Shown: positions 1 to 64,000 of the stretch, in pieces
How positions within the stretch are numbered: the first letter of the stretch is position 1
Layout of the letters: each line of letters begins with the position of its first letter
Assembly: GCF_001507545.1 (NCBI RefSeq)
Contig: NZ_LQBP01000001.1
Coordinates: forward strand, 372,001-436,000
From: Ruegeria profundi
Lineage (GTDB): Bacteria > Pseudomonadota > Alphaproteobacteria > Rhodobacterales > Rhodobacteraceae
Reading direction: 5' to 3'
DNA: 64,000 nucleotides
The notes under the pieces: model-generated
The model's database searches: none
The model's input: only the letters and a program-made list of their open reading frames with translations
Told to the model about the DNA's origin: nothing
Program-made: the position numbers and the translations under genes

Positions 1-1
1 A

Positions 2-157
2 AACGTTCAGATTGAAACACAGTCTGAATTGACCATGGGCATGACCGTTGCCGACTGGTGGGGTGTCACGGACCACCTGCCCAATGCGTTGTTCATCGGG
101 GATATTGACACCGATGGCTTCTTCGATCTGCTGACAGAAAGACTGGCCCGGTTATGA
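2..157 (+). CDS. Nucleoside hydrolase, C-terminal fragment
   Basis: The window opens inside a gene; only the last 51 residues are present. The visible end contains TMGMTVADWWG followed by NALFIGDIDTDGFFDLL, which resembles the C-terminus of inosine/uridine-preferring nucleoside N-ribohydrolases, cytosolic enzymes that split nucleosides into base and ribose for salvage. The active-site aspartate cluster would lie upstream, outside the window, so substrate preference cannot be judged. Its stop codon overlaps the ATG of the next gene (ATGA type), suggesting translational coupling. Family call is by C-terminal resemblance only. Confidence 0.7.
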   Translation, partial: NVQIETQSELTMGMTVADWWGVTDHLPNALFIGDIDTDGFFDLLTERLARL

Positions 158-666
158 GCCTTCTTTCCTCGCCCGATCCAGCGTGGCCGCAGCAGGCTAT
201 CACCGAAGTCACGCGCTGGCAGAATGCCGATTTGCCCGGCCTTGTTGAGATCCATCATATCGGCTCAACCTCGGTCCCTCATCTGCCTGCGAAGCCGATC
301 ATCGATCTGCTGCCGGTCTTTGCGGACCTCGATCAAATGGATGCCGCCCGACCGTTGATCGAAGCATTGGGATACGAATGGCTGGGTGAATTCGGTCTGC
401 CTGGTCGGCGCTATGTCCGCAAAGACGATCCTGCGACAGGTAAACGGATTATGCAGGCCCATTGTTACGTCCAGAATTCATCGGAGATCACCCGCCACCT
501 TGCGTTCCGCGATGCGCTACGCGCCGATCCGGCGCTTCGGGATGCTTACGCGGCGGAAAAGACCCGGTGCGGAAATCTGCACCCGAACGACTACCACGCT
601 TATGGCGACTGCAAATCCGACTGGGTTGCCAAAACAGAAGCCAAAGTATTGGAAAATATGAAATGA
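154..666 (+). CDS. GrpB-like (UPF0157) nucleotidyltransferase-fold protein
   Basis: A 170-residue protein with the GrpB family signature HHIGSTS at residues 34-40, followed by PHLPAKPIIDLLP. GrpB/UPF0157 proteins adopt a minimal nucleotidyltransferase fold; members are sometimes fused to dephospho-CoA kinase, but the cellular role of stand-alone copies is not settled. Length is normal for the family. It overlaps the nucleoside hydrolase stop at its start and the following GNAT start (663) at its end, so the three genes form a tightly coupled run. The GST-D-type nucleotidyltransferase motif is visible; catalytic activity is inference. Confidence 0.85.
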   Translation: MSLLSSPDPAWPQQAITEVTRWQNADLPGLVEIHHIGSTSVPHLPAKPIIDLLPVFADLDQMDAARPLIEALGYEWLGEFGLPGRRYVRKDDPATGKRIMQAHCYVQNSSEITRHLAFRDALRADPALRDAYAAEKTRCGNLHPNDYHAYGDCKSDWVAKTEAKVLENMK

Positions 667-1112
667 GCGCCGCACTTAAGCTCGCCCGCCCCGATGATCT
701 GGACCGACTCATGAGCTTGGTCACGGCTTTTCATGCGGAAGAAGGCATTGAACAGGACGCGGATCAAAGACGTGACGCCCTATTGCCATTGCTGGAAGGT
801 ATCCCGCACGGATGCATTTACCTGATCGGTCCGGGTCGCGCACCGTTGGGTTACATTGTGCTGACCTTCGGCTGGTCGGTCGAGTTTGGTGGCATGGACG
901 GCTTTGTCGATGAAATCTACATTCGCCCTGCCATCCGCGGGCGCGGCATCGCTACAGAAGTGCTGCACAATCTGCCTAAGGCACTGTCCCATGCAGGATT
1001 GACCGCCCTGCACCTTGAAGTCGATCGCGCGAACGAGACCGCGCAGAAGCTTTATTTGCGCACGGGGTTCAAACCGCGCGACAAATACATGCTGATGAGC
1101 AAGGTTCTTTAA
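663..1112 (+). CDS. GNAT family N-acetyltransferase
   Basis: A 149-residue single-domain GNAT. The acetyl-CoA binding motif A is visible as RPAIRGRGIATEVL around residues 87-100, preceded by the beta-4 strand segment FVDEIYI, and a C-terminal LYLRTGFKPRDKYML motif B. The start chosen (ATGAGCGCC) overlaps the last codons of the GrpB gene; a longer upstream frame exists but lies wholly inside GrpB. The stop overlaps the end of the convergent lipoprotein gene by a few bases. The substrate (amino group acceptor) cannot be read from sequence. Confidence 0.85.
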   Translation: MSAALKLARPDDLDRLMSLVTAFHAEEGIEQDADQRRDALLPLLEGIPHGCIYLIGPGRAPLGYIVLTFGWSVEFGGMDGFVDEIYIRPAIRGRGIATEVLHNLPKALSHAGLTALHLEVDRANETAQKLYLRTGFKPRDKYMLMSKVL

Positions 1113-1276
1113 CGCGACTCGCCGCGGAAGATGAACATTGGCATATCCATGTCTTGAACCGGGTCACCAGACGACACCGCTTCACCCGTGATTGGGTAGG
1201 TCCCCGGCCCCGCACAGGCCGCCAAGAGTATGGTGCTGATCACTGAAGCTACGAGAAGGAATTTAGAACCAGTCAT
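1109..1276 (-). CDS. Small lipoprotein, 55 residues
   Basis: Short gene. It has an ATG with a strong ribosome site (AAAGGAG, about 7 bases upstream on the minus strand), an N-terminal hydrophobic signal (KFLLVASVISTILLAA) and a lipobox ending LAAC at Cys21, after which the mature chain is about 35 residues with no recognisable domain. It would be exported and lipidated at the membrane. Its last codons overlap the convergent GNAT by four bases. Family not recognised. The signal, lipobox and ribosome site together make it a real gene rather than chance. Confidence 0.72.
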   Translation of the reverse strand: MTGSKFLLVASVISTILLAACAGPGTYPITGEAVSSGDPVQDMDMPMFIFRGESR

Positions 1277-1436
1277 GGTGTGCTCCTTTCTGTAATTTGT
1301 TCAGAATACCTCAACTCGATCCGGGACAAGTATGAAAAAGTTCACACATAATAATATATATGACGGTTTATTTTTTACGCGACGGATTCCTCTGCGTTTT
1401 CAATTAGAAAACCAAGCGAAAATAACTGCACGTTCT

Positions 1437-1961
1437 TCAGGCAGAGTTGTTCGCGCGCAGATCCATCTCAAAAAACAGCAGATGACCCCTCGCGATTTCT
1501 GGAATCTCTGAATAAGCATCCCGCAAAGAGAACCCCATCGACAGGTATAAACGCGCAGCAGTCTGCATCGGTTTGCCTGTGTCCATACGAATATAATCAA
1601 ATCCGCGCTCGCGGCACTGTTCGATAAGGGATTGCATTATCGCAAAACCCACACCTGCGCCCCGCACGCTATCTGCCACGAATACGCGTTTTATCTCGGC
1701 TACGCGCGGGGCGATCGTGTGGAACATCCCGCACCCGACGGGCTGATCATCTTTCACAGCAAGACGCATGCCACCGTTTGGCGGGCTGTGTTCCGTTTCT
1801 ATAGACGAAAGCATCCGCGCATATTTTTCGTGTGGATAGAAGGTTCGAACTATTTTCTGAGAGTGCGCATCCAGCGTCAGCAGAAAATCACGATAGTCCC
1901 AACACAAACGCCGGACCGCTTCGACTTGGTCCGGCGTTGTTGGTTCTGTAATGCGAAGCAC
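1437..1961 (-). CDS. GNAT family N-acetyltransferase
   Basis: A 174-residue GNAT with a clear acetyl-CoA loop, RGAGVGFAIMQSL (about residues 99-111), after the strand AEIKRVFV, and a C-terminal ARLYLSMGFSLRDAY motif. It lies 38 bases downstream of enolase on the same strand, with no terminator visible between them, so it may be co-transcribed with eno. It is unrelated in sequence to the GNAT at 663 beyond the shared fold. The region between this gene and the small lipoprotein (1277-1436) is AT-rich and holds no gene that I can support. Substrate unknown. Confidence 0.85.
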   Translation of the reverse strand: MLRITEPTTPDQVEAVRRLCWDYRDFLLTLDAHSQKIVRTFYPHEKYARMLSSIETEHSPPNGGMRLAVKDDQPVGCGMFHTIAPRVAEIKRVFVADSVRGAGVGFAIMQSLIEQCRERGFDYIRMDTGKPMQTAARLYLSMGFSLRDAYSEIPEIARGHLLFFEMDLRANNSA

Positions 1962-1999
1962 GGGCTGATCCTCGGTAAATTCAGGGATCAGCGTAGCAT

Positions 2000-3313
<1,314 letters not shown>

Positions 3314-3422
3314 TCATACCATCACCCGACAAAAAGTAAACCGGATACGTTACCGCTAACACAGACAAATACGAGGGTTTAGGGCTAACAGTTTATCGTT
3401 TTTGTCTGCCTGTGGCGATCCC

Positions 3423-4304
3423 TCAGACCAACGTCGCAAGCTCACGGGCCAACTTCCGCTCTCTCATGAAGGTGTACATGCCCGACCCCATGATCAACGT
3501 GGCACCGGCCAGTGTCATCAGGTCAGGACGCTCGCCAAACATCAGCATTCCCGCCGCAATCGAAAAGACCAACCGCGTGTAGCGAAACGGGGTCAGCGCC
3601 GAAGCCTCACCAATCCGCATGGCGGTGACGATCCCATAGTAAGCGACGACGCCAAACAAGATGGCCCCCAAATACGGACCGATTTGTGCCGTTTGCAGTG
3701 GTACCACGGGTTGCGCCGTAAAAACCTTTAATACGAGGCCGGCAAGCGCAATCGCAAGATAGGCCTGAAGCGCCACAACGGAAGAAGCCACCCGGACATC
3801 CAGCTTACGCGTGATCACGTCGCGCGCGGCAATCGCAATAACAGTGGCCACGACAAAGAGCGACTCGGGCTGAAAACCCTGAAGCCCCGGGCGGATAATC
3901 ATCAAGACACCGATGAAACCCACGCCAATCGCGCTCCAACGTCGCCAGCCGACATGCTCGCCCAGAAACAGGGCAGCTCCCATAGTGACAGCCAGCGGCA
4001 TTGCCTGAAACACGGCGGCCACGGTGGACAGCTCCACCAAGGACAGTGCGGTCACAAAAGTCAGCGCGCCAACCGCTTCGGCACCGGCACGTACCAAGGG
4101 AAGTGGACGCCATGCAAACGGATCAAAGATACGTTTTCGCGTGACCACCGACATCACGGCAAAAACCAGCCCGCAGACCAGCCCAAGAACAATCATGATC
4201 TGACCGGTCGGCACTGTGGACGACAGGTGCTTGATGAACATGTCCTCAAGAGTGAAGGCCGCCATCGCACCGACGACCAGCAATATGCCGTTTACGTTGT
4301 TCAT
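3423..4304 (-). CDS. EamA/DMT-family membrane transporter
   Basis: A protein of about 293 residues with around ten hydrophobic segments arranged as two EamA repeats, the layout of the drug/metabolite transporter superfamily (amino-acid and metabolite exporters of the inner membrane). Visible features include the N-terminal GILLVVGAMAAFTLEDMFIKHL helix region and the second-half pattern RYTRLVFSIAAGMLMFGE. Two ATGs six bases apart are possible starts; 4304 is preferred for ribosome-site spacing (ACGGA). It is followed by eno after about 145 bases. The exported substrate cannot be inferred. Confidence 0.85.
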   Translation of the reverse strand: MNNVNGILLVVGAMAAFTLEDMFIKHLSSTVPTGQIMIVLGLVCGLVFAVMSVVTRKRIFDPFAWRPLPLVRAGAEAVGALTFVTALSLVELSTVAAVFQAMPLAVTMGAALFLGEHVGWRRWSAIGVGFIGVLMIIRPGLQGFQPESLFVVATVIAIAARDVITRKLDVRVASSVVALQAYLAIALAGLVLKVFTAQPVVPLQTAQIGPYLGAILFGVVAYYGIVTAMRIGEASALTPFRYTRLVFSIAAGMLMFGERPDLMTLAGATLIMGSGMYTFMRERKLARELATLV

Positions 4305-4441
4305 GATCATGTCCGTTGAAACCTGCAGCCCGACTCACGGCCGCAATCTTCACCAAAAGCGCAACCAAGCCTTACGGGCAAGCGTTATCGGGCTGGAAAA
4401 CATGAATTCCCGTGCGCCTGCCCTTCGCAATTCGTGATGAT

Positions 4442-4855
4442 TCAGTCCTGTTTGAGCGGCACGCCGTACAGTTCCAGCCGGTGGCCTTTCAGCTTGTAAC
4501 CCAGCTTGGCGGCGATCTTTTCCTGCAACACTTCGATTTCAGGGTCGACGAATTCGATCACTTCGCCTGACTGCATGTCGATCAGGTGGTCGTGGTGATC
4601 ACGTTCGGCATCTTCATAACGCGCCCGCCCGTCTCCGAACTCCAGCCGGTCGAGAATCCCCGCCTCTTCGAACAGTTTGACGGTACGATAGACCGTAGCG
4701 ATCGAGATACCCGAATCCACCTTGGACGCGCGGGCATAAAGCGCCTCGACATCGGGGTGATCGTCGCTTTGTTGCAGCACTTGGGCAATTGTGCGGCGCT
4801 GGCCCGTCATACGCAGTCCTTTTGCTTCGCAGCGGGCGATAATCGTATCGGTCAT
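4442..4855 (-). CDS. fur: Fur-family metalloregulator (Fur/Mur type)
   Basis: A 137-residue Fur-family repressor. The winged-helix part includes RMTGQRRTIAQVL, DHPDVEALY and the DNA-reading helix ISIATVYRTVKLFEEAGI; the dimerisation part has the HHDHLID metal motif around residues 88-94 and the ending HRLELYGVPL. Only one cysteine (residue 9) is present, so the CxxC structural-zinc sites of classical Fur are missing. That matches alphaproteobacterial Fur/Mur proteins, which often sense manganese rather than iron. It sits 25 bases after the EEP gene on the same strand. Mur versus Fur role is inference. Confidence 0.88.
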   Translation of the reverse strand: MTDTIIARCEAKGLRMTGQRRTIAQVLQQSDDHPDVEALYARASKVDSGISIATVYRTVKLFEEAGILDRLEFGDGRARYEDAERDHHDHLIDMQSGEVIEFVDPEIEVLQEKIAAKLGYKLKGHRLELYGVPLKQD

Positions 4856-4880
4856 GTGTGACCCTCAGAGTAATTCGGGC

Positions 4881-5633
4881 TTATGTCTTAATACGTCTGT
4901 GCGGATGGTGCCACAGGGGATTTGCATCTTGGGTCACACGGCGCAGATCAGCCCAGATCGGCAGATGATCCGAGGCGATATGAGCGGGCCGCGCATCATG
5001 CACGCCGTGCAACACCGCCTCTAACCCCCCGCCCAGCGCGATCCGGTCCAGCGCGCCCAGCGGTTGAGCCGCTGGAAAACTCGGAACCGGCGGCAGAAAT
5101 CGCATATCAGGGGCCAGATGATCCAGCACCGGCTGGCGTGACCATTCGTTGAAATCCCCAGCCCACACGGTCGGCATATCGTTCAGCTTCTTGTCAAATC
5201 GGCGGATATGGGTGATTTGCTGCCGTCTGGACGCTGGCAGCAGACCCAGATGCATGCCAATCACGCGCAACGGCCCGATCTGCGTGTCGAACTCGACCTG
5301 CACCATGCCCCGTGGCTCTAGCCCCGGCAGGTCGTGATGTCCCTTCTGGCGCACACGGATCGCGTCGCCGCGCCAAATCACGGCGTTGCCATGCCAACCC
5401 AGACTGCCTGCCCCGCCCAGATCAACAATTTGCCACCCTGCCTCATCCAGCATGAAATGCGGCAACGCAGCAGGGCGCGGCGGCAGGCGTTTGTCGGCCT
5501 CTTGCAGCACCACGATGTCAGCCTTCATGCTGTCGATAACCTGCATGATGCGCTGGGGCTGCCGTCGGAAATCCAGCCCGACGCATTTCTGAATATTGTA
5601 GCTGGCAATGCGCAGGGTCGACTGGGGTTTCAT
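4881..5633 (-). CDS. Endonuclease/exonuclease/phosphatase (EEP) family protein
   Basis: About 250 residues with the EEP fold signature motifs in order: IASYNIQKCVG near the N-terminus, VVLQEADKR, VIGMHLGLL, AGDFNEW and the terminal ASDHLPIWADL. The Asn, Glu, Asp-x-Asn and Asp-His residues are the metal-binding and catalytic positions of DNase I/exonuclease III-like enzymes. The family covers nucleases and phosphodiesterases/phosphatases, so the exact substrate is open. No signal peptide is seen from the chosen start (ATG at 5633); an upstream in-frame start at 5705 would add 24 residues that do not resemble the family. Confidence 0.82.
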   Translation of the reverse strand: MKPQSTLRIASYNIQKCVGLDFRRQPQRIMQVIDSMKADIVVLQEADKRLPPRPAALPHFMLDEAGWQIVDLGGAGSLGWHGNAVIWRGDAIRVRQKGHHDLPGLEPRGMVQVEFDTQIGPLRVIGMHLGLLPASRRQQITHIRRFDKKLNDMPTVWAGDFNEWSRQPVLDHLAPDMRFLPPVPSFPAAQPLGALDRIALGGGLEAVLHGVHDARPAHIASDHLPIWADLRRVTQDANPLWHHPHRRIKT

Positions 5634-5747
5634 GTGGCTCTGATCAAACAAATACAGATAAAGTGCCACGCTGGGCGCTGGGTGCAACCCCCTGATTCCC
5701 GCCATACAGGGCGAACCGCGACAACCTGACTAAAAAATAGGCGGCAA

Positions 5748-6020
5748 ATGCAGCTCCTCTTGATCACCGCGCCGTTGGCACCTTATGCCGACACGACACG
5801 GGATATCCGCCCTGTCGTTTCGGGTGTCATTAACATAGTGCTGGGCTTGGCGCTTCTGTCAGCGATTTACATTTTGCCAATGATCTTCATTACGATCTGG
5901 CCTGCGACCAAGCTATCGCCTGCGCGAAGCGTTTGGCGCAGCGCTGATCGTAAGCGCCGCCGTGTTAGAGATTTTGCGGGATTAAAAGGCAAGCCAGGTG
6001 TCTACCGACAGGGGCTTTAA
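5748..6020 (+). CDS. Small putative membrane protein
   Basis: A 90-residue frame with one clear hydrophobic stretch in the middle (VINIVLGLALLSAIYILPMI and following) and a basic C-terminal tail rich in Arg/Lys, so it would sit in the inner membrane with a cytosolic tail. It occupies an otherwise empty interval between the EEP gene (divergent) and selO (convergent) and is the only long frame there. Ribosome-site evidence is weak (GGCGG). Family not recognised; I regard it as probable rather than certain. Confidence 0.5.
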   Translation: MQLLLITAPLAPYADTTRDIRPVVSGVINIVLGLALLSAIYILPMIFITIWPATKLSPARSVWRSADRKRRRVRDFAGLKGKPGVYRQGL

Positions 6021-6046
6021 ACGTTCAGATCAACCCTATGGCACCT

Positions 6047-7465
6047 TTACGTCCCGCAGAAGGTCGCGTGGACCACTTCCCTTTCGGTCGGAGGTCGCGC
6101 TAGATCGGTGGCCTCGGGCTGATCCTCGTAGGGGTGTGCAAGCACGGCGTTGAGCCGGTGGAACGGCGCATAGTCCCCCTGAACAGCCGCCTGGATCATC
6201 TGCTCGACTCTGTGATTACGCGGGATAAAGGCGGGGTTGGCGGCATTCATCACGGCCTGAGGGTTTTCCTCGCGCTTCAGCCGTTCCTGCCACACCTTCG
6301 CCCAGTCATCGAATGCGTCGGGGGCAAGGAACTGATCGCGAGCCTTGCCACTGCTTAACGCCCGGAAGGTATTGGTGAAATCGGCCGAGTTCTGCGCCAT
6401 CCGGGTCAGCAGGTCAGCGATCAACGCCTCATCGCCTTTGTCTTCCGATGACAGGCCGATCTTGGCGCGGAACCGGGCCAACCATTCCTGCTGTATCAGA
6501 CCGGGCATTGCGTGCACGATCTCGGTCGCCTCTTCGACGGCGTGCTCGGGGTCCTCGAATTGCTGGATCAAAGCCGTTGCAAGCTGTGCTAGGTTCCACA
6601 CGGCAATGTCGGGTTGATTGGAATACGCATAGCGCCCCATCCGATCAATCGAGCTGTACACTGTGTTCGGGTGGTAGCTGTCCATAAAAGCGCAGGGACC
6701 ATAGTCAATCGTTTCGCCGGCGATTGAGAAATTGTCGGTGTTCATCACCCCATGGATAAAACCCACGCTCATCCAACCTGCAATCAGCCGTGCCTGTGCG
6801 TCGCGCACCGCGCGCAACAGGTCCATCGGCCCCGTTGCATTCGGATAGTGTCGGGCGATGGCGTAGTCGGTCAGACGCTTCAGGCTGTCAATCTGTCCCC
6901 GACCGGCAAACACCTGAAACGTTCCCACACGTAGATGGCTTTGTGCGATGCGTGTCAGAACCGCGCCGGGCATCGGACCTTCGCGCAGAACAACCTCACC
7001 GGTTTCAACCGCGGCCAGCGCTCGGGTCGTGGGAATGCCCAGCGCGTGCATCGCCTCAGACACGACATATTCCCGCAGTACCGGGCCCAGCCACGCACGG
7101 CCATCGCCCCGGCGGCTGAACGGGGTCTGACCTGACCCCTTCAACTGAATGTCGCGACGCACGCCATCTGTACCAACGGTTTCACCTAGAAGAACGGCGC
7201 GCCCATCGCCAAGCTGGGGGTTGTAGTTACCGAACTGGTGCCCCGAATACAGCTGCGCAATCGGTTCGGCTCCTTCAGGAACAACGTTCCCCGCAAAAGT
7301 CTGGGCCATTTCCTCTATTTCACCGGGGGTTATGCGCAAAATTTGTGCCAAGTTGTCATTGAATGCGACAAGGCGCGGCGCGCGCACGGGAACCGGCGCC
7401 TGACGGGCGAAGAAGGTGTTCGGGAGCCTAGCGTAGCTGTTGTCAAAAGGGATATTCAAGGTCAT
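6047..7465 (-). CDS. selO: SelO-type protein AMPylase (YdiU)
   Basis: A 472-residue pseudokinase of the SelO/YdiU/UPF0061 family, which transfers AMP from ATP to Ser, Thr or Tyr of target proteins and is linked to redox stress. Seen here: the glycine-rich [20 protein letters not shown] region (residues 71-90), [16 protein letters not shown], the catalytic HGVMNTDN (238-245) and metal-binding IDYGP (253-257). A cysteine three residues from the C-terminus corresponds to the conserved Cys/Sec position of the family. Length matches bacterial homologues (about 480). The gene is divergent from the DUF985 cupin gene. Confidence 0.95.
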
Positions 7466-7551
7466 GCCGCAAACATATTGTCGAAACGCCCAAATACCAT
7501 AGCGGATCGCACACCCGCATGCATAATCACCCCAACACCCCCGAGGACCCC

Positions 7552-7971
7552 ATGACCGCGCAAGAGATCATCGACCGCCTGCACCTGCAACCCCACCCCG
7601 AAGGCGGCTGGTTCCGCGAAACCTGGCGGGCCGACAACGCTGGTCGCGCTACGGGCACCTGCATCTATTTTCTTTTACAAGCAGGTGAACGCAGCCACTG
7701 GCACCGTGTTGACGCGACCGAGATATGGTTGTTCCACTCTGGTGCGCCGCTGACCTTAACCCTCAGCCCTTCGGATAAAGGCCCAGCGACCGACCACTTA
7801 CTGACCCCTGACCTGACCAAAGGTGCGCCGCAAGTGATTGTGCCCAAGAACCACTGGCAGTCTGCGCGCGCGACCGGCGACTATACTCTGGTCAGTTGCA
7901 CCGTCTCGCCGGGCTTCGAGTTTGATGGCTTCGTGTTGGCCGAGCCGGGATTTGATATTCCGCGCGGTTGA
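7552..7971 (+). CDS. Cupin-fold DUF985 protein
   Basis: A 139-residue single-domain protein of the DUF985 (cupin-5) family, recognised by [15 protein letters not shown] at the N-terminus, [19 protein letters not shown] in the centre and [11 protein letters not shown] followed by [14 protein letters not shown]. These are typical cupin barrel strands with candidate metal/ligand histidines, but activity is undetermined for the family; some members are annotated as sugar-nucleotide epimerase-like. The start at 7552 follows a GAGG ribosome site; the in-frame start at 7519 would overlap the promoter region of divergent selO. Confidence 0.85.
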
Positions 7972-8012
7972 AAGGCTATCTTTTGCGCGCTCGTTAGTGT
8001 CGATCCCGGTTT

Positions 8013-9146
8013 TCAAGCTTTGGCAATCGTCTGGTTTCGCCCCGGAACCATGCTCACAACCCCGCCGCCAACAAGCGCTTTGACCCCTGTTGTTCCGGGG
8101 CACGAGGTTGGCAGGCCGCGCGCAACGCGGACGGCCAGATAGGCAAAGGCTTGCGCCTCAAGCATGTCGCCGTCCAGACCCACCGCTTCGACCGGTTCGA
8201 CCGGACAGTCAAGTGAGACACGCAGCATTTCCATCAGCACCGGGTTGTGCCGACCACCCCCGGTCACCAACACGCGCGCAGGCGGTTTCGGGCAATGCTC
8301 CATACCCTGCGCCACGCCTGCCGCACACATGGCGGTCAACGTAGCTACGGCATCGGCATCGTCCAGTTCCTTCACCAGCTTGATCATCTCGACAAAGTCG
8401 TTTCGGTCCAGAGATTTGGGCGGCATTCGGTTAAAATACGCCTCAGCCAGAAAAAGTTCGAGCGCGCCGGTCTCAACCGTGCCGCCTTTGGCCATTGCTC
8501 CATCGCGATCCATCTGCAGGCCGAAACGCGCTTGCATGAGGTCATCCACCGGCGCGTTGGCTGGACCGGTGTCAAATGCCAACAAGGCTCCGGGCCTCTC
8601 TGGCGCGTCAAAGCTGGGGTCCACATACGTAAGGTTACCCACGCCGCCCAGATTCAGGAAACACAGCGGCTGAGTCGCGCCGATCCATTTGGCGCAGGCG
8701 AAGTGAAAGAACGGCGCCAGAGGCGCACCCTCACCACCCATCGCGATATCATCACTTCGGAAATCCCATACAACCGGCACGCCCAGCGCCTGCGCCAGCC
8801 CTTTGCCATCACCAACCTGCAACGTGCCCCGCCCGCGCGGCTCGTGCGCAAGGGTCTGTCCATGAAATCCGATCAGGTCAACCTCATCGAATTCCGAGAG
8901 CGCCTCGGCATGAGCAATCGTCACCAACTCAGCCGCCTTATCCACCATCGGCCCGTGCCAATGGCCCAGTGCGGCGTGCAGATCAGCTCGTTCCGTTTTT
9001 GAGTATGCGCGATACCCGCTTGGGCCGAACCCGAAAATCTGGTGCCCGTCAGTTTCAACAACCGCGGCATCCACGCCATCCAGCGATGTACCAGACATCG
9101 CCCCCAAGGCCCTGATCGGCCCGTGTTTCCTGATGGCCCGGTTCAC
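8013..9146 (-). CDS. anmK: Anhydro-N-acetylmuramic acid kinase
   Basis: About 377 residues. AnmK phosphorylates and opens 1,6-anhydro-MurNAc released during murein recycling, giving MurNAc-6-phosphate. The ATP-binding [17 protein letters not shown] motif lies near the N-terminus, followed by [12 protein letters not shown], the [12 protein letters not shown] segment, [13 protein letters not shown] and the C-terminal [15 protein letters not shown], all characteristic of the sugar-kinase/Hsp70/actin fold of this family. Two GTG starts six bases apart are possible; 9146 leaves a GAGG ribosome site in place. It faces the cupin gene tail to tail and diverges from tyrS. It links functionally to nagZ at 23-24 kb. 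Confidence 0.94.
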
Positions 9147-9397
9147 ACTCACCTCGTTTTTCTTGTTATGTGACGCACAACCTGCACGTCGGATGATCGG
9201 AAAGGCAAGTCACATCGAACGCAAACCGAGTAATTTGGAATTACATGCGCGCCTGAAACCACAAAAAACTCGGAACGAAATCGTGGAACGGGTAACGATC
9301 GCAGTCACCAGCCCACGTTTTCGTGGAAAAGGTGCCTTTTCCTTGCCTGACACGCCGCCTATACAGTGCCCCGCAACATAAACCCAAAGGGCACGAT

Positions 9398-10651
9398 ATG
9401 ACCTACCACCCCAAATCGGATTTCATCGCGACGATGATCGAGCGCGGCTTTCTCGCCGACTGCACCGATTATCAGGGCCTTGACGAAGCGCTGATCAGTG
9501 GGTGCAAACCGGCCTATATCGGCTTTGATGCAACGGCCAAGTCGTTGCATGTGGGCAGCCTGATTCAGATCATGATGCTGCGCTGGTTCCAGAAAACCGG
9601 CCACCAGCCGATCACCCTGATGGGGGGCGGTACCACCAAGGTGGGCGACCCGTCTTTTCGTGCGGATGAACGCCCCCTGTTGGGCCCGGAACAGATCGAC
9701 GAAAACATCGCGGGCATCAAGAAGGTGTTCGCGGCCTATATCGACTATGACACTGACGCCGAAAACAAAGCGCTTATGCTGAACAATGCCGAGTGGCTGG
9801 ACGGTCTGAACTACCTTGATTTCCTGCGCGATATCGGGCGGCATTTCTCGGTCAACCGGATGCTTTCGTTCGAGTCCGTGAAATCGCGGCTGGATCGCGA
9901 ACAATCGCTGAGCTTCCTTGAATTCAACTACATGATCCTTCAGGCCTATGACTTCCTCGAGTTGAACCGCCGGTATGGCTGCGTTCTGCAGATGGGTGGC
10001 AGTGACCAGTGGGGTAACATCGTCAACGGGATCGACCTGACCCGTCGCGTTCTGGATCACGAAATCTACGGCCTGACTTCGCCCCTGCTGACCACCAGCG
10101 ACGGCAAGAAGATGGGCAAATCTCAGGATGGCGCGGTTTGGCTGAACGCCGACATGCGCTCTCCCTACGAGTTCTGGCAGTTCTGGCGCAATACCACCGA
10201 TGCGGATGTGGGTCGCTTCCTGAAGCTTTATACCGAACTGCCCGTGGATGAGTGTGACCGTCTGGGTGCGCTGCAAGGGTCCGAGATCAACGAGGCCAAG
10301 ATCCGCCTTGCCAATGAAGTGACGACACTGGCCCACGGAGCCCGGGCCGCTGAGACCGCCGAAGCCACCGCACGCGAGGTGTTTGAAAAAGGCGGTGTTG
10401 GTGGAGACCTTCCCACCTTGACGCTAAGCTCGGATGAGCTGGGCGACGGGATGTCCATCGTGCAGGTCATCGTGAAATCAGGGCTGGCAAAATCGGGCAA
10501 AGAGGCCAAGCGTCTGATCGCCGAGAACGGCGCCAAGCTGGATGACGCACCGCTGACCGATGCAGGGCTGATGATTGATGCAGCTGCGCTGTCCTCCCCA
10601 ATCAAACTGAGCGCCGGGAAAAAGCGGCACGCTCTGGTTCAGTTGGGCTGA
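9398..10651 (+). CDS. tyrS: Tyrosyl-tRNA synthetase
   Basis: A 417-residue class I aminoacyl-tRNA synthetase charging tRNA-Tyr. The HIGH motif appears as HVGS at residues 51-54, the tyrosine-binding region as [17 protein letters not shown] at 200-207, and KMSKS as KMGKS at 238-242. A C-terminal S4-like RNA-binding domain ([25 protein letters not shown]) ends the protein. The start at 9398 fits the family N-terminus; an upstream in-frame ATG (9323) adds 25 unrelated residues. A strong bidirectional hairpin terminator follows at 10673. Confidence 0.98.
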
Positions 10652-10672
10652 TCTAAACCTGAAGGAAGCATA

Positions 10673-10700
10673 AAACGGCCACCTGATTGGGTGGCCGTTT
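10673..10700. terminator. Bidirectional intrinsic terminator between tyrS and the glycine-rich gene
   Basis: An 11-bp perfect inverted repeat, AAACGGCCACC / GGTGGCCGTTT, separated by a 6-base loop. Because each arm starts or ends in A/T runs it can act in both directions, ending tyrS on the plus strand and the convergent glycine-rich gene on the minus strand. The frame of that gene as read from the sequence runs through this hairpin, which supports the idea that the frame is shifted. Confidence 0.85.
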
Positions 10701-10725
10701 CTGTTGGACGAAAGTAACGGCGCGA

Positions 10726-11465
10726 TTATCGCTTACCGCCTTTTCCGCCGCCGTTGTTTCCACCATTGCCGTTGCCGTGGTTGCCAAAGCGCCGTTGTTG
10801 CCGCCGTTTCCGTTGCCGTGGTTGCCACCGTGACCGCCGCCGTTATTGCCACCGTTGCCGTGGTTGCCACCGTGACCGCCGCCATTGTTGCCGCCGTTGC
10901 CGTTACCGTGGTTGCCACCACCGCCGCCGTTGTTACCGCCGTTGCCATTGCCGTGGTTGCCACCACCGCCGCCGTTATTGCCGCCGTTGCCGGATCCACC
11001 GCCGTCACCGGAGTCGCTTCCGCCACCATCGCCCGGGTCGCTTCCTCCGCCATTACCCGGACCGCTGCCGCCACCATTACCGGGGCCGGTTCCTCCGTCA
11101 GAGTCACCTCCGTTGTCCACGCCCGACGATGCAAACTCTTCACCTCCGCGGGACTCGCCCAAATTACCTGACGCAGTGATTGATGCGGTTGGCAAGTCCG
11201 TTAACAAGGCGGATAACCCGGGGCATTGCGCAGACGTGTTTTGCAGTGTTGTTGCAAAATCTGACCGCGTTTGCAGACGCTCCAAGAAGCTGGGCGTAAC
11301 CTGCTGACACTCGCATAACGCCCGGTAATCACCTCGGTTTGCAGCATCTCGCGCAGTTTTCCAATTGCAGACCTCTGGTGCCGCTGCGACGGTGCCTGCT
11401 GCTATCACGGTCAGAAAAGGTGCCGCTATCAGCGCGGGAACTCTGACCTTTGAACTCTTGAACAT
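10726..11465 (-). pseudogene. Secreted glycine/asparagine-rich repeat protein, apparent -1 frameshift
   Basis: Starts at ATG 11465 with an AAGGAG ribosome site and a signal peptide (FKSSKVRVPALIAAPFLTVI, cut after AAA). A short cysteine-containing domain (PEVC, ALCEC, QCPG) of about 80 residues follows, then eight-residue SGPGNGGG/SDPGDGGG units and longer GGNNGGGxGGNHGNGN units. At about 10788-10793 the frame changes: read as is, the repeats break into ALATTATAMVETT and the frame continues to 10653 through the tyrS terminator. Adding one base restores NHGNGNGGNNGGGKGGKR and a TAA at 10726-10728. The intact form would be about 246 residues. Function unknown; a surface or matrix protein is an inference. 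Sequencing error is possible. Confidence 0.72.
10741..11100 (-). repeat. Imperfect tandem repeats coding Gly/Asn/His-rich units
   Basis: On the minus strand the DNA is a series of imperfect repeats of GGCAACAACGGCGG(C/T) with GGCAACCACGGCAACGG spacers, plus upstream repeats coding GPGNGGGS. Low-complexity GC-rich DNA of this kind is prone to slippage, which fits the frameshift seen within it. The several long frames on the plus strand here (for example 10885-11307) are shadows of these repeats. Confidence 0.8.
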
Positions 11466-11636
11466 ATCGCTTAACTCCTTGCTGGGCGTTCGTGCCACGC
11501 CTCATTGCATTCGATATCGATGTGAGACCCGGGTATTAAGCGTGGTTAAAGATTGTCTGAGTTTGCCTTGAGAAACGCTTTGAAAACTGTCTCTGAGGCA
11601 TCAAAACCGTGGACAGAACCGAAACCCTTGCAGTAA

Positions 11637-11652
11637 ATGAACATACGTTCAT
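11637..11652. promoter_or_regulatory. Palindrome upstream of SDR gene, candidate operator
   Basis: ATGAACATACGTTCAT: two perfect 6-bp arms around a 4-base centre, 23 bases before the SDR start codon. Size and position suit a repressor operator, for example of the TetR family that often controls acyl-CoA metabolism genes. No regulator gene lies next to it. Inference only. Confidence 0.4.
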
Positions 11653-11674
11653 ATCCCGAAGGAAAGGATCCGCC

Positions 11675-12430
11675 ATGCAATTGTCTTCCACATCCGCGGT
11701 CATCACTGGCGGCGCTTCGGGGCTTGGCGAAGCGACCGCCCGGTATTTTGCCGAACAGGGCGCAAAAGTTACGATTCTTGATCGCGATTCCGAGCGGGGC
11801 GAAAGGGTTGCATCCGAAATTGGCGGCACTTTCGTGCAAACGGACGTAACTGACGAAGGATCGGTTGCTACGGCCATTGCGCAGGCGATGGACAATATGG
11901 GACGCATCACGGCCACTGTGAACTGCGCGGGGGTCGCGTTTGGGATCAAGACCGTTGGTAAGGACGGCCCCCACCCTTTAGACGCCTTCCAACGCACCAT
12001 AGACATCAACCTGGTCGGAACCTTCAACGTCTCGCGTCTGGCTGCGGCCGAAATGGCAAAGAACGAACCCGAACCGGACGGCGCGCGTGGCGTGATCATC
12101 AATACCGCTTCGATCGCGGCTTTTGATGGGCAAAAGGGTCAGGCGGCTTATGCGGCCTCGAAAGGCGGTGTCGTAGGAATGACGCTGCCCATGGCGCGCG
12201 ATCTGGCCTCGACCGGCATCCGGGTTATGGCCATCGCACCGGGCATATTCATGACCCCCATGCTGGCCGGGCTGCCCGAAGAGGTACAGCAACAGCTGGC
12301 CGCTGACGTTCCCAACCCTGCGCGACTGGGTGATCCGCGTGAGTACGGCAAGCTGGCCGGTTTCATCGTCGAGATGGGGTATCTGAACGGTGAAGTTATC
12401 CGTATCGACGGCGCACTGCGCATGCGATAG
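11675..12430 (+). CDS. SDR-family NAD-dependent dehydrogenase (HSD10-like)
   Basis: A 251-residue short-chain dehydrogenase/reductase. The nucleotide-binding TGGASGLGEATARYFAEQG lies at about residues 11-29, followed by an acidic LDRD after beta-2 that favours NAD over NADP. The catalytic Ser is in INTASIAAF and the YxxxK pair in AAYAASKGG. The spread of sequence, including AIAPGIFMTPMLAGLP and the C-terminal GEVIRIDGALRM, resembles type 2 3-hydroxyacyl-CoA dehydrogenases (HSD17B10-like), which act in fatty-acid or branched-chain breakdown. The start at 11675 follows GGAAAGGA; a longer upstream frame has no family similarity. Exact substrate is inference. Confidence 0.88.
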   Translation: MQLSSTSAVITGGASGLGEATARYFAEQGAKVTILDRDSERGERVASEIGGTFVQTDVTDEGSVATAIAQAMDNMGRITATVNCAGVAFGIKTVGKDGPHPLDAFQRTIDINLVGTFNVSRLAAAEMAKNEPEPDGARGVIINTASIAAFDGQKGQAAYAASKGGVVGMTLPMARDLASTGIRVMAIAPGIFMTPMLAGLPEEVQQQLAADVPNPARLGDPREYGKLAGFIVEMGYLNGEVIRIDGALRMR

Positions 12431-12439
12431 GTCTGCCCC

Positions 12440-12991
12440 ATGACCGAAAGAGAAAAGATGCAGGCCGGGCAATGGTATTGCTGTCTGGACCCCGAGCTTG
12501 ACGACTTGCGCGCCCATGCCCGACGCGCAGTACACGCCCACAACACCTGTCCCCCGGATGCGCGGGGAGCGATGGCCCCGGAGTTACTGGCGCTGTTCGC
12601 AACCATTGGGTCAGATTGCTTTTTCGAAGCTCCGTTTCACTGCGCGTACGGGATCAACATACACCTTGGCGCGCGGGTGTTCTTCAATGCGGGCTGCGTG
12701 ATTCTGGATACTGCACCCGTGCGGGTCGGAGATGACTCGATGTTCGGCCCGCATGTTCAAATCTATTGTGCCCAACATGCCAAAGACCCGGACGAGCGCG
12801 CGCAAGGGCTGGAGATCGGGCTGCCCGTCACGATTGGTCGACACGTCTGGGTTGGCGGTGGGGCTATTCTGATGCCCGGCATTACTATTGGCGATAATGC
12901 CACGATAGGCGCAGGTAGCGTCGTGACCAAGGACGTTGCCGCCGGAGAAACGGTTGTGGGTAATCCCGCCCGGCCGCTTCGGCGCCCCTAG
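12440..12991 (+). CDS. Sugar O-acetyltransferase, hexapeptide-repeat (LacA/Maa/NodL type)
   Basis: A 183-residue left-handed beta-helix acetyltransferase. The N-terminal Maa-type helical region (EREKMQAGQWYCCLDPELDDL) precedes hexapeptide repeats (VRVGDDSMFGPHV, VTIGRHVWVGGGAILMPGITIGDNATIGAGSVVTKDV). The catalytic histidine is expected at QHAKDPDER (about residue 114), and the ending VVGNPARPLR is typical. It acetylates a sugar hydroxyl using acetyl-CoA; the acceptor is unknown. It starts 9 bases after the SDR gene and its end overlaps the convergent ABC-F gene by 4 bases. Confidence 0.9.
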   Translation: MTEREKMQAGQWYCCLDPELDDLRAHARRAVHAHNTCPPDARGAMAPELLALFATIGSDCFFEAPFHCAYGINIHLGARVFFNAGCVILDTAPVRVGDDSMFGPHVQIYCAQHAKDPDERAQGLEIGLPVTIGRHVWVGGGAILMPGITIGDNATIGAGSVVTKDVAAGETVVGNPARPLRRP

Positions 12992-14796
12992 GCGCCCTCG
13001 GCCTTTTCTTCGAGCGTTAGCCACTCATCCTCAGCCGCGGCCAGTTTCTCTTGCCGTTCGACCAAAGCTTCGGTGGCTTTTTGGAATTTGACCGGCTCGC
13101 GGGTAAAGAGCTCGGGATCAGACATGAGCTCTTCCAGCTTGCCGATCTCGGCTTCAAGCCGGGCAATCTCGGCGGGCAGTTTTTCAAGCCGGTGTTTTTC
13201 CGAGAATGACAAGCCTGATTTCGGCTGGCTTTCCAACTTCACCTTCGGGGTTGAAGACTTTGTTTTTTCGGACTTTTTCTCGACAACATCACCCCGTTGC
13301 ATGATGTAGTCTGACCAGCCGCCCGCGTAAACAGTTGCACGGCCATTGCCTTCCATAGCTATAGTCGTTGTGGCGACCCGATCCAGAAAATCCCGGTCGT
13401 GACTGACCAGCAGAACAGTGCCGTCATAATCGTCCAGCAGTTCTTGCAGCAGATCCAGTGTTTCAACATCCAGATCGTTGGTTGGTTCGTCCAGCACCAG
13501 CAGGTTCGAAGGTTTCGCCATCAGCTTCGCCAGAAGCAAACGCGCTTTCTCACCACCTGACAAAGACTTAACAGCCGCCCTTGCCTGCGCTTCGTCGAAC
13601 AGAAACTCCTTGAGGTAACCGACCACGTGCTTTGGTTGACCTCCGACCATGACCTGATCAGCCTTGCCAGATACCCGCATCTCCGGGTCACCGGTCAGAC
13701 TGTCCCAAAGGGTCATTTCCGGGTCCAGTTGCGCGCGAGTTTGGTCAAACACGGCGATCTCCAGATTGGTGCCCAAGGTTAAGGAGCCCTCATCCGGCTG
13801 TTCCTGACCCAACAGTATTTTCAAGAGCGTCGTCTTGCCCACGCCGTTCGGCCCGACAAAGGCCACCCGGTCGCTGCGTTGCACCAGCAGGTCCAGGTTC
13901 CGTACAATCTGCGTTTCACCAAAGGACTTCGACACGCCCTTGGCTTCGATCACTTTTCTACCGGACTTCGGTCCCGCCTCCAGCGCCATAGCAGCCGCGC
14001 CCTGACGCTTGATCTGAGCCGCCTTTTCGTCGCGAAGGGCTTGCAAGGCGCGCACCCGACCCTGGTTGCGTTTTCGCCGCGCGCTGATGCCCTCGACGGC
14101 CCATTTGGCCTCGGACTTGATCAGGCGATTCAGCTTGTGGCGCTGCTGGTCCTCTTCTTCCCAGACCTTGTCACGCCATGCTTCGAACGCCTCGAATCCC
14201 TGTTCCTGCCGCCGCACCATTCCACGGTCAATCCACAAGGTCGCGCGGGTCAGAGCCCGCAGGAATGCCCGGTCATGCGAGATCAACACAAAAGCCGCCC
14301 GCGTCGATCCCAACTCGCGTTCCAGCCATGTGATGGCTTCGATGTCCAGGTGGTTGGTCGGTTCGTCCAACAACATTAAATCGGGCGCTTCGGCCATCAG
14401 TTTGGCCAGCGCCGCCCGCCGACGCTCCCCACCCGAGGCGGTTTCAACCGCGCGTTCGGGATCGAACTTCAACCCCTCCCCGGCTCGCTCAACCTTATAC
14501 AATTCGCCCGGCTCTAATCCGCTGGAGGCATAATCACCCAGCGTTGCGAACCCCTCCATGCCGGGATCCTGCTCCATGTATCCAACGGATTTTCCGGGCG
14601 GCACCACGATGTCACCTTGGTCAGCCTCAACCAACCCGGCCATGACTTTCATCAGGGTGGATTTTCCCGACCCGTTCCGCCCAACCAGTGCGACGCGATC
14701 ACCGGGCTGAACCACCAAATCAAGTTCGGAAAACACCGGATCACCCCCGAAAGTCAGGGAAATGCCGGACATCTGCAACAAAGGAATTCTCGCCAT
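12988..14796 (-). CDS. uup: ABC-F family ATPase (Uup-like)
   Basis: A 602-residue soluble protein with two ABC ATPase domains and no membrane segment. Domain 1: Walker A GRNGSGKST, signature SGGERRRAALA, Walker B LMLLDEPTNHLD. Domain 2: GPNGVGKTT, SGGEKARLLLA, LLVLDEPTNDLD. The linker between them is charged and helical, and the C-terminus (FSEKHRLEKLPAEIARLEAEI onward) is a predicted coiled coil as in Uup. ABC-F proteins act on the ribosome as translation factors; Uup has also been tied to DNA branched structures. Distinction among Uup, EttA and others rests on the C-terminal coiled coil. Confidence 0.9.
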   Translation of the reverse strand: MARIPLLQMSGISLTFGGDPVFSELDLVVQPGDRVALVGRNGSGKSTLMKVMAGLVEADQGDIVVPPGKSVGYMEQDPGMEGFATLGDYASSGLEPGELYKVERAGEGLKFDPERAVETASGGERRRAALAKLMAEAPDLMLLDEPTNHLDIEAITWLERELGSTRAAFVLISHDRAFLRALTRATLWIDRGMVRRQEQGFEAFEAWRDKVWEEEDQQRHKLNRLIKSEAKWAVEGISARRKRNQGRVRALQALRDEKAAQIKRQGAAAMALEAGPKSGRKVIEAKGVSKSFGETQIVRNLDLLVQRSDRVAFVGPNGVGKTTLLKILLGQEQPDEGSLTLGTNLEIAVFDQTRAQLDPEMTLWDSLTGDPEMRVSGKADQVMVGGQPKHVVGYLKEFLFDEAQARAAVKSLSGGEKARLLLAKLMAKPSNLLVLDEPTNDLDVETLDLLQELLDDYDGTVLLVSHDRDFLDRVATTTIAMEGNGRATVYAGGWSDYIMQRGDVVEKKSEKTKSSTPKVKLESQPKSGLSFSEKHRLEKLPAEIARLEAEIGKLEELMSDPELFTREPVKFQKATEALVERQEKLAAAEDEWLTLEEKAEGA

Positions 14797-14837
14797 GCCC
14801 GCCAGCTAAACCGGTAAGGCCATAGCGTCAACGGCGA

Positions 14838-15572
14838 TTACCCGGCCACCGCCCGCAGCAGACGTTTCCGCGCCGGGGGAATTGCGCCAATCTCAAGCCC
14901 GGTGAAGACATGCAGCGTATTCATGTGGCGATCTACCACCGCGTGATCGCTGACCCAGCCGCCCATCATCAAGTAGGTTCGCAGCAAGGGTGGCATCCGC
15001 ATCATCGCCTTTTTTACGTCCGGTCTGCGGCGCAGACGCGCGGCAAACCGAAAAACATCCGGTGCCTTCACCCGTGGCAACCAGCGTTTTGGCGCAAGAT
15101 GGCGATGTTTCAGCATGGCGAAGGCGTCCAGATACTCTTTGGTCTCGGTTCCTGCGAAAGAGGAACAGCCAAACAGCATCTCAACCCCGTTCTGATCGAC
15201 ATAGGTGGTCATCGCCCCCCAAGCGACGCGAAGGATATCCGGATCGGTCCAGTCAGGATGGATGCAGAACCGCCCCATTTCGACCATCCGGCCTTGGAAC
15301 CCTTCCAGAGCAGACAGGTCATAGAATTGCGCCGAATAGCTTTGGCCGATCTCGGACCCATCTTCCATGGTCAACATGCGGAAGCAGCAGACTATCTGTC
15401 CGCCCTCCCGCATGTCTTCAATAAGGATATGAGCGCAGACCGGATCGAACTGATCCTGATCGGTCTGTTCCGTGCCGAAGGCCAGCGTCCGAAGCCGCTG
15501 CGCCATCGCCAGATCGTTTTGCGACTGCGCAAGACGGGCGCGGTACCGCCCTTTCAAAAGCAAGTGTGCCAT
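14838..15572 (-). CDS. olsB: L-ornithine N-alpha-acyltransferase (OlsB-like)
   Basis: About 244 residues with a GNAT-like fold of the OlsB/hemolysin-acetyltransferase family. It shows the N-terminal RARLAQSQNDLAMAQRLRTLAFG, a DQFDPVCAHILIED segment, VEMGRFCIHPDW and the LFGCSSFAGTE motif. OlsB transfers a 3-hydroxyacyl group from ACP to ornithine, the first step of ornithine-lipid synthesis at the inner membrane. The ATG at 15572 has a GGAGG ribosome site; an upstream GTG (15587) falls in that site. The partner O-acyltransferase gene olsA is not next to it, so substrate assignment is by resemblance only. Confidence 0.85.
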   Translation of the reverse strand: MAHLLLKGRYRARLAQSQNDLAMAQRLRTLAFGTEQTDQDQFDPVCAHILIEDMREGGQIVCCFRMLTMEDGSEIGQSYSAQFYDLSALEGFQGRMVEMGRFCIHPDWTDPDILRVAWGAMTTYVDQNGVEMLFGCSSFAGTETKEYLDAFAMLKHRHLAPKRWLPRVKAPDVFRFAARLRRRPDVKKAMMRMPPLLRTYLMMGGWVSDHAVVDRHMNTLHVFTGLEIGAIPPARKRLLRAVAG

Positions 15573-15666
15573 GGTCGCATCCTCCACGGTTGCTGACCGG
15601 TTTCCTCTTGCCGCGTCCTTACCACAGACTGCATGACTGTCGTATGACTATCGCGAGATGTGGCTG

Positions 15667-16146
15667 TTACTCCTGCGACGCGCCCGGAATGTTAGCCGGG
15701 TTGAAGTTGCCGATGTTACCCAGCAGCTGACGGATAAAGCCTTGGCCCTGAATTGTGGATTCGGTCACGCGGCGGTCCAATTGGACCACAATACCATCTT
15801 CAAGCCCGAACCGTTCGATGTTCCGGACAACTCCGCGGTCATCAAAGCTGATCGCTACCAACTCGCGCGAGACTACCTCAGGCTTTTTCGGGCCGTAGTG
15901 ACGAACGCGGGATCGCACGTAGTAATAGCCCGAATCCCGAACCACACCTGATGAGCTTGGGGCACCTACCGCTTCGGCCACGCTGTCGCGGGTGTCCACG
16001 CCCACCGTGATCTCGGCCAGGTCCTCGGGGGGCGGGATATATCCATGATTCTTGAACACGGGCGTACACGCACTGGCAGCCGCCAGACAGGCCACAAAGA
16101 CAAGCGTTTTCGACGCCGGTTTCAACCTGTTTACAAGCTTCAACAT
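15667..16146 (-). CDS. bamE: Outer membrane protein assembly factor BamE
   Basis: A 159-residue lipoprotein: signal sequence followed by a lipobox ending SAC (Cys27), then the SmpA/OmlA domain with ITVGVDTRDSVAEAVGAPSSSGVV and the strand DSGYYYVRSRV. BamE is a periplasmic lipoprotein subunit of the BAM complex that inserts beta-barrels into the outer membrane. The length is a little greater than enterobacterial BamE, as usual for alphaproteobacteria, because of a C-terminal extension (QLLGNIGNFNPANIPG). An AGAGGG ribosome site precedes the ATG. It is divergent from the YceD/DUF177 gene, a common arrangement in this group. Confidence 0.88.
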   Translation of the reverse strand: MLKLVNRLKPASKTLVFVACLAAASACTPVFKNHGYIPPPEDLAEITVGVDTRDSVAEAVGAPSSSGVVRDSGYYYVRSRVRHYGPKKPEVVSRELVAISFDDRGVVRNIERFGLEDGIVVQLDRRVTESTIQGQGFIRQLLGNIGNFNPANIPGASQE

Positions 16147-16230
16147 TTACACCCTCTTGCCTTGGCCCCGTACGGACCCTATCCGATTACAGAAACCGCA
16201 GCCTCGGTTCAACACAGGAAAGGGTCACGA

Positions 16231-16767
16231 ATGAGCAACCAGACATCTCTGCGGGTGGCCGACCTGCCCCAAAACGCGCCAACGCCGTTTGACTTGCGCC
16301 CTGACGCCAAGGCACTAGAGGCTATTAAAGACGATCTTGGCCTGCTTGGTCTACGCAAGCTCAGTTTCGTAGGTGATGTGAGGGCACAAGGCAAGCGGGA
16401 CTGGGCCCTGAACGGCAAACTGGGTGCCACGGTGATTCAGCCATGCGTCGTCACGCTTGAGCCGGTGACAACCCGGATCGACATCCCAGTGGCCCGAATC
16501 TTTGTGGCTGATTGGGTCGATCCCACGGAAGCTGAGTTTGAAATTCCCGAAGGCGACGACACCGAACAGCTTGGTGCTGAGATTGATCCCACCCTTGTCA
16601 TGGTCGAGGCATTGTCCCTGGCCCTGCCCCAATATCCGCGCAAAGACGGTGCTGAACTAGGTCAGGCTGACTTTACCGAGCCCGGCAAGCAGGCGATGAC
16701 GGACGAAGATGTCAAACCGTTTGCAGGTCTGGCTGGTTTGCGTGACACGTTGAAAAAAGACGAGTGA
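16231..16767 (+). CDS. YceD/DUF177 family protein
   Basis: A 178-residue protein of the DUF177 (YceD) family, which in many bacteria lies just before rpmF and is involved in 23S rRNA maturation or accumulation. The recognisable centre is the ALNGKLGATVIQPCVVTLEPVTT block, with the conserved Cys-x-x-Thr-Leu-Glu pattern, then an acidic stretch and the terminal region LPQYPRKDG. The start at 16231 is the family start; a frame running back to 16045 lies inside divergent bamE. It is followed by a 207-base gap and then rpmF. Confidence 0.85.
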   Translation: MSNQTSLRVADLPQNAPTPFDLRPDAKALEAIKDDLGLLGLRKLSFVGDVRAQGKRDWALNGKLGATVIQPCVVTLEPVTTRIDIPVARIFVADWVDPTEAEFEIPEGDDTEQLGAEIDPTLVMVEALSLALPQYPRKDGAELGQADFTEPGKQAMTDEDVKPFAGLAGLRDTLKKDE

Positions 16768-16974
16768 CACAGGCTGGTTTTCCTGTCATAGCAGGCCCTC
16801 AGAAAAATCGCTTGAACATGACGAGAATCGCAGTATTTTCGCGCGCTCATCGGAATTTGGGTTGGACAACGTGGGGCTTGTGCCCTAAACGCGCGTCAAA
16901 CCACGAAAAAAACGAAGAATGAAACCCGGCCCTCAGCGAATCTGTTGGCCCATAGTTATACAAAGGTTGAGACC

Positions 16975-17181
16975 ATGGCCGTCCAACAGAACAAAGTTTC
17001 CAAGTCGCGTCGCAACAATCGCCGCGCACACGACGCTCTGGTTGCTGCAAACCCGAACGAATGCCCGAACTGTGGCGAGCTGAAGCGCCCGCACCATGTT
17101 TGTGCAGCCTGCGGCCACTACGATGACCGCGAAGTCGTCGCACAGGCCGACGAAATCGATCTGGACGAAGACGCGGCCTAA
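16975..17181 (+). CDS. rpmF: 50S ribosomal protein L32
   Basis: A 68-residue ribosomal protein bL32. Typical start [21 protein letters not shown], then a zinc-ribbon [20 protein letters not shown] with all four cysteines present, and an acidic C-terminal tail. It is a component of the large subunit near the peptidyl-transferase region. The gap before it (16768-16974) has no further gene and should contain its promoter, though I could not fix clear -35/-10 boxes. It is followed 23 bases later by plsX, the usual rpmF-plsX-fabH order. Confidence 0.97.
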
Positions 17182-17204
17182 GCCTTTAAAACAGCAGGCA
17201 AGGC

Positions 17205-18293
17205 ATGACTGAACAGCCCTCGCACGCCGGACGGATTACCATCTCGGTTGACGCTATGGGTGGAGATTCGGGGCCCGCAACCGTGGTTGCGGGCATTGCC
17301 AAATCGGCGAACAAGAACCCCGACATCGCGTTCATCCTGCACGGGCCTGAGCAGACGTTACGCAAACTTGTCGCCAAACGGCGCGTCCTTGAGGGTCGCG
17401 TCGTTTTTCGTGATTGCCCCGATGTGGTCACGATGGAGGACAAGCCCAGTCAGGTTGTCCGCAGTAGCAAGCAGACGTCGATGTGGTCGGCGCTTGAGTC
17501 CGTCCGCCAGAATGAGGCGCACGGTGCCGTTTCCTGTGGCAACACGGGCGCGTTAATGGCGCTGTCGATGATACGTCTGCGTAAATTGCCGGGTGTGAAC
17601 CGCCCGGCGATTGCGATTCTGTGGCCGTCCCGCAACCCACAGGGGTTCAACGTTATGCTGGATGTAGGCGCGGATGTGCGCGCCGACGCCAAAGATCTGC
17701 TGCAATATGCGCTGATGGGTGCATCCTACGCCCGAAACGGGATGGCGCTTGAACGCCCTCGGATCGGTCTGCTGAATGTGGGTACTGAAGAACACAAAGG
17801 CCGCGCTGAACTGAAAGAGGCGCACGCCTTGATCGCAGAGTTTGCTGAGCAAGCAAATTTTGACTTCGTCGGCTTTGTCGAGGGCAGCGACATTCCCGGC
17901 GATAAGGCCGATGTCGTTGTAACCGATGGATTTACCGGCAACGTGGCAATCAAGACCGGTGAAGGTACGGCAAGCCTGATCGGCGAGCTTTTGCGCCAGG
18001 CTTTCAAGTACTCTCCACTCTCCCGTCTGGCCTCGGTGCTGGCCATCACGTCGCTCAATCGTCTAAAAAAGCGCATTGATCCGCGCCGCGTGAATGGTGG
18101 GGTCTTCCTTGGCCTCAATGGAACAGTGGTAAAATCGCATGGTGGCGCGGATGCCACCGGAGTCTCGGCAGCAGTCAAACTGGCCTATACCCTGGCACAG
18201 TCTGGTTTCGCCGAAAAATTGGCGGCACGGGTTGCATCAACAGCCGAGCTTGCACAAGATGCCGCCCACACGCCGTCAAAGGCCGGCGAATAA
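17205..18293 (+). CDS. plsX: Phosphate acyltransferase PlsX
   Basis: A 362-residue PlsX, which converts acyl-ACP and phosphate to acyl-phosphate, the first acyl donor for phosphatidic acid synthesis with PlsY. Recognised by ISVDAMGGDSGPATVVAG near the N-terminus, SCGNTGALMALS, the NVGTEEHKG motif, VVTDGFTGNVAIKTGEGTA and DATGVSAAVKLAY. Soluble or peripheral at the inner membrane. Length is normal for the family. It lies between rpmF and fabH with short gaps, so fatty-acid initiation and phospholipid entry are co-expressed. Confidence 0.97.
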   Translation: MTEQPSHAGRITISVDAMGGDSGPATVVAGIAKSANKNPDIAFILHGPEQTLRKLVAKRRVLEGRVVFRDCPDVVTMEDKPSQVVRSSKQTSMWSALESVRQNEAHGAVSCGNTGALMALSMIRLRKLPGVNRPAIAILWPSRNPQGFNVMLDVGADVRADAKDLLQYALMGASYARNGMALERPRIGLLNVGTEEHKGRAELKEAHALIAEFAEQANFDFVGFVEGSDIPGDKADVVVTDGFTGNVAIKTGEGTASLIGELLRQAFKYSPLSRLASVLAITSLNRLKKRIDPRRVNGGVFLGLNGTVVKSHGGADATGVSAAVKLAYTLAQSGFAEKLAARVASTAELAQDAAHTPSKAGE

Positions 18294-18314
18294 CAAAAAA
18301 GGCAGTACCCCCAA

Positions 18315-19286
18315 ATGGCAGGCCGTTCAGTTGTCGTAGGTGTCGGACATTATTTGCCAGAGCGCATCGTTCCGAATTCCGAGTTTGAAAAGACGCTTGA
18401 TACAACGGATGAGTGGATCAGAACCCGCTCAGGTATTGAACGCCGCCACTTTGCCGCTGATGACGAAAAAACGTCGGATCTGGCGTCCAAGGCGGCTCAG
18501 GCGGCTTTGGACGATGCTGGTCTGACCGCCGACGATATCGATGCGATTGTTCTGGCCACTTCGACCGCCGACCTGACCTTTCCCTCTGCCGCCACGATGG
18601 TTCAGGCCCAGTTGGGCATGACCAAAGGGTTCGCTTTTGATGTTCAGGCGGTATGCGCCGGATTTGTCTTTGCGCTTAGCAATGCCAACGCCCTGATCTT
18701 GTCAGGACAGGCCAAGCGCGTGCTTGTCATAGGGGCCGAAACCTTTTCACGAATCATGGACTGGACGGACCGGTCGACCTGCGTGCTATTCGGCGACGGT
18801 GCTGGCGCCTTGGTGTTGGAACTGCAAGAGGGCGAAGGAACCGCACAGGATCGGGGCATTCTGGCGATCGACCTTAACTCGGACGGGCGATACAAAGATC
18901 TGCTTTATGTCGATGGCGGCGTGTCCACCCAGTCGACAGGTCATTTGCGTATGCAAGGCAATCAGGTCTTCCGCCATGCCGTTGAAAAACTTGCAAAAAC
19001 AGCTGAAACCGCTCTGGATTCGGCTGGCCTCAGCAGTGCCGATGTTGACTGGATCGTGCCCCATCAGGCCAATATCCGGATTATTCAGGGCACTGCCAAG
19101 AAAATGGGTCTGTCGATGGATAACGTGGTCGTTACGGTGCAGGACCACGGTAATACGTCGGCTGCGTCTATCCCGCTTGCTCTGTCCGTGGGCAAACAGC
19201 GTGGTCAGATCAAACAAGGCGATCTTGTCGTGACTGAGGCCATTGGCGGTGGTTTGGCCTGGGGCGCGGTGGTTCTGCGCTGGTAA
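18315..19286 (+). CDS. fabH: 3-oxoacyl-ACP synthase III (FabH)
   Basis: A 323-residue beta-ketoacyl-ACP synthase III that condenses acetyl-CoA with malonyl-ACP to start fatty-acid synthesis. The catalytic triad is visible: Cys114 in DVQAVCAGF, His250 in VPHQANIRI, and Asn280 in QDHGNTSAAS. The N-terminal GVGHYLPERIVPN and TTDEWIRTRSGI blocks are typical. It begins 21 bases after plsX. The ihfA promoter follows in the next gap. Confidence 0.97.
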   Translation: MAGRSVVVGVGHYLPERIVPNSEFEKTLDTTDEWIRTRSGIERRHFAADDEKTSDLASKAAQAALDDAGLTADDIDAIVLATSTADLTFPSAATMVQAQLGMTKGFAFDVQAVCAGFVFALSNANALILSGQAKRVLVIGAETFSRIMDWTDRSTCVLFGDGAGALVLELQEGEGTAQDRGILAIDLNSDGRYKDLLYVDGGVSTQSTGHLRMQGNQVFRHAVEKLAKTAETALDSAGLSSADVDWIVPHQANIRIIQGTAKKMGLSMDNVVVTVQDHGNTSAASIPLALSVGKQRGQIKQGDLVVTEAIGGGLAWGAVVLRW

Positions 19287-19329
19287 CCGGCGCAAATCAG
19301 CTTACACACAGGCGCGCAATTCATTGATA

Positions 19330-19358
19330 TTGACAGCGAATTTCCCCTCGCCGTATTC
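19330..19358 (+). promoter_or_regulatory. Probable sigma-70 type promoter of ihfA
   Basis: A consensus TTGACA at 19330-19335, a 17-base spacer and GTATTC at 19353-19358, ending 24 bases before the ihfA start codon. Together with the 96-base gap after fabH this suggests that ihfA has its own promoter in addition to any read-through. Confidence 0.6.
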
Positions 19359-19382
19359 TCGGTCAGCAACAGGGGAAAAGGT

Positions 19383-19685
19383 ATGGGCGATAAAACACTG
19401 ACCCGAATGGATCTGAGCGAGGCTGTCTTTCGTGAGGTCGGCCTGTCACGCAACGAAAGCGCGCAACTCGTTGAAAGCGTTTTGAATCATATGTCCGACG
19501 CGCTGGTGCGCGGTGAACAGGTGAAAATCTCGTCTTTTGGCACGTTCAGCGTTCGGGATAAGACCGCCCGCATCGGCCGCAACCCCAAAACAGGCGAAGA
19601 GGTTCCGATTCAGCCGCGCCGTGTTCTGACCTTTCGACCGTCGCACCTGATGAAGGATCGCGTCGCCGCAGGGAATCGAAAGTAA
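19383..19685 (+). CDS. ihfA: Integration host factor subunit alpha
   Basis: A 100-residue DNA-bending protein of the HU/IHF family, forming a heterodimer with IhfB for nucleoid organisation and promoter architecture. The beta-arm is visible as [25 protein letters not shown], with the intercalating proline in NPKTG. The N-terminal [21 protein letters not shown] fits IhfA rather than HU. A GGGGAAAAGG ribosome site precedes the ATG. It lies directly before a MerR-type gene, an arrangement also found outside this group (pheT-ihfA-merR in enterobacteria). Confidence 0.96.
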
Positions 19686-19703
19686 GATCGGGGCGGCACG
19701 GTC

Positions 19704-20324
19704 ATGAGCAAGTCCCCCGACGCGTTTCGCACCATCAGTGAAGTTGCGGTCTGGCTGGACGTTCAGGCTCATGTTTTGCGATTCTGGGAAAGCCGTTTCA
19801 GCCAGGTCAAACCGGTAAAGCGCGCCGGAGGTCGTCGGTATTACCGTCCCAACGATATGCGCCTACTGGGTGGCATTAAGAAATTGCTGCATGAGGATGG
19901 GATCACCATCAAAGGCGTGCAACGTATCCTGCGCGAAAAGGGTGTGGCCTATGTTGCCGCGCTTTCCCCAAGCTTGGACGACGTGGCAGAGGCGGACACC
20001 GCGGCAGACGAAAATGTTGTTGTTCCGTTCACTTCGAAACCCGTACAGACGGGCGAACAGGTCAAAATGGACTTGGGCGAGAGTGAACCCGCCATTGGAA
20101 CAGTTGCACCCGCAGCACGGGCAAAAGCTGCATCGCCCGAACCTGAAACAAGACCCGAGCCCACCAGACCGGACGGTCAGGATAAGGCACCTCAGAAGCG
20201 CGGTATTGCAACGCAAGCTTGGACCCGAATGGATTTCGATGACCAGCTTTTGAAGCAGATTGCTCCTATGGCAAAGGACTTGCGCGCCATTCTGGAGCGT
20301 ATGGAAAACCGAACGGCGGGATAA
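19704..20324 (+). CDS. MerR-family transcriptional regulator
   Basis: A 206-residue protein with an N-terminal MerR winged-helix domain: [22 protein letters not shown], then [20 protein letters not shown] and a helix [15 protein letters not shown]. The remainder (about residues 85-175) is acidic and proline/alanine-rich with no effector-binding domain or metal-binding cysteines, and the last 30 residues form a short helical segment. The MerR domain type is that often found after ihfA; the target genes are unknown. It begins 18 bases after ihfA, so the two are probably co-transcribed. Confidence 0.88.
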
Positions 20325-20347
20325 GAAAAAAAGGCGATGATTTCCTC

Positions 20348-20375
20348 TTGCCCCTGCCGGGAAAGTCTTTATGAA
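20348..20375 (+). promoter_or_regulatory. Possible promoter of tRNA-Pro
   Basis: TTGCCC at 20348 and TATGAA at 20370 with a 16-base spacer, placing a transcript start a few bases before the tRNA. It matches the sigma-70 pattern moderately; unproven. Confidence 0.4.
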
Positions 20376-20386
20376 CACCTCAACGT

Positions 20387-20463
20387 CGGGCTATGGCGCA
20401 GCCTGGTAGCGCGTCCGTCTGGGGGACGGAAGGTCGCAGGTTCGAGTCCTGCTAGCCCGACCA
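20387..20463 (+). tRNA. tRNA-Pro (anticodon GGG)
   Basis: A 77-base cloverleaf. The acceptor arms CGGGCTA / TAGCCCG pair perfectly and are followed by an encoded ACCA end. The D arm is GCGC...GCGC with the AGCCTGGTA loop. The anticodon stem TCCGT/ACGGA encloses the loop CTGGGGG, giving anticodon GGG, which reads CCC and CCU proline codons. The T arm is GCAGG-TTCGAGT-CCTGC. No intron or irregular pairing is seen. It sits between the MerR regulator and the dCTP deaminase gene. Confidence 0.97.
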
Positions 20464-20524
20464 AATCACACCGACGTTTATGGCAGACAGGCCAGATCCC
20501 GCTCTGGCATCAGGGGGGATCGGA

Positions 20525-21601
20525 ATGACAGGTGTATGCCCGAACCAGCAGATCGAAGCGATGATCGCGCGTGGTGAGATCACCGCCAACCCCGAGGTGA
20601 TCCCTGCACAAGTTCAACCTGCAAGCCTTGATTTACGTTTGGGAACAGTCGCTTACCGAGTCCGTGCATCGTTTCTGGCAGGCGAAGGACGCTCGGTCGC
20701 GGATCGGCTGGCCGAGTTTGAGATGCACCGAATCGATATCTCGAACGGGGCGGTTCTTGAAAAAGGGTGCGTCTATCTGGTGCCTTTGATGGAGTCGCTC
20801 GCGCTGCCCAAAAGCGTAACCGCGGTTGCTAACGCCAAAAGCTCGACAGGACGGCTGGACCTGTTAACCCGCACCATCACCGATGGAGGTACCGAGTTCG
20901 ACCGCGTGCCTGCGGGCTATGCTGGTCCTTTGTACGCCGAGATCTGCCCCCGTTCCTTCTCGGTGCTGGTCCGTCCGGGGATGCGGCTGAACCAGATTCG
21001 GTTCCGACAAGGTCAGGCCGTGCTGAGCGACGCGGAACTGACCGCGTTGCACAACGAGTCGCCGCTGGTCGATGGACCAGCGGTGATTCAGGACGGGCTG
21101 GGCTTTTCAGTCGACCTGCAACTGCCCGACACCGATCTTGTCGGCTATCGTGCCAAGCCACATACAGGCGTGATCGATCTGGACCGGATCGGCGAATACA
21201 ACCCGCAGGAATACTGGGAAGAGGTGCGGACAACGGAAGGTCGCATTATTCTGGACCCCGGCGCATTCTATATACTGGTCAGTCGTGAGGCGGTGCACAT
21301 CCCGCCCATGTATGCCGCAGAGATGGCCCCTTATCTTGCCATGGTTGGTGAGTTTCGGGTGCATTATGCCGGGTTCTTCGACCCCGGCTTTGGCCACGCC
21401 GCAGCAGGTGGTGCGGGATCACGCGGTGTGCTGGAAGTGCGCTGCCACGAAGCACCGTTTGTTCTGGAACACGGTCAGGTCGTCGGTCGGCTGGTCTATG
21501 AAAAAATGGCCGAGATGCCCACGCAGCTTTACGGCTCGGGCATCGCGTCAAACTATCAGGGTCAAGGCTTGAAGCTTTCCAAACACTTCAGAGTTGACTG
21601 A
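20525..21601 (+). CDS. dcd: 2'-Deoxycytidine 5'-triphosphate deaminase, double-length form
   Basis: About 358 residues, roughly twice the usual Dcd (about 190). The N-terminal half carries QPASLDLRLGTVAYRVRASF, VPLMESLALP and the substrate-contact block NAKSSTGRLDLLTR with PAGYAGPLYAEI. The second half repeats a dUTPase-like barrel pattern: AFYILVSREAVHIPP, HYAGFFDPGFG, VLEVRCHEAPFVLEHGQVVGRL. Dcd turns dCTP into dUTP on the way to dTTP. The start at 20525 follows a GGGGGGATCGGA ribosome site; the upstream in-frame ATG (20480) lies close to the tRNA 3' end. Whether both halves are catalytic is not known from sequence. Confidence 0.88.
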   Translation: MTGVCPNQQIEAMIARGEITANPEVIPAQVQPASLDLRLGTVAYRVRASFLAGEGRSVADRLAEFEMHRIDISNGAVLEKGCVYLVPLMESLALPKSVTAVANAKSSTGRLDLLTRTITDGGTEFDRVPAGYAGPLYAEICPRSFSVLVRPGMRLNQIRFRQGQAVLSDAELTALHNESPLVDGPAVIQDGLGFSVDLQLPDTDLVGYRAKPHTGVIDLDRIGEYNPQEYWEEVRTTEGRIILDPGAFYILVSREAVHIPPMYAAEMAPYLAMVGEFRVHYAGFFDPGFGHAAAGGAGSRGVLEVRCHEAPFVLEHGQVVGRLVYEKMAEMPTQLYGSGIASNYQGQGLKLSKHFRVD

Positions 21602-21826
21602 TCAGAATTTCATGAATCGACGCATCTGACGCGTTACTTTCTGTGCCTGACCCAGTTGTTGTGACGGGCGTGGCCCTGCGGTGTTGCCGCGTTTGGGTGC
21701 ATCGGTGCCTTGGTCCGACCCACCACCCATTCGGCTTGCCACGTCAAAGCCCTTGTCGACGCCTTTGTTAATGAGGCGACGCATGACCTGACGGACGATC
21801 ATGTCAATGATCCGATTGGCGTTCAT
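21602..21826 (-). CDS. Small basic hypothetical protein
   Basis: A 74-residue protein starting NANRIIDMIVRQVMRRLINKG, an amphipathic positively charged helix, followed by a Gly/Pro/Gln-rich middle and a basic end (KVTRQMRRFMKF). Ribosome site GGAG precedes the ATG. It lies 64 bases after scpB on the same strand and ends directly at the convergent dCTP deaminase stop, so it is probably the last gene of the dgt-argS-scp group. No domain recognised; small proteins of this look occur in other Rhodobacteraceae, but I cannot give a function. Confidence 0.7.
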   Translation of the reverse strand: MNANRIIDMIVRQVMRRLINKGVDKGFDVASRMGGGSDQGTDAPKRGNTAGPRPSQQLGQAQKVTRQMRRFMKF

Positions 21827-21890
21827 AGTTCAACTCCATTTCCTGAGCCCTAACATAAGCGATCAGTGTGGCAACAAAAGGCCCCGCTGA

Positions 21891-22547
21891 TCACTCTTCC
21901 TCGAACAGCTCCGTCTGATCTTCGTCTTCTTCGTTTTCCTGCCCCTCGCCTAAGGGAATTGTGCCGGGCGGTGGGCGGTTTTCCAGCAACCCCGCTGCAC
22001 GCAGTTCTTTGAGCCCAGGCAGGTCGCGGGCGTTTTCAAGCCCGAAATGGTCAAGGAACTGCGGCGTGACCACAAACGTCACCGGACGACCCGGCGTCAT
22101 ACGGCGGCGGCCCAGCCTGATCCACTCCATCTCAAGCAATTGATCGATGGTCCCGCGCGAAACCGAAACGCCGCGTATCTCCTCGATTTCAGCCCTTGTG
22201 CAGGGTTGGTGGTACGCCACGATGGCCAGCGTCTCGATCGCGGCACGACTCAACTTGCGAGTCTCGACCGTTTCCTTTTGCATCAGAAATCCCAAATCCG
22301 GGGCCGTTCGAATGGCCCAGGCTTCGCCAACACGGGTAACCCGAACACCGCGACCCTCATAGCGTTTCTGAAGTATTTCAACGGCTTGCGCTGCGTCGCT
22401 ACCATGCGGCATACGGGCCTCAAGATCGGTGATCGTCACCGGCTCGGCGCTGGCGAACAACACGGCTTCGACCATGCGTTCCTGCTCTGCCATTGGGGGC
22501 GCTTCGAACAGGGTGCCGGTGCCTTCGTCTTCGGGGGCGTCAATCAC
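21891..22547 (-). CDS. scpB: Segregation and condensation protein B
   Basis: About 218 residues. ScpB binds ScpA and stimulates the SMC complex that compacts and separates chromosomes. Typical are the two winged-helix parts: MVEAVLFASAEPVTITDLEARM at the start, and KLSRAAIETLAIVAYHQPCTRAEIEEIRGVSVSRGTIDQLLE, then VTFVVTPQFLDHFGLENARDLPGLKEL. The C-terminal tail is very acidic (about 15 residues). The start is taken as the GTG at 22547, which overlaps the scpA stop by 8 bases and has a GAGGA ribosome site; an upstream frame to 22583 lies inside scpA. Confidence 0.93.
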   Translation of the reverse strand: MIDAPEDEGTGTLFEAPPMAEQERMVEAVLFASAEPVTITDLEARMPHGSDAAQAVEILQKRYEGRGVRVTRVGEAWAIRTAPDLGFLMQKETVETRKLSRAAIETLAIVAYHQPCTRAEIEEIRGVSVSRGTIDQLLEMEWIRLGRRRMTPGRPVTFVVTPQFLDHFGLENARDLPGLKELRAAGLLENRPPPGTIPLGEGQENEEDEDQTELFEEE

Positions 22548-23334
22548 GGTTGTCAGTCCTCTTGCGCAGTTGGATCGGGGCAAAGGTTTCGGCCTGCTTG
22601 ATCTCCATATGTCCTTCTTTCACCAGTTCCAGCGAGGCCGCGAACGTCGCCGCGGTGGCTGACCTGCGACGCACTGGATCAGCATCCCACCCTTGGGGCA
22701 GATAGGTTTCCATATCCGTCCAAGTCCCAGCAAATCCGATCAGGGGTCGCATCCGTTCCAGCGCCTGCTCCATGGTAAACACCGCATCGCGATCCATGAC
22801 AAAGGGGCGGAATTCGTCACGTGTTCGAATACGCGCATATCCCTGCATGAGGTCCAGCAAAGTGGCCGAATATGTCACCGTGCGGATGCGAGTGACATCC
22901 TCACCCTGCCCGCGTTTGAAGAAATCGCGCCCCAGTTGGTCCCGTGCCATCAGACGTGCGGCAGCGTCGCGCATGGCCTGAAGGCGTTCAAGCTGAAACG
23001 CCAGATGCGCGGCCAGTTCTTCACCAGATGGCCCCTCGTCATCAGGATCAGGGGGCAACAGCAGGCGAGACTTCAGAAAGGCCAGCCAAGCCGCCATCAC
23101 CAGATAGTCAGCAGCCAGTTCGATGCGCAGTGCACGTGCCTTTTCCACAAAGGCAAGATATTGATGCGCCAGCGCTAAGACCGAGATTTTCCGAAGGTCG
23201 ACTTTTTGTGTACGGGACAGGGTCAGTAATACGTCCAACGGGCCTTCGAACCCGTCGACATCAACGATCAGCGCTTCGGCCGCAAGGCGATCCGCGACCG
23301 AGACCGGGTCTTCGCTAAAAAGGTTATCGTTCAT
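22540..23334 (-). CDS. scpA: Segregation and condensation protein A
   Basis: A 264-residue kleisin partner of SMC. Seen: the N-terminal VDGFEGPLDVLLTLSRTQKVDLRKISVLALAHQYL block, the helical ADYLVMAAWLAFLKSRLLLPP motif and a C-terminal winged-helix region (ATFAASLELVKEGHMEIKQAETFAPI). It bridges SMC heads together with ScpB. The reading frame overlaps nagZ by 11 bases at its start and scpB at its end, so the three are translationally coupled. Confidence 0.95.
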   Translation of the reverse strand: MNDNLFSEDPVSVADRLAAEALIVDVDGFEGPLDVLLTLSRTQKVDLRKISVLALAHQYLAFVEKARALRIELAADYLVMAAWLAFLKSRLLLPPDPDDEGPSGEELAAHLAFQLERLQAMRDAAARLMARDQLGRDFFKRGQGEDVTRIRTVTYSATLLDLMQGYARIRTRDEFRPFVMDRDAVFTMEQALERMRPLIGFAGTWTDMETYLPQGWDADPVRRRSATAATFAASLELVKEGHMEIKQAETFAPIQLRKRTDNRD

Positions 23335-24331
23335 ACACCTGCCCGCCCATTAGGGCAGATAGTTCCGCTTCGGCAGCTTGGATGTCAAGTTCCGCAGGCT
23401 TTTGACGCATAGCCAGCGCCTTTTTCGCGCGTTTCTGTGCCTGTGCAGTCATTTCCCCGGCCGCAATCAGAACCTTTTCGCGGGCGGCGAACAATCCGTT
23501 GCAATGCAATACGACGTCGCACCCGGCGCTCAGCGCCTTGCGCGCAATATCCTCGGGCGAACCGCTGAGGGCTTTCATTGAGATATCGTCCGTCATGATC
23601 AACCCGTCAAAACCGATCTTGTTTCGGATCAAGCTGATCATGGTGGGTGAAATCGTGGCTGGTTGCGGGTCGATAGCGTCATAGACCAAATGCGCGGTCA
23701 TCCCCATCGGCAAGGTGTTGAGGGCACGGAACGGCGCAAAATCCATCTGTTCCAGCGCATCTTGCGTTAGGCTCACATGCGGCAGATCGTGGTGGCTGTC
23801 CAAGGTCGAAAAACCATGCCCAGGCATATGTTTGAGCACTGGCAAAACACCCCCGTCCAGATGCCCCTGTGCAACTGCACTTCCGATTCTGGAAACCACT
23901 CTCGGATCAGAGCCATAGCATCGGTTTTTCAGGAAAACGTGGGTATCCTGGCGCGCCAGATCGACCATCGGCGCGCAGTTGCTGTCGATGCCTAGCTCAA
24001 AAAGTTCATGAGCGATCAGACGATATCGTAGATACATGGCCCGTTCGGCATGATCCCCGGCACGCTGGACGTGATCAAGCGGTGGCATCCAATCCCGTGC
24101 CAACGGTGCGCGCAAGCGTTGAACGCGGCCACCCTCCTGATCGATTGTGATAGGGCAGTTGCGGCCAACAGCGTTGCGGAAGTCATCGCAGAGGGCACGC
24201 ACCTGATCGGCGGTCTCAATGTTTCGGGCGAACAGAATGAACCCGAAGGGATTCATTTCGCGAAACAGGCTTTTTTCTTCGGGCGTCAGGCGTAAACCTT
24301 CCGCATCGCTGATTGCCGCGCCGAACGTCAC
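23324..24331 (-). CDS. nagZ: Beta-N-acetylhexosaminidase NagZ
   Basis: About 335 residues, glycoside hydrolase family 3. NagZ removes GlcNAc from GlcNAc-anhydroMurNAc peptides in the cytosol during murein recycling, providing the substrate chain for AmpD/AnmK. Motifs: PFGFILFARNIE, TIDQEGGRVQRL, the KHMPGHGFSTLDSHHDLP loop with catalytic His-Asp dyad, and the nucleophile Asp in LIMTDDISMKAL. The start is taken as a GTG overlapping the SPOR gene stop (GTGA); the frame can be extended to a TTG at 24352. It functionally pairs with anmK at 8-9 kb. Confidence 0.94.
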   Translation of the reverse strand: MTFGAAISDAEGLRLTPEEKSLFREMNPFGFILFARNIETADQVRALCDDFRNAVGRNCPITIDQEGGRVQRLRAPLARDWMPPLDHVQRAGDHAERAMYLRYRLIAHELFELGIDSNCAPMVDLARQDTHVFLKNRCYGSDPRVVSRIGSAVAQGHLDGGVLPVLKHMPGHGFSTLDSHHDLPHVSLTQDALEQMDFAPFRALNTLPMGMTAHLVYDAIDPQPATISPTMISLIRNKIGFDGLIMTDDISMKALSGSPEDIARKALSAGCDVVLHCNGLFAAREKVLIAAGEMTAQAQKRAKKALAMRQKPAELDIQAAEAELSALMGGQVYER

Positions 24332-25392
24332 CGAGCGGCGACCGGAATACAATCAGCGCCCTGCGCCTCAAGCGCCGCACAGAACTGACGCGAGTCACTC
24401 AGGTCGTCAAATCCGACAACGCGCAGGCGGTAAAACGTCCGTCCACCACGTGAAGTTTTCTGGATAACCCGTTGCTTACCAACCATATATTCACCAAATC
24501 GACCATTCAAACGATCCCATTCTGCCGATGCAACATCAGGGCTTTCATACGCACCCAGCTGGGCCATTCTTGTGCCCTTGGTCAACGTGTTTGGGTCCAC
24601 ATCCAGACCCACCGCCGCCTTTACGGCAGCGTTGATCGCGTCCTCAGTGCTTTTGCTGGTCGAAATCCCAGCCGGTCTGGAACGCGCCGGGCGGGTAATG
24701 GGCCGCAGCGAGCGGCGAACACCCGGCAGGGCTGCCAGTTCTGGATCGGGTAGAAGCGCCGCCAAATCGGCGGGGTCAATCGCGGGCTCTTCTTCGGGCG
24801 TTACCAGTGCTGCAAGCTGCACTCCAACTTCGGTCGTGTTGTCGGTTTTTGCCGCCTCGCCTGCCAGTTCAGCGACCAGAGCATCCACGTTGCCTTGACG
24901 CAACCGCGCGGCTTCCTGATCGGAAATCTCTTCCTGCACGACATGCACGGCAGGAGTGGCACTTAAGGGTTCAACCGGAATATCCTCATCCGCCAAAGAA
25001 ACCGGGCGGGGCGCAAGGATCAGCCTATCCGCCGGAGGCGCTGCAGTCCCGACTGCAGCCACAGTATTCACAGCAAGCCCTTGGTGATCCGCAGGCGTTC
25101 CGCCCGGGTTTTCAGGCTGAATTCGCATCGGTCCTTCGATGGCCCGCACCACCGGCACGCCGCTGACGTCCCGCATGACAAGCTTGTAGCCCCAGACACC
25201 AATCCCTGCGACCAGTGCCAGCGATGCAGCCGCTCCCATAGCGTTCAGGATACGACCCAGCCCCGCAACACGCGGTGCCTCATCATAGTCCGGCAAATCC
25301 TCGGGATACTCATACCCATCCTGCGGATACGGTTGATTCGTATAATGCATATGGTCGGGGCGCGCCTGCCCCGCGTAATCGTAACGTGCCAT
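24328..25392 (-). CDS. SPOR-domain membrane protein
   Basis: A 354-residue protein with a cytosolic Tyr/Pro/Asp-rich start, one transmembrane segment (residues about 48-68, ILNAMGAAASLALVAGIGVWGY), a long periplasmic linker rich in Ala/Pro/Asp, and a C-terminal SPOR domain (GTRMAQLGAYESPDVASAEWDRL ... FYRLRVVGFDDLSDSRQFCAALE). SPOR domains bind denuded glycan strands and bring proteins to the division septum. Position between argS and nagZ is a common alphaproteobacterial arrangement. The gene overlaps nagZ by four bases. Its exact partner is unknown. Confidence 0.88.
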   Translation of the reverse strand: MARYDYAGQARPDHMHYTNQPYPQDGYEYPEDLPDYDEAPRVAGLGRILNAMGAAASLALVAGIGVWGYKLVMRDVSGVPVVRAIEGPMRIQPENPGGTPADHQGLAVNTVAAVGTAAPPADRLILAPRPVSLADEDIPVEPLSATPAVHVVQEEISDQEAARLRQGNVDALVAELAGEAAKTDNTTEVGVQLAALVTPEEEPAIDPADLAALLPDPELAALPGVRRSLRPITRPARSRPAGISTSKSTEDAINAAVKAAVGLDVDPNTLTKGTRMAQLGAYESPDVASAEWDRLNGRFGEYMVGKQRVIQKTSRGGRTFYRLRVVGFDDLSDSRQFCAALEAQGADCIPVAAR

Positions 25393-25480
25393 GTCCGCCT
25401 CACCGCCCGTTTTGCGCCGGAAAACAAGGCGCGCGGGTCATTTCTTGCCTACCTCGAACCGGCGCGTCGGGCGGAGTTTG

Positions 25481-27226
25481 TTACCGCATCTCCTGCGCCG
25501 GAGTGACACCAAGAATACCCAAGCCTGCTGAAATCACAACAGAAACAGCCCGGGCCAATGCGATTTTCGACTGGCTTGTGGCAACATCGCCATCTTGAAT
25601 GAAGCGCAGTTGAGTTTCGTCGTTCCCTTTGTTCCAAAGCGCGTGGAAATCTCCTGCAAGCTCGTAGAGGTAAAAGGCAACGCGATGCGGCTCGTTAGTG
25701 CGCGCCGCGATTTCGACCAGACGTGGCCATTCCGCCAGCTTCTTGGCAACCGTCAGTTCAGAGGGGTGGTCATTCTTGCTCAGGTCCGCGCTGGCAAGGG
25801 TAGCGTCATCGGCGGCGATACCGGCTTCGGCAGCACGGCGCAGCACGCTCATGACGCGGGCATGCGCATATTGAACATAAAACACGGGATTTTCACGGCT
25901 CTGCTCAAGCACCTTGTCAAAATCGAAGTCAAGTGACGCGTCGTTCTTGCGGGTCAACATTACGAACCGGGTCACGTCCGGGCCGACGTGATCCACCACG
26001 TCGCGCAGGGTGACAAAGTTCCCTGCCCGCTTGGACATCTTGAACGGCTCACCATTCTTCCACAGCTTTACCAATTGGGTCAGCTTGATATCCAGCGGCA
26101 CCTTGCCGTCCGACAACGCCGACACGGCTGCCTTCATCCGTTTGACATAGCCACCATGGTCCGCGCCGAACACATCGATCAGCGCGTCAAAACCGCGGGT
26201 GACCTTGTCATAGTGATAGGCGATATCTGGCGCAAAATAAGTCCAGCTGCCATCCGACTTCTTGACCGGGCGATCCACGTCGTCGCCGTGTTCGGTGGAT
26301 TTGAACAGTGTCTGCTCGCGCGGTTCCCAATCTTCGGGTTTTTTGCCCTTGGGCGGCTCTAGCACGCCTTCGTAGATCAGACCTTTGTCGCTCAGCGATT
26401 TCAGCGCGGCCTCGATCTTGCCGGTGCCGTAGAGCGATTTCTCTGAGAAGAACACATCCATCTCAACGCCCAGCGCCTTCAGGTCATCGCGGATCAGATC
26501 CATCATCGCGTCGGTGGCAAAGTTGCGCAGCTCTTCCAGCCACTCGCTTTCCGGTTTGTCGATCAGGCTGTCGCCGTATTTCTCTTTCAGCGCCTCACCA
26601 ATCGGGATCAGGTAGTCGCCTGGATAAAGCCCCTCGGCAATCTCGGGGCTCAGGCCATTGGCTTCGCGATACCGCTCGTAAGCTGAGCGCGCCAGCACAT
26701 CCACCTGCGCGCCACCATCATTGATGTAGTATTCACGCGTCACGTCATGGCCGGAATACGCCAACAGGCTGGCCAGAGCATCCCCAAACACAGCCCCCCG
26801 CGTATGGCCCACGTGCAGCGGGCCGGTTGGGTTGGCCGAGACATATTCCACGTTGACCTTCTGCCCATGGCCCATGGTCGAGCGCCCATAGTCGGTGCCT
26901 TTTTCCAACACAGCCGCCAGAACGCCCTGCCACACCGTCGGTGCAAGTCGCAGGTTCAGGAACCCCGGCCCGGCCACCTCGGCATTGGTGATCCGGTCAT
27001 CCGCCGCCAGCTTTCCCGCCAGCACATCGGCAATCTCGCGCGGTTTCATCTTGGCGGGTTTCGCAAGCACCATTGCTGCGTTTGTTGCCATATCGCCATG
27101 CGCCGCATCGCGCGGCGGTTCGACCGCCACATTGTCAAAGTTCAGCCCCTCGGGCAGTGTACCTTCGGACTGCATCTGCGCCAGCGCGTCCAGCACAAGG
27201 CCGCGGATCTCGGAAAACAGGTTCAT
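25481..27226 (-). CDS. argS: Arginyl-tRNA synthetase
   Basis: A 581-residue class I synthetase for tRNA-Arg. The HIGH motif reads [20 protein letters not shown] and the KMSKS-like motif [15 protein letters not shown]. The C-terminal DALR anticodon-binding domain is visible near the end ([17 protein letters not shown]). The start at 27226 (MNLFSEI) fits the family; an upstream in-frame codon at 27262 adds 12 residues. It is followed 88 bases later by the SPOR gene and preceded by dgt. Confidence 0.97.
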
Positions 27227-27365
27227 TTCGGATGTCCTTTTGCTTGTCGGGCGGTTTAACACGCGTCACGGCAAGGTCAATGGAAGCGGTCAGTTTCAGA
27301 CCGGATAGCCATCAACAGCAGGGCCGTTCGTTCGTATGCAGGCATGTCTGGGTGCTCTCGGACAG

Positions 27366-28508
27366 CTAACTGCCCGTCAACTTTTTGTGGTCCTGAAGGG
27401 CAAAGCGGTCAGTCATTCCTGCAATATAGTCCGACACAATCCGGGCCAACGCAGTTTCATCTTGGGCAGCCTCGATATCACCGTGCCACCGCGTGGGCAT
27501 TTGTTTGGGATCAGCAAGGTAGATCGGAAAGAGGTCCTCAACAACTTTACTGACATCGGCCCTGACTTTCATCACACTGGGGGCGCGATACATGCGCGAA
27601 AACAGAAACGTCCGGATTTCTTTAAGCTGCGACCACAGGCCGACTGAGAACTGAATCACGGGATAGCCCAGATTCCGAATATCCTCGACACGTTGCGCGC
27701 CTGACTTGGCGATAAGGCTGCGCGACGTGTCAATCACGTCTGAAACCATGACACCAAAAACACGACGCAACGCCTCGTGCCTGCGGCGGTATGGGTCAAG
27801 CCCGGGGTATTTTCGGTCTACTTCGGCATAACAATCACCCACGATGGGCAATTCCTGGATTTCTTCATCGGTGAACAGATTGGCGCGTAAACCATCCAGC
27901 AGATCGTGGTTGTTGTAAGCAATGTCATCAGACAGCGCCGCCACCTGCGCCTCGGCGCTGGCATGCGTGTGCAGTTCCAGATCGAAGCTACTGTTACATT
28001 CGGCCAAAGCCCAAGGCAAGCTACCGACTACAGGGCCGTTATGCTTGGCAATTCCCTCCAAGCACTCCCACGTCAGGTTACAGCCATCGAATTCGGCGTA
28101 GTGGCGTTCCAGCTTGGTAACGATACGAATGGCCTGAGCGTTGTGGTCAAATCCGCCATAGGGCTCCATCAGCGCGTGCAGCGCATCTTCTCCAGTATGG
28201 CCGAAAGGCGTGTGTCCAAGATCATGTGCCAAAGCGACAGCTTCAGTCAGCTCGGGGTTCAGACCCAAAGCACCGGCGATCGTACGGGCCACCTGGGCGA
28301 CCTCGATGGAATGGGTCAGACGGGTTCGATAACTGTCCCCTTCATGCTCAACAAAAACCTGCGTCTTGTGTTTGAGCCTCCGAAACGCGCTGGCATGAAT
28401 GATCCGGTCCCTGTCACGCTGGAAACATGATCGGAAACTGCTTTCTTCCTCGGGCACAAGCCGCCCCTTCGCGCGGCCCGGGTCCGAGGCAAATCCCGCT
28501 CTTTCCAA
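27366..28508 (-). CDS. dgt: Deoxyguanosinetriphosphate triphosphohydrolase-like protein
   Basis: An HD-domain dNTP triphosphohydrolase, about 380 residues, converting dNTPs to deoxynucleosides and triphosphate. HD residues are seen in TRLTHSIEVAQVARTI and ALAHDLGHTPFGHTGEDAL; the FQRDRDRIIHASAFRRLKHKTQVF block is diagnostic. The start is uncertain: the frame runs open to 28607, but ATG 28586 lies exactly opposite the divergent erpA start. A TTG at 28508 has an AGGA ribosome site and gives the usual family N-terminus, so I use it. It begins the argS-nagZ-scp group. Confidence 0.9.
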   Translation of the reverse strand: MERAGFASDPGRAKGRLVPEEESSFRSCFQRDRDRIIHASAFRRLKHKTQVFVEHEGDSYRTRLTHSIEVAQVARTIAGALGLNPELTEAVALAHDLGHTPFGHTGEDALHALMEPYGGFDHNAQAIRIVTKLERHYAEFDGCNLTWECLEGIAKHNGPVVGSLPWALAECNSSFDLELHTHASAEAQVAALSDDIAYNNHDLLDGLRANLFTDEEIQELPIVGDCYAEVDRKYPGLDPYRRRHEALRRVFGVMVSDVIDTSRSLIAKSGAQRVEDIRNLGYPVIQFSVGLWSQLKEIRTFLFSRMYRAPSVMKVRADVSKVVEDLFPIYLADPKQMPTRWHGDIEAAQDETALARIVSDYIAGMTDRFALQDHKKLTGS

Positions 28509-28584
28509 AGGTCTTATCCTTGTCGCCTGTCCTAAGGTTTCATATATTGTAGCGTGGTCGAGAAATAAACCTTTGGAGTCCGGC

Positions 28585-28908
28585 ATGAATCTGCCCCCAA
28601 CAGTCACAGAACGCGCTTTTGACCGGTTGGCCGAAATTGGCGCCGCTGATCAGGGTCAGGCCCTGCGGGTCGCTGTTGAAGGCGGCGGATGTTCCGGTTT
28701 TCAGTACGAAATCGCGCTGGACACACCGAAGGAGGACGACCTTGTATTGGAAGGCAAAGGGCAAAAGGTCATTGTCGACTCTGTTTCCCTTCCGTTTCTG
28801 GAAAATGCGGTGATCGACTTTACCCAGGAACTGATTGGGGCGCGGTTTGTCATTGAAAATCCCAACGCCACCTCATCTTGCGGCTGCGGCACGTCTTTTT
28901 CTATGTGA
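28585..28908 (+). CDS. erpA: Iron-sulfur cluster insertion protein (ErpA/IscA type)
   Basis: A 107-residue A-type carrier that delivers Fe-S clusters to apoproteins. The three conserved cysteines are present: Cys in EGGGCSGFQYEIAL and the CGCG pair in SSCGCGTSFSM at the end. Short A-type carriers are hard to separate by eye into ErpA, IscA and SufA; no isc or suf genes are adjacent. Ribosome site TTTGGAG precedes the ATG. An AT-rich TATATT box about 40 bases upstream may be its -10 element. Confidence 0.92.
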   Translation: MNLPPTVTERAFDRLAEIGAADQGQALRVAVEGGGCSGFQYEIALDTPKEDDLVLEGKGQKVIVDSVSLPFLENAVIDFTQELIGARFVIENPNATSSCGCGTSFSM

Positions 28909-28915
28909 TCGTCAG

Positions 28916-28962
28916 TGGGGGCTTTGCCCCCACACCCCCAGGATATTTCTAGCCAGATGAAG
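28916..28962 (+). repeat. Composite intergenic repeat, copy 1 (hairpin plus tail)
   Basis: A 7-bp hairpin TGGGGGC-TTT-GCCCCCA (28916-28932), then 8 bases, then the tail GGATATTTCTAGCCAGATGAAG (28941-28962, 22 bases). The same architecture occurs in inverted orientation at 29074-29118. It lies 8 bases after erpA and could act as its terminator, but the conserved tail argues for a dispersed repeat family. Confidence 0.65.
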
Positions 28963-28965
28963 CAA

Positions 28966-28997
28966 GGGTCCGCTCTCCGACCCTTTCGCCGGAGAGC
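28966..28997. repeat. Overlapping alternative hairpins inside the repeat interval
   Basis: GCTCTCCG (28972-28979) pairs perfectly with CGGAGAGC (28990-28997), while GGGTC (28966-28970) can pair with GACCC (28979-28983). The two stems overlap and exclude each other. Sits between the two copies of the composite repeat. Confidence 0.5.
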
Positions 28998-29073
28998 TTC
29001 ACCTGGCGCGGTCATCGGCGTCCCCGCCTGTACCGCAGAACTTTTATTGCTCAAAACAGTTAAGGGTTCGTTA

Positions 29074-29118
29074 CTTCATTTGGCCAAAAATATCCCGGAG
29101 CGCGAGGCAGAGCCTCGC
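29074..29118 (-). repeat. Composite intergenic repeat, copy 2 (inverted)
   Basis: On the minus strand: a 7-bp hairpin GCGAGGC-TCT-GCCTCGC (29102-29118), a short spacer, then GGATATTTTTGGCCAAATGAAG (29074-29095). The tail matches copy 1 at 19 of 22 positions; the hairpin has a different stem sequence but the same size and place. The copies point toward each other about 110 bases apart. The interval 28909-29190 contains no gene that I can support. Confidence 0.65.
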
Positions 29119-29190
29119 AAACCCGCTCTTCGACTTGCCGTTGGGCCGGTTCTGCGCGATAGGTTGCCATAAGGCTTCGGAGGATCGCGC

Positions 29191-29970
29191 ATGAAAATCG
29201 CCACGTTCAACATTAACGGCATCAAAGCGCGGGCCGAGGCTCTGCCGCGGTGGCTGGACGAGTCGCAGCCCGATGTCGTTTTGTTGCAGGAAATCAAATC
29301 GGTTGATGAGAACTTTCCGCGCGAGATGTTCGAGGAACGCGGATATAACGTCGAAACCCACGGTCAGAAAAGCTTTAATGGCGTTGCGATCCTGTCGAAA
29401 CTGCCGCTTGAGGATGTGACGCGCGGGCTGCCCGGCGATGATGAGGACGAGCAGGCGCGCTGGATCGAAGCCACGGTAATTGGCAAAAGCGCATTGCGCA
29501 TTTGCGGGTTGTACCTACCCAATGGTAACCCGGCGCCGGGTCCAAAATACGACTACAAGCTGGCATGGATGGAGCGGCTTTATCACCGCGCAGGTGATCT
29601 TTTGGCCAGCGAAGAGCCGGCGCTTATGGCGGGAGACTACAATATCATCCCACAAGCCGAAGACGCCGCACGTCCAGACGCCTGGCGCGAGGATGCCTTG
29701 TTTCGCCCTGAAAGCCGCGCGGCTTTTCGTAAAATCCTGAACCTTGGGTTTACCGAAGCGTTCCGGGCACGCGTTCAGGGTCCTGGACACTATTCATTCT
29801 GGGATTATCAGGCAGGTGCCTGGAACAAGAATGACGGCATCCGGATTGATCACTTTTTGCTGACACCGCAAGCAGCAGACCTAATGCGCGATTGCCAGAT
29901 TGATGCCGCTGTGCGCGGACACGAGAAACCGTCGGATCACGTTCCGGTCTGGGTCGATCTTGACGTTTAA
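29191..29970 (+). CDS. xth: Exodeoxyribonuclease III
   Basis: A 259-residue Mg-dependent nuclease of the exonuclease III/APE family, acting at abasic sites and 3' ends during base-excision repair. Motifs: ATFNINGIKAR at the start, VVLLQEIKS, GVAILSKLPL, LYLPNGNPAPGPKYDYKLAW, AGDYNIIPQAEDA, and the terminal KPSDHVPVWVDL. A GGAGG ribosome site precedes the ATG. It ends four bases before the convergent flavin monooxygenase. Confidence 0.95.
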   Translation: MKIATFNINGIKARAEALPRWLDESQPDVVLLQEIKSVDENFPREMFEERGYNVETHGQKSFNGVAILSKLPLEDVTRGLPGDDEDEQARWIEATVIGKSALRICGLYLPNGNPAPGPKYDYKLAWMERLYHRAGDLLASEEPALMAGDYNIIPQAEDAARPDAWREDALFRPESRAAFRKILNLGFTEAFRARVQGPGHYSFWDYQAGAWNKNDGIRIDHFLLTPQAADLMRDCQIDAAVRGHEKPSDHVPVWVDLDV

Positions 29971-29974
29971 GGCG

Positions 29975-31126
29975 TCAGGCCGTCGCGTCGTAGGCGTAGA
30001 TCCACTCGTATCTCTTGGAAAGCCGGGGGCCGATGGCCTTCAACGCCACTTGTGCCGCAAGACGCATTGGGCCGCGCAGGTGAAAATTCCGCGCGTTTGA
30101 CCCTGCGGTGGCAACCACCTTTTTTGTTCTTGTAAGACGGCGGGATTCATACGCGGCCAGCGCCTGTGCTACTCCGTATTGCTCTTCAAAGGATTGCGCC
30201 AGCACCCAGGCGTCCTCGAGGGCCAGACAAGCCCCTTGCGCCATGAAGGGCAGCGTTGGATGCGCGGCATCGCCAAGCAGGGCCAACTGCCCGTTCTGCC
30301 AGTTTTCCGCCACGGGACGCAGGAACAAAGCCCAGAGGTGTGTCTCGGTCACATCCGACAGGATATCTCGCACGTTCCCTCCGAAATCTGCAAAACGCGT
30401 GCGCAGTTCGTCGGGGTCACCCCGCAGACGCCAGCTTTCCTCTTGCCAGTCCGAACGTTCTTCGATCGCGACCACGTTCATCAACTGTTGATCGCGCAGC
30501 GGATAAGTCACCACATGACGTCCCGGCCCCATCGTCAGCGAGGCGCACGGCATCAGTTCGCTGATCGCCCAAGGAATAACAGCACGCCATGCGACTTGAT
30601 TGGTAAACTGCGGTGTCTCCGCTCCGTTCAGGATAGGGCGTATGGCGCTGCGGCCCCCGTCAGCCGCAATCGCGCAGTCACAGCGCAGAGACTCGCCCGT
30701 GTCTAAAACCAATTCGGCTTCGGTCGGATGCTCGTGAACCTGCACCACACGCGCACCAAGGCGAATTTCTACGCCAGCGTCTGTTGCCGCCCGATGCAGC
30801 AGATCAAGAAGGTCCGCACGGTGATAGTAGTAGGTCGGTCCAGCGTCGGGCGCAGGAATACGGCTGATGACGCGACCCTCGCGATAATCCCGTATGATCG
30901 TCCCATGGGAAATTTGCGCGTCCTCCGGCACGTCCTCCACGACACCTAGCGCCCGCAGAACCGCAAAACCATTGGCGCTTATCTGCAACCCCGCCCCGAC
31001 TTCGCTCAAGGCTGGGGCTTGTTCCAGCACCGTGACCTGCGCCCCGCGTTGCCGCAGCGCCAAAGCCGACGCCAGCCCCCCTATTCCACCACCAATGACG
31101 TTAAACTTTAAGCCTTGAAGTTTCAT
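29975..31126 (-). CDS. FAD-dependent monooxygenase (salicylate/3-hydroxybenzoate hydroxylase-like)
   Basis: A 383-residue class A flavoprotein monooxygenase. The FAD-binding VIGGGIGGLASALALRQRG motif with a following acidic VLEQAP is at the N-terminus, a DG motif near CAIAADGGRSAIRP, and the GDAAHPTLPFMAQGACLALED motif at about residues 285-305. Such enzymes hydroxylate aromatic rings using NAD(P)H and oxygen. No aromatic degradation genes are adjacent, so the substrate is open. It stands alone between convergent xth and the dksA terminator. Confidence 0.88.
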   Translation of the reverse strand: MKLQGLKFNVIGGGIGGLASALALRQRGAQVTVLEQAPALSEVGAGLQISANGFAVLRALGVVEDVPEDAQISHGTIIRDYREGRVISRIPAPDAGPTYYYHRADLLDLLHRAATDAGVEIRLGARVVQVHEHPTEAELVLDTGESLRCDCAIAADGGRSAIRPILNGAETPQFTNQVAWRAVIPWAISELMPCASLTMGPGRHVVTYPLRDQQLMNVVAIEERSDWQEESWRLRGDPDELRTRFADFGGNVRDILSDVTETHLWALFLRPVAENWQNGQLALLGDAAHPTLPFMAQGACLALEDAWVLAQSFEEQYGVAQALAAYESRRLTRTKKVVATAGSNARNFHLRGPMRLAAQVALKAIGPRLSKRYEWIYAYDATA

Positions 31127-31145
31127 AGCGTGGATTTAACGCAAA

Positions 31146-31177
31146 AACGCCAGAGCAACAGGCCCTGGCGTTCGTGT
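31146..31177 (-). terminator. Intrinsic terminator of dksA
   Basis: AACGCCAG (31146-31153) and CTGGCGTT (31165-31172) form an 8-bp stem with an 11-base loop; on the minus strand the stem is followed by a T run (GTTTTTGC). It lies 25 bases after the dksA stop, so it ends dksA and insulates the monooxygenase downstream. Confidence 0.75.
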
Positions 31178-31197
31178 TTTCCAGAATTGTGCAGCGA

Positions 31198-31620
31198 TCA
31201 ATCGTCGCGGTGCACCTTCTCGCGGCGCTCGTGCCGTTCCTGCGCCTCAAGCGTCATGGTTGCGATCGGACGCGCGTCGAGACGTTTCAGCGAAATCGGA
31301 TCGCCGGTCATCTCGCAATAGCCGTACTCACCTTCTTCGATGCGGCGCAGGGCCGAATCGATCTTGGCAACCAGTTTACGCTGACGGTCTCTGGTCCGCA
31401 GTTCAAGCGCGCGGTCTGTTTCCTCGCTCGCCCGGTCTGCAACGTCCGGAATGTTGCGTGTGTTGTCCTGTAGCCCTTCGATCGTATCGCGGCTACCAGC
31501 CAAAAGTTCGTTCTTCCAATCCAGCAGCTTGCGGCGGAAATACTCAAGCTGGCGGTCATTCATGAAAGGTTCATCTTCGGCCGGGCGATAATCTTCCGGC
31601 AGAAAAACTTCCTGCTTCAT
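31198..31620 (-). CDS. dksA: RNA polymerase-binding factor DksA, zinc-finger-less type
   Basis: A 140-residue DksA/TraR protein that works with ppGpp at the RNA polymerase secondary channel. The coiled-coil tip has the functional Asp59-x-x-Asp62-x-Ala64, followed by LELRTRDRQRKL. The globular end has CEMT at 102-105 and ATMT at 120-123 where classical DksA has two CxxC pairs, so zinc binding is lost; Rhodobacter sphaeroides DksA is known to be of this kind. The start at 31620 has GAGGGAG; an in-frame ATG at 31674 also has a good ribosome site (AAGGGGG) and would add 18 residues. Confidence 0.92.
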   Translation of the reverse strand: MKQEVFLPEDYRPAEDEPFMNDRQLEYFRRKLLDWKNELLAGSRDTIEGLQDNTRNIPDVADRASEETDRALELRTRDRQRKLVAKIDSALRRIEEGEYGYCEMTGDPISLKRLDARPIATMTLEAQERHERREKVHRDD

Positions 31621-31989
31621 CTTTGCTCCCTCGGTATAGCCAGTGACGTCGGTTGCTGATGTTTCACCTGACATTTGGCACCCCCTTCTTCGGAGCGTGT
31701 ATCCGACGCGCGTGCGAATGTCACTACACAAACGTCAACGTGATACTTTATAGCTCAGACCTGTTAGTTATTGAGACACAGAACACCAAAACCTTGTTTT
31801 TCTATGGAAAATATCGGGCAAAATTTGGGCGGCACAAGACCGTCAAGGCACGTCAGAATGCTGTGATCGCCAGAAAAAGATGGACTCGCTGTGAATTTCC
31901 GATCACGGGACGTCGCGGCCCGCTTGTCAAAATCATCGCCCCTCTGTAACCCGAACAGCACAGTTTGCGCCAAACCACACGAGGGGCCC
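31621..31989. other. Divergent intergenic region dksA / moxR-like
   Basis: About 370 bases between the divergent dksA and MoxR genes. It is AT-richer than its surroundings in the middle (31740-31830), as expected for promoters of both, and contains TATAAAG-like boxes read on the minus strand. I see no credible coding frame, RNA gene or repeat. Open frames here lack ribosome sites and family similarity. Confidence 0.5.
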
Positions 31990-32835
31990 ATGACCGCACG
32001 TTTTCAAGGCACAGCAGAATATGTCGCCACAGATGATCTGACTATCGCGGTAAACGCTGCCGTAACGCTCGAGCGACCCCTGCTTGTGAAAGGTGAGCCT
32101 GGAACCGGCAAGACCGAGCTGGCCAGGCAGGTGGCCGGGGCACTGAACCTGAAGATGATCGAATGGAACGTCAAATCGACAACCCGCGCGCAGCAGGGTT
32201 TGTACGAATACGATGCGGTCAGCCGGCTGCGCGACAGCCAGCTTGGCGAAGAACGTGTGCACGACGTGTCGAATTATATCCGTAAGGGGAAACTGTGGCA
32301 GGCGTTTGAGGCAGATGAAAAAGTCGTTCTTCTGATCGATGAGATCGACAAGGCCGATATCGAGTTTCCCAATGACCTGTTGCAGGAGCTCGATAAAATG
32401 GAGTTCCACGTCTATGAGACGGGTGAGACGATCCGCGCCAAGCACCGACCCATCGTCATCATCACGTCGAACAACGAAAAAGAACTGCCCGACGCCTTTC
32501 TGCGCCGCTGTTTCTTTCATTACATCCGCTTCCCGGACGAGGCGACCATGCGTCGGATCGTCGAGGTTCACCATCCGGGTATCAAAGACGCGCTTTTGAC
32601 CACCGCGCTGACACAGTTCTATGAGCTTCGCGACACGCAGGGGCTGAAGAAAAAGCCGTCTACCTCTGAGGTATTGGATTGGTTGAAGTTGTTGCTGGCA
32701 GAAGACCTGAGCGCAGAGGACCTGAAACGCGATGGTGTAAATGCCCTTCCCAAGCTGCACGGTGCGTTGCTGAAGAATGAACAGGACGTGCACTTGTTCG
32801 AACGGCTTGCCTTTATGGCACGCAGCAAACGCTAA
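31990..32835 (+). CDS. MoxR-type AAA+ ATPase
   Basis: A 281-residue AAA+ protein with Walker A GEPGTGKT (35-42), Walker B VVLLIDE (112-118), sensor-1 IITSNNEKELPDAFLRRCFF with arginine finger, and a C-terminal helical lid. MoxR ATPases act as chaperones that mature metal or cofactor enzymes together with a von Willebrand A partner; the VWA gene here lies 2.1 kb downstream on the same strand. The start at 31990 follows GAGGGG; an upstream frame to 31891 has no family match. This form resembles the CoxD-like branch. Confidence 0.9.
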   Translation: MTARFQGTAEYVATDDLTIAVNAAVTLERPLLVKGEPGTGKTELARQVAGALNLKMIEWNVKSTTRAQQGLYEYDAVSRLRDSQLGEERVHDVSNYIRKGKLWQAFEADEKVVLLIDEIDKADIEFPNDLLQELDKMEFHVYETGETIRAKHRPIVIITSNNEKELPDAFLRRCFFHYIRFPDEATMRRIVEVHHPGIKDALLTTALTQFYELRDTQGLKKKPSTSEVLDWLKLLLAEDLSAEDLKRDGVNALPKLHGALLKNEQDVHLFERLAFMARSKR

Positions 32836-32951
32836 ACAACAGTCCATATTCAGATCGCTGCTTGCGTTGGACGGGTCTGGCTGTCAGCATTGCAGGTGGC
32901 GGTCCGGTCGAAACGGGCCAGGTTGGATCGGGACAGAACGGGACACTGTGA

Positions 32952-33401
32952 TTGGCTGACACTTTGACCATCCGCGCGCTGCGGCCCGAAGATCGACCAG
33001 AGTGGTCCGAGATGTGGCGCGATTATCTGGCCTTCTACGAGACCACCGTCTCGGACGAGGTGTATGCCACCACATTCGCACGACTGCTCGGCGACGACCC
33101 ACATGATTTTTCCTGCTTTGTTGCAGATCGCGACGGTCAGTTGCTGGGTCTGACGCATTACTTGTTTCATCGTCACGCGTGGAAAATCGAAGACGTCTGC
33201 TATCTGCAGGACCTTTTCACGCGCCCCCAGGCGCGCGGCACCGGTGTCGGGCGTGCGCTTATTCAGGCTGTGTATGACGAAGCTGACCGTCAACTTGCCC
33301 CGTCGGTTTATTGGCTGACGCAGGAATTCAACCACACCGCCCGCAAGCTGTATGACCGCATCGGCAAGCAAACACCGTTCATCCGGTACCAGCGCTCATG
33401 A
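32952..33401 (+). CDS. GNAT family N-acetyltransferase
   Basis: A 149-residue GNAT beginning at a TTG codon (no in-frame ATG nearby). The acetyl-CoA motif is RPQARGTGVGRALIQAVY (about residues 92-109), preceded by YLQDLFT, and the C-terminal motif is NHTARKLYDRIGKQTPFIRY. It lies 116 bases after the MoxR gene, and its last four bases overlap the start of the DUF2927 lipoprotein, tying it into the same transcript. Acceptor substrate unknown. Confidence 0.85.
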   Translation: MADTLTIRALRPEDRPEWSEMWRDYLAFYETTVSDEVYATTFARLLGDDPHDFSCFVADRDGQLLGLTHYLFHRHAWKIEDVCYLQDLFTRPQARGTGVGRALIQAVYDEADRQLAPSVYWLTQEFNHTARKLYDRIGKQTPFIRYQRS

Positions 33402-34762
33402 TACGTTGGGCCGCTCTTCTTGCCGCAGCAGTGCTGGCTGGCTGCGCAACGGTTGAACCGGTCGAAGTTCCCACCCGCGTCAAGGCGATTGAAGAGACGC
33501 TGCCACCGGCAAAGACGTTCGCGCGCGCGTCGCCAACGCCTCCGGTCCGGTCAAACGCGAATATCGCGTCAGACTTCGTGTCGTTGCATTTTGCGCTGGA
33601 AGGTGGCGCGCAATTGCCGGTTTTCACGCGGTTTGAAACGCCTATCACCGTACGTCTCACCGGCTTGCCCACGCCCTCGATGCAGCGGGACCTCACCCTT
33701 TTGCTGAACCGGCTGCGGCGCGAGGCCGGGATCGACATCCGCCAAATCTCGGACGGCACGGCCAACATCACGATCGAGGCCGTGAGCCAGGATCAAATCC
33801 ACGAAATGCTGCCGCAGGCCGCCTGTTTCGTGGTGCCCAATTCTTCGAGTTTCGAAGAGTATCGCCGCGACCGCCGCAAACAGAAAAGCAGTTGGAGCCG
33901 CCTGAACAGCCGCGAGCGTCTGGGCATTTTTGTCCCGTATGACGTCAGTCCGCAGGAAAAACGCGATTGCTTGCATGAAGAGGTTGCGCAGGCGCTAGGG
34001 CCGCTGAACGATCTCTATCACCTGCCGGATTCGGTGTTCAACGATGATAACATCCACACCGTTCTGACGGGGTTTGACATGCTGATCCTGCGCACCGCCT
34101 ATGCGCCCGAGTTGCGCAGCGGCATGACGCGCGAACAGGTTGAAGCCGTCCTGCCGGGCGTGCTGAGCCGTCTGAACCCACGCGGAAACACCCTGCCCGC
34201 GCAGCCGGTTTCCGACACGCCCCGAGAATGGATCAATGCGATTCAAAAATCACTGCGCCTGCAAGTGAGCGCACAACGGCGCATGAGGGCCGCGCAGAGG
34301 GCCGCGCAAATCGGACGGGAACAAGGCTGGACCGACCACCGTCGCGCCTATCCGTATTACGTGATGGGACGCATGGCCCAGTTCGACAACCCGCAGAAGG
34401 CTTTGCAGAACTATCAGCTTGCCTTGCAATACCTGCGCGCCGCACCCGGCACCGAGGTGCATCAGGCATATGTCACGACCCAAACTGCCGCTTTTGCCCT
34501 TGCACGCGGCAAGGGGCCTGAGACTCTGCCCGAACTGGACAAAGCCATCGGTGTCATGACGCGGGCCGAGAACGCCTCGCAACTGGCGACGTTGCTGCTG
34601 TTGAAATCCGAAGCGCTCAATCAGGCCGGGCGTTCCGCTCAGGCACGTTCCGTCAGGCTGGACAGTCTTGCGTGGGCGCGCTACGGGTTCGGATCGGAAA
34701 CAGTGGTCCGGTCGTTGATGCAAAACGTTGCCGAAGGACCCGCCAACAGCAGGGGCGGATAG
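33398..34762 (+). CDS. DUF2927 lipoprotein
   Basis: A 454-residue protein with a signal peptide and lipobox LAGC (Cys16), so it is exported and lipid-anchored. The first half carries the DUF2927 pattern: LPVFTRFETPITVRL, ACFVVPNSS, GIFVPYDVSPQEKRDCLHEEVAQALGPLNDL and DSVFNDDNIHTVLT. The HEE(V/I)AQALG block looks like a zinc-peptidase-like HExxQ helix, but protease activity is unproven. The second half (about 290-454) is helical and TPR-like. It overlaps the GNAT gene by 4 bases and is followed directly by a small membrane protein. Confidence 0.85.
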   Translation: MIRWAALLAAAVLAGCATVEPVEVPTRVKAIEETLPPAKTFARASPTPPVRSNANIASDFVSLHFALEGGAQLPVFTRFETPITVRLTGLPTPSMQRDLTLLLNRLRREAGIDIRQISDGTANITIEAVSQDQIHEMLPQAACFVVPNSSSFEEYRRDRRKQKSSWSRLNSRERLGIFVPYDVSPQEKRDCLHEEVAQALGPLNDLYHLPDSVFNDDNIHTVLTGFDMLILRTAYAPELRSGMTREQVEAVLPGVLSRLNPRGNTLPAQPVSDTPREWINAIQKSLRLQVSAQRRMRAAQRAAQIGREQGWTDHRRAYPYYVMGRMAQFDNPQKALQNYQLALQYLRAAPGTEVHQAYVTTQTAAFALARGKGPETLPELDKAIGVMTRAENASQLATLLLLKSEALNQAGRSAQARSVRLDSLAWARYGFGSETVVRSLMQNVAEGPANSRGG

Positions 34763-34765
34763 CGC

Positions 34766-34936
34766 ATGGTCGTAGTTCTGGGAATGGCGATACTGGGGGC
34801 AATCCTTGGGGCGATAACCGCACGCAAACGCAAGGGCAGCGGTGCAGACATCGCACAATATGCCGCTGGCTATGGCATCGCCTTTGCTCTGCTAGGGTTG
34901 GTCTTGTCTTTGCTCCTTGTGCGGTTTGTGGTCTGA
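34766..34936 (+). CDS. Small two-helix membrane protein
   Basis: A 56-residue frame starting three bases after the DUF2927 stop and ending three bases before the VWA start. It has two hydrophobic segments, VVVLGMAILGAILGAITA and AFALLGLVLSLLLVRFVV, joined by a basic loop RKRKG. The tight fit between neighbours and the codon pattern support a real gene. Function unknown; proteins of this type are sometimes labelled apolipoprotein acyltransferase, which the size does not support. Confidence 0.7.
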   Translation: MVVVLGMAILGAILGAITARKRKGSGADIAQYAAGYGIAFALLGLVLSLLLVRFVV

Positions 34937-34939
34937 CCG

Positions 34940-36124
34940 ATGTTTCTGCCCTTCTTCGAAAACCTCAGGAAATCCGGCGTTCCCGTTTCATTGCGCGAAT
35001 ATTTGACCTTTCTTGAGGGCATGAAAAAGGGTCTGGCGACCTATGATGTTGAGGCGTTCTACTACCTCGCGCGCGTCTCGATGGTGAAAGACGAACGCAA
35101 CATCGACAAGTTCGATCGTGCCTTTGCCGCCAGTTTTGAAGGGTTGGATGCGATCAGCTTCGAACAGGTTCTGGAGGCGGTCGACATCCCTGCTGACTGG
35201 CTGGCCAAGATGGCAGAAAAGCACCTCTCTGATGAAGAGAAAGCCGAGATCGAAGCTCTTGGTGGTTTTGACAAGCTGATGGAAACGCTGCGCGACCGGC
35301 TAAGCGAGCAGCAAGGCCGTCATCAGGGCGGCAACAAGTGGATCGGGACGGCCGGAACCTCTCCGTTCGGGGCATATGGGTATAATCCCGAAGGTGTCCG
35401 CATCGGCCAGAAAGAAAGCCGCCACAAGCGTGCGGTCAAAGTCTGGGACAAGCGGGAATTCAAGAACCTGGACGACACGGTTGAGCTGGGCACCCGCAAC
35501 ATCAAGGTCGCGCTGAAACGCCTGCGCCGCTGGGTGCGCGAAGGCGCGGCGGAAGAGCTTGACCTTGATGGCACGATCCGCGCCACCGCCGAACATGGCT
35601 ATCTGGATGTCAAAACCCGCCCCGAACGCCACAACGCAGTCAAAGTTCTGTTGTTCCTGGATGTGGGCGGTTCAATGGATCCGCATGTCAAAGTGGTCGA
35701 GGAATTGTTCTCGGCCGCCCGGACCGAGTTCAAGCATTTGGAATACTACTATTTCCACAACTGCCTGTATGAAGGCGTCTGGCGCGACAACCGCCGTCGC
35801 TGGGATCAGCAAACACCGACGTATGAGGTGCTGCGCACCTATGGCTCGGATTACAAGTGTATCTTTGTTGGCGATGCCTCGATGAGCCCCTATGAAATCG
35901 CCTATCCCGGCGGTGCGAACGAGCATTGGAACCAGGAATCGGGTCAGGTCTGGCTGCAGCGCGCACGCGAGCAGTGGTCGTCAAACCTATGGATCAATCC
36001 GGTGCCGGAAAAGCACTGGAATTACACCCACTCCATCGGCATGATTCAGGACATTTTCGAGGACCGTATGGTGCCAATGACACTTGCAGGGCTTGAAAAA
36101 GGCATGCGAGAGCTGACACGTTAA
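34940..36124 (+). CDS. VWA-domain protein, CoxE-like
   Basis: A 394-residue soluble protein. The N-terminal part (SLREYLTFLEGMKKGLATYDVEAFYYLAR) is the helical region of CoxE/YehP-type VWA proteins; the VWA domain carries a complete MIDAS motif DVGGS at 241-245. It would act with the MoxR ATPase at 31990 as a chaperone pair; here the two are separated by three inserted genes. No CO-dehydrogenase or other cofactor enzyme genes are nearby, so the client is unknown. The sequence is full length with no visible lesion. Confidence 0.9.
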   Translation: MFLPFFENLRKSGVPVSLREYLTFLEGMKKGLATYDVEAFYYLARVSMVKDERNIDKFDRAFAASFEGLDAISFEQVLEAVDIPADWLAKMAEKHLSDEEKAEIEALGGFDKLMETLRDRLSEQQGRHQGGNKWIGTAGTSPFGAYGYNPEGVRIGQKESRHKRAVKVWDKREFKNLDDTVELGTRNIKVALKRLRRWVREGAAEELDLDGTIRATAEHGYLDVKTRPERHNAVKVLLFLDVGGSMDPHVKVVEELFSAARTEFKHLEYYYFHNCLYEGVWRDNRRRWDQQTPTYEVLRTYGSDYKCIFVGDASMSPYEIAYPGGANEHWNQESGQVWLQRAREQWSSNLWINPVPEKHWNYTHSIGMIQDIFEDRMVPMTLAGLEKGMRELTR

Positions 36125-36253
36125 TCGACAGCATCTGATTGTTGAGTGCTAGGGCCACTCAGCAAATGCTGGTCGTGGCCGCGGATGACGTGTCCACGAA
36201 CAACCAACAACTTTTTGATTGCCCTTGTCTCCAGACGCACCCATATCTTGGGC

Positions 36254-36943
36254 ATGTTTCGTTTTACCCCAATCCTGCTGGCAATCGCCTATGCCCTTGT
36301 GATGTATCGTGTTTCCGTCTGGCGCACGCATCGCGAGCTGGATGCAAAATCAACCGAACTTGCAGATCCGGAACTGAAACGTATGACCGATCGGCTTGCA
36401 GCGGCGTTGGAGATCGAGCGTGTTCCTGTCTATATCTACGAAATCGACCCCGTGAATGGCCTTGCTGCGCCTGATGGTCGAATTTTCATCACGCGTGGCT
36501 TTTATCGCAAGTTTCGCAGCGGAGAGGTCTCGGCCGAGGAAATGGCAAGCGTGATTGCGCATGAATTGGGGCATGTGGCCTTAGGGCACGCGCGTCGGCG
36601 GATGATTGATTTCTCGGGCCAAAACGCGATGCGGGCGGCGTTGATGATGCTTTTGAACCGTTTCATTCCCTTCATCGGGGCGTGGATTGCCAATGTTCTG
36701 ACCCATCTTCTCGCGTCGCGTCTGTCACGCGGGGATGAGTATGAGGCCGATGAATATGCCGCCGCCCTGCTGACAAAGGCAGGGATCGGGATCGGGCCGC
36801 AGAAGTCCCTGTTTCACAAATTGGAAGACCTGACCCAGCAGCGGGCCGGTGTCGTTCCTGCTTGGCTGATGAGCCACCCCAAAACCGACGAACGCATCGC
36901 CGCGCTTGAGGCGCTTGAGCAGCGCTGGGGCACTGAAGCCTAG
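36254..36943 (+). CDS. M48-family metalloprotease
   Basis: A 229-residue peptidase with an N-terminal membrane helix (FRFTPILLAIAYALVMY), zinc-binding HELGH at 103-107, a further hydrophobic hairpin and the third-ligand region RGDEYEADEYAA. It resembles HtpX/Ste24-like proteases of membrane protein quality control but is shorter. The start at 36254 begins the hydrophobic segment; a frame from 36146 would add 36 unrelated residues. It is 129 bases after the VWA gene and ends shortly before the convergent PIN gene. Confidence 0.88.
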   Translation: MFRFTPILLAIAYALVMYRVSVWRTHRELDAKSTELADPELKRMTDRLAAALEIERVPVYIYEIDPVNGLAAPDGRIFITRGFYRKFRSGEVSAEEMASVIAHELGHVALGHARRRMIDFSGQNAMRAALMMLLNRFIPFIGAWIANVLTHLLASRLSRGDEYEADEYAAALLTKAGIGIGPQKSLFHKLEDLTQQRAGVVPAWLMSHPKTDERIAALEALEQRWGTEA

Positions 36944-36978
36944 TCAGGCGCAGCAATTCGCTTGCCTCGGGATAGGCC

Positions 36979-37521
36979 TTAGGTGGCCAACGCCTTCCCC
37001 AAACGCGGCAAACGCGCCTTTTTCATCAACGCCCGCATGGCCCATTGGTCGCCGGACAATCGATTGGCTTCTGACAGCACACGCGCGGCAACATCCCCCA
37101 TTCCGTCGGGGTCAATTTGCCAGAACCCGAGCAACAAGCTGTCAGGGTCGCGGCGGTCAAGACCTTCTTCCGACAGAATGTTCCTTGGAAAATCCTTTGC
37201 ATTGACGGTTACGATAACGTCCGCCGATGCCCCCACTGCCGTTGCAAGAACGTGGATATCGGCGCTGTCAGGTAGCCACAACCGCTGTTCAAGCCCCGAA
37301 TTGGCGTTGCGTTCGGCCTCTGGCCACTGTGCTTGAGTCAAGGCAATTTCGGCACGGGCCTGAACCTCACCCTCCGGGCCCAGTTTGCGGGCTGCGCGGG
37401 CCCATTCTTCGAGGATTCGTGCAGACCACACCGGTGTAAAATGGCCCTGCCCGGCGGCGCCCAGCAGCATCTCTCGCATCACCGTGGGATAGATGACGCA
37501 GGTATCAAGTACCGCCTTCAT
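36979..37521 (-). CDS. PIN-domain protein
   Basis: A 180-residue single PIN domain. Acidic active-site residues are visible: Asp6 in VLDTCVIYP, Glu in RILEEWARAARK, Asp in LPDSADIHVLATAV and Asp in VIVTVNAKDFP. PIN domains are Mg-dependent ribonucleases and often toxins; here there is no adjacent antitoxin gene, and the gene overlaps the RlmI-like methyltransferase by 4 bases at the end of a five-gene run with glnE. A role in RNA processing rather than toxin action is an inference from that context. Confidence 0.85.
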   Translation of the reverse strand: MKAVLDTCVIYPTVMREMLLGAAGQGHFTPVWSARILEEWARAARKLGPEGEVQARAEIALTQAQWPEAERNANSGLEQRLWLPDSADIHVLATAVGASADVIVTVNAKDFPRNILSEEGLDRRDPDSLLLGFWQIDPDGMGDVAARVLSEANRLSGDQWAMRALMKKARLPRLGKALAT

Positions 37522-38720
37522 AACCGGTAGAACACGGCCTTGAGGTATCCACTTTCAGCCAGTTGCGGCAGTTGCGGATGGTCGGGGCCAGCGAAACCCG
37601 TATGGATCAGTTGAGCCTGTCGCCCTGCCCGACCAATCCCACGTGAGGACGCATCGCGGAACCGGCCCAGATCAGCCGCATGCGAGCATGAACAGAGACC
37701 AAGATACCCACCGGGCGTCACCAGTGGCGCAGCAAGGCGCGCGATGCGTTCATAGGCGCGCAACCCTGCATCCAACGCCTGTTTTGACGGTGCAAAAGCG
37801 GGTGGGTCGCAGATGACTACGTCGAATTGCGCGGCCTCCTCGCCCAGTTGCGTCAGAACATCGAAGGCATCGCCTTGGCGAGTCTGCAGACGATCTGCAA
37901 AGCCCGAGGCCTGCGCGCCCTGCGCCGCCAGTTCAAGCGCCGCAGCCGAACCATCAACGGACAAGGCGTGTTCGGCCCCTCCGGCCAGCATCGCCAGTCC
38001 AAAGCCACCAACGTGGCTGAACACGTCAAGCACCTTTGCACCCGGTTCCACCAGCCGGGCGGCGAAGGCATGGTTGGGGCGTTGGTCGTAAAACAGGCCG
38101 GTTTTCTGACCTCCGGTGAGGTCAGCCATATAGGTCGCGCCATTCATCGGTACGGACAGCGGCGCGTCAGGCGCCGTTCCTCGCAAGACCTGGTTTACGT
38201 CATCCAGCCCCTCAAGCTCGCGTGTGCGACCCGAGGCGTTTTTCAGAACGGTCGTCACGCCCGTCACCGCAACCAGCGCGTCGGTCAGAGTTTCCAGATG
38301 CACTTCGGCCCAGGCGGCGTTAGGCTGAATTACGCAAGCCTCACCAAAGCGGTCGATAATCACGCCGGGAAAGCCATCCGCCTCGGCATGGATCAGGCGG
38401 TAGTACGGCGCGTCGAACAGGCGTTCGCGCATCTCGAGCGCGCGGCGCAGGCGAGTTTCGAACCAATCGGCATCCAGTTGCGCATCCAGATCGCGGTCCA
38501 GCACTCGGCACATGATTTTCGAGTCTGGGTTCACGGCGACCAACGCGATCGGAGAGCGTTTGTCGTCTTCGAGTACCGCCAAAGCGCCCGAAGGGATTTT
38601 GCGTGTCCGGCGGTCGGTCACGATGTCATTGACATAGACCCACGGAAAACCATGTCGCAGGCCGCGCGCGTTGGCTTTGGGTTTCAGGCGGATACGGGGG
38701 CGGTCGGTGGCTTGGGTCAT
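37518..38720 (-). CDS. RlmI-like class I SAM-dependent rRNA methyltransferase
   Basis: A 400-residue protein with an N-terminal PUA domain (RIRLKPKANARGLRHGFPWVY), a linker, then a Rossmann methyltransferase domain with VLDVFSHVGGFGLAML for AdoMet binding and the VICDPPAFAPSK motif. The C-terminal GLCSCSHAADL carries the cysteine typical of m5C methyltransferases. It is related to RlmI, which modifies 23S rRNA C1962, but is phylogenetically broad; exact target site is not certain. It shares a transcript with the PIN gene downstream. Confidence 0.88.
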   Translation of the reverse strand: MTQATDRPRIRLKPKANARGLRHGFPWVYVNDIVTDRRTRKIPSGALAVLEDDKRSPIALVAVNPDSKIMCRVLDRDLDAQLDADWFETRLRRALEMRERLFDAPYYRLIHAEADGFPGVIIDRFGEACVIQPNAAWAEVHLETLTDALVAVTGVTTVLKNASGRTRELEGLDDVNQVLRGTAPDAPLSVPMNGATYMADLTGGQKTGLFYDQRPNHAFAARLVEPGAKVLDVFSHVGGFGLAMLAGGAEHALSVDGSAAALELAAQGAQASGFADRLQTRQGDAFDVLTQLGEEAAQFDVVICDPPAFAPSKQALDAGLRAYERIARLAAPLVTPGGYLGLCSCSHAADLGRFRDASSRGIGRAGRQAQLIHTGFAGPDHPQLPQLAESGYLKAVFYRL

Positions 38721-38758
38721 GACGCCCTCTTAGTGGCGAACGCGTCCGGGGAAAAGCC

Positions 38759-39031
38759 CTAGCGGGGCCGAGACCGCCACCCGCCGCGCCGTTTCGGTGC
38801 TTTGGCCGATTGCAATCCCTCGGCCAGAACCTGCGTCATAGGATGATCTGCCTCTTCCGCGGCATAGACGGCGTGAAGATCGTTCAGAGCCTGCGTTTGA
38901 TCCCGATCAGCAGGCAGGCTAAGCGCCCAGTCCAGAAAGATACTGCGGCATTCGGGCAGCGTGATCCCTTCGATACGATAGGCTTCGCGGATCAGACCCT
39001 TGTGATCGTTTGGATCGTTATTGCGCGGCAT
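38759..39031 (-). CDS. Small hypothetical protein downstream of glnE
   Basis: A 90-residue soluble protein with the N-terminus PRNNDPNDHKGLIREAYRIEG and an acidic helical centre (LDWALSLPADRDQTQALNDLHAVYAAEEADHP), ending in a basic tail. It overlaps the end of glnE by 14 bases and lies 38 bases before the methyltransferase gene, so it is co-translated with them. GGAGG ribosome site. No family recognised with confidence. Confidence 0.8.
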   Translation of the reverse strand: MPRNNDPNDHKGLIREAYRIEGITLPECRSIFLDWALSLPADRDQTQALNDLHAVYAAEEADHPMTQVLAEGLQSAKAPKRRGGWRSRPR

Positions 39032-41807
39032 CCTGCCCCTCCTCGATCACGCGGCCGATGATATCGGCGGCGGCGGTATAACTCTCTTGCAGCGCTGCCT
39101 GCAACTGTTCGACCTGCTCAAAGCCAGTGGCCCGGCACAGGAAGGCCGTGCCGCCCTCGCCGATCTTGTCAGCCTCAATAACCTTGCCAGACAACAACCG
39201 GGCAGCGCATTGCACGGACCAGCATAGATCATAGCACGCCTTGAGATTTTGCGCCTGAGCGACGTCCAGTAATCCGGCTGCGACAGCACCGTCCAACCCG
39301 CTGGAGACATCACGCTGCGCAACACCGGATATCAGGGCGCCGGTTTCCGCCACCAACTCGATATCCATCATTCGCCCTGCACCATTCTTGACATCCCAGA
39401 TGCCCGCCGGAGATTTGGCTGCCGCCAGACGTGCACGCATCTCGGCCACTTCGCGCAGAACCTTGTGGCGATCTACGGGCTCAGACAGAAAATCTGTGCG
39501 GAATGCCTCAATATCCTGCGCCAACCCTGAATCACCGGCAACCACGCGGGCACGGGTCAGGGCCAGATGCTCCCACACCCAGGCTTTGTTTTGCTGGTAG
39601 CTGATGAAACTGGACAGGCTGGTCGCCACTGGCCCCTGATTGCCCGAGGGGCGCAGGCGCATGTCGACCTCATATAGCCGCCCCTGCGACATCGGCGCTG
39701 ATAGCGCTGTGATAAGTGCCTGCGTGAACCGGGCATAATATGTGCGCGTGGCAAGCGGGCGCGGTCCGTCAGACATCTCCTGATCCAGCGGGTCATAAAT
39801 GACGATCATGTCCAGATCGGATTGCGAATTGATCCGCCCTGCCCCCAACGATCCCATACCCAAAACGGATGCCCCGCGCCCCGGCGCAGGCCCATGTTTC
39901 TTTGCGAATTGTTCGGTAACGCAAGGCAGGATCGCTGCGATAACGGCGCTGGCCAGTTCGGCATAGTATTGCCCGGCCTTAACGCCATCGATCAACCCGC
40001 GCAGGTGGTGAACACCGATACGGAAATGCCACTCCTTGCACCAGCGGCGCGCGAAATCCAGTTTCGTTTCATAGTCATGCTCTTGCTCGAGCGCCTGTTC
40101 CAACTCGGCTTGCAAGACTGATTGCCCGGGCCAAGCGGCAAAGAAACTGCCACCGATCACCGCGTCAAACACGGATGCGTTGCGCGACAGATGCGCCGCC
40201 AGAGTATGAGAGGTGCCCACGATATCAACCAGTAGATCGATCAAATGCGGATTTGCTTCGAAAAGGGAAAACAGTTGTACGCCAGCAGGCAAACCTGACA
40301 AGAACCCGTCCAGCGCCAGCAACGCCTCATCCGGTTTCGCCGTTTTCGAAAGACGCGAAAGAAGCTCGGGCTTCAACCGTTCGAATATCCGCCGCCCGCG
40401 TTGCGAGCGGAGCGCTGGATACGTGGTCCAGCGGGCCAGAACACCTTGGTCGAAATCGGCCTCTCTGGCCGGTGCTGGAGTCGAAGACCCGGGGGCAAAG
40501 AAACCTTCGGTCAACTCGTGCACCTCGGTCAGTCGGCGGGTCAGGTCGGCAGTCAGCTCTGCGCCGTCAATCCCCATCAGACAGGCCACACGCTCAATCC
40601 CGTCTGCAGACTGCGGGACCTTGTGAGTCTGCGCATCATGGACCATCTGAATGCGGTGTTCGACCTGACGATGCGCGCGGTAGTGATCAGTCAGTTTTTC
40701 CGCCACATCCTGAGGGATCCAGTCTTTTTCAGCAAGCGCTGACAGGCCGGGCACTGTCCCACGCACCCGCAGATCGGGGTCGCGCCCCCCGGCGATCAAC
40801 TGACGAGTTTGGGTGAAAAATTCAATTTCCCGAATGCCGCCCTGCCCCAGTTTCATGTCGTGGCCCGGTATGGTCAGTGCGCCACCGGTTCCTTTGTTCT
40901 CGCGAATGCGCAGGCGCATGTCATGGGCGTCCTGAATGGCCGCAAAGTCCAGATGACGGCGCCAGACGAACGGGCGCAGCGTATCAAGGAAACGCTGCCC
41001 AGCCGCGATGTCGCCGGCGCAGGGGCGTGCTTTGATGTAGGCTGCGCGCTCCCACGTGCGACCGAGGCTTTCGTAATAGCGTTCAGCCGCTTCAGCCGCC
41101 ATGCAGACCGGTGTTACCGCTGGATCAGGGCGCAGTCGCAAATCGGTGCGGAACACATACCCATCAGCGGTCTTATCGCTGAGCGTGGCGCAGAAATTAC
41201 GCGTAGCACGCACCATACCGTGCCGCGCGTCGTAGAAATCATCCGGGTCAAACCGAGTTTCGTCAAACAGCACGATCAGGTCGATGTCCGAGCTGTAGTT
41301 CAACTCAAACGCGCCCATCTTGCCCATCGCAAGGATGATCATCCCGGCGGCTGTTTCCACGTCGTCCGGCCCCATCCCCGGCAGTTTGCCACGCCGGATG
41401 AGCGCTGCGATTTCGGCCTTTGCGGCCACATCCGCAGCCAGCGACCCAAACTCCGTCAACGCCCCAGTCACCTTTTCCAGCGGCCATGCGCCCGCCAGAT
41501 CGGCCAGCGCGGTCAGCAGCGCCAGCCGCCGTTTGGCCTGTCTTAATCCGGGTTTGAGCTGGTCCGGCGGAAGACGGCGCGCGGCGTCCATCAAATCAGC
41601 CAATGCCTGGTCGGGGTGCAGCAAGGCACCGGGCAACCAATCACGCTCTTGCTCAATCAACCCTTTCAGATACGGGCTACTCCCCGCTGCTCCTGCGATC
41701 AATTCGCGCTGTTCCGGCGTAACGTCCACCACGGCGCGCAGGGCCTCCTCGCCAAGCGGGGCATCGAATGCGCGTGGTACGCGGTGAATGGTCAGCGGCG
41801 CAGTCAT
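39018..41807 (-). CDS. glnE: Bifunctional glutamine synthetase adenylyltransferase/deadenylase
   Basis: A 929-residue GlnE controlling glutamine synthetase by adding or removing AMP in response to PII. It has two nucleotidyltransferase domains: the N-terminal one with AMGKMGAFELNYSSDIDLIVLFDE (deadenylase) and the C-terminal one with LGMGSLGAGRINSQSDLDMIVIYDP (adenylyltransferase), joined by helical PII-binding regions. The start at 41807 has a GGAGG ribosome site; the frame runs back to 41849 inside the previous gene. Length is normal for the family. Overlaps the upstream gene by four bases. Confidence 0.96.
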   Translation of the reverse strand: MTAPLTIHRVPRAFDAPLGEEALRAVVDVTPEQRELIAGAAGSSPYLKGLIEQERDWLPGALLHPDQALADLMDAARRLPPDQLKPGLRQAKRRLALLTALADLAGAWPLEKVTGALTEFGSLAADVAAKAEIAALIRRGKLPGMGPDDVETAAGMIILAMGKMGAFELNYSSDIDLIVLFDETRFDPDDFYDARHGMVRATRNFCATLSDKTADGYVFRTDLRLRPDPAVTPVCMAAEAAERYYESLGRTWERAAYIKARPCAGDIAAGQRFLDTLRPFVWRRHLDFAAIQDAHDMRLRIRENKGTGGALTIPGHDMKLGQGGIREIEFFTQTRQLIAGGRDPDLRVRGTVPGLSALAEKDWIPQDVAEKLTDHYRAHRQVEHRIQMVHDAQTHKVPQSADGIERVACLMGIDGAELTADLTRRLTEVHELTEGFFAPGSSTPAPAREADFDQGVLARWTTYPALRSQRGRRIFERLKPELLSRLSKTAKPDEALLALDGFLSGLPAGVQLFSLFEANPHLIDLLVDIVGTSHTLAAHLSRNASVFDAVIGGSFFAAWPGQSVLQAELEQALEQEHDYETKLDFARRWCKEWHFRIGVHHLRGLIDGVKAGQYYAELASAVIAAILPCVTEQFAKKHGPAPGRGASVLGMGSLGAGRINSQSDLDMIVIYDPLDQEMSDGPRPLATRTYYARFTQALITALSAPMSQGRLYEVDMRLRPSGNQGPVATSLSSFISYQQNKAWVWEHLALTRARVVAGDSGLAQDIEAFRTDFLSEPVDRHKVLREVAEMRARLAAAKSPAGIWDVKNGAGRMMDIELVAETGALISGVAQRDVSSGLDGAVAAGLLDVAQAQNLKACYDLCWSVQCAARLLSGKVIEADKIGEGGTAFLCRATGFEQVEQLQAALQESYTAAADIIGRVIEEGQDAAQ

Positions 41808-42193
41808 CGGACCTCCAACGGGGTGTCCTGACTGAAGCTGTTGACCCAAACGTCATTGCGACGCTCCCACAGGGAAGAGATCAACATCGCCTCTTGCGCT
41901 GCCAGTCCTGTGCGCTGGTAGTCGGCGCGGTAGCTCAGTAACACTATGTCCGGGGTCAAAACCCGCAGCTTGGCCTGGCTCAATTCGTACCGGGCCATTG
42001 TTGGCGCATCGGCGAACTGACTGACGTGATCATCCCGATTTGCAAACCCGGTGGGGTACACTCCCAGAAAATCCGCACTCAACAGTGCCCGATCAGCCGA
42101 CGCATTGCCATCGACCAGCGCCTTCCAGACCTGCTTTTCCAGTGAAAGTATATCATCAAGCGCAGGAGTGGGCATATCTTCGTTGATTTGCAT
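41804..42193 (-). CDS. SnoaL/NTF2-like (DUF4440) protein
   Basis: About 129 residues with the alpha+beta barrel pattern of DUF4440/nuclear transport factor 2-like proteins: LDDILSLEKQVWKALVDGN, ALLSADFLGVYPTGFANRDDH, and the strands LSYRADYQRTG and LISSLWERRNDVWVNSFSQ. Function of such proteins ranges from enzymes to binding domains and is unknown here. The ATG at 42193 is chosen; the frame opens as far as a TTG at 42253, but that codon lies in a palindromic operator-like site. The stop overlaps glnE. Confidence 0.8.
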   Translation of the reverse strand: MQINEDMPTPALDDILSLEKQVWKALVDGNASADRALLSADFLGVYPTGFANRDDHVSQFADAPTMARYELSQAKLRVLTPDIVLLSYRADYQRTGLAAQEAMLISSLWERRNDVWVNSFSQDTPLEVR

Positions 42194-42252
42194 GTGCGAA
42201 ACCTGCGCCCGATCACGGCGAAGGTCAACCAGAGACCGCCCCTCATCTGCCA

Positions 42253-42271
42253 ATGTAAATCTTTTTCACAT
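42253..42271 (-). promoter_or_regulatory. Palindromic site, copy 1 (divergent promoter)
   Basis: Read on the minus strand: ATGTGAAAAAGATTTACAT, with near-palindromic ends ATGTgAA / TTtACAT around a 5-base centre. It is an inverted copy of the site at 42311-42329 (17 of 19 bases identical). Located 60 bases before the DUF4440 start. Candidate operator. Confidence 0.5.
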
Positions 42272-42310
42272 AGACCCCTTGCAACTGGCCTTGTACATCC
42301 CATCTTTAGA

Positions 42311-42329
42311 ATGTGAATACGATTTACAT
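42311..42329 (+). promoter_or_regulatory. Palindromic site, copy 2 (divergent promoter)
   Basis: ATGTGAATACGATTTACAT, same near-palindrome as copy 1 in opposite orientation, 18 bases before the DUF2852 start codon; centres of the two copies are 58 bases apart. The symmetric placement before two divergent genes suggests one dimeric regulator controls both. Factor unknown. Confidence 0.5.
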
Positions 42330-42347
42330 CAACCCCGGAGATACGAA

Positions 42348-42770
42348 ATGACCGCACTGTCCGACCACGCCGTCCCTGCAAACCCGGGATGGCTTTACCG
42401 TGCCGAGGCCTGGATGGATGACAAGGGCAAAGGCGCCTGGATCGCCGCCATGGTGCTGGGTTTCATCTTTTTTTGGCCCGTTGGCCTTGCCCTTCTGGCC
42501 TATATGATCTGGAGCAAACGCATGTTCAGCAAATCCTGCAGCCGCCGCAAGTCGTGGCAAAGTCACATGAGCGCCATGAAACCGTCGGGCAACAGCGCCT
42601 TTGACGCCTACAAGTCGGATACACTCGCCCGGTTAGAACGGGAACAGCAAGATTTTGAAGCTTTCCTACGCCGCCTGCGCGAAGCCAAAGACAAGGCTGA
42701 ATTCGACCAGTTCATGGACGAGCGCGCCCGCGAAAACCGCGATGAAAGCGACAACGGCGAACGTGCCTGA
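42348..42770 (+). CDS. DUF2852 membrane-associated protein
   Basis: A 140-residue protein with one transmembrane segment near the N-terminus (GAWIAAMVLGFIFFWPVGLALLAYMIW) and a long charged helix in the C-terminal half (ARLEREQQDFEAFLRRLREAKDKAEFDQFMDERA), a likely coiled coil facing the cytosol. The pattern matches DUF2852, found in alphaproteobacteria with unknown function. The ATG at 42348 follows CCGGAG; the longer frame from 42051 runs antisense through the neighbour. A strong hairpin follows the stop. Confidence 0.85.
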   Translation: MTALSDHAVPANPGWLYRAEAWMDDKGKGAWIAAMVLGFIFFWPVGLALLAYMIWSKRMFSKSCSRRKSWQSHMSAMKPSGNSAFDAYKSDTLARLEREQQDFEAFLRRLREAKDKAEFDQFMDERARENRDESDNGERA

Positions 42771-42780
42771 TCCAAACTTG

Positions 42781-42805
42781 CCCTGTCCCGGATTTCGGGA
42801 CAGGG
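42781..42805 (+). terminator. Strong hairpin after the DUF2852 gene
   Basis: CCCTGTCCCG / CGGGACAGGG, a perfect 10-bp stem with a 5-base GATTT loop, 10 bases after the stop. It lacks a T run, so it may be a weak terminator or an mRNA-stabilising stem between this gene and the RDD gene. Confidence 0.55.
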
Positions 42806-42835
42806 TAGTACAGAACAACCTCCCGGAAAAACTGA

Positions 42836-43267
42836 ATGACCCACCTACCCAATCCAGACAGCCAACCCGAATTCTATCAGTCGGTTGTGACAAAACGCTT
42901 TGTAGCGTGGCTTTTTGATATCGCTTTTATCTCACTGCTGTGCATCGTGCCGGTCTTCCTGACGCTCGGCGCGGGGCTTTTCTTTCTACCGCTGATCTAC
43001 GCTGTCCTCAGCTTTGTCTATCGCGTGGTTACGATCGCAAACGGATCTGCAACGTTGGGCATGCGCTTTATGGGCATCGAGTTACGCGATGCGTTCGGAT
43101 CGCGCCTGGATATGGGCAAAGCCTTGGCCCATACCGCCGGATACTTTGTCAGCATGGCGTTTTTCGTGGTGCAAATCATCTCGGTCATCATGATGCTAAC
43201 AAACGCACGATGCCAGGGTTTGACGGACTCGTTCCTTGGAACGGTCATGATCAATCAGCGGGCATAA
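42836..43267 (+). CDS. RDD-family membrane protein
   Basis: A 143-residue inner-membrane protein with three hydrophobic segments. The RDD signature is visible in KRFVAWLFDIAFISLLCIVP (with the Arg and Asp of the first helix) and in GSATLGMRFMGIELRDAFG. The family is proposed to include transporters or to affect membrane properties; some members are Na+/H+ antiporters. Function in this organism is unknown. It is 65 bases after the DUF2852 gene and before bpt. Confidence 0.85.
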   Translation: MTHLPNPDSQPEFYQSVVTKRFVAWLFDIAFISLLCIVPVFLTLGAGLFFLPLIYAVLSFVYRVVTIANGSATLGMRFMGIELRDAFGSRLDMGKALAHTAGYFVSMAFFVVQIISVIMMLTNARCQGLTDSFLGTVMINQRA

Positions 43268-43341
43268 ATTCAATCAAGTGAATCACTTGGCGGCTCAAGG
43301 AACCGTTGCTATCATCCCGTTTCAGGAGAGACGGGACCTTC

Positions 43342-44166
43342 ATGCGACACACGCTGCCAATTGCGCCGCAATTCTATGTAACCGCACCCCAACCCTGCCC
43401 TTACCTTGAGGGCAGAATGGAGCGTAAATTGTTCACAGCCCTTCAGGGGGAAGGCGCTGATCAGTTGAACAATTCCCTGTCGCAACAAGGGTTTCGCCGG
43501 TCGCAAAACGTGCTCTATCGCCCATCATGCACCGATTGCGCCGCCTGCTTGTCGGCCAGAATCGACGTATCGGCCTTCCGCCCCAACAAAAGTCAAAAAC
43601 GCACGGCCAAGCGAAATTCTCACCTGCAACGCCGCGCGAATTCCCCTTGGGCAACAGACGAACAGTACGAGCTGTTCCGTCGCTACCTCGACACGCGCCA
43701 CGCCGATGGTGGTATGGCCGATATGGACGTTTTCGAGTTCGCTGCGATGATCGAAGAAACCCCGATCCGCAGCCGCGTCGTCGAGTATGCCGATCCCGAT
43801 ACCAAAGAACTGATCGCGGTCAGCCTTACGGATGTTCTGGATGACGGTTTGAGCATGGTTTATTCGTTCTATGACCCCGAGCAGCCGCAAAGCTCATTGG
43901 GGACATACATGATCCTGGATCACATTGATATCGCGCGCGAGGCGGGTCTGCCTTACGTCTATTTGGGTTATTGGGTTCCGGGCAGCCCCAAGATGGGTTA
44001 CAAGGCGCGGTTTGCCGGTCTTGAGGCGTACATGCAAGGTGAATGGCGCCGTATCAAAAACCCGGACGACCTGAACGAAACCGCCCATCACCCCCTGTCC
44101 ACTGCCCCCATTGCCGAACAGGTTGCGGGTATTCAATTACCTGATCGTCACCCCACCAAAGGCTGA
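43342..44166 (+). CDS. bpt: Arginyl/leucyl-tRNA-protein transferase (Bpt/Ate type)
   Basis: A 274-residue aminoacyl-tRNA-protein transferase of the N-degron pathway. It transfers an amino acid (Leu in Bpt, Arg in Ate) to N-terminal Asp/Glu so the protein is degraded by ClpAP. Seen: the N-terminal [15 protein letters not shown] block, [16 protein letters not shown] with conserved cysteines, [19 protein letters not shown] and [20 protein letters not shown]. Specificity for Leu rather than Arg is known for bacterial Bpt but cannot be confirmed by eye. Length normal. ATG at 43342 fits the family start. Confidence 0.9.
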
Positions 44167-44172
44167 TTACAC

Positions 44173-44565
44173 ATGCAACAAACGCTTCATGCCGTCACCC
44201 TTGTGGTGCCGGACTACGATGCCGCGATTGCCTTCTATACCCAGACGCTCAACTTCACGTTAACGAAGGACATCGACCTTGGCGGCGGCAAACGTTGGGT
44301 GCTGGTAACGCCTCCGGGAACCGATTCAGGCTCATTGCTTTTGGCGCGTGCACAAGGTCCTGATCAGGTCGCCGCCGTCGGAAACCAGACCGGAGGTCGC
44401 GTCGGATTTTTCCTGCAAACAGATAATTTTGAACGCGATCACGCGGCGATGATGGCCAACGGCATCCATTTCGAGGAAGAGCCACGCCATGAACCCTATG
44501 GCACAGTGGCCGTCTGGCGCGATCCATTTGGCAACCGATGGGATTTGCTCCAATTCTCTGAGTGA
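44173..44565 (+). CDS. VOC-family protein (glyoxalase/bleomycin resistance fold)
   Basis: A 130-residue protein with two beta-alpha-beta-beta-beta units: HAVTLVVPDYDAAIAFYTQTLNFTLTKDIDLG and VGFFLQTDNFERDHAAMMANGIHF...GTVAVWRDPFGNRWDLLQFSE. The metal-ligand positions (His near residue 5, Glu at the end) are partly present. Such proteins are often annotated as lactoylglutathione lyase-like, but the family also contains dioxygenases and resistance proteins, so the substrate is open. It follows bpt after 6 bases and ends before the TRAP terminator. Confidence 0.85.
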   Translation: MQQTLHAVTLVVPDYDAAIAFYTQTLNFTLTKDIDLGGGKRWVLVTPPGTDSGSLLLARAQGPDQVAAVGNQTGGRVGFFLQTDNFERDHAAMMANGIHFEEEPRHEPYGTVAVWRDPFGNRWDLLQFSE

Positions 44566-44674
44566 GCCGTTCACCTTACCCAAGTTGGAGAAAGTTTGCG
44601 TTGTCGCCCCTACTATCGGGCGTGACGAATCCGGTGTCTCAGCCTGCTGACCGAACCCAACCAAATAGCAGCAA

Positions 44675-44707
44675 CAAAAAAAGCCGGAGACCCGAAGGCC
44701 CCCGGCT
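44675..44707 (-). terminator. Intrinsic terminator of the TRAP operon
   Basis: On the minus strand, an 11-bp stem (AGCCGG...CCGGCT with G-T pairs) capped by a stable TTCG tetraloop and followed by seven Ts. It lies 22 bases after the TRAP large permease stop. It may also end the convergent VOC gene. Confidence 0.85.
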
Positions 44708-44729
44708 GTGTTCTTTTATTCCGAACGGA

Positions 44730-47084
44730 TCAATTCGGGATCAGATCTGGAATGATCGTGACAATCGACGGGAAGGTCCACAGGATGCCGATCCCAACCA
44801 CTTGGATGATCACGAACGGTATGATCCCGCGGTAGATATGACCGGTTGTCACCTCTTTCGGCGCGACGCCTCGTAGATAGAACAAAGCAAACCCGAACGG
44901 TGGTGTTAGGAACGAGGTCTGCAAGTTCACGGCCACCATGATCGTCACCCATTTCGGATCAAATGAGCCACCATAAATCACCGGGCCGACGATTGGGATC
45001 ACGATGTAAATGATCTCAAGGAAATCCAGCACGAAACCCAGGATGAACAGCACCAGCATCACGATCAGGAAGACAGTGAACTCATTGTCGAAACTGCGCA
45101 GGAACTGCTGGATATAGTGCTCACCACCGAACGAGATCACAACCAGGTTCAGAAGTTGCGATCCGATCAGGATGGTGAAAACCATCGAGGTCACCTTGGC
45201 CGTCTCACGCACGATTGGGGTCAGAACACCGCCTGAATACAGCACCCAGCACGCAAAAATCAGACCGAACAGCGCGTAGAGGTACGCTGCGTAGGCAATG
45301 AAGAAGGCGATCCAGCTTTCAACTGACACACCATCCTGATTGATCCGCAGGTCAAAGTTGATCCCCATCAGCATGCAGATGATGATGGCAAGAGTTGACC
45401 AGATGATCACTTTACCGGTGAGACCCTGATCCTGTAGCTTGCGATAGGCCGCCAGCATGATCGCACCACCCGCACCCAGCGCCGCGGCTGGTGTTGGGTT
45501 GGTGATACCACCCAGGATCGAGCCAAGCACCGCGATGATCAGAACCAGCGGCGGGAACACCACCCGGATCAGATCATTGGTGGCGCAGCGCTCGGCTGCG
45601 AACTTGCAGCCATAGATTGCCAGCGCAAATGGCACCGCCAAAAGCAGGAAAGTGGTCCCGGACGTCGTTGTCGGAGAGATCGCCACAAGGTCAACCAGCA
45701 GCATCAGCAGAAGCCCAATGGCCCCCACGATCAGCGGCTGCGTCGATTGTGAAGGGGCAATGCCGCGACCCATCAGCAACGTCAGACCCAGCAGCACGAC
45801 GATGACCGCAACGCCAGTGCCAATCGGAGCTGCCGCAGCAATCTTGGCATCCTGTGCGGCGGCCAGTTCTTCCTCGGACAGACGTTGTGCCTGCGTGACG
45901 CCACCGGCTTCGTCCAGCGCTTGTTGCTCGGCCACGGCCTGATCCCAGGCGGACTGACCGTGAAGTTCGATCATCGAGGCCTTACATTCTTCCGATACGT
46001 TGGTACGCAGCGAAGCGCCCTCACCAATATCCGAAAACGCCGAGACAGTGATGTTCTGGCTACCAATGACACCCATATTGCCCAGCAACAGGACGCCAAC
46101 AATCAGCGCAACAGGCGCACCCAAAAGCCAGGTCAGACCTTCACTGCGGGTAATCGGCTCACCACCGCTACCGCCAAGCTCAACCGCCGGGGCTTTCTCG
46201 GGGTTCAGCAAGGCGTAGCCAAAGGCGTAGAGCGCATATAGCAACGCGAGCATGATACCCGGAAGCAACGCTGCCTGGAACAGCGTCCCTACAGAAACAA
46301 CCGCAGGCTCACCCAGGTAAGTCAATGCGTCCGTACACCCAGCCTCAACCGCGCGGGTCTCCTGAGCGGTTGAATACAGATCGCCCGCCAAAGTCCCCAA
46401 CAGAACAATCACGATTGACGGTGGGATGATCTGCCCAAGCGTTCCCGAGGCTGCGATAACACCTGTCGCCAGTTCCGGCGCATAGTTGTTCCGCAACATG
46501 GTCGGCAGCGCCAGAAGGCCCATCGTCACAACGGTTGCGCCCACGATCCCGGTCGAAGCGGCCAGAAACGCGCCAACGACAACGATCGAAACGGCCAGAC
46601 CGCCCGGCAAAGGACCGAAGACGCGCGCCATTGTAGTCAGCAGATCATTGGCGATCTTCGACCGCTCCAGCGTGATCCCCATCAGAACGAACATCAGGAC
46701 GGCCAGCAGTGTCTCGATCGCCTGTCCCGCCAAGACGCGTTCGTTGATGCGGTTGACGATAAAGGACACGTTGCGATCCAACGCGGTTTCCCAACCCGAG
46801 GGGAAGACCGGCTCGCCTATCCTTGGTAATTCCGGGAACCGGAATATGGATATCGTCTCTGGCTTTACCCCCGAGTTCACCAAATCCCGATAGGCTTGCG
46901 TGCCTGTGTCGATCGCCTGGTGTATCAACAACCCGGCGCTATCCAACGCCGCGATGATCCCGAATGAGATGATACCGGCCCCGCCGATGGCAAAAGCCAC
47001 CGGGAACCCGGAAAGGATACCTCCGAAAAGGCAGAAAAATACGATAATGAGGCCTATTTCGACGCCATCAAGTCCGAATAGCAT
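44730..47084 (-). CDS. dctM: TRAP transporter large permease, enlarged form
   Basis: A 784-residue inner-membrane protein; usual DctM subunits are about 430. The first about 300 residues contain the DctM half with LAASTGIVGATVVTMGLLALPTML and TLGQIIPPSIVIVLLG; the last about 170 contain the second half (DFLEIIYIVIPIVGPVI, NLQTSFLTPPFGFALFYLRG). Between them is an insertion of some 300 residues with extra hydrophobic helices and a soluble, glutamine/alanine-rich section at about 370-430. It drives sodium-dependent uptake with the DctQ and DctP partners next to it. The insertion appears in frame and undamaged. Confidence 0.9.
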   Translation of the reverse strand: MLFGLDGVEIGLIIVFFCLFGGILSGFPVAFAIGGAGIISFGIIAALDSAGLLIHQAIDTGTQAYRDLVNSGVKPETISIFRFPELPRIGEPVFPSGWETALDRNVSFIVNRINERVLAGQAIETLLAVLMFVLMGITLERSKIANDLLTTMARVFGPLPGGLAVSIVVVGAFLAASTGIVGATVVTMGLLALPTMLRNNYAPELATGVIAASGTLGQIIPPSIVIVLLGTLAGDLYSTAQETRAVEAGCTDALTYLGEPAVVSVGTLFQAALLPGIMLALLYALYAFGYALLNPEKAPAVELGGSGGEPITRSEGLTWLLGAPVALIVGVLLLGNMGVIGSQNITVSAFSDIGEGASLRTNVSEECKASMIELHGQSAWDQAVAEQQALDEAGGVTQAQRLSEEELAAAQDAKIAAAAPIGTGVAVIVVLLGLTLLMGRGIAPSQSTQPLIVGAIGLLLMLLVDLVAISPTTTSGTTFLLLAVPFALAIYGCKFAAERCATNDLIRVVFPPLVLIIAVLGSILGGITNPTPAAALGAGGAIMLAAYRKLQDQGLTGKVIIWSTLAIIICMLMGINFDLRINQDGVSVESWIAFFIAYAAYLYALFGLIFACWVLYSGGVLTPIVRETAKVTSMVFTILIGSQLLNLVVISFGGEHYIQQFLRSFDNEFTVFLIVMLVLFILGFVLDFLEIIYIVIPIVGPVIYGGSFDPKWVTIMVAVNLQTSFLTPPFGFALFYLRGVAPKEVTTGHIYRGIIPFVIIQVVGIGILWTFPSIVTIIPDLIPN

Positions 47085-47101
47085 TGTCTTGGTCTCCGTC
47101 C

Positions 47102-48037
47102 TTAATGAGCGCCTTCGTAGGCTTCTTCGCCCTCGCCAAGGCTGTCCTTGTCAAGGTATTTTCCATCACTCTCCGGCCCTTCGACATATTCAAGATACGA
47201 CCGGTACAAGAATGCGACTGCCTGCAGAAACACCAGCCCGGCAAACGCCACCAGCATGATCTTGAACAGGAAATACGCGGTGAATCCGTTGGGGCTGAAG
47301 CCGATGGTCTCGACATTCCATCGCATTGCCCTGGCCTTCATCAAAAGACGATCCAGTGTGTCGCTGGCCGATGGTTTCGGCACGATCAGATGCCGCCACA
47401 TGAAATACCAGCCATACATCCAGACCAGAACCGCCAGTGGCATCATGAAGAAGACAGAGCCCAGCATGTCGACCACCTTCTTGGTGCCGAACCGCGCTGG
47501 CGCATACAGCAGGTCAACGCGCACATGTCCGCCCTGGACAAACGTGTAGCCCACACAAAAGGACACCACCAACGCGTTGTAAAACTTCAGCATTTCTGCA
47601 TACCAGCTGATGTCAAATTGCACTGGAATACCAAACGCGATCACGATGTCGGGCCTTGTGAAAATGCGCTGCATGATCACGATGATGATCTGTTGCAGCA
47701 CCATCAGCAGACCGGCCCATGCAAAGAACCGGCCAAGGGTGTTTGTGAATCCTTCAAGCACCCTGACACAGCCCCACATGAAGGGGTTGCGAATTATACC
47801 GATGATCGTGATGACCAGAAGAATTGCAAAAACGGCAAAGAAGAACTCAACCGACCCGCCATAGTAGACGAAGCGCATGACAGCTTCTTTGTCGGACCAA
47901 TCCAGCCAAAGGCCCGGATGGGTCACCGCGTAGCCGATATTGTAAAAGGCTTGCGCCAGATTTTGCAGAACCCAGACTATCCCGCCGCCGATTGCGGCAA
48001 GAGCGTCGGTCAAACCAACCGAGCTGCTATCGTCCAT
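47102..48037 (-). CDS. dctQ: TRAP transporter small permease, enlarged form
   Basis: About 311 residues, against 150-220 in most DctQ subunits. The canonical four-helix DctQ core is in the second half (NALVVSFCVGYTFVQGGHVRVDLLY ... VVDMLGSVFFMMPLAVLVWMY), preceded by an N-terminal section with two extra hydrophobic segments (FFFAVFAILLVITIIGII; FFAWAGLLMVLQQIIIVIM). It anchors the large permease and meets the binding protein. The ATG at 48037 has GAGGG as ribosome site; an upstream GTG (48049) would sit on that site. Confidence 0.87.
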   Translation of the reverse strand: MDDSSSVGLTDALAAIGGGIVWVLQNLAQAFYNIGYAVTHPGLWLDWSDKEAVMRFVYYGGSVEFFFAVFAILLVITIIGIIRNPFMWGCVRVLEGFTNTLGRFFAWAGLLMVLQQIIIVIMQRIFTRPDIVIAFGIPVQFDISWYAEMLKFYNALVVSFCVGYTFVQGGHVRVDLLYAPARFGTKKVVDMLGSVFFMMPLAVLVWMYGWYFMWRHLIVPKPSASDTLDRLLMKARAMRWNVETIGFSPNGFTAYFLFKIMLVAFAGLVFLQAVAFLYRSYLEYVEGPESDGKYLDKDSLGEGEEAYEGAH

Positions 48038-48111
48038 GATGTCCCTCACTCATCTGAATGTCCGTGGCCTCTACTTTAGCAGGGGTCCGCAGATTCAGAG
48101 AATATCTATTG

Positions 48112-48139
48112 AAAAGAGGCCCCACATGCGTGAGGCCTC
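48112..48139 (-). terminator. Hairpin terminator after the TRAP binding-protein gene
   Basis: GAGGCC (48116-48121) pairs with GGCCTC (48134-48139) and on the minus strand is followed by TTTTC. It lies between the dctP stop (48159) and the dctQ start. It would lower read-through, giving more binding protein than permease, a pattern common for TRAP operons. Confidence 0.65.
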
Positions 48140-48158
48140 AAGGATTTCAGGCTGTTAC

Positions 48159-49244
48159 TTAGCCACCCAGAACGCGGACACGCTGTTGGACATAGTAGCC
48201 GTCGGATTTGTTGATCCACGACGCCGATGTTGCCAGCGATTCCTCGAACGATGTCCGGATGCGGGCAAACAGCTCGTCACCCATGTTCTCGTCCATGACT
48301 TCGGCAGATGCTTTTCCGAACGCATCCCAGACATCATCCGAGAACTGCAGCGTCTTGACGCCCTGCGACTGCAGGCGCGCCAACGCGGCACCGTTATTGG
48401 CCAGCGTTTCTGCCAGCTGATAGTGGGTTGTGGCCATCGACGCATAGCGCATGATTGCCTGTTGCGCAGGGGTCAACTCGTTCCAGACGTCCAGGTTAAC
48501 GGACGACGACAGACCCGAGCCCGGTTCGTGGAAGCCAGCGGTGTAGTAGACCTTGGCAACTTCCTGGAACCCGGCGCGTTCATCGGCCATGGGGCCAACC
48601 CATTCCAGACCATCCAGTGCACCCGAAGACAGCGCCTGATACAGTTCACCACCGGGAATGTTCTGAACGGACGCGCCCAGTTTACCCAAAACCTTACCGC
48701 CCAGACCGGGCATACGGAACTTCAACCCGTTGAAGTCCGCGGCCGAGTTGATCTCGTTGCGGAACCAGCCACCGGACTGCGAACCCGAGTTTCCTGCCAG
48801 CAGGCCTTTGAGGTTAAAGATCTGGCCCAGCTCGTCATGCAGCTCTTCACCGCCGCCGTGATAGTACCAGTTGGTCAGTTCCTGCGCGGTTCCGCCAAAA
48901 GGAACGGCCGTGAAATAGGCATATCCGGGGTGTTGACCGATAAAGTAGTAGTCGGCCGAGTGATACATATCCGCCTGACCCGATGAAACAGCGTCGAATA
49001 CTTCCAGCGCGCCCACCAGTTCGCCCGGTGCTTTCTTTTCAATGGTCAACTGACCGTCGGACATCTCGCCGACCATCTGCTCCATATAGGTGGCGGCGTC
49101 ATCCAGAACGGCAAAGCCGCGCGGCCAGGATGTCACCATTGTCAGGGTCCGCTTACCCTGAGCATAGGCAGGTGCGGCCAGCGCCGTTGCTGCCGCCGCG
49201 CTGCTGCCCAGAGCGGTGGTTTTCAAAAATGAACGACGATCCAT
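48159..49244 (-). CDS. dctP: TRAP transporter substrate-binding protein (TakP-like)
   Basis: A 361-residue periplasmic receptor. The N-terminus MDRRSFLKTTALGSSAAAA is a twin-arginine signal, with cleavage near PAYAQ. Family motifs: FFTAVPFG-like FTAVPFGGTAQELTNWYYHGGG, GGWFRNEINSAADFNGLKFRMPGLGGKV, GGELYQALSSGALDGLEWVGP. These resemble TakP of Rhodobacter sphaeroides, which binds 2-oxo acids such as pyruvate, so a keto/organic acid substrate is likely but unproven. First gene of the dctP-dctQ-dctM operon. GGAGGA ribosome site. Confidence 0.9.
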   Translation of the reverse strand: MDRRSFLKTTALGSSAAAATALAAPAYAQGKRTLTMVTSWPRGFAVLDDAATYMEQMVGEMSDGQLTIEKKAPGELVGALEVFDAVSSGQADMYHSADYYFIGQHPGYAYFTAVPFGGTAQELTNWYYHGGGEELHDELGQIFNLKGLLAGNSGSQSGGWFRNEINSAADFNGLKFRMPGLGGKVLGKLGASVQNIPGGELYQALSSGALDGLEWVGPMADERAGFQEVAKVYYTAGFHEPGSGLSSSVNLDVWNELTPAQQAIMRYASMATTHYQLAETLANNGAALARLQSQGVKTLQFSDDVWDAFGKASAEVMDENMGDELFARIRTSFEESLATSASWINKSDGYYVQQRVRVLGG

Positions 49245-49476
49245 TTAGTCAGTCCTCCCAAAGTCGTGGTCTGCCCGTTGGGGCAGTTGATCGTTTTCAG
49301 TGTCGGGCATCATATCGCCGCGACCAGTGAAGAAAATACCTACTACTACGTAGAAACCGCCTTTCTTTGGGCCAAACCATTGGATTTGCCCCGGATTATT
49401 TCGGTTTTGCCCTTATCTACGTAACCTCGGACGGCTGGACTTTGCTTTTTGTGCAAAATTTGAATATCGCAGGGGT
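49245..49476. promoter_or_regulatory. Divergent control region between TRAP operon and two-component genes
   Basis: About 230 bases between dctP (minus) and the histidine kinase gene (plus). It holds two copies of CTACGTA: 49346-49352 (within the perfect palindrome CTACGTAG, 49346-49353) and 49417-49423, 71 bases apart. Repeated short inverted sites suit a NarL-type response regulator, so the kinase/regulator pair encoded next door may control both promoters. Inference. Confidence 0.45.
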
Positions 49477-50910
49477 ATGGGGAGATTCCGGAACGTCTTT
49501 CGACCAAACTATGCGCAGAAGCTGTCGCTGCTGGCCACGTTGCCGCTCATCGTTGCGGTGGCCGCAATTGCGATCCTTGTAGCGGACCAATCCCGCAAAC
49601 TCGCCGAAGGCGAAATTGTTCAGCTTGAGGAACAGCTTATCGAAGCCAAGAAGGCAGAATTACGTAACTACGTGACCCAAGCCCGCAACGGATTCTATTT
49701 CGTCTACGGTTCTGCTCAACCCGATGATCAGGAGGCAAAGGATCAGGTGACGCAGATCCTGTCGGCGATGATCTACGGCGATGACGGGTTTTTCTTTGTC
49801 TATGATTACGATGGTAACAATCTTGTCAGCCCACGCCAGACCGAGTTCATCAACAAGAACTGGAGCGGCCTGACCGATAGCGAAGGCACGCCGATTGTGG
49901 ACGAGTTGATTCGGGTCGCAAGGCAGGGTGCTGGATATCACACCTATCTCTGGCCCAAACCCTCAACCGGGGAAGAGGCGCAGATGATCACCTACGTGAC
50001 CAGTTTTCCCAATTGGCAGTGGGCGGTCGGCACTGGCGTTTTCATAGACGATGTCGTCGCCTCGATCGCCGCAGCCCGGGCCGAGGTCGAGACCCGCGTG
50101 CAGCGGACGTTCTACTATATTGGCGGGATCACTCTGGCGGCAGTCCTGATTGTCTTTGCCTCAGGTATGTTCCTGAATTTTCGCGAGCGGCGACTGGCGG
50201 ATGCCAAGCTGAAAGAGTTGACGCAGCGGGTGCTCGACACGCAAGAGGAAGAACGCGGTCGCGTGGCGCGCGAACTGCATGATGGTATCAGTCAGATGTT
50301 GGTTGGCGTTCGCTATGCATTGGACAACGCCCGGCGTCGGCTTGAACGCGGGGACGACGAGGCCGCCCGCGACCCTCTCTATAAAGGCATAGAAAATCTG
50401 GGCACTGCCATCATCGAGGTCCGCCGCATAAGCCGCGATCTGCGCCCTGGCGTCTTGGACGATCTGGGCCTCGGCCCTGCGTTGCAGGCGCTGACAGATG
50501 ATTTCAGTGAGCGTACCGGCATCGAAACGGAATTCTCAACCGTGGTTTTCCGCAACCGGCTGGATCAAGAATCCAAGATCGCGCTGTACAGGATAGCGCA
50601 GGAAGCCCTGACAAATATCGAGCGTCACGCAGATGCGACCCGCGTTACTATTGACCTGCGTGGCCACCAGAAAGGCGCTACCATGCGCATTACAGATAAT
50701 GGCCGCGGTCTTCCGCGTGAGCCGGGTCATGCAAGCTCGGGCATCGGATTGCGCAACATGCAAGAGCGGATCGAACAGCTTGACGGCTCCCTGCGGATTC
50801 TGTCATCACGCGGTCCGCAAGGCGGCACCGTGATCGAAGTCACCCTACCCCTCAGCCACCTGTTGCCACCGCAGGAAGAAGCCACATTGAACCGAAAGGC
50901 CGGCACATGA
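49477..50910 (+). CDS. Sensor histidine kinase, cache domain, NarX/DegS class
   Basis: A 477-residue membrane sensor. Topology: helix 1 (about residues 17-36), periplasmic single-cache domain (about 40-205, including GFFFVYDYDGNNLVSP and FPNWQWAVGTGVFIDD), helix 2 (about 212-233), then HisKA_3 dimerisation domain with phospho-acceptor His268 in ARELHDGISQ, and an HATPase domain with EALTNIERHADA (N box) and DNGRGLP (G box). Cache domains usually bind small organic acids. It overlaps the regulator gene by 4 bases and faces the TRAP operon, suggesting it senses the transported acid. Confidence 0.92.
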   Translation: MGRFRNVFRPNYAQKLSLLATLPLIVAVAAIAILVADQSRKLAEGEIVQLEEQLIEAKKAELRNYVTQARNGFYFVYGSAQPDDQEAKDQVTQILSAMIYGDDGFFFVYDYDGNNLVSPRQTEFINKNWSGLTDSEGTPIVDELIRVARQGAGYHTYLWPKPSTGEEAQMITYVTSFPNWQWAVGTGVFIDDVVASIAAARAEVETRVQRTFYYIGGITLAAVLIVFASGMFLNFRERRLADAKLKELTQRVLDTQEEERGRVARELHDGISQMLVGVRYALDNARRRLERGDDEAARDPLYKGIENLGTAIIEVRRISRDLRPGVLDDLGLGPALQALTDDFSERTGIETEFSTVVFRNRLDQESKIALYRIAQEALTNIERHADATRVTIDLRGHQKGATMRITDNGRGLPREPGHASSGIGLRNMQERIEQLDGSLRILSSRGPQGGTVIEVTLPLSHLLPPQEEATLNRKAGT

Positions 50911-51545
50911 CGATTCGAGTTCTGATAGTCGATGACCACCCGATGGTGGCCGAAGGGATTCAGTCGATCCTTGAAAGCTATCCCGAGATCGAAGTCGTCG
51001 GCACGCTCGGAACCGGGCAAGAGGCCGTCGATCAGGCCGCGGATCTGGCCCCTGATGTCATCCTGATGGATTTGAACATGCCCGGCCTTGGCGGGCTGGG
51101 TGCTACCGAGATCATTCTCGAACGCCTGCCGGACACGCGCATCCTGATCCTGTCGATGCATGACAGCCCGGAATATATCTCAACCGCGCTCAGCCATGGC
51201 GCAAAGGGCTATGTGCTGAAAGACGTCCCTACGGACGAGATCAAACAGGCAATCGACGCGGTTATGCGAGGTGAGCGGTACCTGTGCACTGGTGCCAGCG
51301 GCTCGCTGCAACCCAAACTGGACGGCACGCGTGATGCACTGACGGGGCGCGAACAGACAATTCTGCTCGAACTGGCGCAGGGCAAATCCAACAAGGAAGT
51401 TGCGCTGGTCCTCGACATATCGGTTCGAACGGTTGAGACGCATCGCAAGAACATCAAGCGCAAGCTCGGCATTTCTTCAACCGCAGGGCTGACCCGCTAC
51501 GCGATGGAGCACGGCGTACTTCAGGGCACCAGCCCGGGCTTTTAG
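50907..51545 (+). CDS. NarL/FixJ-type response regulator
   Basis: A 212-residue regulator. Receiver domain: acidic pair VDDH at 8-11, phospho-acceptor Asp55 in VILMDLNMPG, and a Lys at KGYVLKD. C-terminal LuxR-type helix-turn-helix: LTGREQTILLELAQGKSNKEVA...SVRTVETHRKNIKRKLGI. It is the partner of the preceding kinase by overlap and by matching class (HisKA_3 kinases pair with NarL regulators). Likely targets are the TRAP operon and its own promoter, via the CTACGTA sites in the shared upstream region. Confidence 0.93.
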   Translation: MTIRVLIVDDHPMVAEGIQSILESYPEIEVVGTLGTGQEAVDQAADLAPDVILMDLNMPGLGGLGATEIILERLPDTRILILSMHDSPEYISTALSHGAKGYVLKDVPTDEIKQAIDAVMRGERYLCTGASGSLQPKLDGTRDALTGREQTILLELAQGKSNKEVALVLDISVRTVETHRKNIKRKLGISSTAGLTRYAMEHGVLQGTSPGF

Positions 51546-51817
51546 ACGCCACCGCAGCGCGCAGCGCTGCCCGGCCCAACCGGCGGACATGCGCCCCCGG
51601 CGCATCGACAACGGGCGGGAGCGTTCATGGCCAGAGATTTACGCCCTTGGCCGAATATGCTGACCAAAAAAGCCAGCGTTCCGTCTTCGTCAGCCACTTG
51701 AGGCTCGCGCTGTTGATACGGCTGGTCAAAGGGTGGACGCACACAAAACAAACGGCGAAAGCTGCAAAACCTTAGGCATCCGAGCCTCTGGTTTGTCTCA
51801 CATCAACCTGACACAGT
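51546..51817. other. Intergenic region, nothing supported
   Basis: About 270 bases between the response-regulator gene and the convergent oxygenase gene. It contains a GC-rich stretch after the regulator stop (51547-51620) with small hairpin potential. A 69-codon frame on the minus strand lacks family features and a ribosome site. I see no RNA gene or repeat. Confidence 0.4.
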
Positions 51818-52663
51818 TTAGTCCAACAGTTCGTCGTTTCTCATCCCTTCCCGGTCATGATGATGAGGCAATACGCGCCCGTAAAGCTGCCGTGTGCGCT
51901 CAACCCCACCACACATCCCCTGGGCTTCGACAAAAGAGAAAATGCCAACGTATCGGCTGCGTTCACCGGATACCGGCGCGACCCTGTGCAGCGCGTAGCG
52001 CCCTTTGAAAATCTGCAAATCACCCGGCTGTAACTCCAGTTCGCGCACCTGCGTCCTGTCTCCATCCAGGATCGAGGCCACAGCCGCGAAGTTTTCATTC
52101 TCCGGCGTTCTCAGATTGGGCACGTATTCAAATGCGCCACCGGCGTCTCCGTTCTGAATGGCGAGGGTGACCGTGTAATTATTGGTATCGAAATGCCAAG
52201 GAAAACCCTGCCCTTCTTCGACCACGTTTACGATGACGTCCGCCAGTGGGTCATCGTAGCGAAAGAAATGGTCTTCGGGCTCATCCAGCGCGTCCCGGAT
52301 AAACGGCATAAACCACGCGTATTCATATATCCGGCGCAGAGGGCCGGACGCAGGAAAATTATCAGCCGGCACAAATGCGTTTGAACGATCATAAAATCGA
52401 CGTAACGGATGACCAATGCCAAGGCTGGGATCATCTTTGGTGAAATAGGCATTCGTCCGGTTAAAGGACCGATGGGCTTTCGGGGCGACCTTGTCAGCCT
52501 CGCGCACCAAAAGGTCCAGCCCGTCCTGGTGCACAAATCCGGGCAGGACCGCGCAACCATCCTGATCCAGCGCGCGCCTCAAATCGGTGATCATCTGATC
52601 ATAAGCCCGAGACCCCTGCCGATCGATTGGATACCGTCCAAGATCAACCAAGTCGTGTAGCAT
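51818..52663 (-). CDS. Fe(II)/2-oxoglutarate-dependent oxygenase-like protein
   Basis: About 281 residues with the double-stranded beta-helix metal site: PWHFDTNNYTVTLAIQ (His-x-Asp) and GRYALHRVAPVSGERSRYVGIFSF (distal His and the Arg that holds 2-oxoglutarate). The layout resembles phytanoyl-CoA dioxygenase-like and HalD/ArpA-type proteins. The N-terminal half (DQDGCAVLPGFVHQDGLDLLV) also fits. The substrate is unknown; neighbours give no clue. Two adjacent ATGs exist; the second (52663) is better spaced from GGGAGG. Divergent from the ilv leader. Confidence 0.82.
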   Translation of the reverse strand: MLHDLVDLGRYPIDRQGSRAYDQMITDLRRALDQDGCAVLPGFVHQDGLDLLVREADKVAPKAHRSFNRTNAYFTKDDPSLGIGHPLRRFYDRSNAFVPADNFPASGPLRRIYEYAWFMPFIRDALDEPEDHFFRYDDPLADVIVNVVEEGQGFPWHFDTNNYTVTLAIQNGDAGGAFEYVPNLRTPENENFAAVASILDGDRTQVRELELQPGDLQIFKGRYALHRVAPVSGERSRYVGIFSFVEAQGMCGGVERTRQLYGRVLPHHHDREGMRNDELLD

Positions 52664-52885
52664 CATTCGCCTCCCTGAACTGTCCGCCTGCGATAAGCGT
52701 GAAACAGAGAAACGCGCGGCTCATGTCTGTTTCGGACATCGCGCTGACGCTTTTTGACCTGCCAAAATCCCCACAGCGTTAGGTAATCAGGATGAAATTC
52801 TCGAAAATTCCCTACCTGCGGCAATCTGCGCAATAAAATGTCGCAAAATCAGCAATTGAGGTTACAAAATTGGTACGATTGCCTG

Positions 52886-52912
52886 TTGACGACTTCAGCG
52901 CCCGCCCATAAT
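52886..52912 (+). promoter_or_regulatory. Probable promoter of the ilv leader and operon
   Basis: TTGACG at 52886-52891 and CATAAT at 52907-52912 with a spacer of about 15 bases, placed just ahead of the leader peptide. The spacer is slightly short, so the boxes are probable rather than certain. Confidence 0.5.
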
Positions 52913-52943
52913 GTCCCTCCAAGCTAAAAAGGAGCCTCTGGCG

Positions 52944-52991
52944 ATGAAAACGCTAGTCGTAATCGTAGGAACAACGCGCATGGGCCGGTAA
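52944..52991 (+). CDS. ilvL: ilv operon leader peptide
   Basis: A 15-residue frame, [15 protein letters not shown], preceded by AAGGAG. Five consecutive codons are for Leu, Val, Val, Ile and Val, the amino acids made by the pathway encoded downstream. This is the classical sensor of a transcription attenuator: when charged branched-chain tRNAs are plentiful the ribosome finishes the peptide and terminator formation follows; when scarce it stalls and the antiterminator forms. Confidence 0.88.
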
Positions 52992-53045
52992 CGGTAAACC
53001 ATAATCGAACCCATGCGCCTCCGAAAAATCTCGGGGGCTTTTTTT
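52976..53045 (+). promoter_or_regulatory. Transcription attenuator of ilvBN (antiterminator/terminator pair)
   Basis: GCGCATGGG (52976-52984), inside the leader peptide, pairs perfectly with CCCATGCGC (53010-53018) to make the antiterminator. The latter overlaps the first arm of the terminator, GCCTCCGA (53017-53024), which pairs with TCGGGGGC (53031-53038) over a 6-base loop and is followed by seven Ts. The overlap of two bases plus steric conflict makes the structures exclusive. The terminator ends 41 bases before the ilvB start. Confidence 0.85.
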
Positions 53046-53086
53046 ATGCGAAACGCAAGACACATGTCGCGAACGGAGCAAAGCAG

Positions 53087-54838
53087 ATGACACGTGAGAT
53101 GACCGGCGCAAAGATGGTGGTTCAAGCCCTCAAGGATCAGGGCGTGGACACGGTATTCGGATACCCTGGTGGCGCCGTCCTACCGATCTATGATGAGATC
53201 TTTCTGCAAAACGACATTCGTCACATTCTGGTGCGGCATGAGCAAGGCGCGGTACACGCTGCCGAAGGATATGCCCGCTCGACCGGCAAGCCGGGCGTCG
53301 CGCTTGTGACCTCGGGTCCCGGTGCCACCAACGCGGTGACCGGCCTGACGGATGCGTTGATGGACTCGATCCCGATTGTGGTTCTGACCGGTCAGGTGCC
53401 GACCTTCATGATCGGCTCGGACGCATTCCAAGAGGCTGATACGGTGGGCATCACCCGCCCTTGCACCAAGCACAACTGGCTCGTCAAGGAAACGGACACG
53501 CTGGCCGAAACGGTGCACGAGGCGTTTCATGTCGCCACCTCGGGCCGTCCGGGGCCGGTATTGATCGACATTCCCAAAGACGTTCAGTTTGCGTCCGGGA
53601 AATACAGCCCGCCGAAACCGTCGACCTCGCATTACCAGCCGGTTCTGAAAGGCGATCTTGAAGAGATCACAGAGCTGGTTGCTGCGATAGAGACGGCGAA
53701 AAAGCCCGTCTTTTACACCGGTGGCGGTGTCATCAACTCGGGTCCTGCGGCCAGCCAATTGCTGCGCGAACTTGTTGACGCGACGGGCTTCCCGATCACC
53801 TCGACCCTTATGGGCCTTGGCGCATATCCGGCGTCCGGCGAAAACTGGTTGGGCATGCTGGGCATGCATGGTCTTTACGAGGCCAACCTTGCGATGCATG
53901 ACTGCGACCTGATGATCAACATTGGCGCGCGGTTCGATGACCGGATCACCGGACGGATTGATGCGTTCTCGCCAAAGTCAAAAAAGGCGCATATCGACAT
54001 TGATCCATCGTCGATCAACAAGGTTATCCGCGTGGACATACCGATTGTTGGCGATGTGGCTCATGTGCTTGAAGACATCCTGAAGGTCTGGAAGGCGCGC
54101 GGGCGCAAGACCAATGCCGCCGCTGTCAAGAAGTGGCAGGCGCAGATCAGCGAATGGCGCAAGGTGAATTGCCTTGCCTACACCAACAGCGAAAAGTCGA
54201 TCAAACCACAATACGCGCTGCAACGCCTTGAAGAACTGACCAAAAACCACGATCGCTACATCGCGACCGAGGTTGGTCAGCATCAGATGTGGGCGGCACA
54301 GTATTTGGGTTTCGAAGATCCTAACCGCTGGATGACATCTGGCGGATTGGGGACGATGGGTTACGGCTTTCCGGCCTCCATTGGCGTGCAAATGGCCCAT
54401 CCTGACGCGCTGGTCATCAACGTGGCGGGCGAAGCATCGTGGCTGATGAACATGCAAGAGATGGGCACAGCCGTTCAATACCGCCTGCCCGTTAAGCAGT
54501 TCATCCTGAACAACGAACGTCTGGGCATGGTGCGCCAGTGGCAGGAACTGCTGCATGGTGAGCGGTATTCGCATTCCTGGTCCGAGGCTCTGCCCGATTT
54601 TGTCAAACTCGCCGAAGCGTTTGGGGCCAAGGGTATCTTGTGCTCGGACCCTGCCGATCTTGATGATGCGATCATGGAAATGATCAACTATGACGGCCCG
54701 GTGATCTTTGACTGCCTGGTTGAAAAGCACGAAAATTGCTTCCCCATGATCCCGTCCGGCAAGGCACATAACGAGATGCTGCTGGGTGAGGCCGAAACGC
54801 AGGGCGTGATCGACAGCAAAGGCTCGGTTCTGGTTTAA
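53087..54838 (+). CDS. ilvB: Acetolactate synthase large subunit
   Basis: A 583-residue thiamine-diphosphate enzyme making acetolactate or acetohydroxybutyrate, first common step of Val/Leu/Ile synthesis. Motifs: [14 protein letters not shown] and [21 protein letters not shown] (catalytic Glu), [15 protein letters not shown]-binding middle domain with [14 protein letters not shown], and the ThDP-binding C-terminal part ([17 protein letters not shown], then [15 protein letters not shown]). Length is usual. It is regulated by the attenuator just upstream. Followed by ilvN after 66 bases. Confidence 0.97.
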
Positions 54839-54904
54839 AGCACGCGACGAATTTTGTCGGGCGTCCTGGCGCCCGACACCACAAGGATGATGAAAGGGAC
54901 ATAA

Positions 54905-55465
54905 ATGTCTGCCCTACATATCAAAAAAGGCGCCACACGCCATTCTGCCTATAACCTACGCCCAACATTTTCCGACCTGCAGGAACGCCACACGATTGCG
55001 CTTTTGGTCGAGAATGAACCCGGTGTCCTGGCACGCGTGATCGGGCTGTTTTCGGGCCGTGGCTACAACATCGAAAGCCTGACCGTGGCAGAGGTGGACC
55101 ATACCGGGCATCTCAGCCGCATTACCATCGTGACCGTCGGCACACCGCAAGTTATTGAACAGATCAAGGCGCAGCTGGGCCGGATCGTCCCCGTCCATGA
55201 AGTGCATGACCTGACCGTTGAAGGGGACGCGGTTGAGCGCGAGCTTGCCATCATCAAGGTTGTCGGCGCGGGCGACAAACGGGTCGAAGCGCTGCGGCTG
55301 GCTGATATTTTCCGCGCCAACGTGGTCGACAGTACGTTGGGCTCCTTCATCTTTGAGATCACCGGCGCACCGGACAAAATCGATGCGTTTGCTGACCTGA
55401 TGCGCCCGCTGGGTCTGGTTGAAGTGGCGCGCACCGGCGTCGCAGCACTGCTTCGCGGAGAGTGA
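54905..55465 (+). CDS. ilvN: Acetolactate synthase small (regulatory) subunit
   Basis: A 186-residue regulatory subunit with an N-terminal ACT domain, TIALLVENEPGVLARVIGLF followed by RGYNIESLTVAEVDHTGHLSR, that binds valine for feedback inhibition, and a second ALS-type domain (AGDKRVEALRLADIFRANVVDSTLGSFIFEITG). It carries a 25-residue N-terminal extension before the ACT domain. Gene names ilvN and ilvH are used interchangeably in this group. A strong terminator follows. Confidence 0.95.
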   Translation: MSALHIKKGATRHSAYNLRPTFSDLQERHTIALLVENEPGVLARVIGLFSGRGYNIESLTVAEVDHTGHLSRITIVTVGTPQVIEQIKAQLGRIVPVHEVHDLTVEGDAVERELAIIKVVGAGDKRVEALRLADIFRANVVDSTLGSFIFEITGAPDKIDAFADLMRPLGLVEVARTGVAALLRGE

Positions 55466-55472
55466 TCCGCAC

Positions 55473-55511
55473 CCCACCCTTACGAATTGCACGTTAAGGG
55501 TGGGTTTTTTT
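55473..55511 (+). terminator. Intrinsic terminator of ilvBN
   Basis: CCCACCCTTA (55473-55482) and TAAGGGTGGG (55495-55504) form a perfect 10-bp stem with a 12-base loop, followed by seven Ts (55505-55511). Begins 7 bases after the ilvN stop. Confidence 0.9.
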
Positions 55512-55757
55512 AATGGTTTTTTGCCATACATTTGCCACTTTTTGTAAATGCAGCGTTTATTCGTGGAATAGAGCTAAAAAGATCACACAAAATAGGATAA
55601 AGCCTATTGCGTTTGTAGGATTGAACGTTAGCCTCAGGGACTGTCGTGGCGTAGGGATGCGCCCGGCCTTGTAATATTTGCGTGCTTATGCGTTGTTTCG
55701 GCCTCCGGGTCAAAGCCGCGATGTACGCTAGTCAAGTCGCTGGAACCTGAGACGCTT
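55512..55757. other. AT-rich intergenic region before the HTH gene
   Basis: About 245 bases, clearly AT-richer than the flanks. It contains a small inverted repeat AATAGG-ATAAAG-CCTATT (55591-55608) that could be an operator for the following regulator. No gene seen. Confidence 0.4.
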
Positions 55758-56510
55758 ATGGCAAAAGATTTTCGTAACCCGGACGAACTACGTAGGATGT
55801 TCGGCGCGAATCTCAGGCAGCTTGCCAAGCAATACAGCTCCATTTCGGAACTTTGCCGACACTTGGGCGTCAACCGAACCCAATTCAACAGATATCTTGG
55901 CGGTGAAAGCTTTCCGCGGCCTGATGTTCTTGACCGAATTTGCCGCTTTTTTGACGTCGACGCCCGCATATTGCTGCAACCACTGGACGAAATCGACAGA
56001 TCACCGCCGCACCCTGCTGCAGCCGCCTTGACCGAATTCTTAGGGTCAGGCCCAAAAACACTGACCGAGAGCCTGCTTCCGGCGGGGTTTTACTATGCGA
56101 CGGAGACCGAGGTGGATGAACATCAACCCTCGCGGCACAGGCTATATTACGTTCGCCGGTTACCGCAATGCACGCTGGTGCGCGGGTTTGAGCCCAAGGC
56201 CAGCATGCCCGGCGCCACCCCGAACGAGCGCGAAGTGCAGGGCATCGCAGCCAGTGCCGGGCGACAAATCTATATCCTTATGTCCAGCCGTGCGGCGCAA
56301 AACAGTCGGATCTACTTGGTTACGCGCGGGTCAGATGAAAATTCTGACCATTGGCGCGGGGTGGCAATCTGTCTGTCGAAAACCACAGCTAATGTTGCGA
56401 CGACCCGACGTATTCTTTTACGCCATCTAGGAAATGACACGTCATCCGTACTGGCCGCAGCGCGAACCGCCCAGCGGGCCGAGCGGACCTTCCAGCAAGG
56501 GGCGAAATAG
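55758..56510 (+). CDS. Helix-turn-helix (XRE-type) transcriptional regulator
   Basis: A 250-residue protein with an N-terminal lambda-repressor-like domain: MFGANLRQLAKQYSSISELCRHLGVNRTQFNRYLGGESFPRPDVLDRICRFF in short, the HTH lies at about residues 28-66. A linker precedes a C-terminal region (about 105-225) of beta character (TLVRGFEPKASMPG, IYILMSSRAAQNSRIYLVTRG) that may bind a ligand or dimerise. Target genes unknown; the AT-rich upstream region may include its own operator. It ends three bases before the convergent DUF2189 gene. Confidence 0.82.
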   Translation: MAKDFRNPDELRRMFGANLRQLAKQYSSISELCRHLGVNRTQFNRYLGGESFPRPDVLDRICRFFDVDARILLQPLDEIDRSPPHPAAAALTEFLGSGPKTLTESLLPAGFYYATETEVDEHQPSRHRLYYVRRLPQCTLVRGFEPKASMPGATPNEREVQGIAASAGRQIYILMSSRAAQNSRIYLVTRGSDENSDHWRGVAICLSKTTANVATTRRILLRHLGNDTSSVLAAARTAQRAERTFQQGAK

Positions 56511-56513
56511 ACA

Positions 56514-57296
56514 TCACGCGGTGCTTGCCTCGGATGCCTGTGTGATCAACCGGTACAAATGCCAGCTTGCGTGCCCCAGTATCGGCAACACAACCAACAG
56601 GCCCAAAAACCACGGAATCATGGCCACAAAGGTCAAAACCGCAATAAACGCCCCCCATGACAGCATGATGATCAGGTGGTCGCGGACATAGCTGAAGCTG
56701 GCGATCATGGCCGACACGAAATCCAGCTCTCGGTCCAGAAGCATCGGGATCGAAAGTACAGTGATCATGTACAGCACGGTGGCAAACACGGCCCCAACCG
56801 CAGTGCCCACGGCGAGCATCGTCAGGCCGTTCGGGGTCAGATAAACCTCGGCAGAGGTCGACACGTTGGTCATGGTTGACAGGCCCATAAACAGGGCAAA
56901 GATCATGTGCCCCAGAAAGAACCAGAACAGAAACATCACAACAATGATCGCACAGATCGAAGGCAATTGACGACGCCCCTGCTGCACCACAACGCCGAAT
57001 ATTGCGCCAAAATCCAGCTTCTCGCCCTGTTCCAACCGGTGCGAGACCTCATACATCCCGACCGCCACAAACGGTCCGAGCAGCGGAAATCCGATGGCAG
57101 CCAGCACCAACCAATAGGACGTACCGGTCTGTATCGTGATCCATGCCATTGCCCAGCCCGCAAGCACATAGAAGCCTGCGAACAGCAACCCAAACAGCGG
57201 TGCCCGACGATAATCAGCCCAGGCGCGGCGCAGAGCCTCGCGCAGCATCTCGATGCTTACCGGACCCATGTCCGGTACACCAAATGGTTTGTCCAT
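56514..57296 (-). CDS. DUF2189 integral membrane protein
   Basis: A 260-residue inner-membrane protein with about six hydrophobic segments, e.g. [63 protein letters not shown] and [20 protein letters not shown]. The pattern [20 protein letters not shown] and the [16 protein letters not shown] block match DUF2189, found widely in alphaproteobacteria; function unknown. A GGAGGAGG ribosome site fixes the start at 57296; an upstream frame to 57482 lies within the amidase gene end. Confidence 0.85.
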
Positions 57297-57324
57297 GTTA
57301 ATCCTCCTCCCCTCCATTCCAAAA

Positions 57325-58719
57325 TCAGGCCGGTCTTTTCTGTGGCCAGCCAGTCGCCGCATGATAGGCTGCGCCCATCGACAGTATACGGGCATCCGAT
57401 CCCCGCGAGCCAAAGAGCTGCATTCCCATCGGAAGCCCCCGCGCGCCGAAACCGACAGGAACCGACAGGCACGGCAGGCCAATCAGACTGACAGGCACCA
57501 CGACCTGCATCCACCTGTGATAGGTGTCCATCTGTGTCCCGGCGATGGCTGTCGGGTACGGCGTTTCAATCTCGAATGGCCAGACCTGAGCTGATGGCAG
57601 GATCAGCGCATCATATTCCCTGAACAATTGAGCGGCTCGGCGAAACCACTCAGATCGCACGACACTGGCGTCATGAACCTGCATCGCGGTCAGACTCATA
57701 CCGCGGTCCAATTCCCATTGCGCGGTCTCTTTCAGCGCATCTCGGTGCCCCGATAGCGAGGCAAGGCTTGCTGCCACGCTCCACGCGCGGAGTGTAACCC
57801 AACTCTCCCACATCCGCTCTGCCTCGAAAGGCGGCGTAACCGGGATTATGTCGGCCCCGAGTCGCTCGAGTACCGTCAAAGCATCCCGGCACAGACCAAG
57901 TATACCATCCTCAAACGGGAATGCCCCGCCCCAGTCTTTCAGCCACCCAATCCGCAGCCCTTGCAAACTGACTGCCTCCACCGGAGACACAGCCGCGTCG
58001 GAGCATCCATGAGGTTGCCGCGGATCAGGCCCCGAAATCACGTCCAACAAAAGGCCCAGATCCTCGGGGCTCCGCGCCATTGGGCCAAGCGTCGAGAGCT
58101 GATGCAGGAATCCGTCGCCCAAAGGTTCGGACGGCACCCGCCCCCAACTGGGTCGGAACCCGTACACATTGTTCCACGCGGCGGGGTTGCGCAGACTGCC
58201 CATCATGTCCGACCCATCCGCCAATGCGACCATTCCCGTCGCAAGCGCCACGGCAGCACCCCCCGATGAGCCACCGCATGAACGCGTCGGATCGTAAGCA
58301 TTGCGCGTCGCCCCGTAGACCGGATTGAACGTATGAGAGCCCAAACCGAATTCCGGCGTATTGGTTTTGCCAATCAGAATTGCCCCCGCAGCACGCATAC
58401 GCGCGGCGATCAGGTCGTCTTTCTCTGGCACATGGTTCCGAAAAATCGGCGAGCCCTGAGAGGACACCACCCCGGCGACATTTATCAGATCCTTGACCGC
58501 AATCGGCAATCCGTGCAGCGGGCCTTGAATTCCCCCCTCATCCAGCGCGCGTGCCTCAGCCATCAACTCATCCGGGTCACGCAGGGCAACAATCGCATTC
58601 GCCGACCCGTTCACCGCAGCAATTCGATCCAGCGTCAATTGCATCAACTCACGCGCCGAAATCCGTCCGGATTTAATCGCGTTCAACAGATCACGTGCAG
58701 TCGTTTGGCTAAGATTCAT
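57325..58719 (-). CDS. Amidase-signature family amidase
   Basis: A 464-residue amidase with the Ser-cisSer-Lys triad in the usual spacing: Lys76 (LPIAVKDL), Ser151 (CGGSSGG) and nucleophile Ser175 ([10 protein letters not shown]). The family hydrolyses amides, including GatA-type, fatty acid amides and aryl amides; the lack of gatB/gatC here argues against GatA. The C-terminal region ([17 protein letters not shown]) is typical. Substrate unknown. It is 28 bases before the DUF2189 gene start on the same strand. Confidence 0.88.
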
Positions 58720-58762
58720 TTTGGGCTATCCCTGGTGCAAGGTTAGCCTAGCGGGGGCACAC

Positions 58763-58791
58763 CTTCATTTAAACCCTTTGTTTAAATGAAG
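58763..58791. promoter_or_regulatory. Perfect 29-bp palindrome upstream of the amidase gene
   Basis: CTTCATTTAAAC - CCTTT - GTTTAAATGAAG: two perfect 12-bp arms with a 5-base centre, 44 bases before the amidase start. GTTTAAAT occurs again at 58839-58846. AT-rich arms and absence of a T run in the minus direction make a repressor operator at least as likely as a terminator. Confidence 0.5.
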
Positions 58792-58867
58792 CTTTTTAAG
58801 CGTCCACGGAACCGCATGGATAACATGAGATAGGCCGAGTTTAAATCAGCAATCGCTACAAGAAAGA

Positions 58868-58885
58868 CAAGGGGTAAGCCCCTTG
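58868..58885 (-). terminator. Hairpin after prfB
   Basis: CAAGGGG / CCCCTTG, a 7-bp stem with 4-base loop, 7 bases after the prfB stop on the minus strand, followed by TCTTTCTTG. A modest intrinsic terminator. Confidence 0.55.
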
Positions 58886-58891
58886 CGTAGC

Positions 58892-60016
58892 TTAGTCGCC
58901 CTGCGCCTCGGATCGGCTTTTGCCCGCCACGTTCAGCGCAAGTGTCGCTGCCATGAATCCGTCCAGATCACCATCCAGAACACCCTTGGTGTCCGAAGTT
59001 TCAAAATTCGTGCGCAGATCTTTGACCATTTGATAAGGCTGCAAAACGTAAGACCTGATCTGGTTGCCCCAACCTGCATCGCCTTTGGCTTCATGGGCTG
59101 CGTTGATGTCCGCGTTCCGACGGTCCAGCTCTTGCTGGTACAAACGCGATTTCAGGGCCTTCATCGCGATGTCCCGGTTCTGGTGTTGCGATTTCTCGGA
59201 CGAGGTTACGACAATACCTGTAGGAATATGTGTGATCCGCACCGCCGAATCCGTGGTGTTCACGTGCTGACCACCTGCGCCCGAAGACCGGTAAGTATCG
59301 ATGCGGATATCAGACGGGTTAACTTCAATCTCGATATTGTCGTCGACCACCGGATAAACCCAGACCGAGCAGAAAGAAGTGTGTCGCTTGGCCGCCGAGT
59401 CGAAGGGTGAAATTCTGACCAAACGGTGCACGCCACTTTCAGACTTTAACCAGCCATAGGCGTTATGACCGGATATTTTATAGGCGGCAGATTTAATCCC
59501 CGCCTCCTCGCCTGCGGTCTCAGACTGCAATTCGACCGTATAGCCCTTTTTTTCGGCCCACCGCACATACATCCGCGCAAGCATCGAAGCCCAGTCGCAA
59601 CTTTCGGTCCCGCCCGCGCCCGAGTTGATTTCGAGGAAGGTATCATTACCGTCGGCCTCGCCGTCCAGCAACGCCTCAAGCTCTTTTTTGGCGGCTTTGG
59701 ATTTCAGGCCCTTTATGGCCTGCTCGGCGTCGGTTACGACCTCTTCATCCTCTTCCATCTCGCCCAGTTCGATCAGCTCGATATTATCGTTCAGGTCGGT
59801 TTTGATGGATTCGTAGGTCTCAATTGCATCGACCAGAAGCTGCCGGTCACGCATCAGTTTCTGCGCGTTTTCCGGGTCATCCCACAGATTGGGGTCCTCG
59901 ACACGCGCATTGAACTCTTCAAGTCGATGTGGAGCGGTTTCATAGTCCATACGCTGCGCCAGCAGCTCTAGTGACTTTTCAATCTCTGCCACGATGTTCT
60001 GGGTTTCGGCGCGCAT
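58892..60016 (-). CDS. prfB: Peptide chain release factor 2
   Basis: A 374-residue class I release factor for UGA and UAA. The stop-recognition SPF motif is in [17 protein letters not shown] and the catalytic GGQ in [19 protein letters not shown]. The gene is read in one frame, without the programmed +1 frameshift of enterobacterial prfB. Start ATG at 60016; an in-frame codon at 60034 would add six residues. The upstream neighbour on the same strand is the class A PBP. Confidence 0.97.
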
Positions 60017-60106
60017 GGTCTTGTTCCAACTCACTCAATAAGGACTGCCTGATAGCAAGAGGTTACGGGCACCACAAGACAGCAGCGCCGCGAAACACTT
60101 CAGATG

Positions 60107-62593
60107 TCAGTAGAGGCCACCGCCCTGTAGATCACCCTGGCTGGCATTGGGTCCAACGGTGACGGTACTGCCGGTTGACGTGGTGACCTGACGGCCCGAG
60201 CTTGCCTCTTCAAATAGCGGCAAGTCAGACCCCATCGCAAACCCACCGTCATAGACGCGGTCGATAAAGCCATCGACGCCGTCGCGGAAATATTCTGCCA
60301 CCACATAGTCACCGGTGGCATCTTCCGGCAGCCGCGCGCCGCTGAAACGGTCGATTTTTATGAATTGACCACCCGGTGGTACCTCGAACGGTCCACCCCC
60401 ATATTTCTCAACCGCTTTCTCCATGAAGCTTTGGAAGACCGGACCGCACAACGTGCCGCCATAAGCCCCCCGCCCCATCGGACGCGGGCGGTCATAGCCG
60501 ATATAGCAGCCAGCCACGATGTTCGAGGTGAAACCGATGAACCACGCATCCTTGGATTCGTTGGTGGTGCCTGTCTTACCCGCCGTCGGTACAGGCAGGT
60601 TGACAACTGAAGACGCCGTACCGCGATCGACAACGCCTTTCATCATCGACGTCAACTGATACGCGGTAATCGCATCCATGACCTGCCAGCGATCAGTCAC
60701 GATAGTGGGCGACTCGTCTGGCTCCAGCCAGCCCGAATTACAGTCCACGCACTGGCGGTCATCATGGCGGTAGATGGTCTTGCCGAACCGGTCCTGAATA
60801 CGGTCGACCAGCGTGGGCTCAACCCGCTCACCGCCATTTGCAAACATCGCGTAGGCCGCGACCATTTTGTAAAGCGTCGTTTCCTCGGCACCTAGCGAAT
60901 TGGCCAGGAATGCACCCATCCGGTCATAAACGCCAAAGCGTTCCGCGTATCCTGCGACCACAGGCATCGTGACCTCTTGCGCCAGACGGATCGTCATCAG
61001 GTTTCGCGATTGCTCAATCCCCGTCCGCAGCGGCGTGGGACCGTAGAATTTGTTCGTAGAGTTCTTGGGACGCCACAAACCCTGCGGCGTATTCACCTCG
61101 ATCGGAGCATCAACAACAATCGTCGCCGGGCTATAGCCGCTGTCCAGCGCTGCCGCATACACGAAGGGTTTGAAGCTCGACCCCGGCTGGCGCTGTGCCT
61201 GCGTGGCGCGGTTGAACACCGAGTCCTGATACGAGAACCCGCCCTGCATCGCCAGAACACGCCCCGAGTTTACATCCATCGCAACAAAGCCGCCCTGCAC
61301 TTCGGGCACCTGTCGGGCGGACCACTGGCCTTCCTCGCCAGCCATTACCAGAATAACATCGCCGCGTTTAAAGTTTGCCGCGAAGTCGCCCTGCATCCAC
61401 GAGATATCAGACCGTGGAATAACACCGTCTGCTGGTCCATCCTCAATGCCCACGGTCAGCGACTGTTCGGCCACGTTCAAAACCACTGCCGGGTACCACT
61501 GTGTTGGCAGCACCACGTCGCGTGGGATTTCCATGATCGCAAGCGCCTCACGCCACTGGGTCTCATCGGCCAGTTTTTCTTCGGGGATTACCTCACCCGT
61601 GCCGCGCCATCTGCCACGCGACCGGTCGTATTTCTGTAAGGCAGTGCGCAGCGCCTTGGCCGCTTCGACCTGCATTTCCTCATCCACCGAGGCGCGCACG
61701 GTGAAGCCGCCGGTAAAGAACTCACCCTCACCAAAATCCTCGCTCAGTTGGCGGCGAATTTCGTCAGTGAAGTAATCACGTGGCGGCAAGGCTGTGCGGA
61801 AGCTTTCAAAATCACCGTTCTGAACCGAGCGCAGCGGTTGTGCGACTTCGTGTTCATAAGTGGCCTGATCAATGTAGCCGTTCTGCTGCATCTCGCGCAG
61901 CACATAGTTCCGACGCGCCAGCAACCGATCCTTTTGCCGAACAGGGTGGTAATCAGACGGCGCTTTTGGCATCGCTGCCAGCGTCGCGGCCTCGTGCGGT
62001 TCCAACTCTTGCAGTGTTTTGTTGAAATAAGTCTGCGCAGCCGCTGTTACGCCATAGGAGTTCTGACCCAGAAAAATCTCGTTCATGTAGAGTTCGAGAA
62101 TCTGTTCCTTATCCAGCGTATCCTCAAGCCGGGTGGCGAGGATGATCTCTTTGATCTTTCGCTCGGCGCGTCGATCACCAGACAACAGAAAGTTCTTCAT
62201 GACCTGCTGCGTAATCGTCGAAGCACCGCGTACGTTTTCGCCCTTGGATTTCACTGCCTCGACACCAGCGGCAATGATCCCGCGCGGGTCATATCCCTGA
62301 TGGGTGTAGAAATTCTTGTCTTCGGCCGAGATAAACGCCTGCTTCACCAGATCAGGTATCTCTTCCGACGGAGTAAAAAGGCGTCGTTCCTGCGCGAACT
62401 CGTCAATCAGCTGCCCCTTGCCCGAATAAATCCGGCTGATCGTCGGCGGTTTGTACTGCGCCAGCGATTCATGGCTGGGCAGGTCGCGCCCATACATCCA
62501 GAAGATCGCGCCGATCACCAGCGCGGCCATGAAAATACCCAAGGTAACGAGGCTGAAGATTGCCCCGAAAAACGAAAGAATGAAACGGATCAC
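60107..62593 (-). CDS. mrcA: Penicillin-binding protein 1A (class A)
   Basis: An 828-residue bifunctional murein synthase. An N-terminal membrane helix (FGAIFSLVTLGIFMAALVIG) precedes the glycosyltransferase domain with catalytic Glu in FISAEDKNFYTHQGYDP (about residue 92) and FLGQNSYGVTAAAQTYF. An OB-like insert follows, then the transpeptidase domain: SSFK near residue 472, SRN, and KTGTTNESKDAW near 672. It polymerises and cross-links peptidoglycan at the inner membrane. Starts with GTG. Upstream is the AmiC-type amidase on the same strand, so both likely share regulation. Confidence 0.95.
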   Translation of the reverse strand: MIRFILSFFGAIFSLVTLGIFMAALVIGAIFWMYGRDLPSHESLAQYKPPTISRIYSGKGQLIDEFAQERRLFTPSEEIPDLVKQAFISAEDKNFYTHQGYDPRGIIAAGVEAVKSKGENVRGASTITQQVMKNFLLSGDRRAERKIKEIILATRLEDTLDKEQILELYMNEIFLGQNSYGVTAAAQTYFNKTLQELEPHEAATLAAMPKAPSDYHPVRQKDRLLARRNYVLREMQQNGYIDQATYEHEVAQPLRSVQNGDFESFRTALPPRDYFTDEIRRQLSEDFGEGEFFTGGFTVRASVDEEMQVEAAKALRTALQKYDRSRGRWRGTGEVIPEEKLADETQWREALAIMEIPRDVVLPTQWYPAVVLNVAEQSLTVGIEDGPADGVIPRSDISWMQGDFAANFKRGDVILVMAGEEGQWSARQVPEVQGGFVAMDVNSGRVLAMQGGFSYQDSVFNRATQAQRQPGSSFKPFVYAAALDSGYSPATIVVDAPIEVNTPQGLWRPKNSTNKFYGPTPLRTGIEQSRNLMTIRLAQEVTMPVVAGYAERFGVYDRMGAFLANSLGAEETTLYKMVAAYAMFANGGERVEPTLVDRIQDRFGKTIYRHDDRQCVDCNSGWLEPDESPTIVTDRWQVMDAITAYQLTSMMKGVVDRGTASSVVNLPVPTAGKTGTTNESKDAWFIGFTSNIVAGCYIGYDRPRPMGRGAYGGTLCGPVFQSFMEKAVEKYGGGPFEVPPGGQFIKIDRFSGARLPEDATGDYVVAEYFRDGVDGFIDRVYDGGFAMGSDLPLFEEASSGRQVTTSTGSTVTVGPNASQGDLQGGGLY

Positions 62594-62688
62594 GTCACTG
62601 CCTTTTACTCGCGCTGCCGCCTATATAGTGATGCCCCGTTGCGAGGTCAAAACGTGGTGGCTTATATTAGCCGGTTTGCGCCGCAGGG

Positions 62689-63909
62689 TCACTGGCCAAT
62701 CATGGACCTTTTTACCTGATCATCCCGGCGCCATTGCTCTAACCCGTGCAGAATCCCACGCGCCATGGCTTTGCGCCATTCGGGGTCCTTTATGTTTCTG
62801 AGGTCTCTGGTGTTTGAGAGAAACCCAAGTTCCACCAAGACGGAAGGAATATCAGCAGCCTTGAGAACAGAGAAAGACGCCCTGCGGACTGGGTGGTTGT
62901 TCATCGGCCCACCCTGCTGCGCCATCCCGCCCGCAAGCGCCCGAGCCAGGGCGTCGGTGCGGGGCTTGGTTTCCTGGCGGGCAATGTCCAGCAGCACATC
63001 GGCTACTTGGTCATCTGCCCCGCTTAGATCGATACCCGAAATCAGGTCGCCCCGGTCATGACGTTCAGCCAACTTGCGGCTGGCGATGTCCGACGCATCG
63101 TCGGACAGCGTGTAAATAGCTGCTCCGTGCGCTTGTCCTTCCGACAGGATATCTGCGTGCAACGAGATAAAAACATCCGCGCCCGCCCGGTGTGCCAAAG
63201 CAATGCGGCGTTCCAGACTAACAAAGTGGTCATCGTCACGCGTCAGCATCACCTGATAGCCACCGGCACGCAGCAGAGTTTCGCGCATCTCGCGTGCGAA
63301 GGTCAGCATCAGGGTTTTCTCATTCGTCCCGCCGGCCTCGGCACCCGGATCAATGCCACCGTGGCCGGGGTCCAGCATAACGAGTAATGGGCGCGTGCCA
63401 TCGCGCCCCGGCGCTGCAGGCCGGACTGCTGGTTCCGGCAAGTCCCAGTCCGGTTGGCGCGGTGCGCCGGCACTGGCGGCAAAACTGTCGAAATCAGTGC
63501 CGCGTAACCCCAGTGAAAGATGCGCTGTTCCGTTCACCTGATCAACGCGCATGTCCGCGGTATCCACGGCCAGCGGAGCACCAAGCTCTAACACCATCCG
63601 CGACCAACCCGGAACATACGCACCAAATTTCACGTCGCTGATCCGGTCAGTCTGCAAAAAACTGTCGACCTCAAGCCCTGTCCAATCAACTTCCTGGAAA
63701 TCCAGAACCATTCGATAGGGATCGCGAAGGGTGAAAACCCGGTATGGCACACCCTGGCTTAAACCAAGATCGACGCGAACACCCGCGCGACCGTGATCCG
63801 CAATACGGCTCTGATCGGGCAGAATGCGCGCAAGCGCACTGAAGTCGTGCGCAAGCGCAGTACCCGTCAGCGCCCAGATCAGGGCGATGGTGTAGAAAAT
63901 CCTGCTCAT
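62689..63909 (-). CDS. amiC: N-acetylmuramoyl-L-alanine amidase (AmiC type)
   Basis: A 406-residue periplasmic hydrolase: signal peptide (FYTIALIWALTGTALA), an AMIN domain (about residues 40-150, GVPYRVFTLRDPYRMVLDF) that binds the septal wall, and a zinc Amidase_3 domain with LDPGHGGIDPGAEAGG (zinc His), Glu in NEKTL, SLHAD His and the catalytic Glu in VELGFLSN. It cleaves the amide between MurNAc and the stem peptide at division. The rest of the window (63910-64000) upstream has no gene visible. Confidence 0.94.
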   Translation of the reverse strand: MSRIFYTIALIWALTGTALAHDFSALARILPDQSRIADHGRAGVRVDLGLSQGVPYRVFTLRDPYRMVLDFQEVDWTGLEVDSFLQTDRISDVKFGAYVPGWSRMVLELGAPLAVDTADMRVDQVNGTAHLSLGLRGTDFDSFAASAGAPRQPDWDLPEPAVRPAAPGRDGTRPLLVMLDPGHGGIDPGAEAGGTNEKTLMLTFAREMRETLLRAGGYQVMLTRDDDHFVSLERRIALAHRAGADVFISLHADILSEGQAHGAAIYTLSDDASDIASRKLAERHDRGDLISGIDLSGADDQVADVLLDIARQETKPRTDALARALAGGMAQQGGPMNNHPVRRASFSVLKAADIPSVLVELGFLSNTRDLRNIKDPEWRKAMARGILHGLEQWRRDDQVKRSMIGQ

Positions 63910-64000
63910 GGCTTCAAGTTTTCCCGAGATCGTTTGACCAACAGCCTAACCGACCCGCGCTGTTTTGTGAACGGGTTACGCTGGTGTTGTGCGCGCCGCA

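What the first reader, a model, noticed from the sequence alone, without database searches (positions are those of the whole stretch)
52886..53045. Complete branched-chain leader-peptide attenuator ahead of ilvBN
A 15-residue leader with Leu-Val-Val-Ile-Val codons, an antiterminator (9-bp perfect match between the leader coding part and 53010-53018) and an overlapping terminator with seven Ts lie in order before ilvB. Every element of a ribosome-mediated attenuator is present in 160 bases. Attenuators of this type are well known in enterobacteria, less often shown in marine alphaproteobacteria.
Basis: partly seen in the sequence, partly recalled or inferred. Interest (0 to 1): 0.6.

Follow-up and report, generated by a model that had tools for sequence, protein, structure and literature searches.

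The report
Amino-acid attenuator before ilvBN genes
The stretch before the ilvBN genes is a leader-peptide switch that very probably lets the cell make more branched-chain amino acids when they run short; it is a standard kind of switch, and what is unexpected is that sister copies of it sit before drug-pump-type transporter genes in related bacteria.

Summary
Folds with a ribosome footprint masked give the expected switch. A detector that asks for no fixed sequence finds leader plus terminator before ilvB in 180 of 187 loci of the family, 170 of them with an antiterminator reaching the terminator, and leader plus terminator in 0 of 935 shuffles and 0 of 187 reverse complements. Alphaproteobacterial ilvB/ilvIH leader attenuators were described in 1994 and 2004 (seen as citations), so this is a new member of a known kind.

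Particulars: nearly invariant arms, a stop codon in a hairpin loop inside the antiterminator, only 2 nt shared by arms and terminator, no protector hairpin.

The surprise lies outside the window: covariance models find a homologous element, with a valine-rich leader, before Bcr/CflA-family transporter genes in 11 genomes of other alphaproteobacterial families and as second copies in 8 of the same family. No expression data were available; amino-acid-dependent read-through is inferred.

The parts
52886..52914 (+). probable promoter: TTGACG (52886-52891), 17 nt, TAATGT (52909-52914)
   Evidence: read directly; TTGAC...ATAATGTC in 54 of 54 genus loci; not found by the consensus scan
52929..52934 (+). 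ribosome-binding site AAGGAG of the leader peptide
   Evidence: similar motifs before relatives' leaders (by eye)
52944..52991 (+). leader peptide [18 protein letters not shown], control codons CTA GTC GTA ATC GTA at 52953-52967
   Evidence: leader of the form xxxLVVIVG..RMGx in 54 of 54 genus loci; CTA is 3.3% of Leu and GTA 7.8% of Val codons in 44 window ORFs but 106 of 203 and 220 of 429 in 152 family leaders
52976..52984 (+). antiterminator 5' arm (codes for part of Arg-Met-Gly)
   Evidence: 9 perfect pairs with 53010-53018; 99.2% of cells paired in 106 relatives that were selected for the motif
52985..52994 (+). stop-codon hairpin CCG-GUAA-CGG, the stop UAA lying in the loop
   Evidence: 146 of 163 distinct contexts of relatives against a shuffle mean of 34.75; both-sided changes
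53010..53018 (+). antiterminator 3' arm, overlapping the terminator by 2 nt
53017..53045 (+). intrinsic terminator: 8-bp stem 53017-53024/53031-53038 and T7 53039-53045
   Evidence: 6 of 8 pairs with both-sided changes
53087..54838 (+). ilvB, acetolactate synthase large subunit (regulated gene)
54905..55465 (+). ilvN/ilvH, acetolactate synthase small subunit

Best explanation
A ribosome-mediated transcription attenuator of the ilvBN operon. Transcription starts just downstream of 52914 and a ribosome begins the leader peptide. If charged tRNA for Leu, Val or Ile is scarce the ribosome stalls at codons 4-7; arm 52976-52984 stays free, pairs with 53010-53018 and takes away the two basal pairs of the terminator next to the U-tract, so RNA polymerase reads on into ilvBN. 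If supply is good the ribosome reaches the stop codon, covers arm 52976-52984, the terminator forms and most transcripts end near 53045. With no ribosome the RNA folds into the antiterminator, so there is no protector hairpin and an untranslated leader should read through. Shown: sequence anatomy, conservation, structure support, computed switch. Inferred: start site, stalling, footprint, read-through and its dependence on amino acids.
For: All parts in order. Masked-footprint folds: Leu4, Val5, Val6 or Ile7 in the A site gives antiterminator pairs of 0.96 or more and basal terminator pairs of 0.04 or less; Val8, Arg12 or the stop codon in the A site gives all terminator pairs 0.86 or more. 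Same test in 151 distinct relatives (stall = second BCAA codon in the A site): antiterminator above 0.5 in 147 when stalled, basal terminator above 0.5 in 137 at the stop, the full switch in 115. Family conservation 180 and 170 of 187, controls 0. Both-sided changes in antiterminator + stop hairpin (6 pairs) and terminator (6 pairs). Divergent loci keep leader, terminator and complementary arms with other sequences. Control codons are rare ones, CUA being the codon whose replacement lowered the sensitivity of a leu attenuator (passage in PMC1183508). The gene behind is the BCAA pathway enzyme.
Against: No RNA-seq, reporter or ribosome-profiling data. Antiterminator and terminator share only 2 nt, so a shortened terminator hairpin coexists with the antiterminator in the folds (inner pairs up to 1.0) and might still terminate in part. 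With Val8 in the A site seven antiterminator pairs and the whole terminator coexist. The full computed switch fails in 36 of 151 relatives, and basal terminator pairs exceed 0.5 in 23 of 151 even when stalled. Ten of the 180 loci with leader + terminator have no antiterminator reaching the terminator. In control (b) structures slid by 1-3 nt have up to 10 cells with both-sided changes against 9 observed (in fewer pairs: 0-3 against 6). 10 of 10 sampled genomes of one genus (g64) have no match to model R1, and the one ilvB upstream of it that I read (L264) has no leader or terminator, so the element is dispensable there.
Confidence: 0.92

Rival explanations
1. The short terminated RNA and/or the leader peptide mainly act in trans, as the tryptophan attenuator RNA and peptide of Sinorhizobium do, and the near-invariant arms are a seed or binding site.
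For: The arms GCGCATGGG/CCCATGCGC are nearly identical across most of the family although pairing alone would allow change; a precedent for trans action of an attenuator RNA and peptide in an alphaproteobacterium exists (abstract start of PMC7298713 in the listings; passages of PMC10117765).
Against: The element stays directly before ilvB and has no second copy in the own genome (arm pattern; model R1 below E 0.4); divergent loci change the arms completely but keep the pairing. Trans action would be an addition rather than an alternative.
Confidence: 0.15
2. A riboswitch or protein-binding RNA: a ligand binds the conserved arms and stop hairpin and controls the terminator, the ORF being incidental.
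For: Unusually strong sequence conservation and a conserved GNRA-like loop (GUAA or GUGA).
Against: The ORF, its Leu/Val/Ile codons and its distance to the arm are kept (last BCAA codon 8 nt before the arm in 126 of 152); leaders diverge in sequence but not in amino-acid type; no Rfam family matches here at the gathering thresholds.
Confidence: 0.04
3. A constitutive leader terminator that only lowers basal ilvBN expression, with the ORF as chance.
For: Antiterminator and terminator overlap by only 2 nt; in ten divergent loci the detector sees no overlap at all.
Against: 0 of 935 shuffled regions give leader + terminator; rare control codons are conserved; the arms keep pairing through changes.
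Confidence: 0.03

Closest known systems
ilvBN attenuator of Caulobacter crescentus (Tarleton et al. 1994; not held; seen only as cited and described in passages of PMC4117421)
   Same: Alphaproteobacterium, same operon, leader with tandem branched-chain (Ile and Val) codons, rho-independent terminator, read-through under low aminoacylation.
   Different: The sequence of that leader was not available to me, so homology of the arms is untested.
alphaproteobacterial ilvB/ilvIH leader-peptide attenuators of Vitreschak et al. 2004 (not read; seen as a citation in passages of PMC2573895, PMC1273637 and PMC6123439)
   Same: Same class of element before the acetolactate synthase operon of alphaproteobacteria, predicted by comparison; PMC1273637 calls an ilvB leader peptide previously described.
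   Different: I could not check whether this family or Bcr/CflA genes were in that survey.
E. coli trp/his/ilvGMEDA/ilvBN leader-peptide attenuators (general knowledge; E. coli ilvBN leader of 32 residues with 11 BCAAs in a passage of PMC6123439)
   Same: Leader peptide, control codons, alternative antiterminator and terminator.
   Different: Leader half as long (15 codons, 5 BCAA codons); no protector hairpin in the folds; arms share only 2 nt with the terminator; stop codon in a hairpin loop inside the antiterminator. The comparison of structures rests on general knowledge.
uORFC-8-2, the cysS leader of Rhodobacterales (passage in PMC8632094)
   Same: Predicted ribosome-mediated attenuator of the same bacterial order.
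   Different: Cysteine codons and cysS gene; its sequence was not compared.

Membership tests
ribosome-mediated (leader-peptide) transcription attenuator | short translatable ORF with ribosome-binding site in the 5' leader | tested here: met
   translation itself not tested
ribosome-mediated (leader-peptide) transcription attenuator | clustered codons for the amino acids made by the downstream operon | tested here: met
   CTA GTC GTA ATC GTA; Ile/Leu/Val-rich leader + terminator in 180 of 187 loci; ilvBN identified
ribosome-mediated (leader-peptide) transcription attenuator | intrinsic terminator between leader and first gene | tested here: met
ribosome-mediated (leader-peptide) transcription attenuator | antiterminator exclusive with the terminator and with its 5' arm in or beside the leader ORF | tested here: met
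   the overlap is only 2 nt, so exclusivity concerns the two basal terminator pairs
ribosome-mediated (leader-peptide) transcription attenuator | conservation of the anatomy in relatives | tested here: met
   170 of 187 with all parts, controls 0; model R1 in 180 of 196 genomes of the order
ribosome-mediated (leader-peptide) transcription attenuator | read-through depends on supply of the cognate amino acids | not testable with these tools
   needs RNA-seq or reporters
trp/his-type three-structure attenuator with protector (1:2) hairpin | hairpin that sequesters the antiterminator arm when the leader is untranslated | tested here: not met
   the free RNA folds into the antiterminator (probability above 0.5 in 133 of 151 relatives)
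described Rfam RNA family | match at the gathering score | tested here: not met
   only a tRNA in the whole window

The most novel reading that the evidence does not exclude
The ilvB attenuator is one copy of a transferable valine/branched-chain attenuator module. A homologous module (leader of the type MxxxVVVVGxRRMxR, stop-codon hairpin, CCCATGCGC arm and terminator) controls Bcr/CflA-family MFS transporters in a range of alphaproteobacteria, so these so-called drug pumps would be switched on by branched-chain (mainly valine) starvation or by ribosome-stalling inhibitors, and may carry branched-chain amino acids or related compounds.
Probability: 0.6. Interest if true: 0.65.

Novelty: new member of a known kind. 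Interest (0 to 1): 0.42.

Why it matters
It puts a kind of regulation known from a few alphaproteobacteria on a firm footing across a major family of marine bacteria, with exact parts for a test. The sister element before Bcr/CflA transporters would give an inducer and a substrate hypothesis for transporters usually annotated only as multidrug efflux, testable with one reporter strain.

Tried and rejected
A start-codon hairpin (CUGGCG-AUGAAAA-CGCUAG) seen in the first fold looked functional; across 106 family members it pairs in 41.8% of cells and 94 of 500 shuffles do as well, so I dropped it. Pairing of the Shine-Dalgarno region with the terminator's 3' side and U-tract, also in the fold, is expected of any purine-rich site and should come too late for the termination decision (inference); not pursued. 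The consensus promoter scan found nothing. In one search twelve minus-strand loci were read in the wrong orientation; corrected. The two nearest MFS homologues of the window's own genome (L285, L286 of 5 matches) show no such leader by eye. ilvB upstreams of 26 loci from other families gave no BCAA leader + terminator with the detector (0 of 26; 9 with a terminator; 450 nt searched, start codons approximate), though L069 looks like one by eye.

Rows dropped and selections: of 110 representatives four (L114, L137, L196, L255: misplaced start, truncated or N-containing) were not aligned, leaving 106. Those came from 162 loci found by a pattern demanding the arms, so the antiterminator percentages and the folds are biased upwards; the 170 of 187 is not, as that detector asks only for pairing. 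The printed rows were cut in the middle (about L166-L178 unseen); its counts were printed whole and repeated. The 187 loci partly repeat the same genomes (80 named, 107 unnamed records); 163 distinct stop-codon contexts. In one search the laxer criterion (2 G-C pairs) gives 155 of 163, but also 134, 121 and 94 when slid 4, 5 and 6 nt downstream; with 3 G-C pairs the slid values are 10 or less. Of the 11 genomes outside the family with an R1 match at E 0.01, six lie before an MFS gene (five best and G093), two do not look like the element (L283, L284) and three (G095, G100, G464) were not inspected. Weak second hits L308-L310 do not show it either; L311 was not read.

Paper searches without use: led only to the papers cited, or to nothing (0 papers).

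Full report
What is there. The stretch 52886-53045 holds, in order, a promoter-like pair (TTGACG 52886, 17 nt, TAATGT 52909), a Shine-Dalgarno site (52929), a 15-codon ORF 52944-52991 ([15 protein letters not shown]) with CTA GTC GTA ATC GTA at codons 4-8, arm 52976-52984, arm 53010-53018 and a terminator 53017-53038 followed by seven Ts. ilvB starts at 53087 and ilvN at 54905; NCBIfam names them acetolactate synthase large and small subunits. 'The family' below is the tool's family f1: Rhodobacteraceae in the broad GTDB sense (recalled); NCBI puts Ruegeria in Roseobacteraceae. Rfam at gathering thresholds knows no family here.

Chance. An ORF with five consecutive Ile/Leu/Val codons, a terminator and an antiterminator of 8 bp or more in order occurs once in the 64-kb window and in none of 30 dinucleotide shuffles.

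How it switches. With a ribosome footprint (13 nt upstream to 15 nt downstream of the first P-site base; an assumption from general knowledge) masked, Leu4, Val5, Val6 or Ile7 in the A site gives antiterminator pairs of 0.96-1 and basal terminator pairs of 0.04 or less. Val8, Arg12 or the stop codon in the A site gives all terminator pairs at 0.86-1; with Val8 seven antiterminator pairs coexist with it. Without a ribosome the antiterminator forms. So a ribosome at control codons 4-7 leaves the arm free and a terminating ribosome covers it. In 151 distinct relatives the median antiterminator probability is 0.98 with the second BCAA codon in the A site and 0.00 at the stop, the median for the basal terminator pairs 0.05 and 0.95; 115 of 151 show the complete switch at a 0.5 threshold. 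The antiterminator removes only the two terminator pairs next to the U-tract; that this suffices is inferred.

Conservation. In 54 of 54 loci of the genus (window included) the leader has the form xxxLVVIVG..RMGx and TTGAC...ATAATGTC is kept. Across the family, in 187 loci (80 named, 107 unnamed incl. the window's; some genomes twice), 183 have a terminator, 180 an Ile/Leu/Val-rich leader plus terminator, 170 also an antiterminator that reaches the terminator stem. The same detector gives 12, 0, 0 in 935 shuffled regions and 13, 0, 0 in 187 reverse complements. A covariance model (R1) built from 106 relatives matches 180 of 196 genomes of the order at E 0.01 and in the own genome only this locus below E 0.4. 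Of the 16 genomes without match, 10 belong to one genus (g64); the one g64 ilvB upstream I read, L264, lacks leader and terminator.

Structure. On A1 (selected for the arms) 97.4% of antiterminator and stop-hairpin cells pair and 6 of 12 pairs show changes on both sides (shuffles mean 0.9; slid structures 0-3 pairs, but up to 10 cells against 9). The terminator: 94.6%, 6 of 8 pairs. Double changes include GCACATGGG/CCCATGTGC (L126, L132) and GTGCATGGG/CCCATGCAC (L247). Some loci with quite other sequences keep complementary arms by eye: L230 GCGCAGTCGC/GCGACTGCGC, L266 GCGCATCG/CGATGCGC, L232 GCGCGGG/CCCGCGC; in these the arm ends a few bases before the terminator stem, so the detector does not count them (10 loci with leader and terminator are not counted), and how they exclude termination is open.

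A stop-codon hairpin. The leader's stop codon mostly lies in the loop of a small hairpin, CCG-GUAA-CGG or CCG-GUGA-CGG (149 and 27 of 214 loci). A stem of 3 or more pairs with 3 or more G-C pairs around the stop codon is found in 146 of 163 distinct contexts against a shuffle mean of 34.75 (maximum 44) and 10 or less when slid; loci with wholly different stems keep one (L060, L232, L257, L265, L266), while four of the 15 divergent loci (L059, L123, L219, L263) have none. Its role is unknown; a pause signal for RNA polymerase or a spacer that speeds arm pairing are guesses.

Codons. CTA is 3.3% of Leu and GTA 7.8% of Val codons in 44 long ORFs of the window but 106 of 203 and 220 of 429 in 152 family leaders (leaders share ancestry, and the yardstick is the window only). 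A passage of PMC1183508 reports that replacing CUA by CUG in a leu attenuator lowered sensitivity; the same paper warns that rare codons are not the rule in all attenuators.

Sister elements. In 289 genomes of the class R1 also matched 11 genomes outside the family; the five best (E 5e-15 to 4e-6) and G093 lie directly before an MFS transporter gene, none at ilvB. A second model (R2) from 13 such leaders found, at E 1e-4 in 385 genomes of the class, 11 genomes outside the family; all 11 matches precede an MFS gene (six of the 11 loci were in R2's own training set). In 11 family genomes with two or more R1 hits, the second hits better than E 0.001 (8, in 8 genomes) also precede one. The best NCBIfam match of the 18 proteins scanned is TIGR00710, Bcr/CflA efflux, in 18 of 18, above its cut-off in 15 (L307, L322 and L325 just below; L305 not scanned). 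Their 18 leaders hold 71 Ile/Leu/Val in 162 residues (positions 2-10), 49 of them Val, against 21.6% and 6.9% in the window's proteins; 16 of 18 have three or more (sequences are related and the reading frames were chosen by eye, so the P values there are optimistic). Many end like the ilvB leader (R/C-M/L-x-R; 10 of the 18 were aligned), some do not (L306, L282, L325). R2, trained without any ilvB leader, finds the window's element at E 2.4e-17 and matches 127 of 149 family genomes, for the most part at the ilvB position by comparison of coordinates (not counted; exceptions such as G054 and G057 not inspected). I take the two as homologous. The biological sense is open: induction by valine shortage suggests a branched-chain substrate; induction by translation inhibitors would fit an efflux pump.

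Literature. Alphaproteobacterial ilvB leader attenuation is known: PMC4117421 (passages) describes the Caulobacter ilvBN leader citing Tarleton 1994; PMC1273637 (passages) mentions a previously described ilvB leader peptide citing Vitreschak 2004; PMC2573895 (passages) lists an ilvIH cis element in S. meliloti citing the same. Neither original paper was read. For the Bcr/CflA leaders, (CflA, leader peptide, attenuat) returned 0 papers and one search returned 3, of which I read passages of two and only the listing of PMC7298713; nothing on such leaders was seen. The library is open-access only, so this is weak evidence of absence.

Verdict. Observation confirmed, interpretation supported, an ordinary member of a known kind for the window itself; the transporter-linked sister elements are the part worth following.

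Noticed in passing
L277, L278, L279, L280, L281, L319, L322, L324-L327 (other families); L300-L307 (same family): Homologous attenuator-like element with a valine-rich leader peptide directly before Bcr/CflA-family MFS transporter genes.
   Followed up: partly
G116 and nine further g64 genomes; L264: One genus of the family has no match to the ilvB attenuator model (10 of 10 sampled), and the one ilvB upstream read has no leader or terminator: apparent loss of the attenuator.
   Followed up: no
L123, leader [10 protein letters not shown]: A TAG stop ends the leader just before the antiterminator arm while arms, CCGGTAGCGG and terminator are intact; the switch may be altered there.
   Followed up: no
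G117: L201 and L236: A genome with two ilvB genes, each with its own leader, arms and terminator.
   Followed up: no
L069 upstream of ilvB in a genome of another family (G064): By eye a leader MTTQLVLIRQPLSGRD with arms CAGCCGCTG/CAGCGGCTG and a GC-rich hairpin with a weak T-tract: perhaps an independent attenuator.
   Followed up: no
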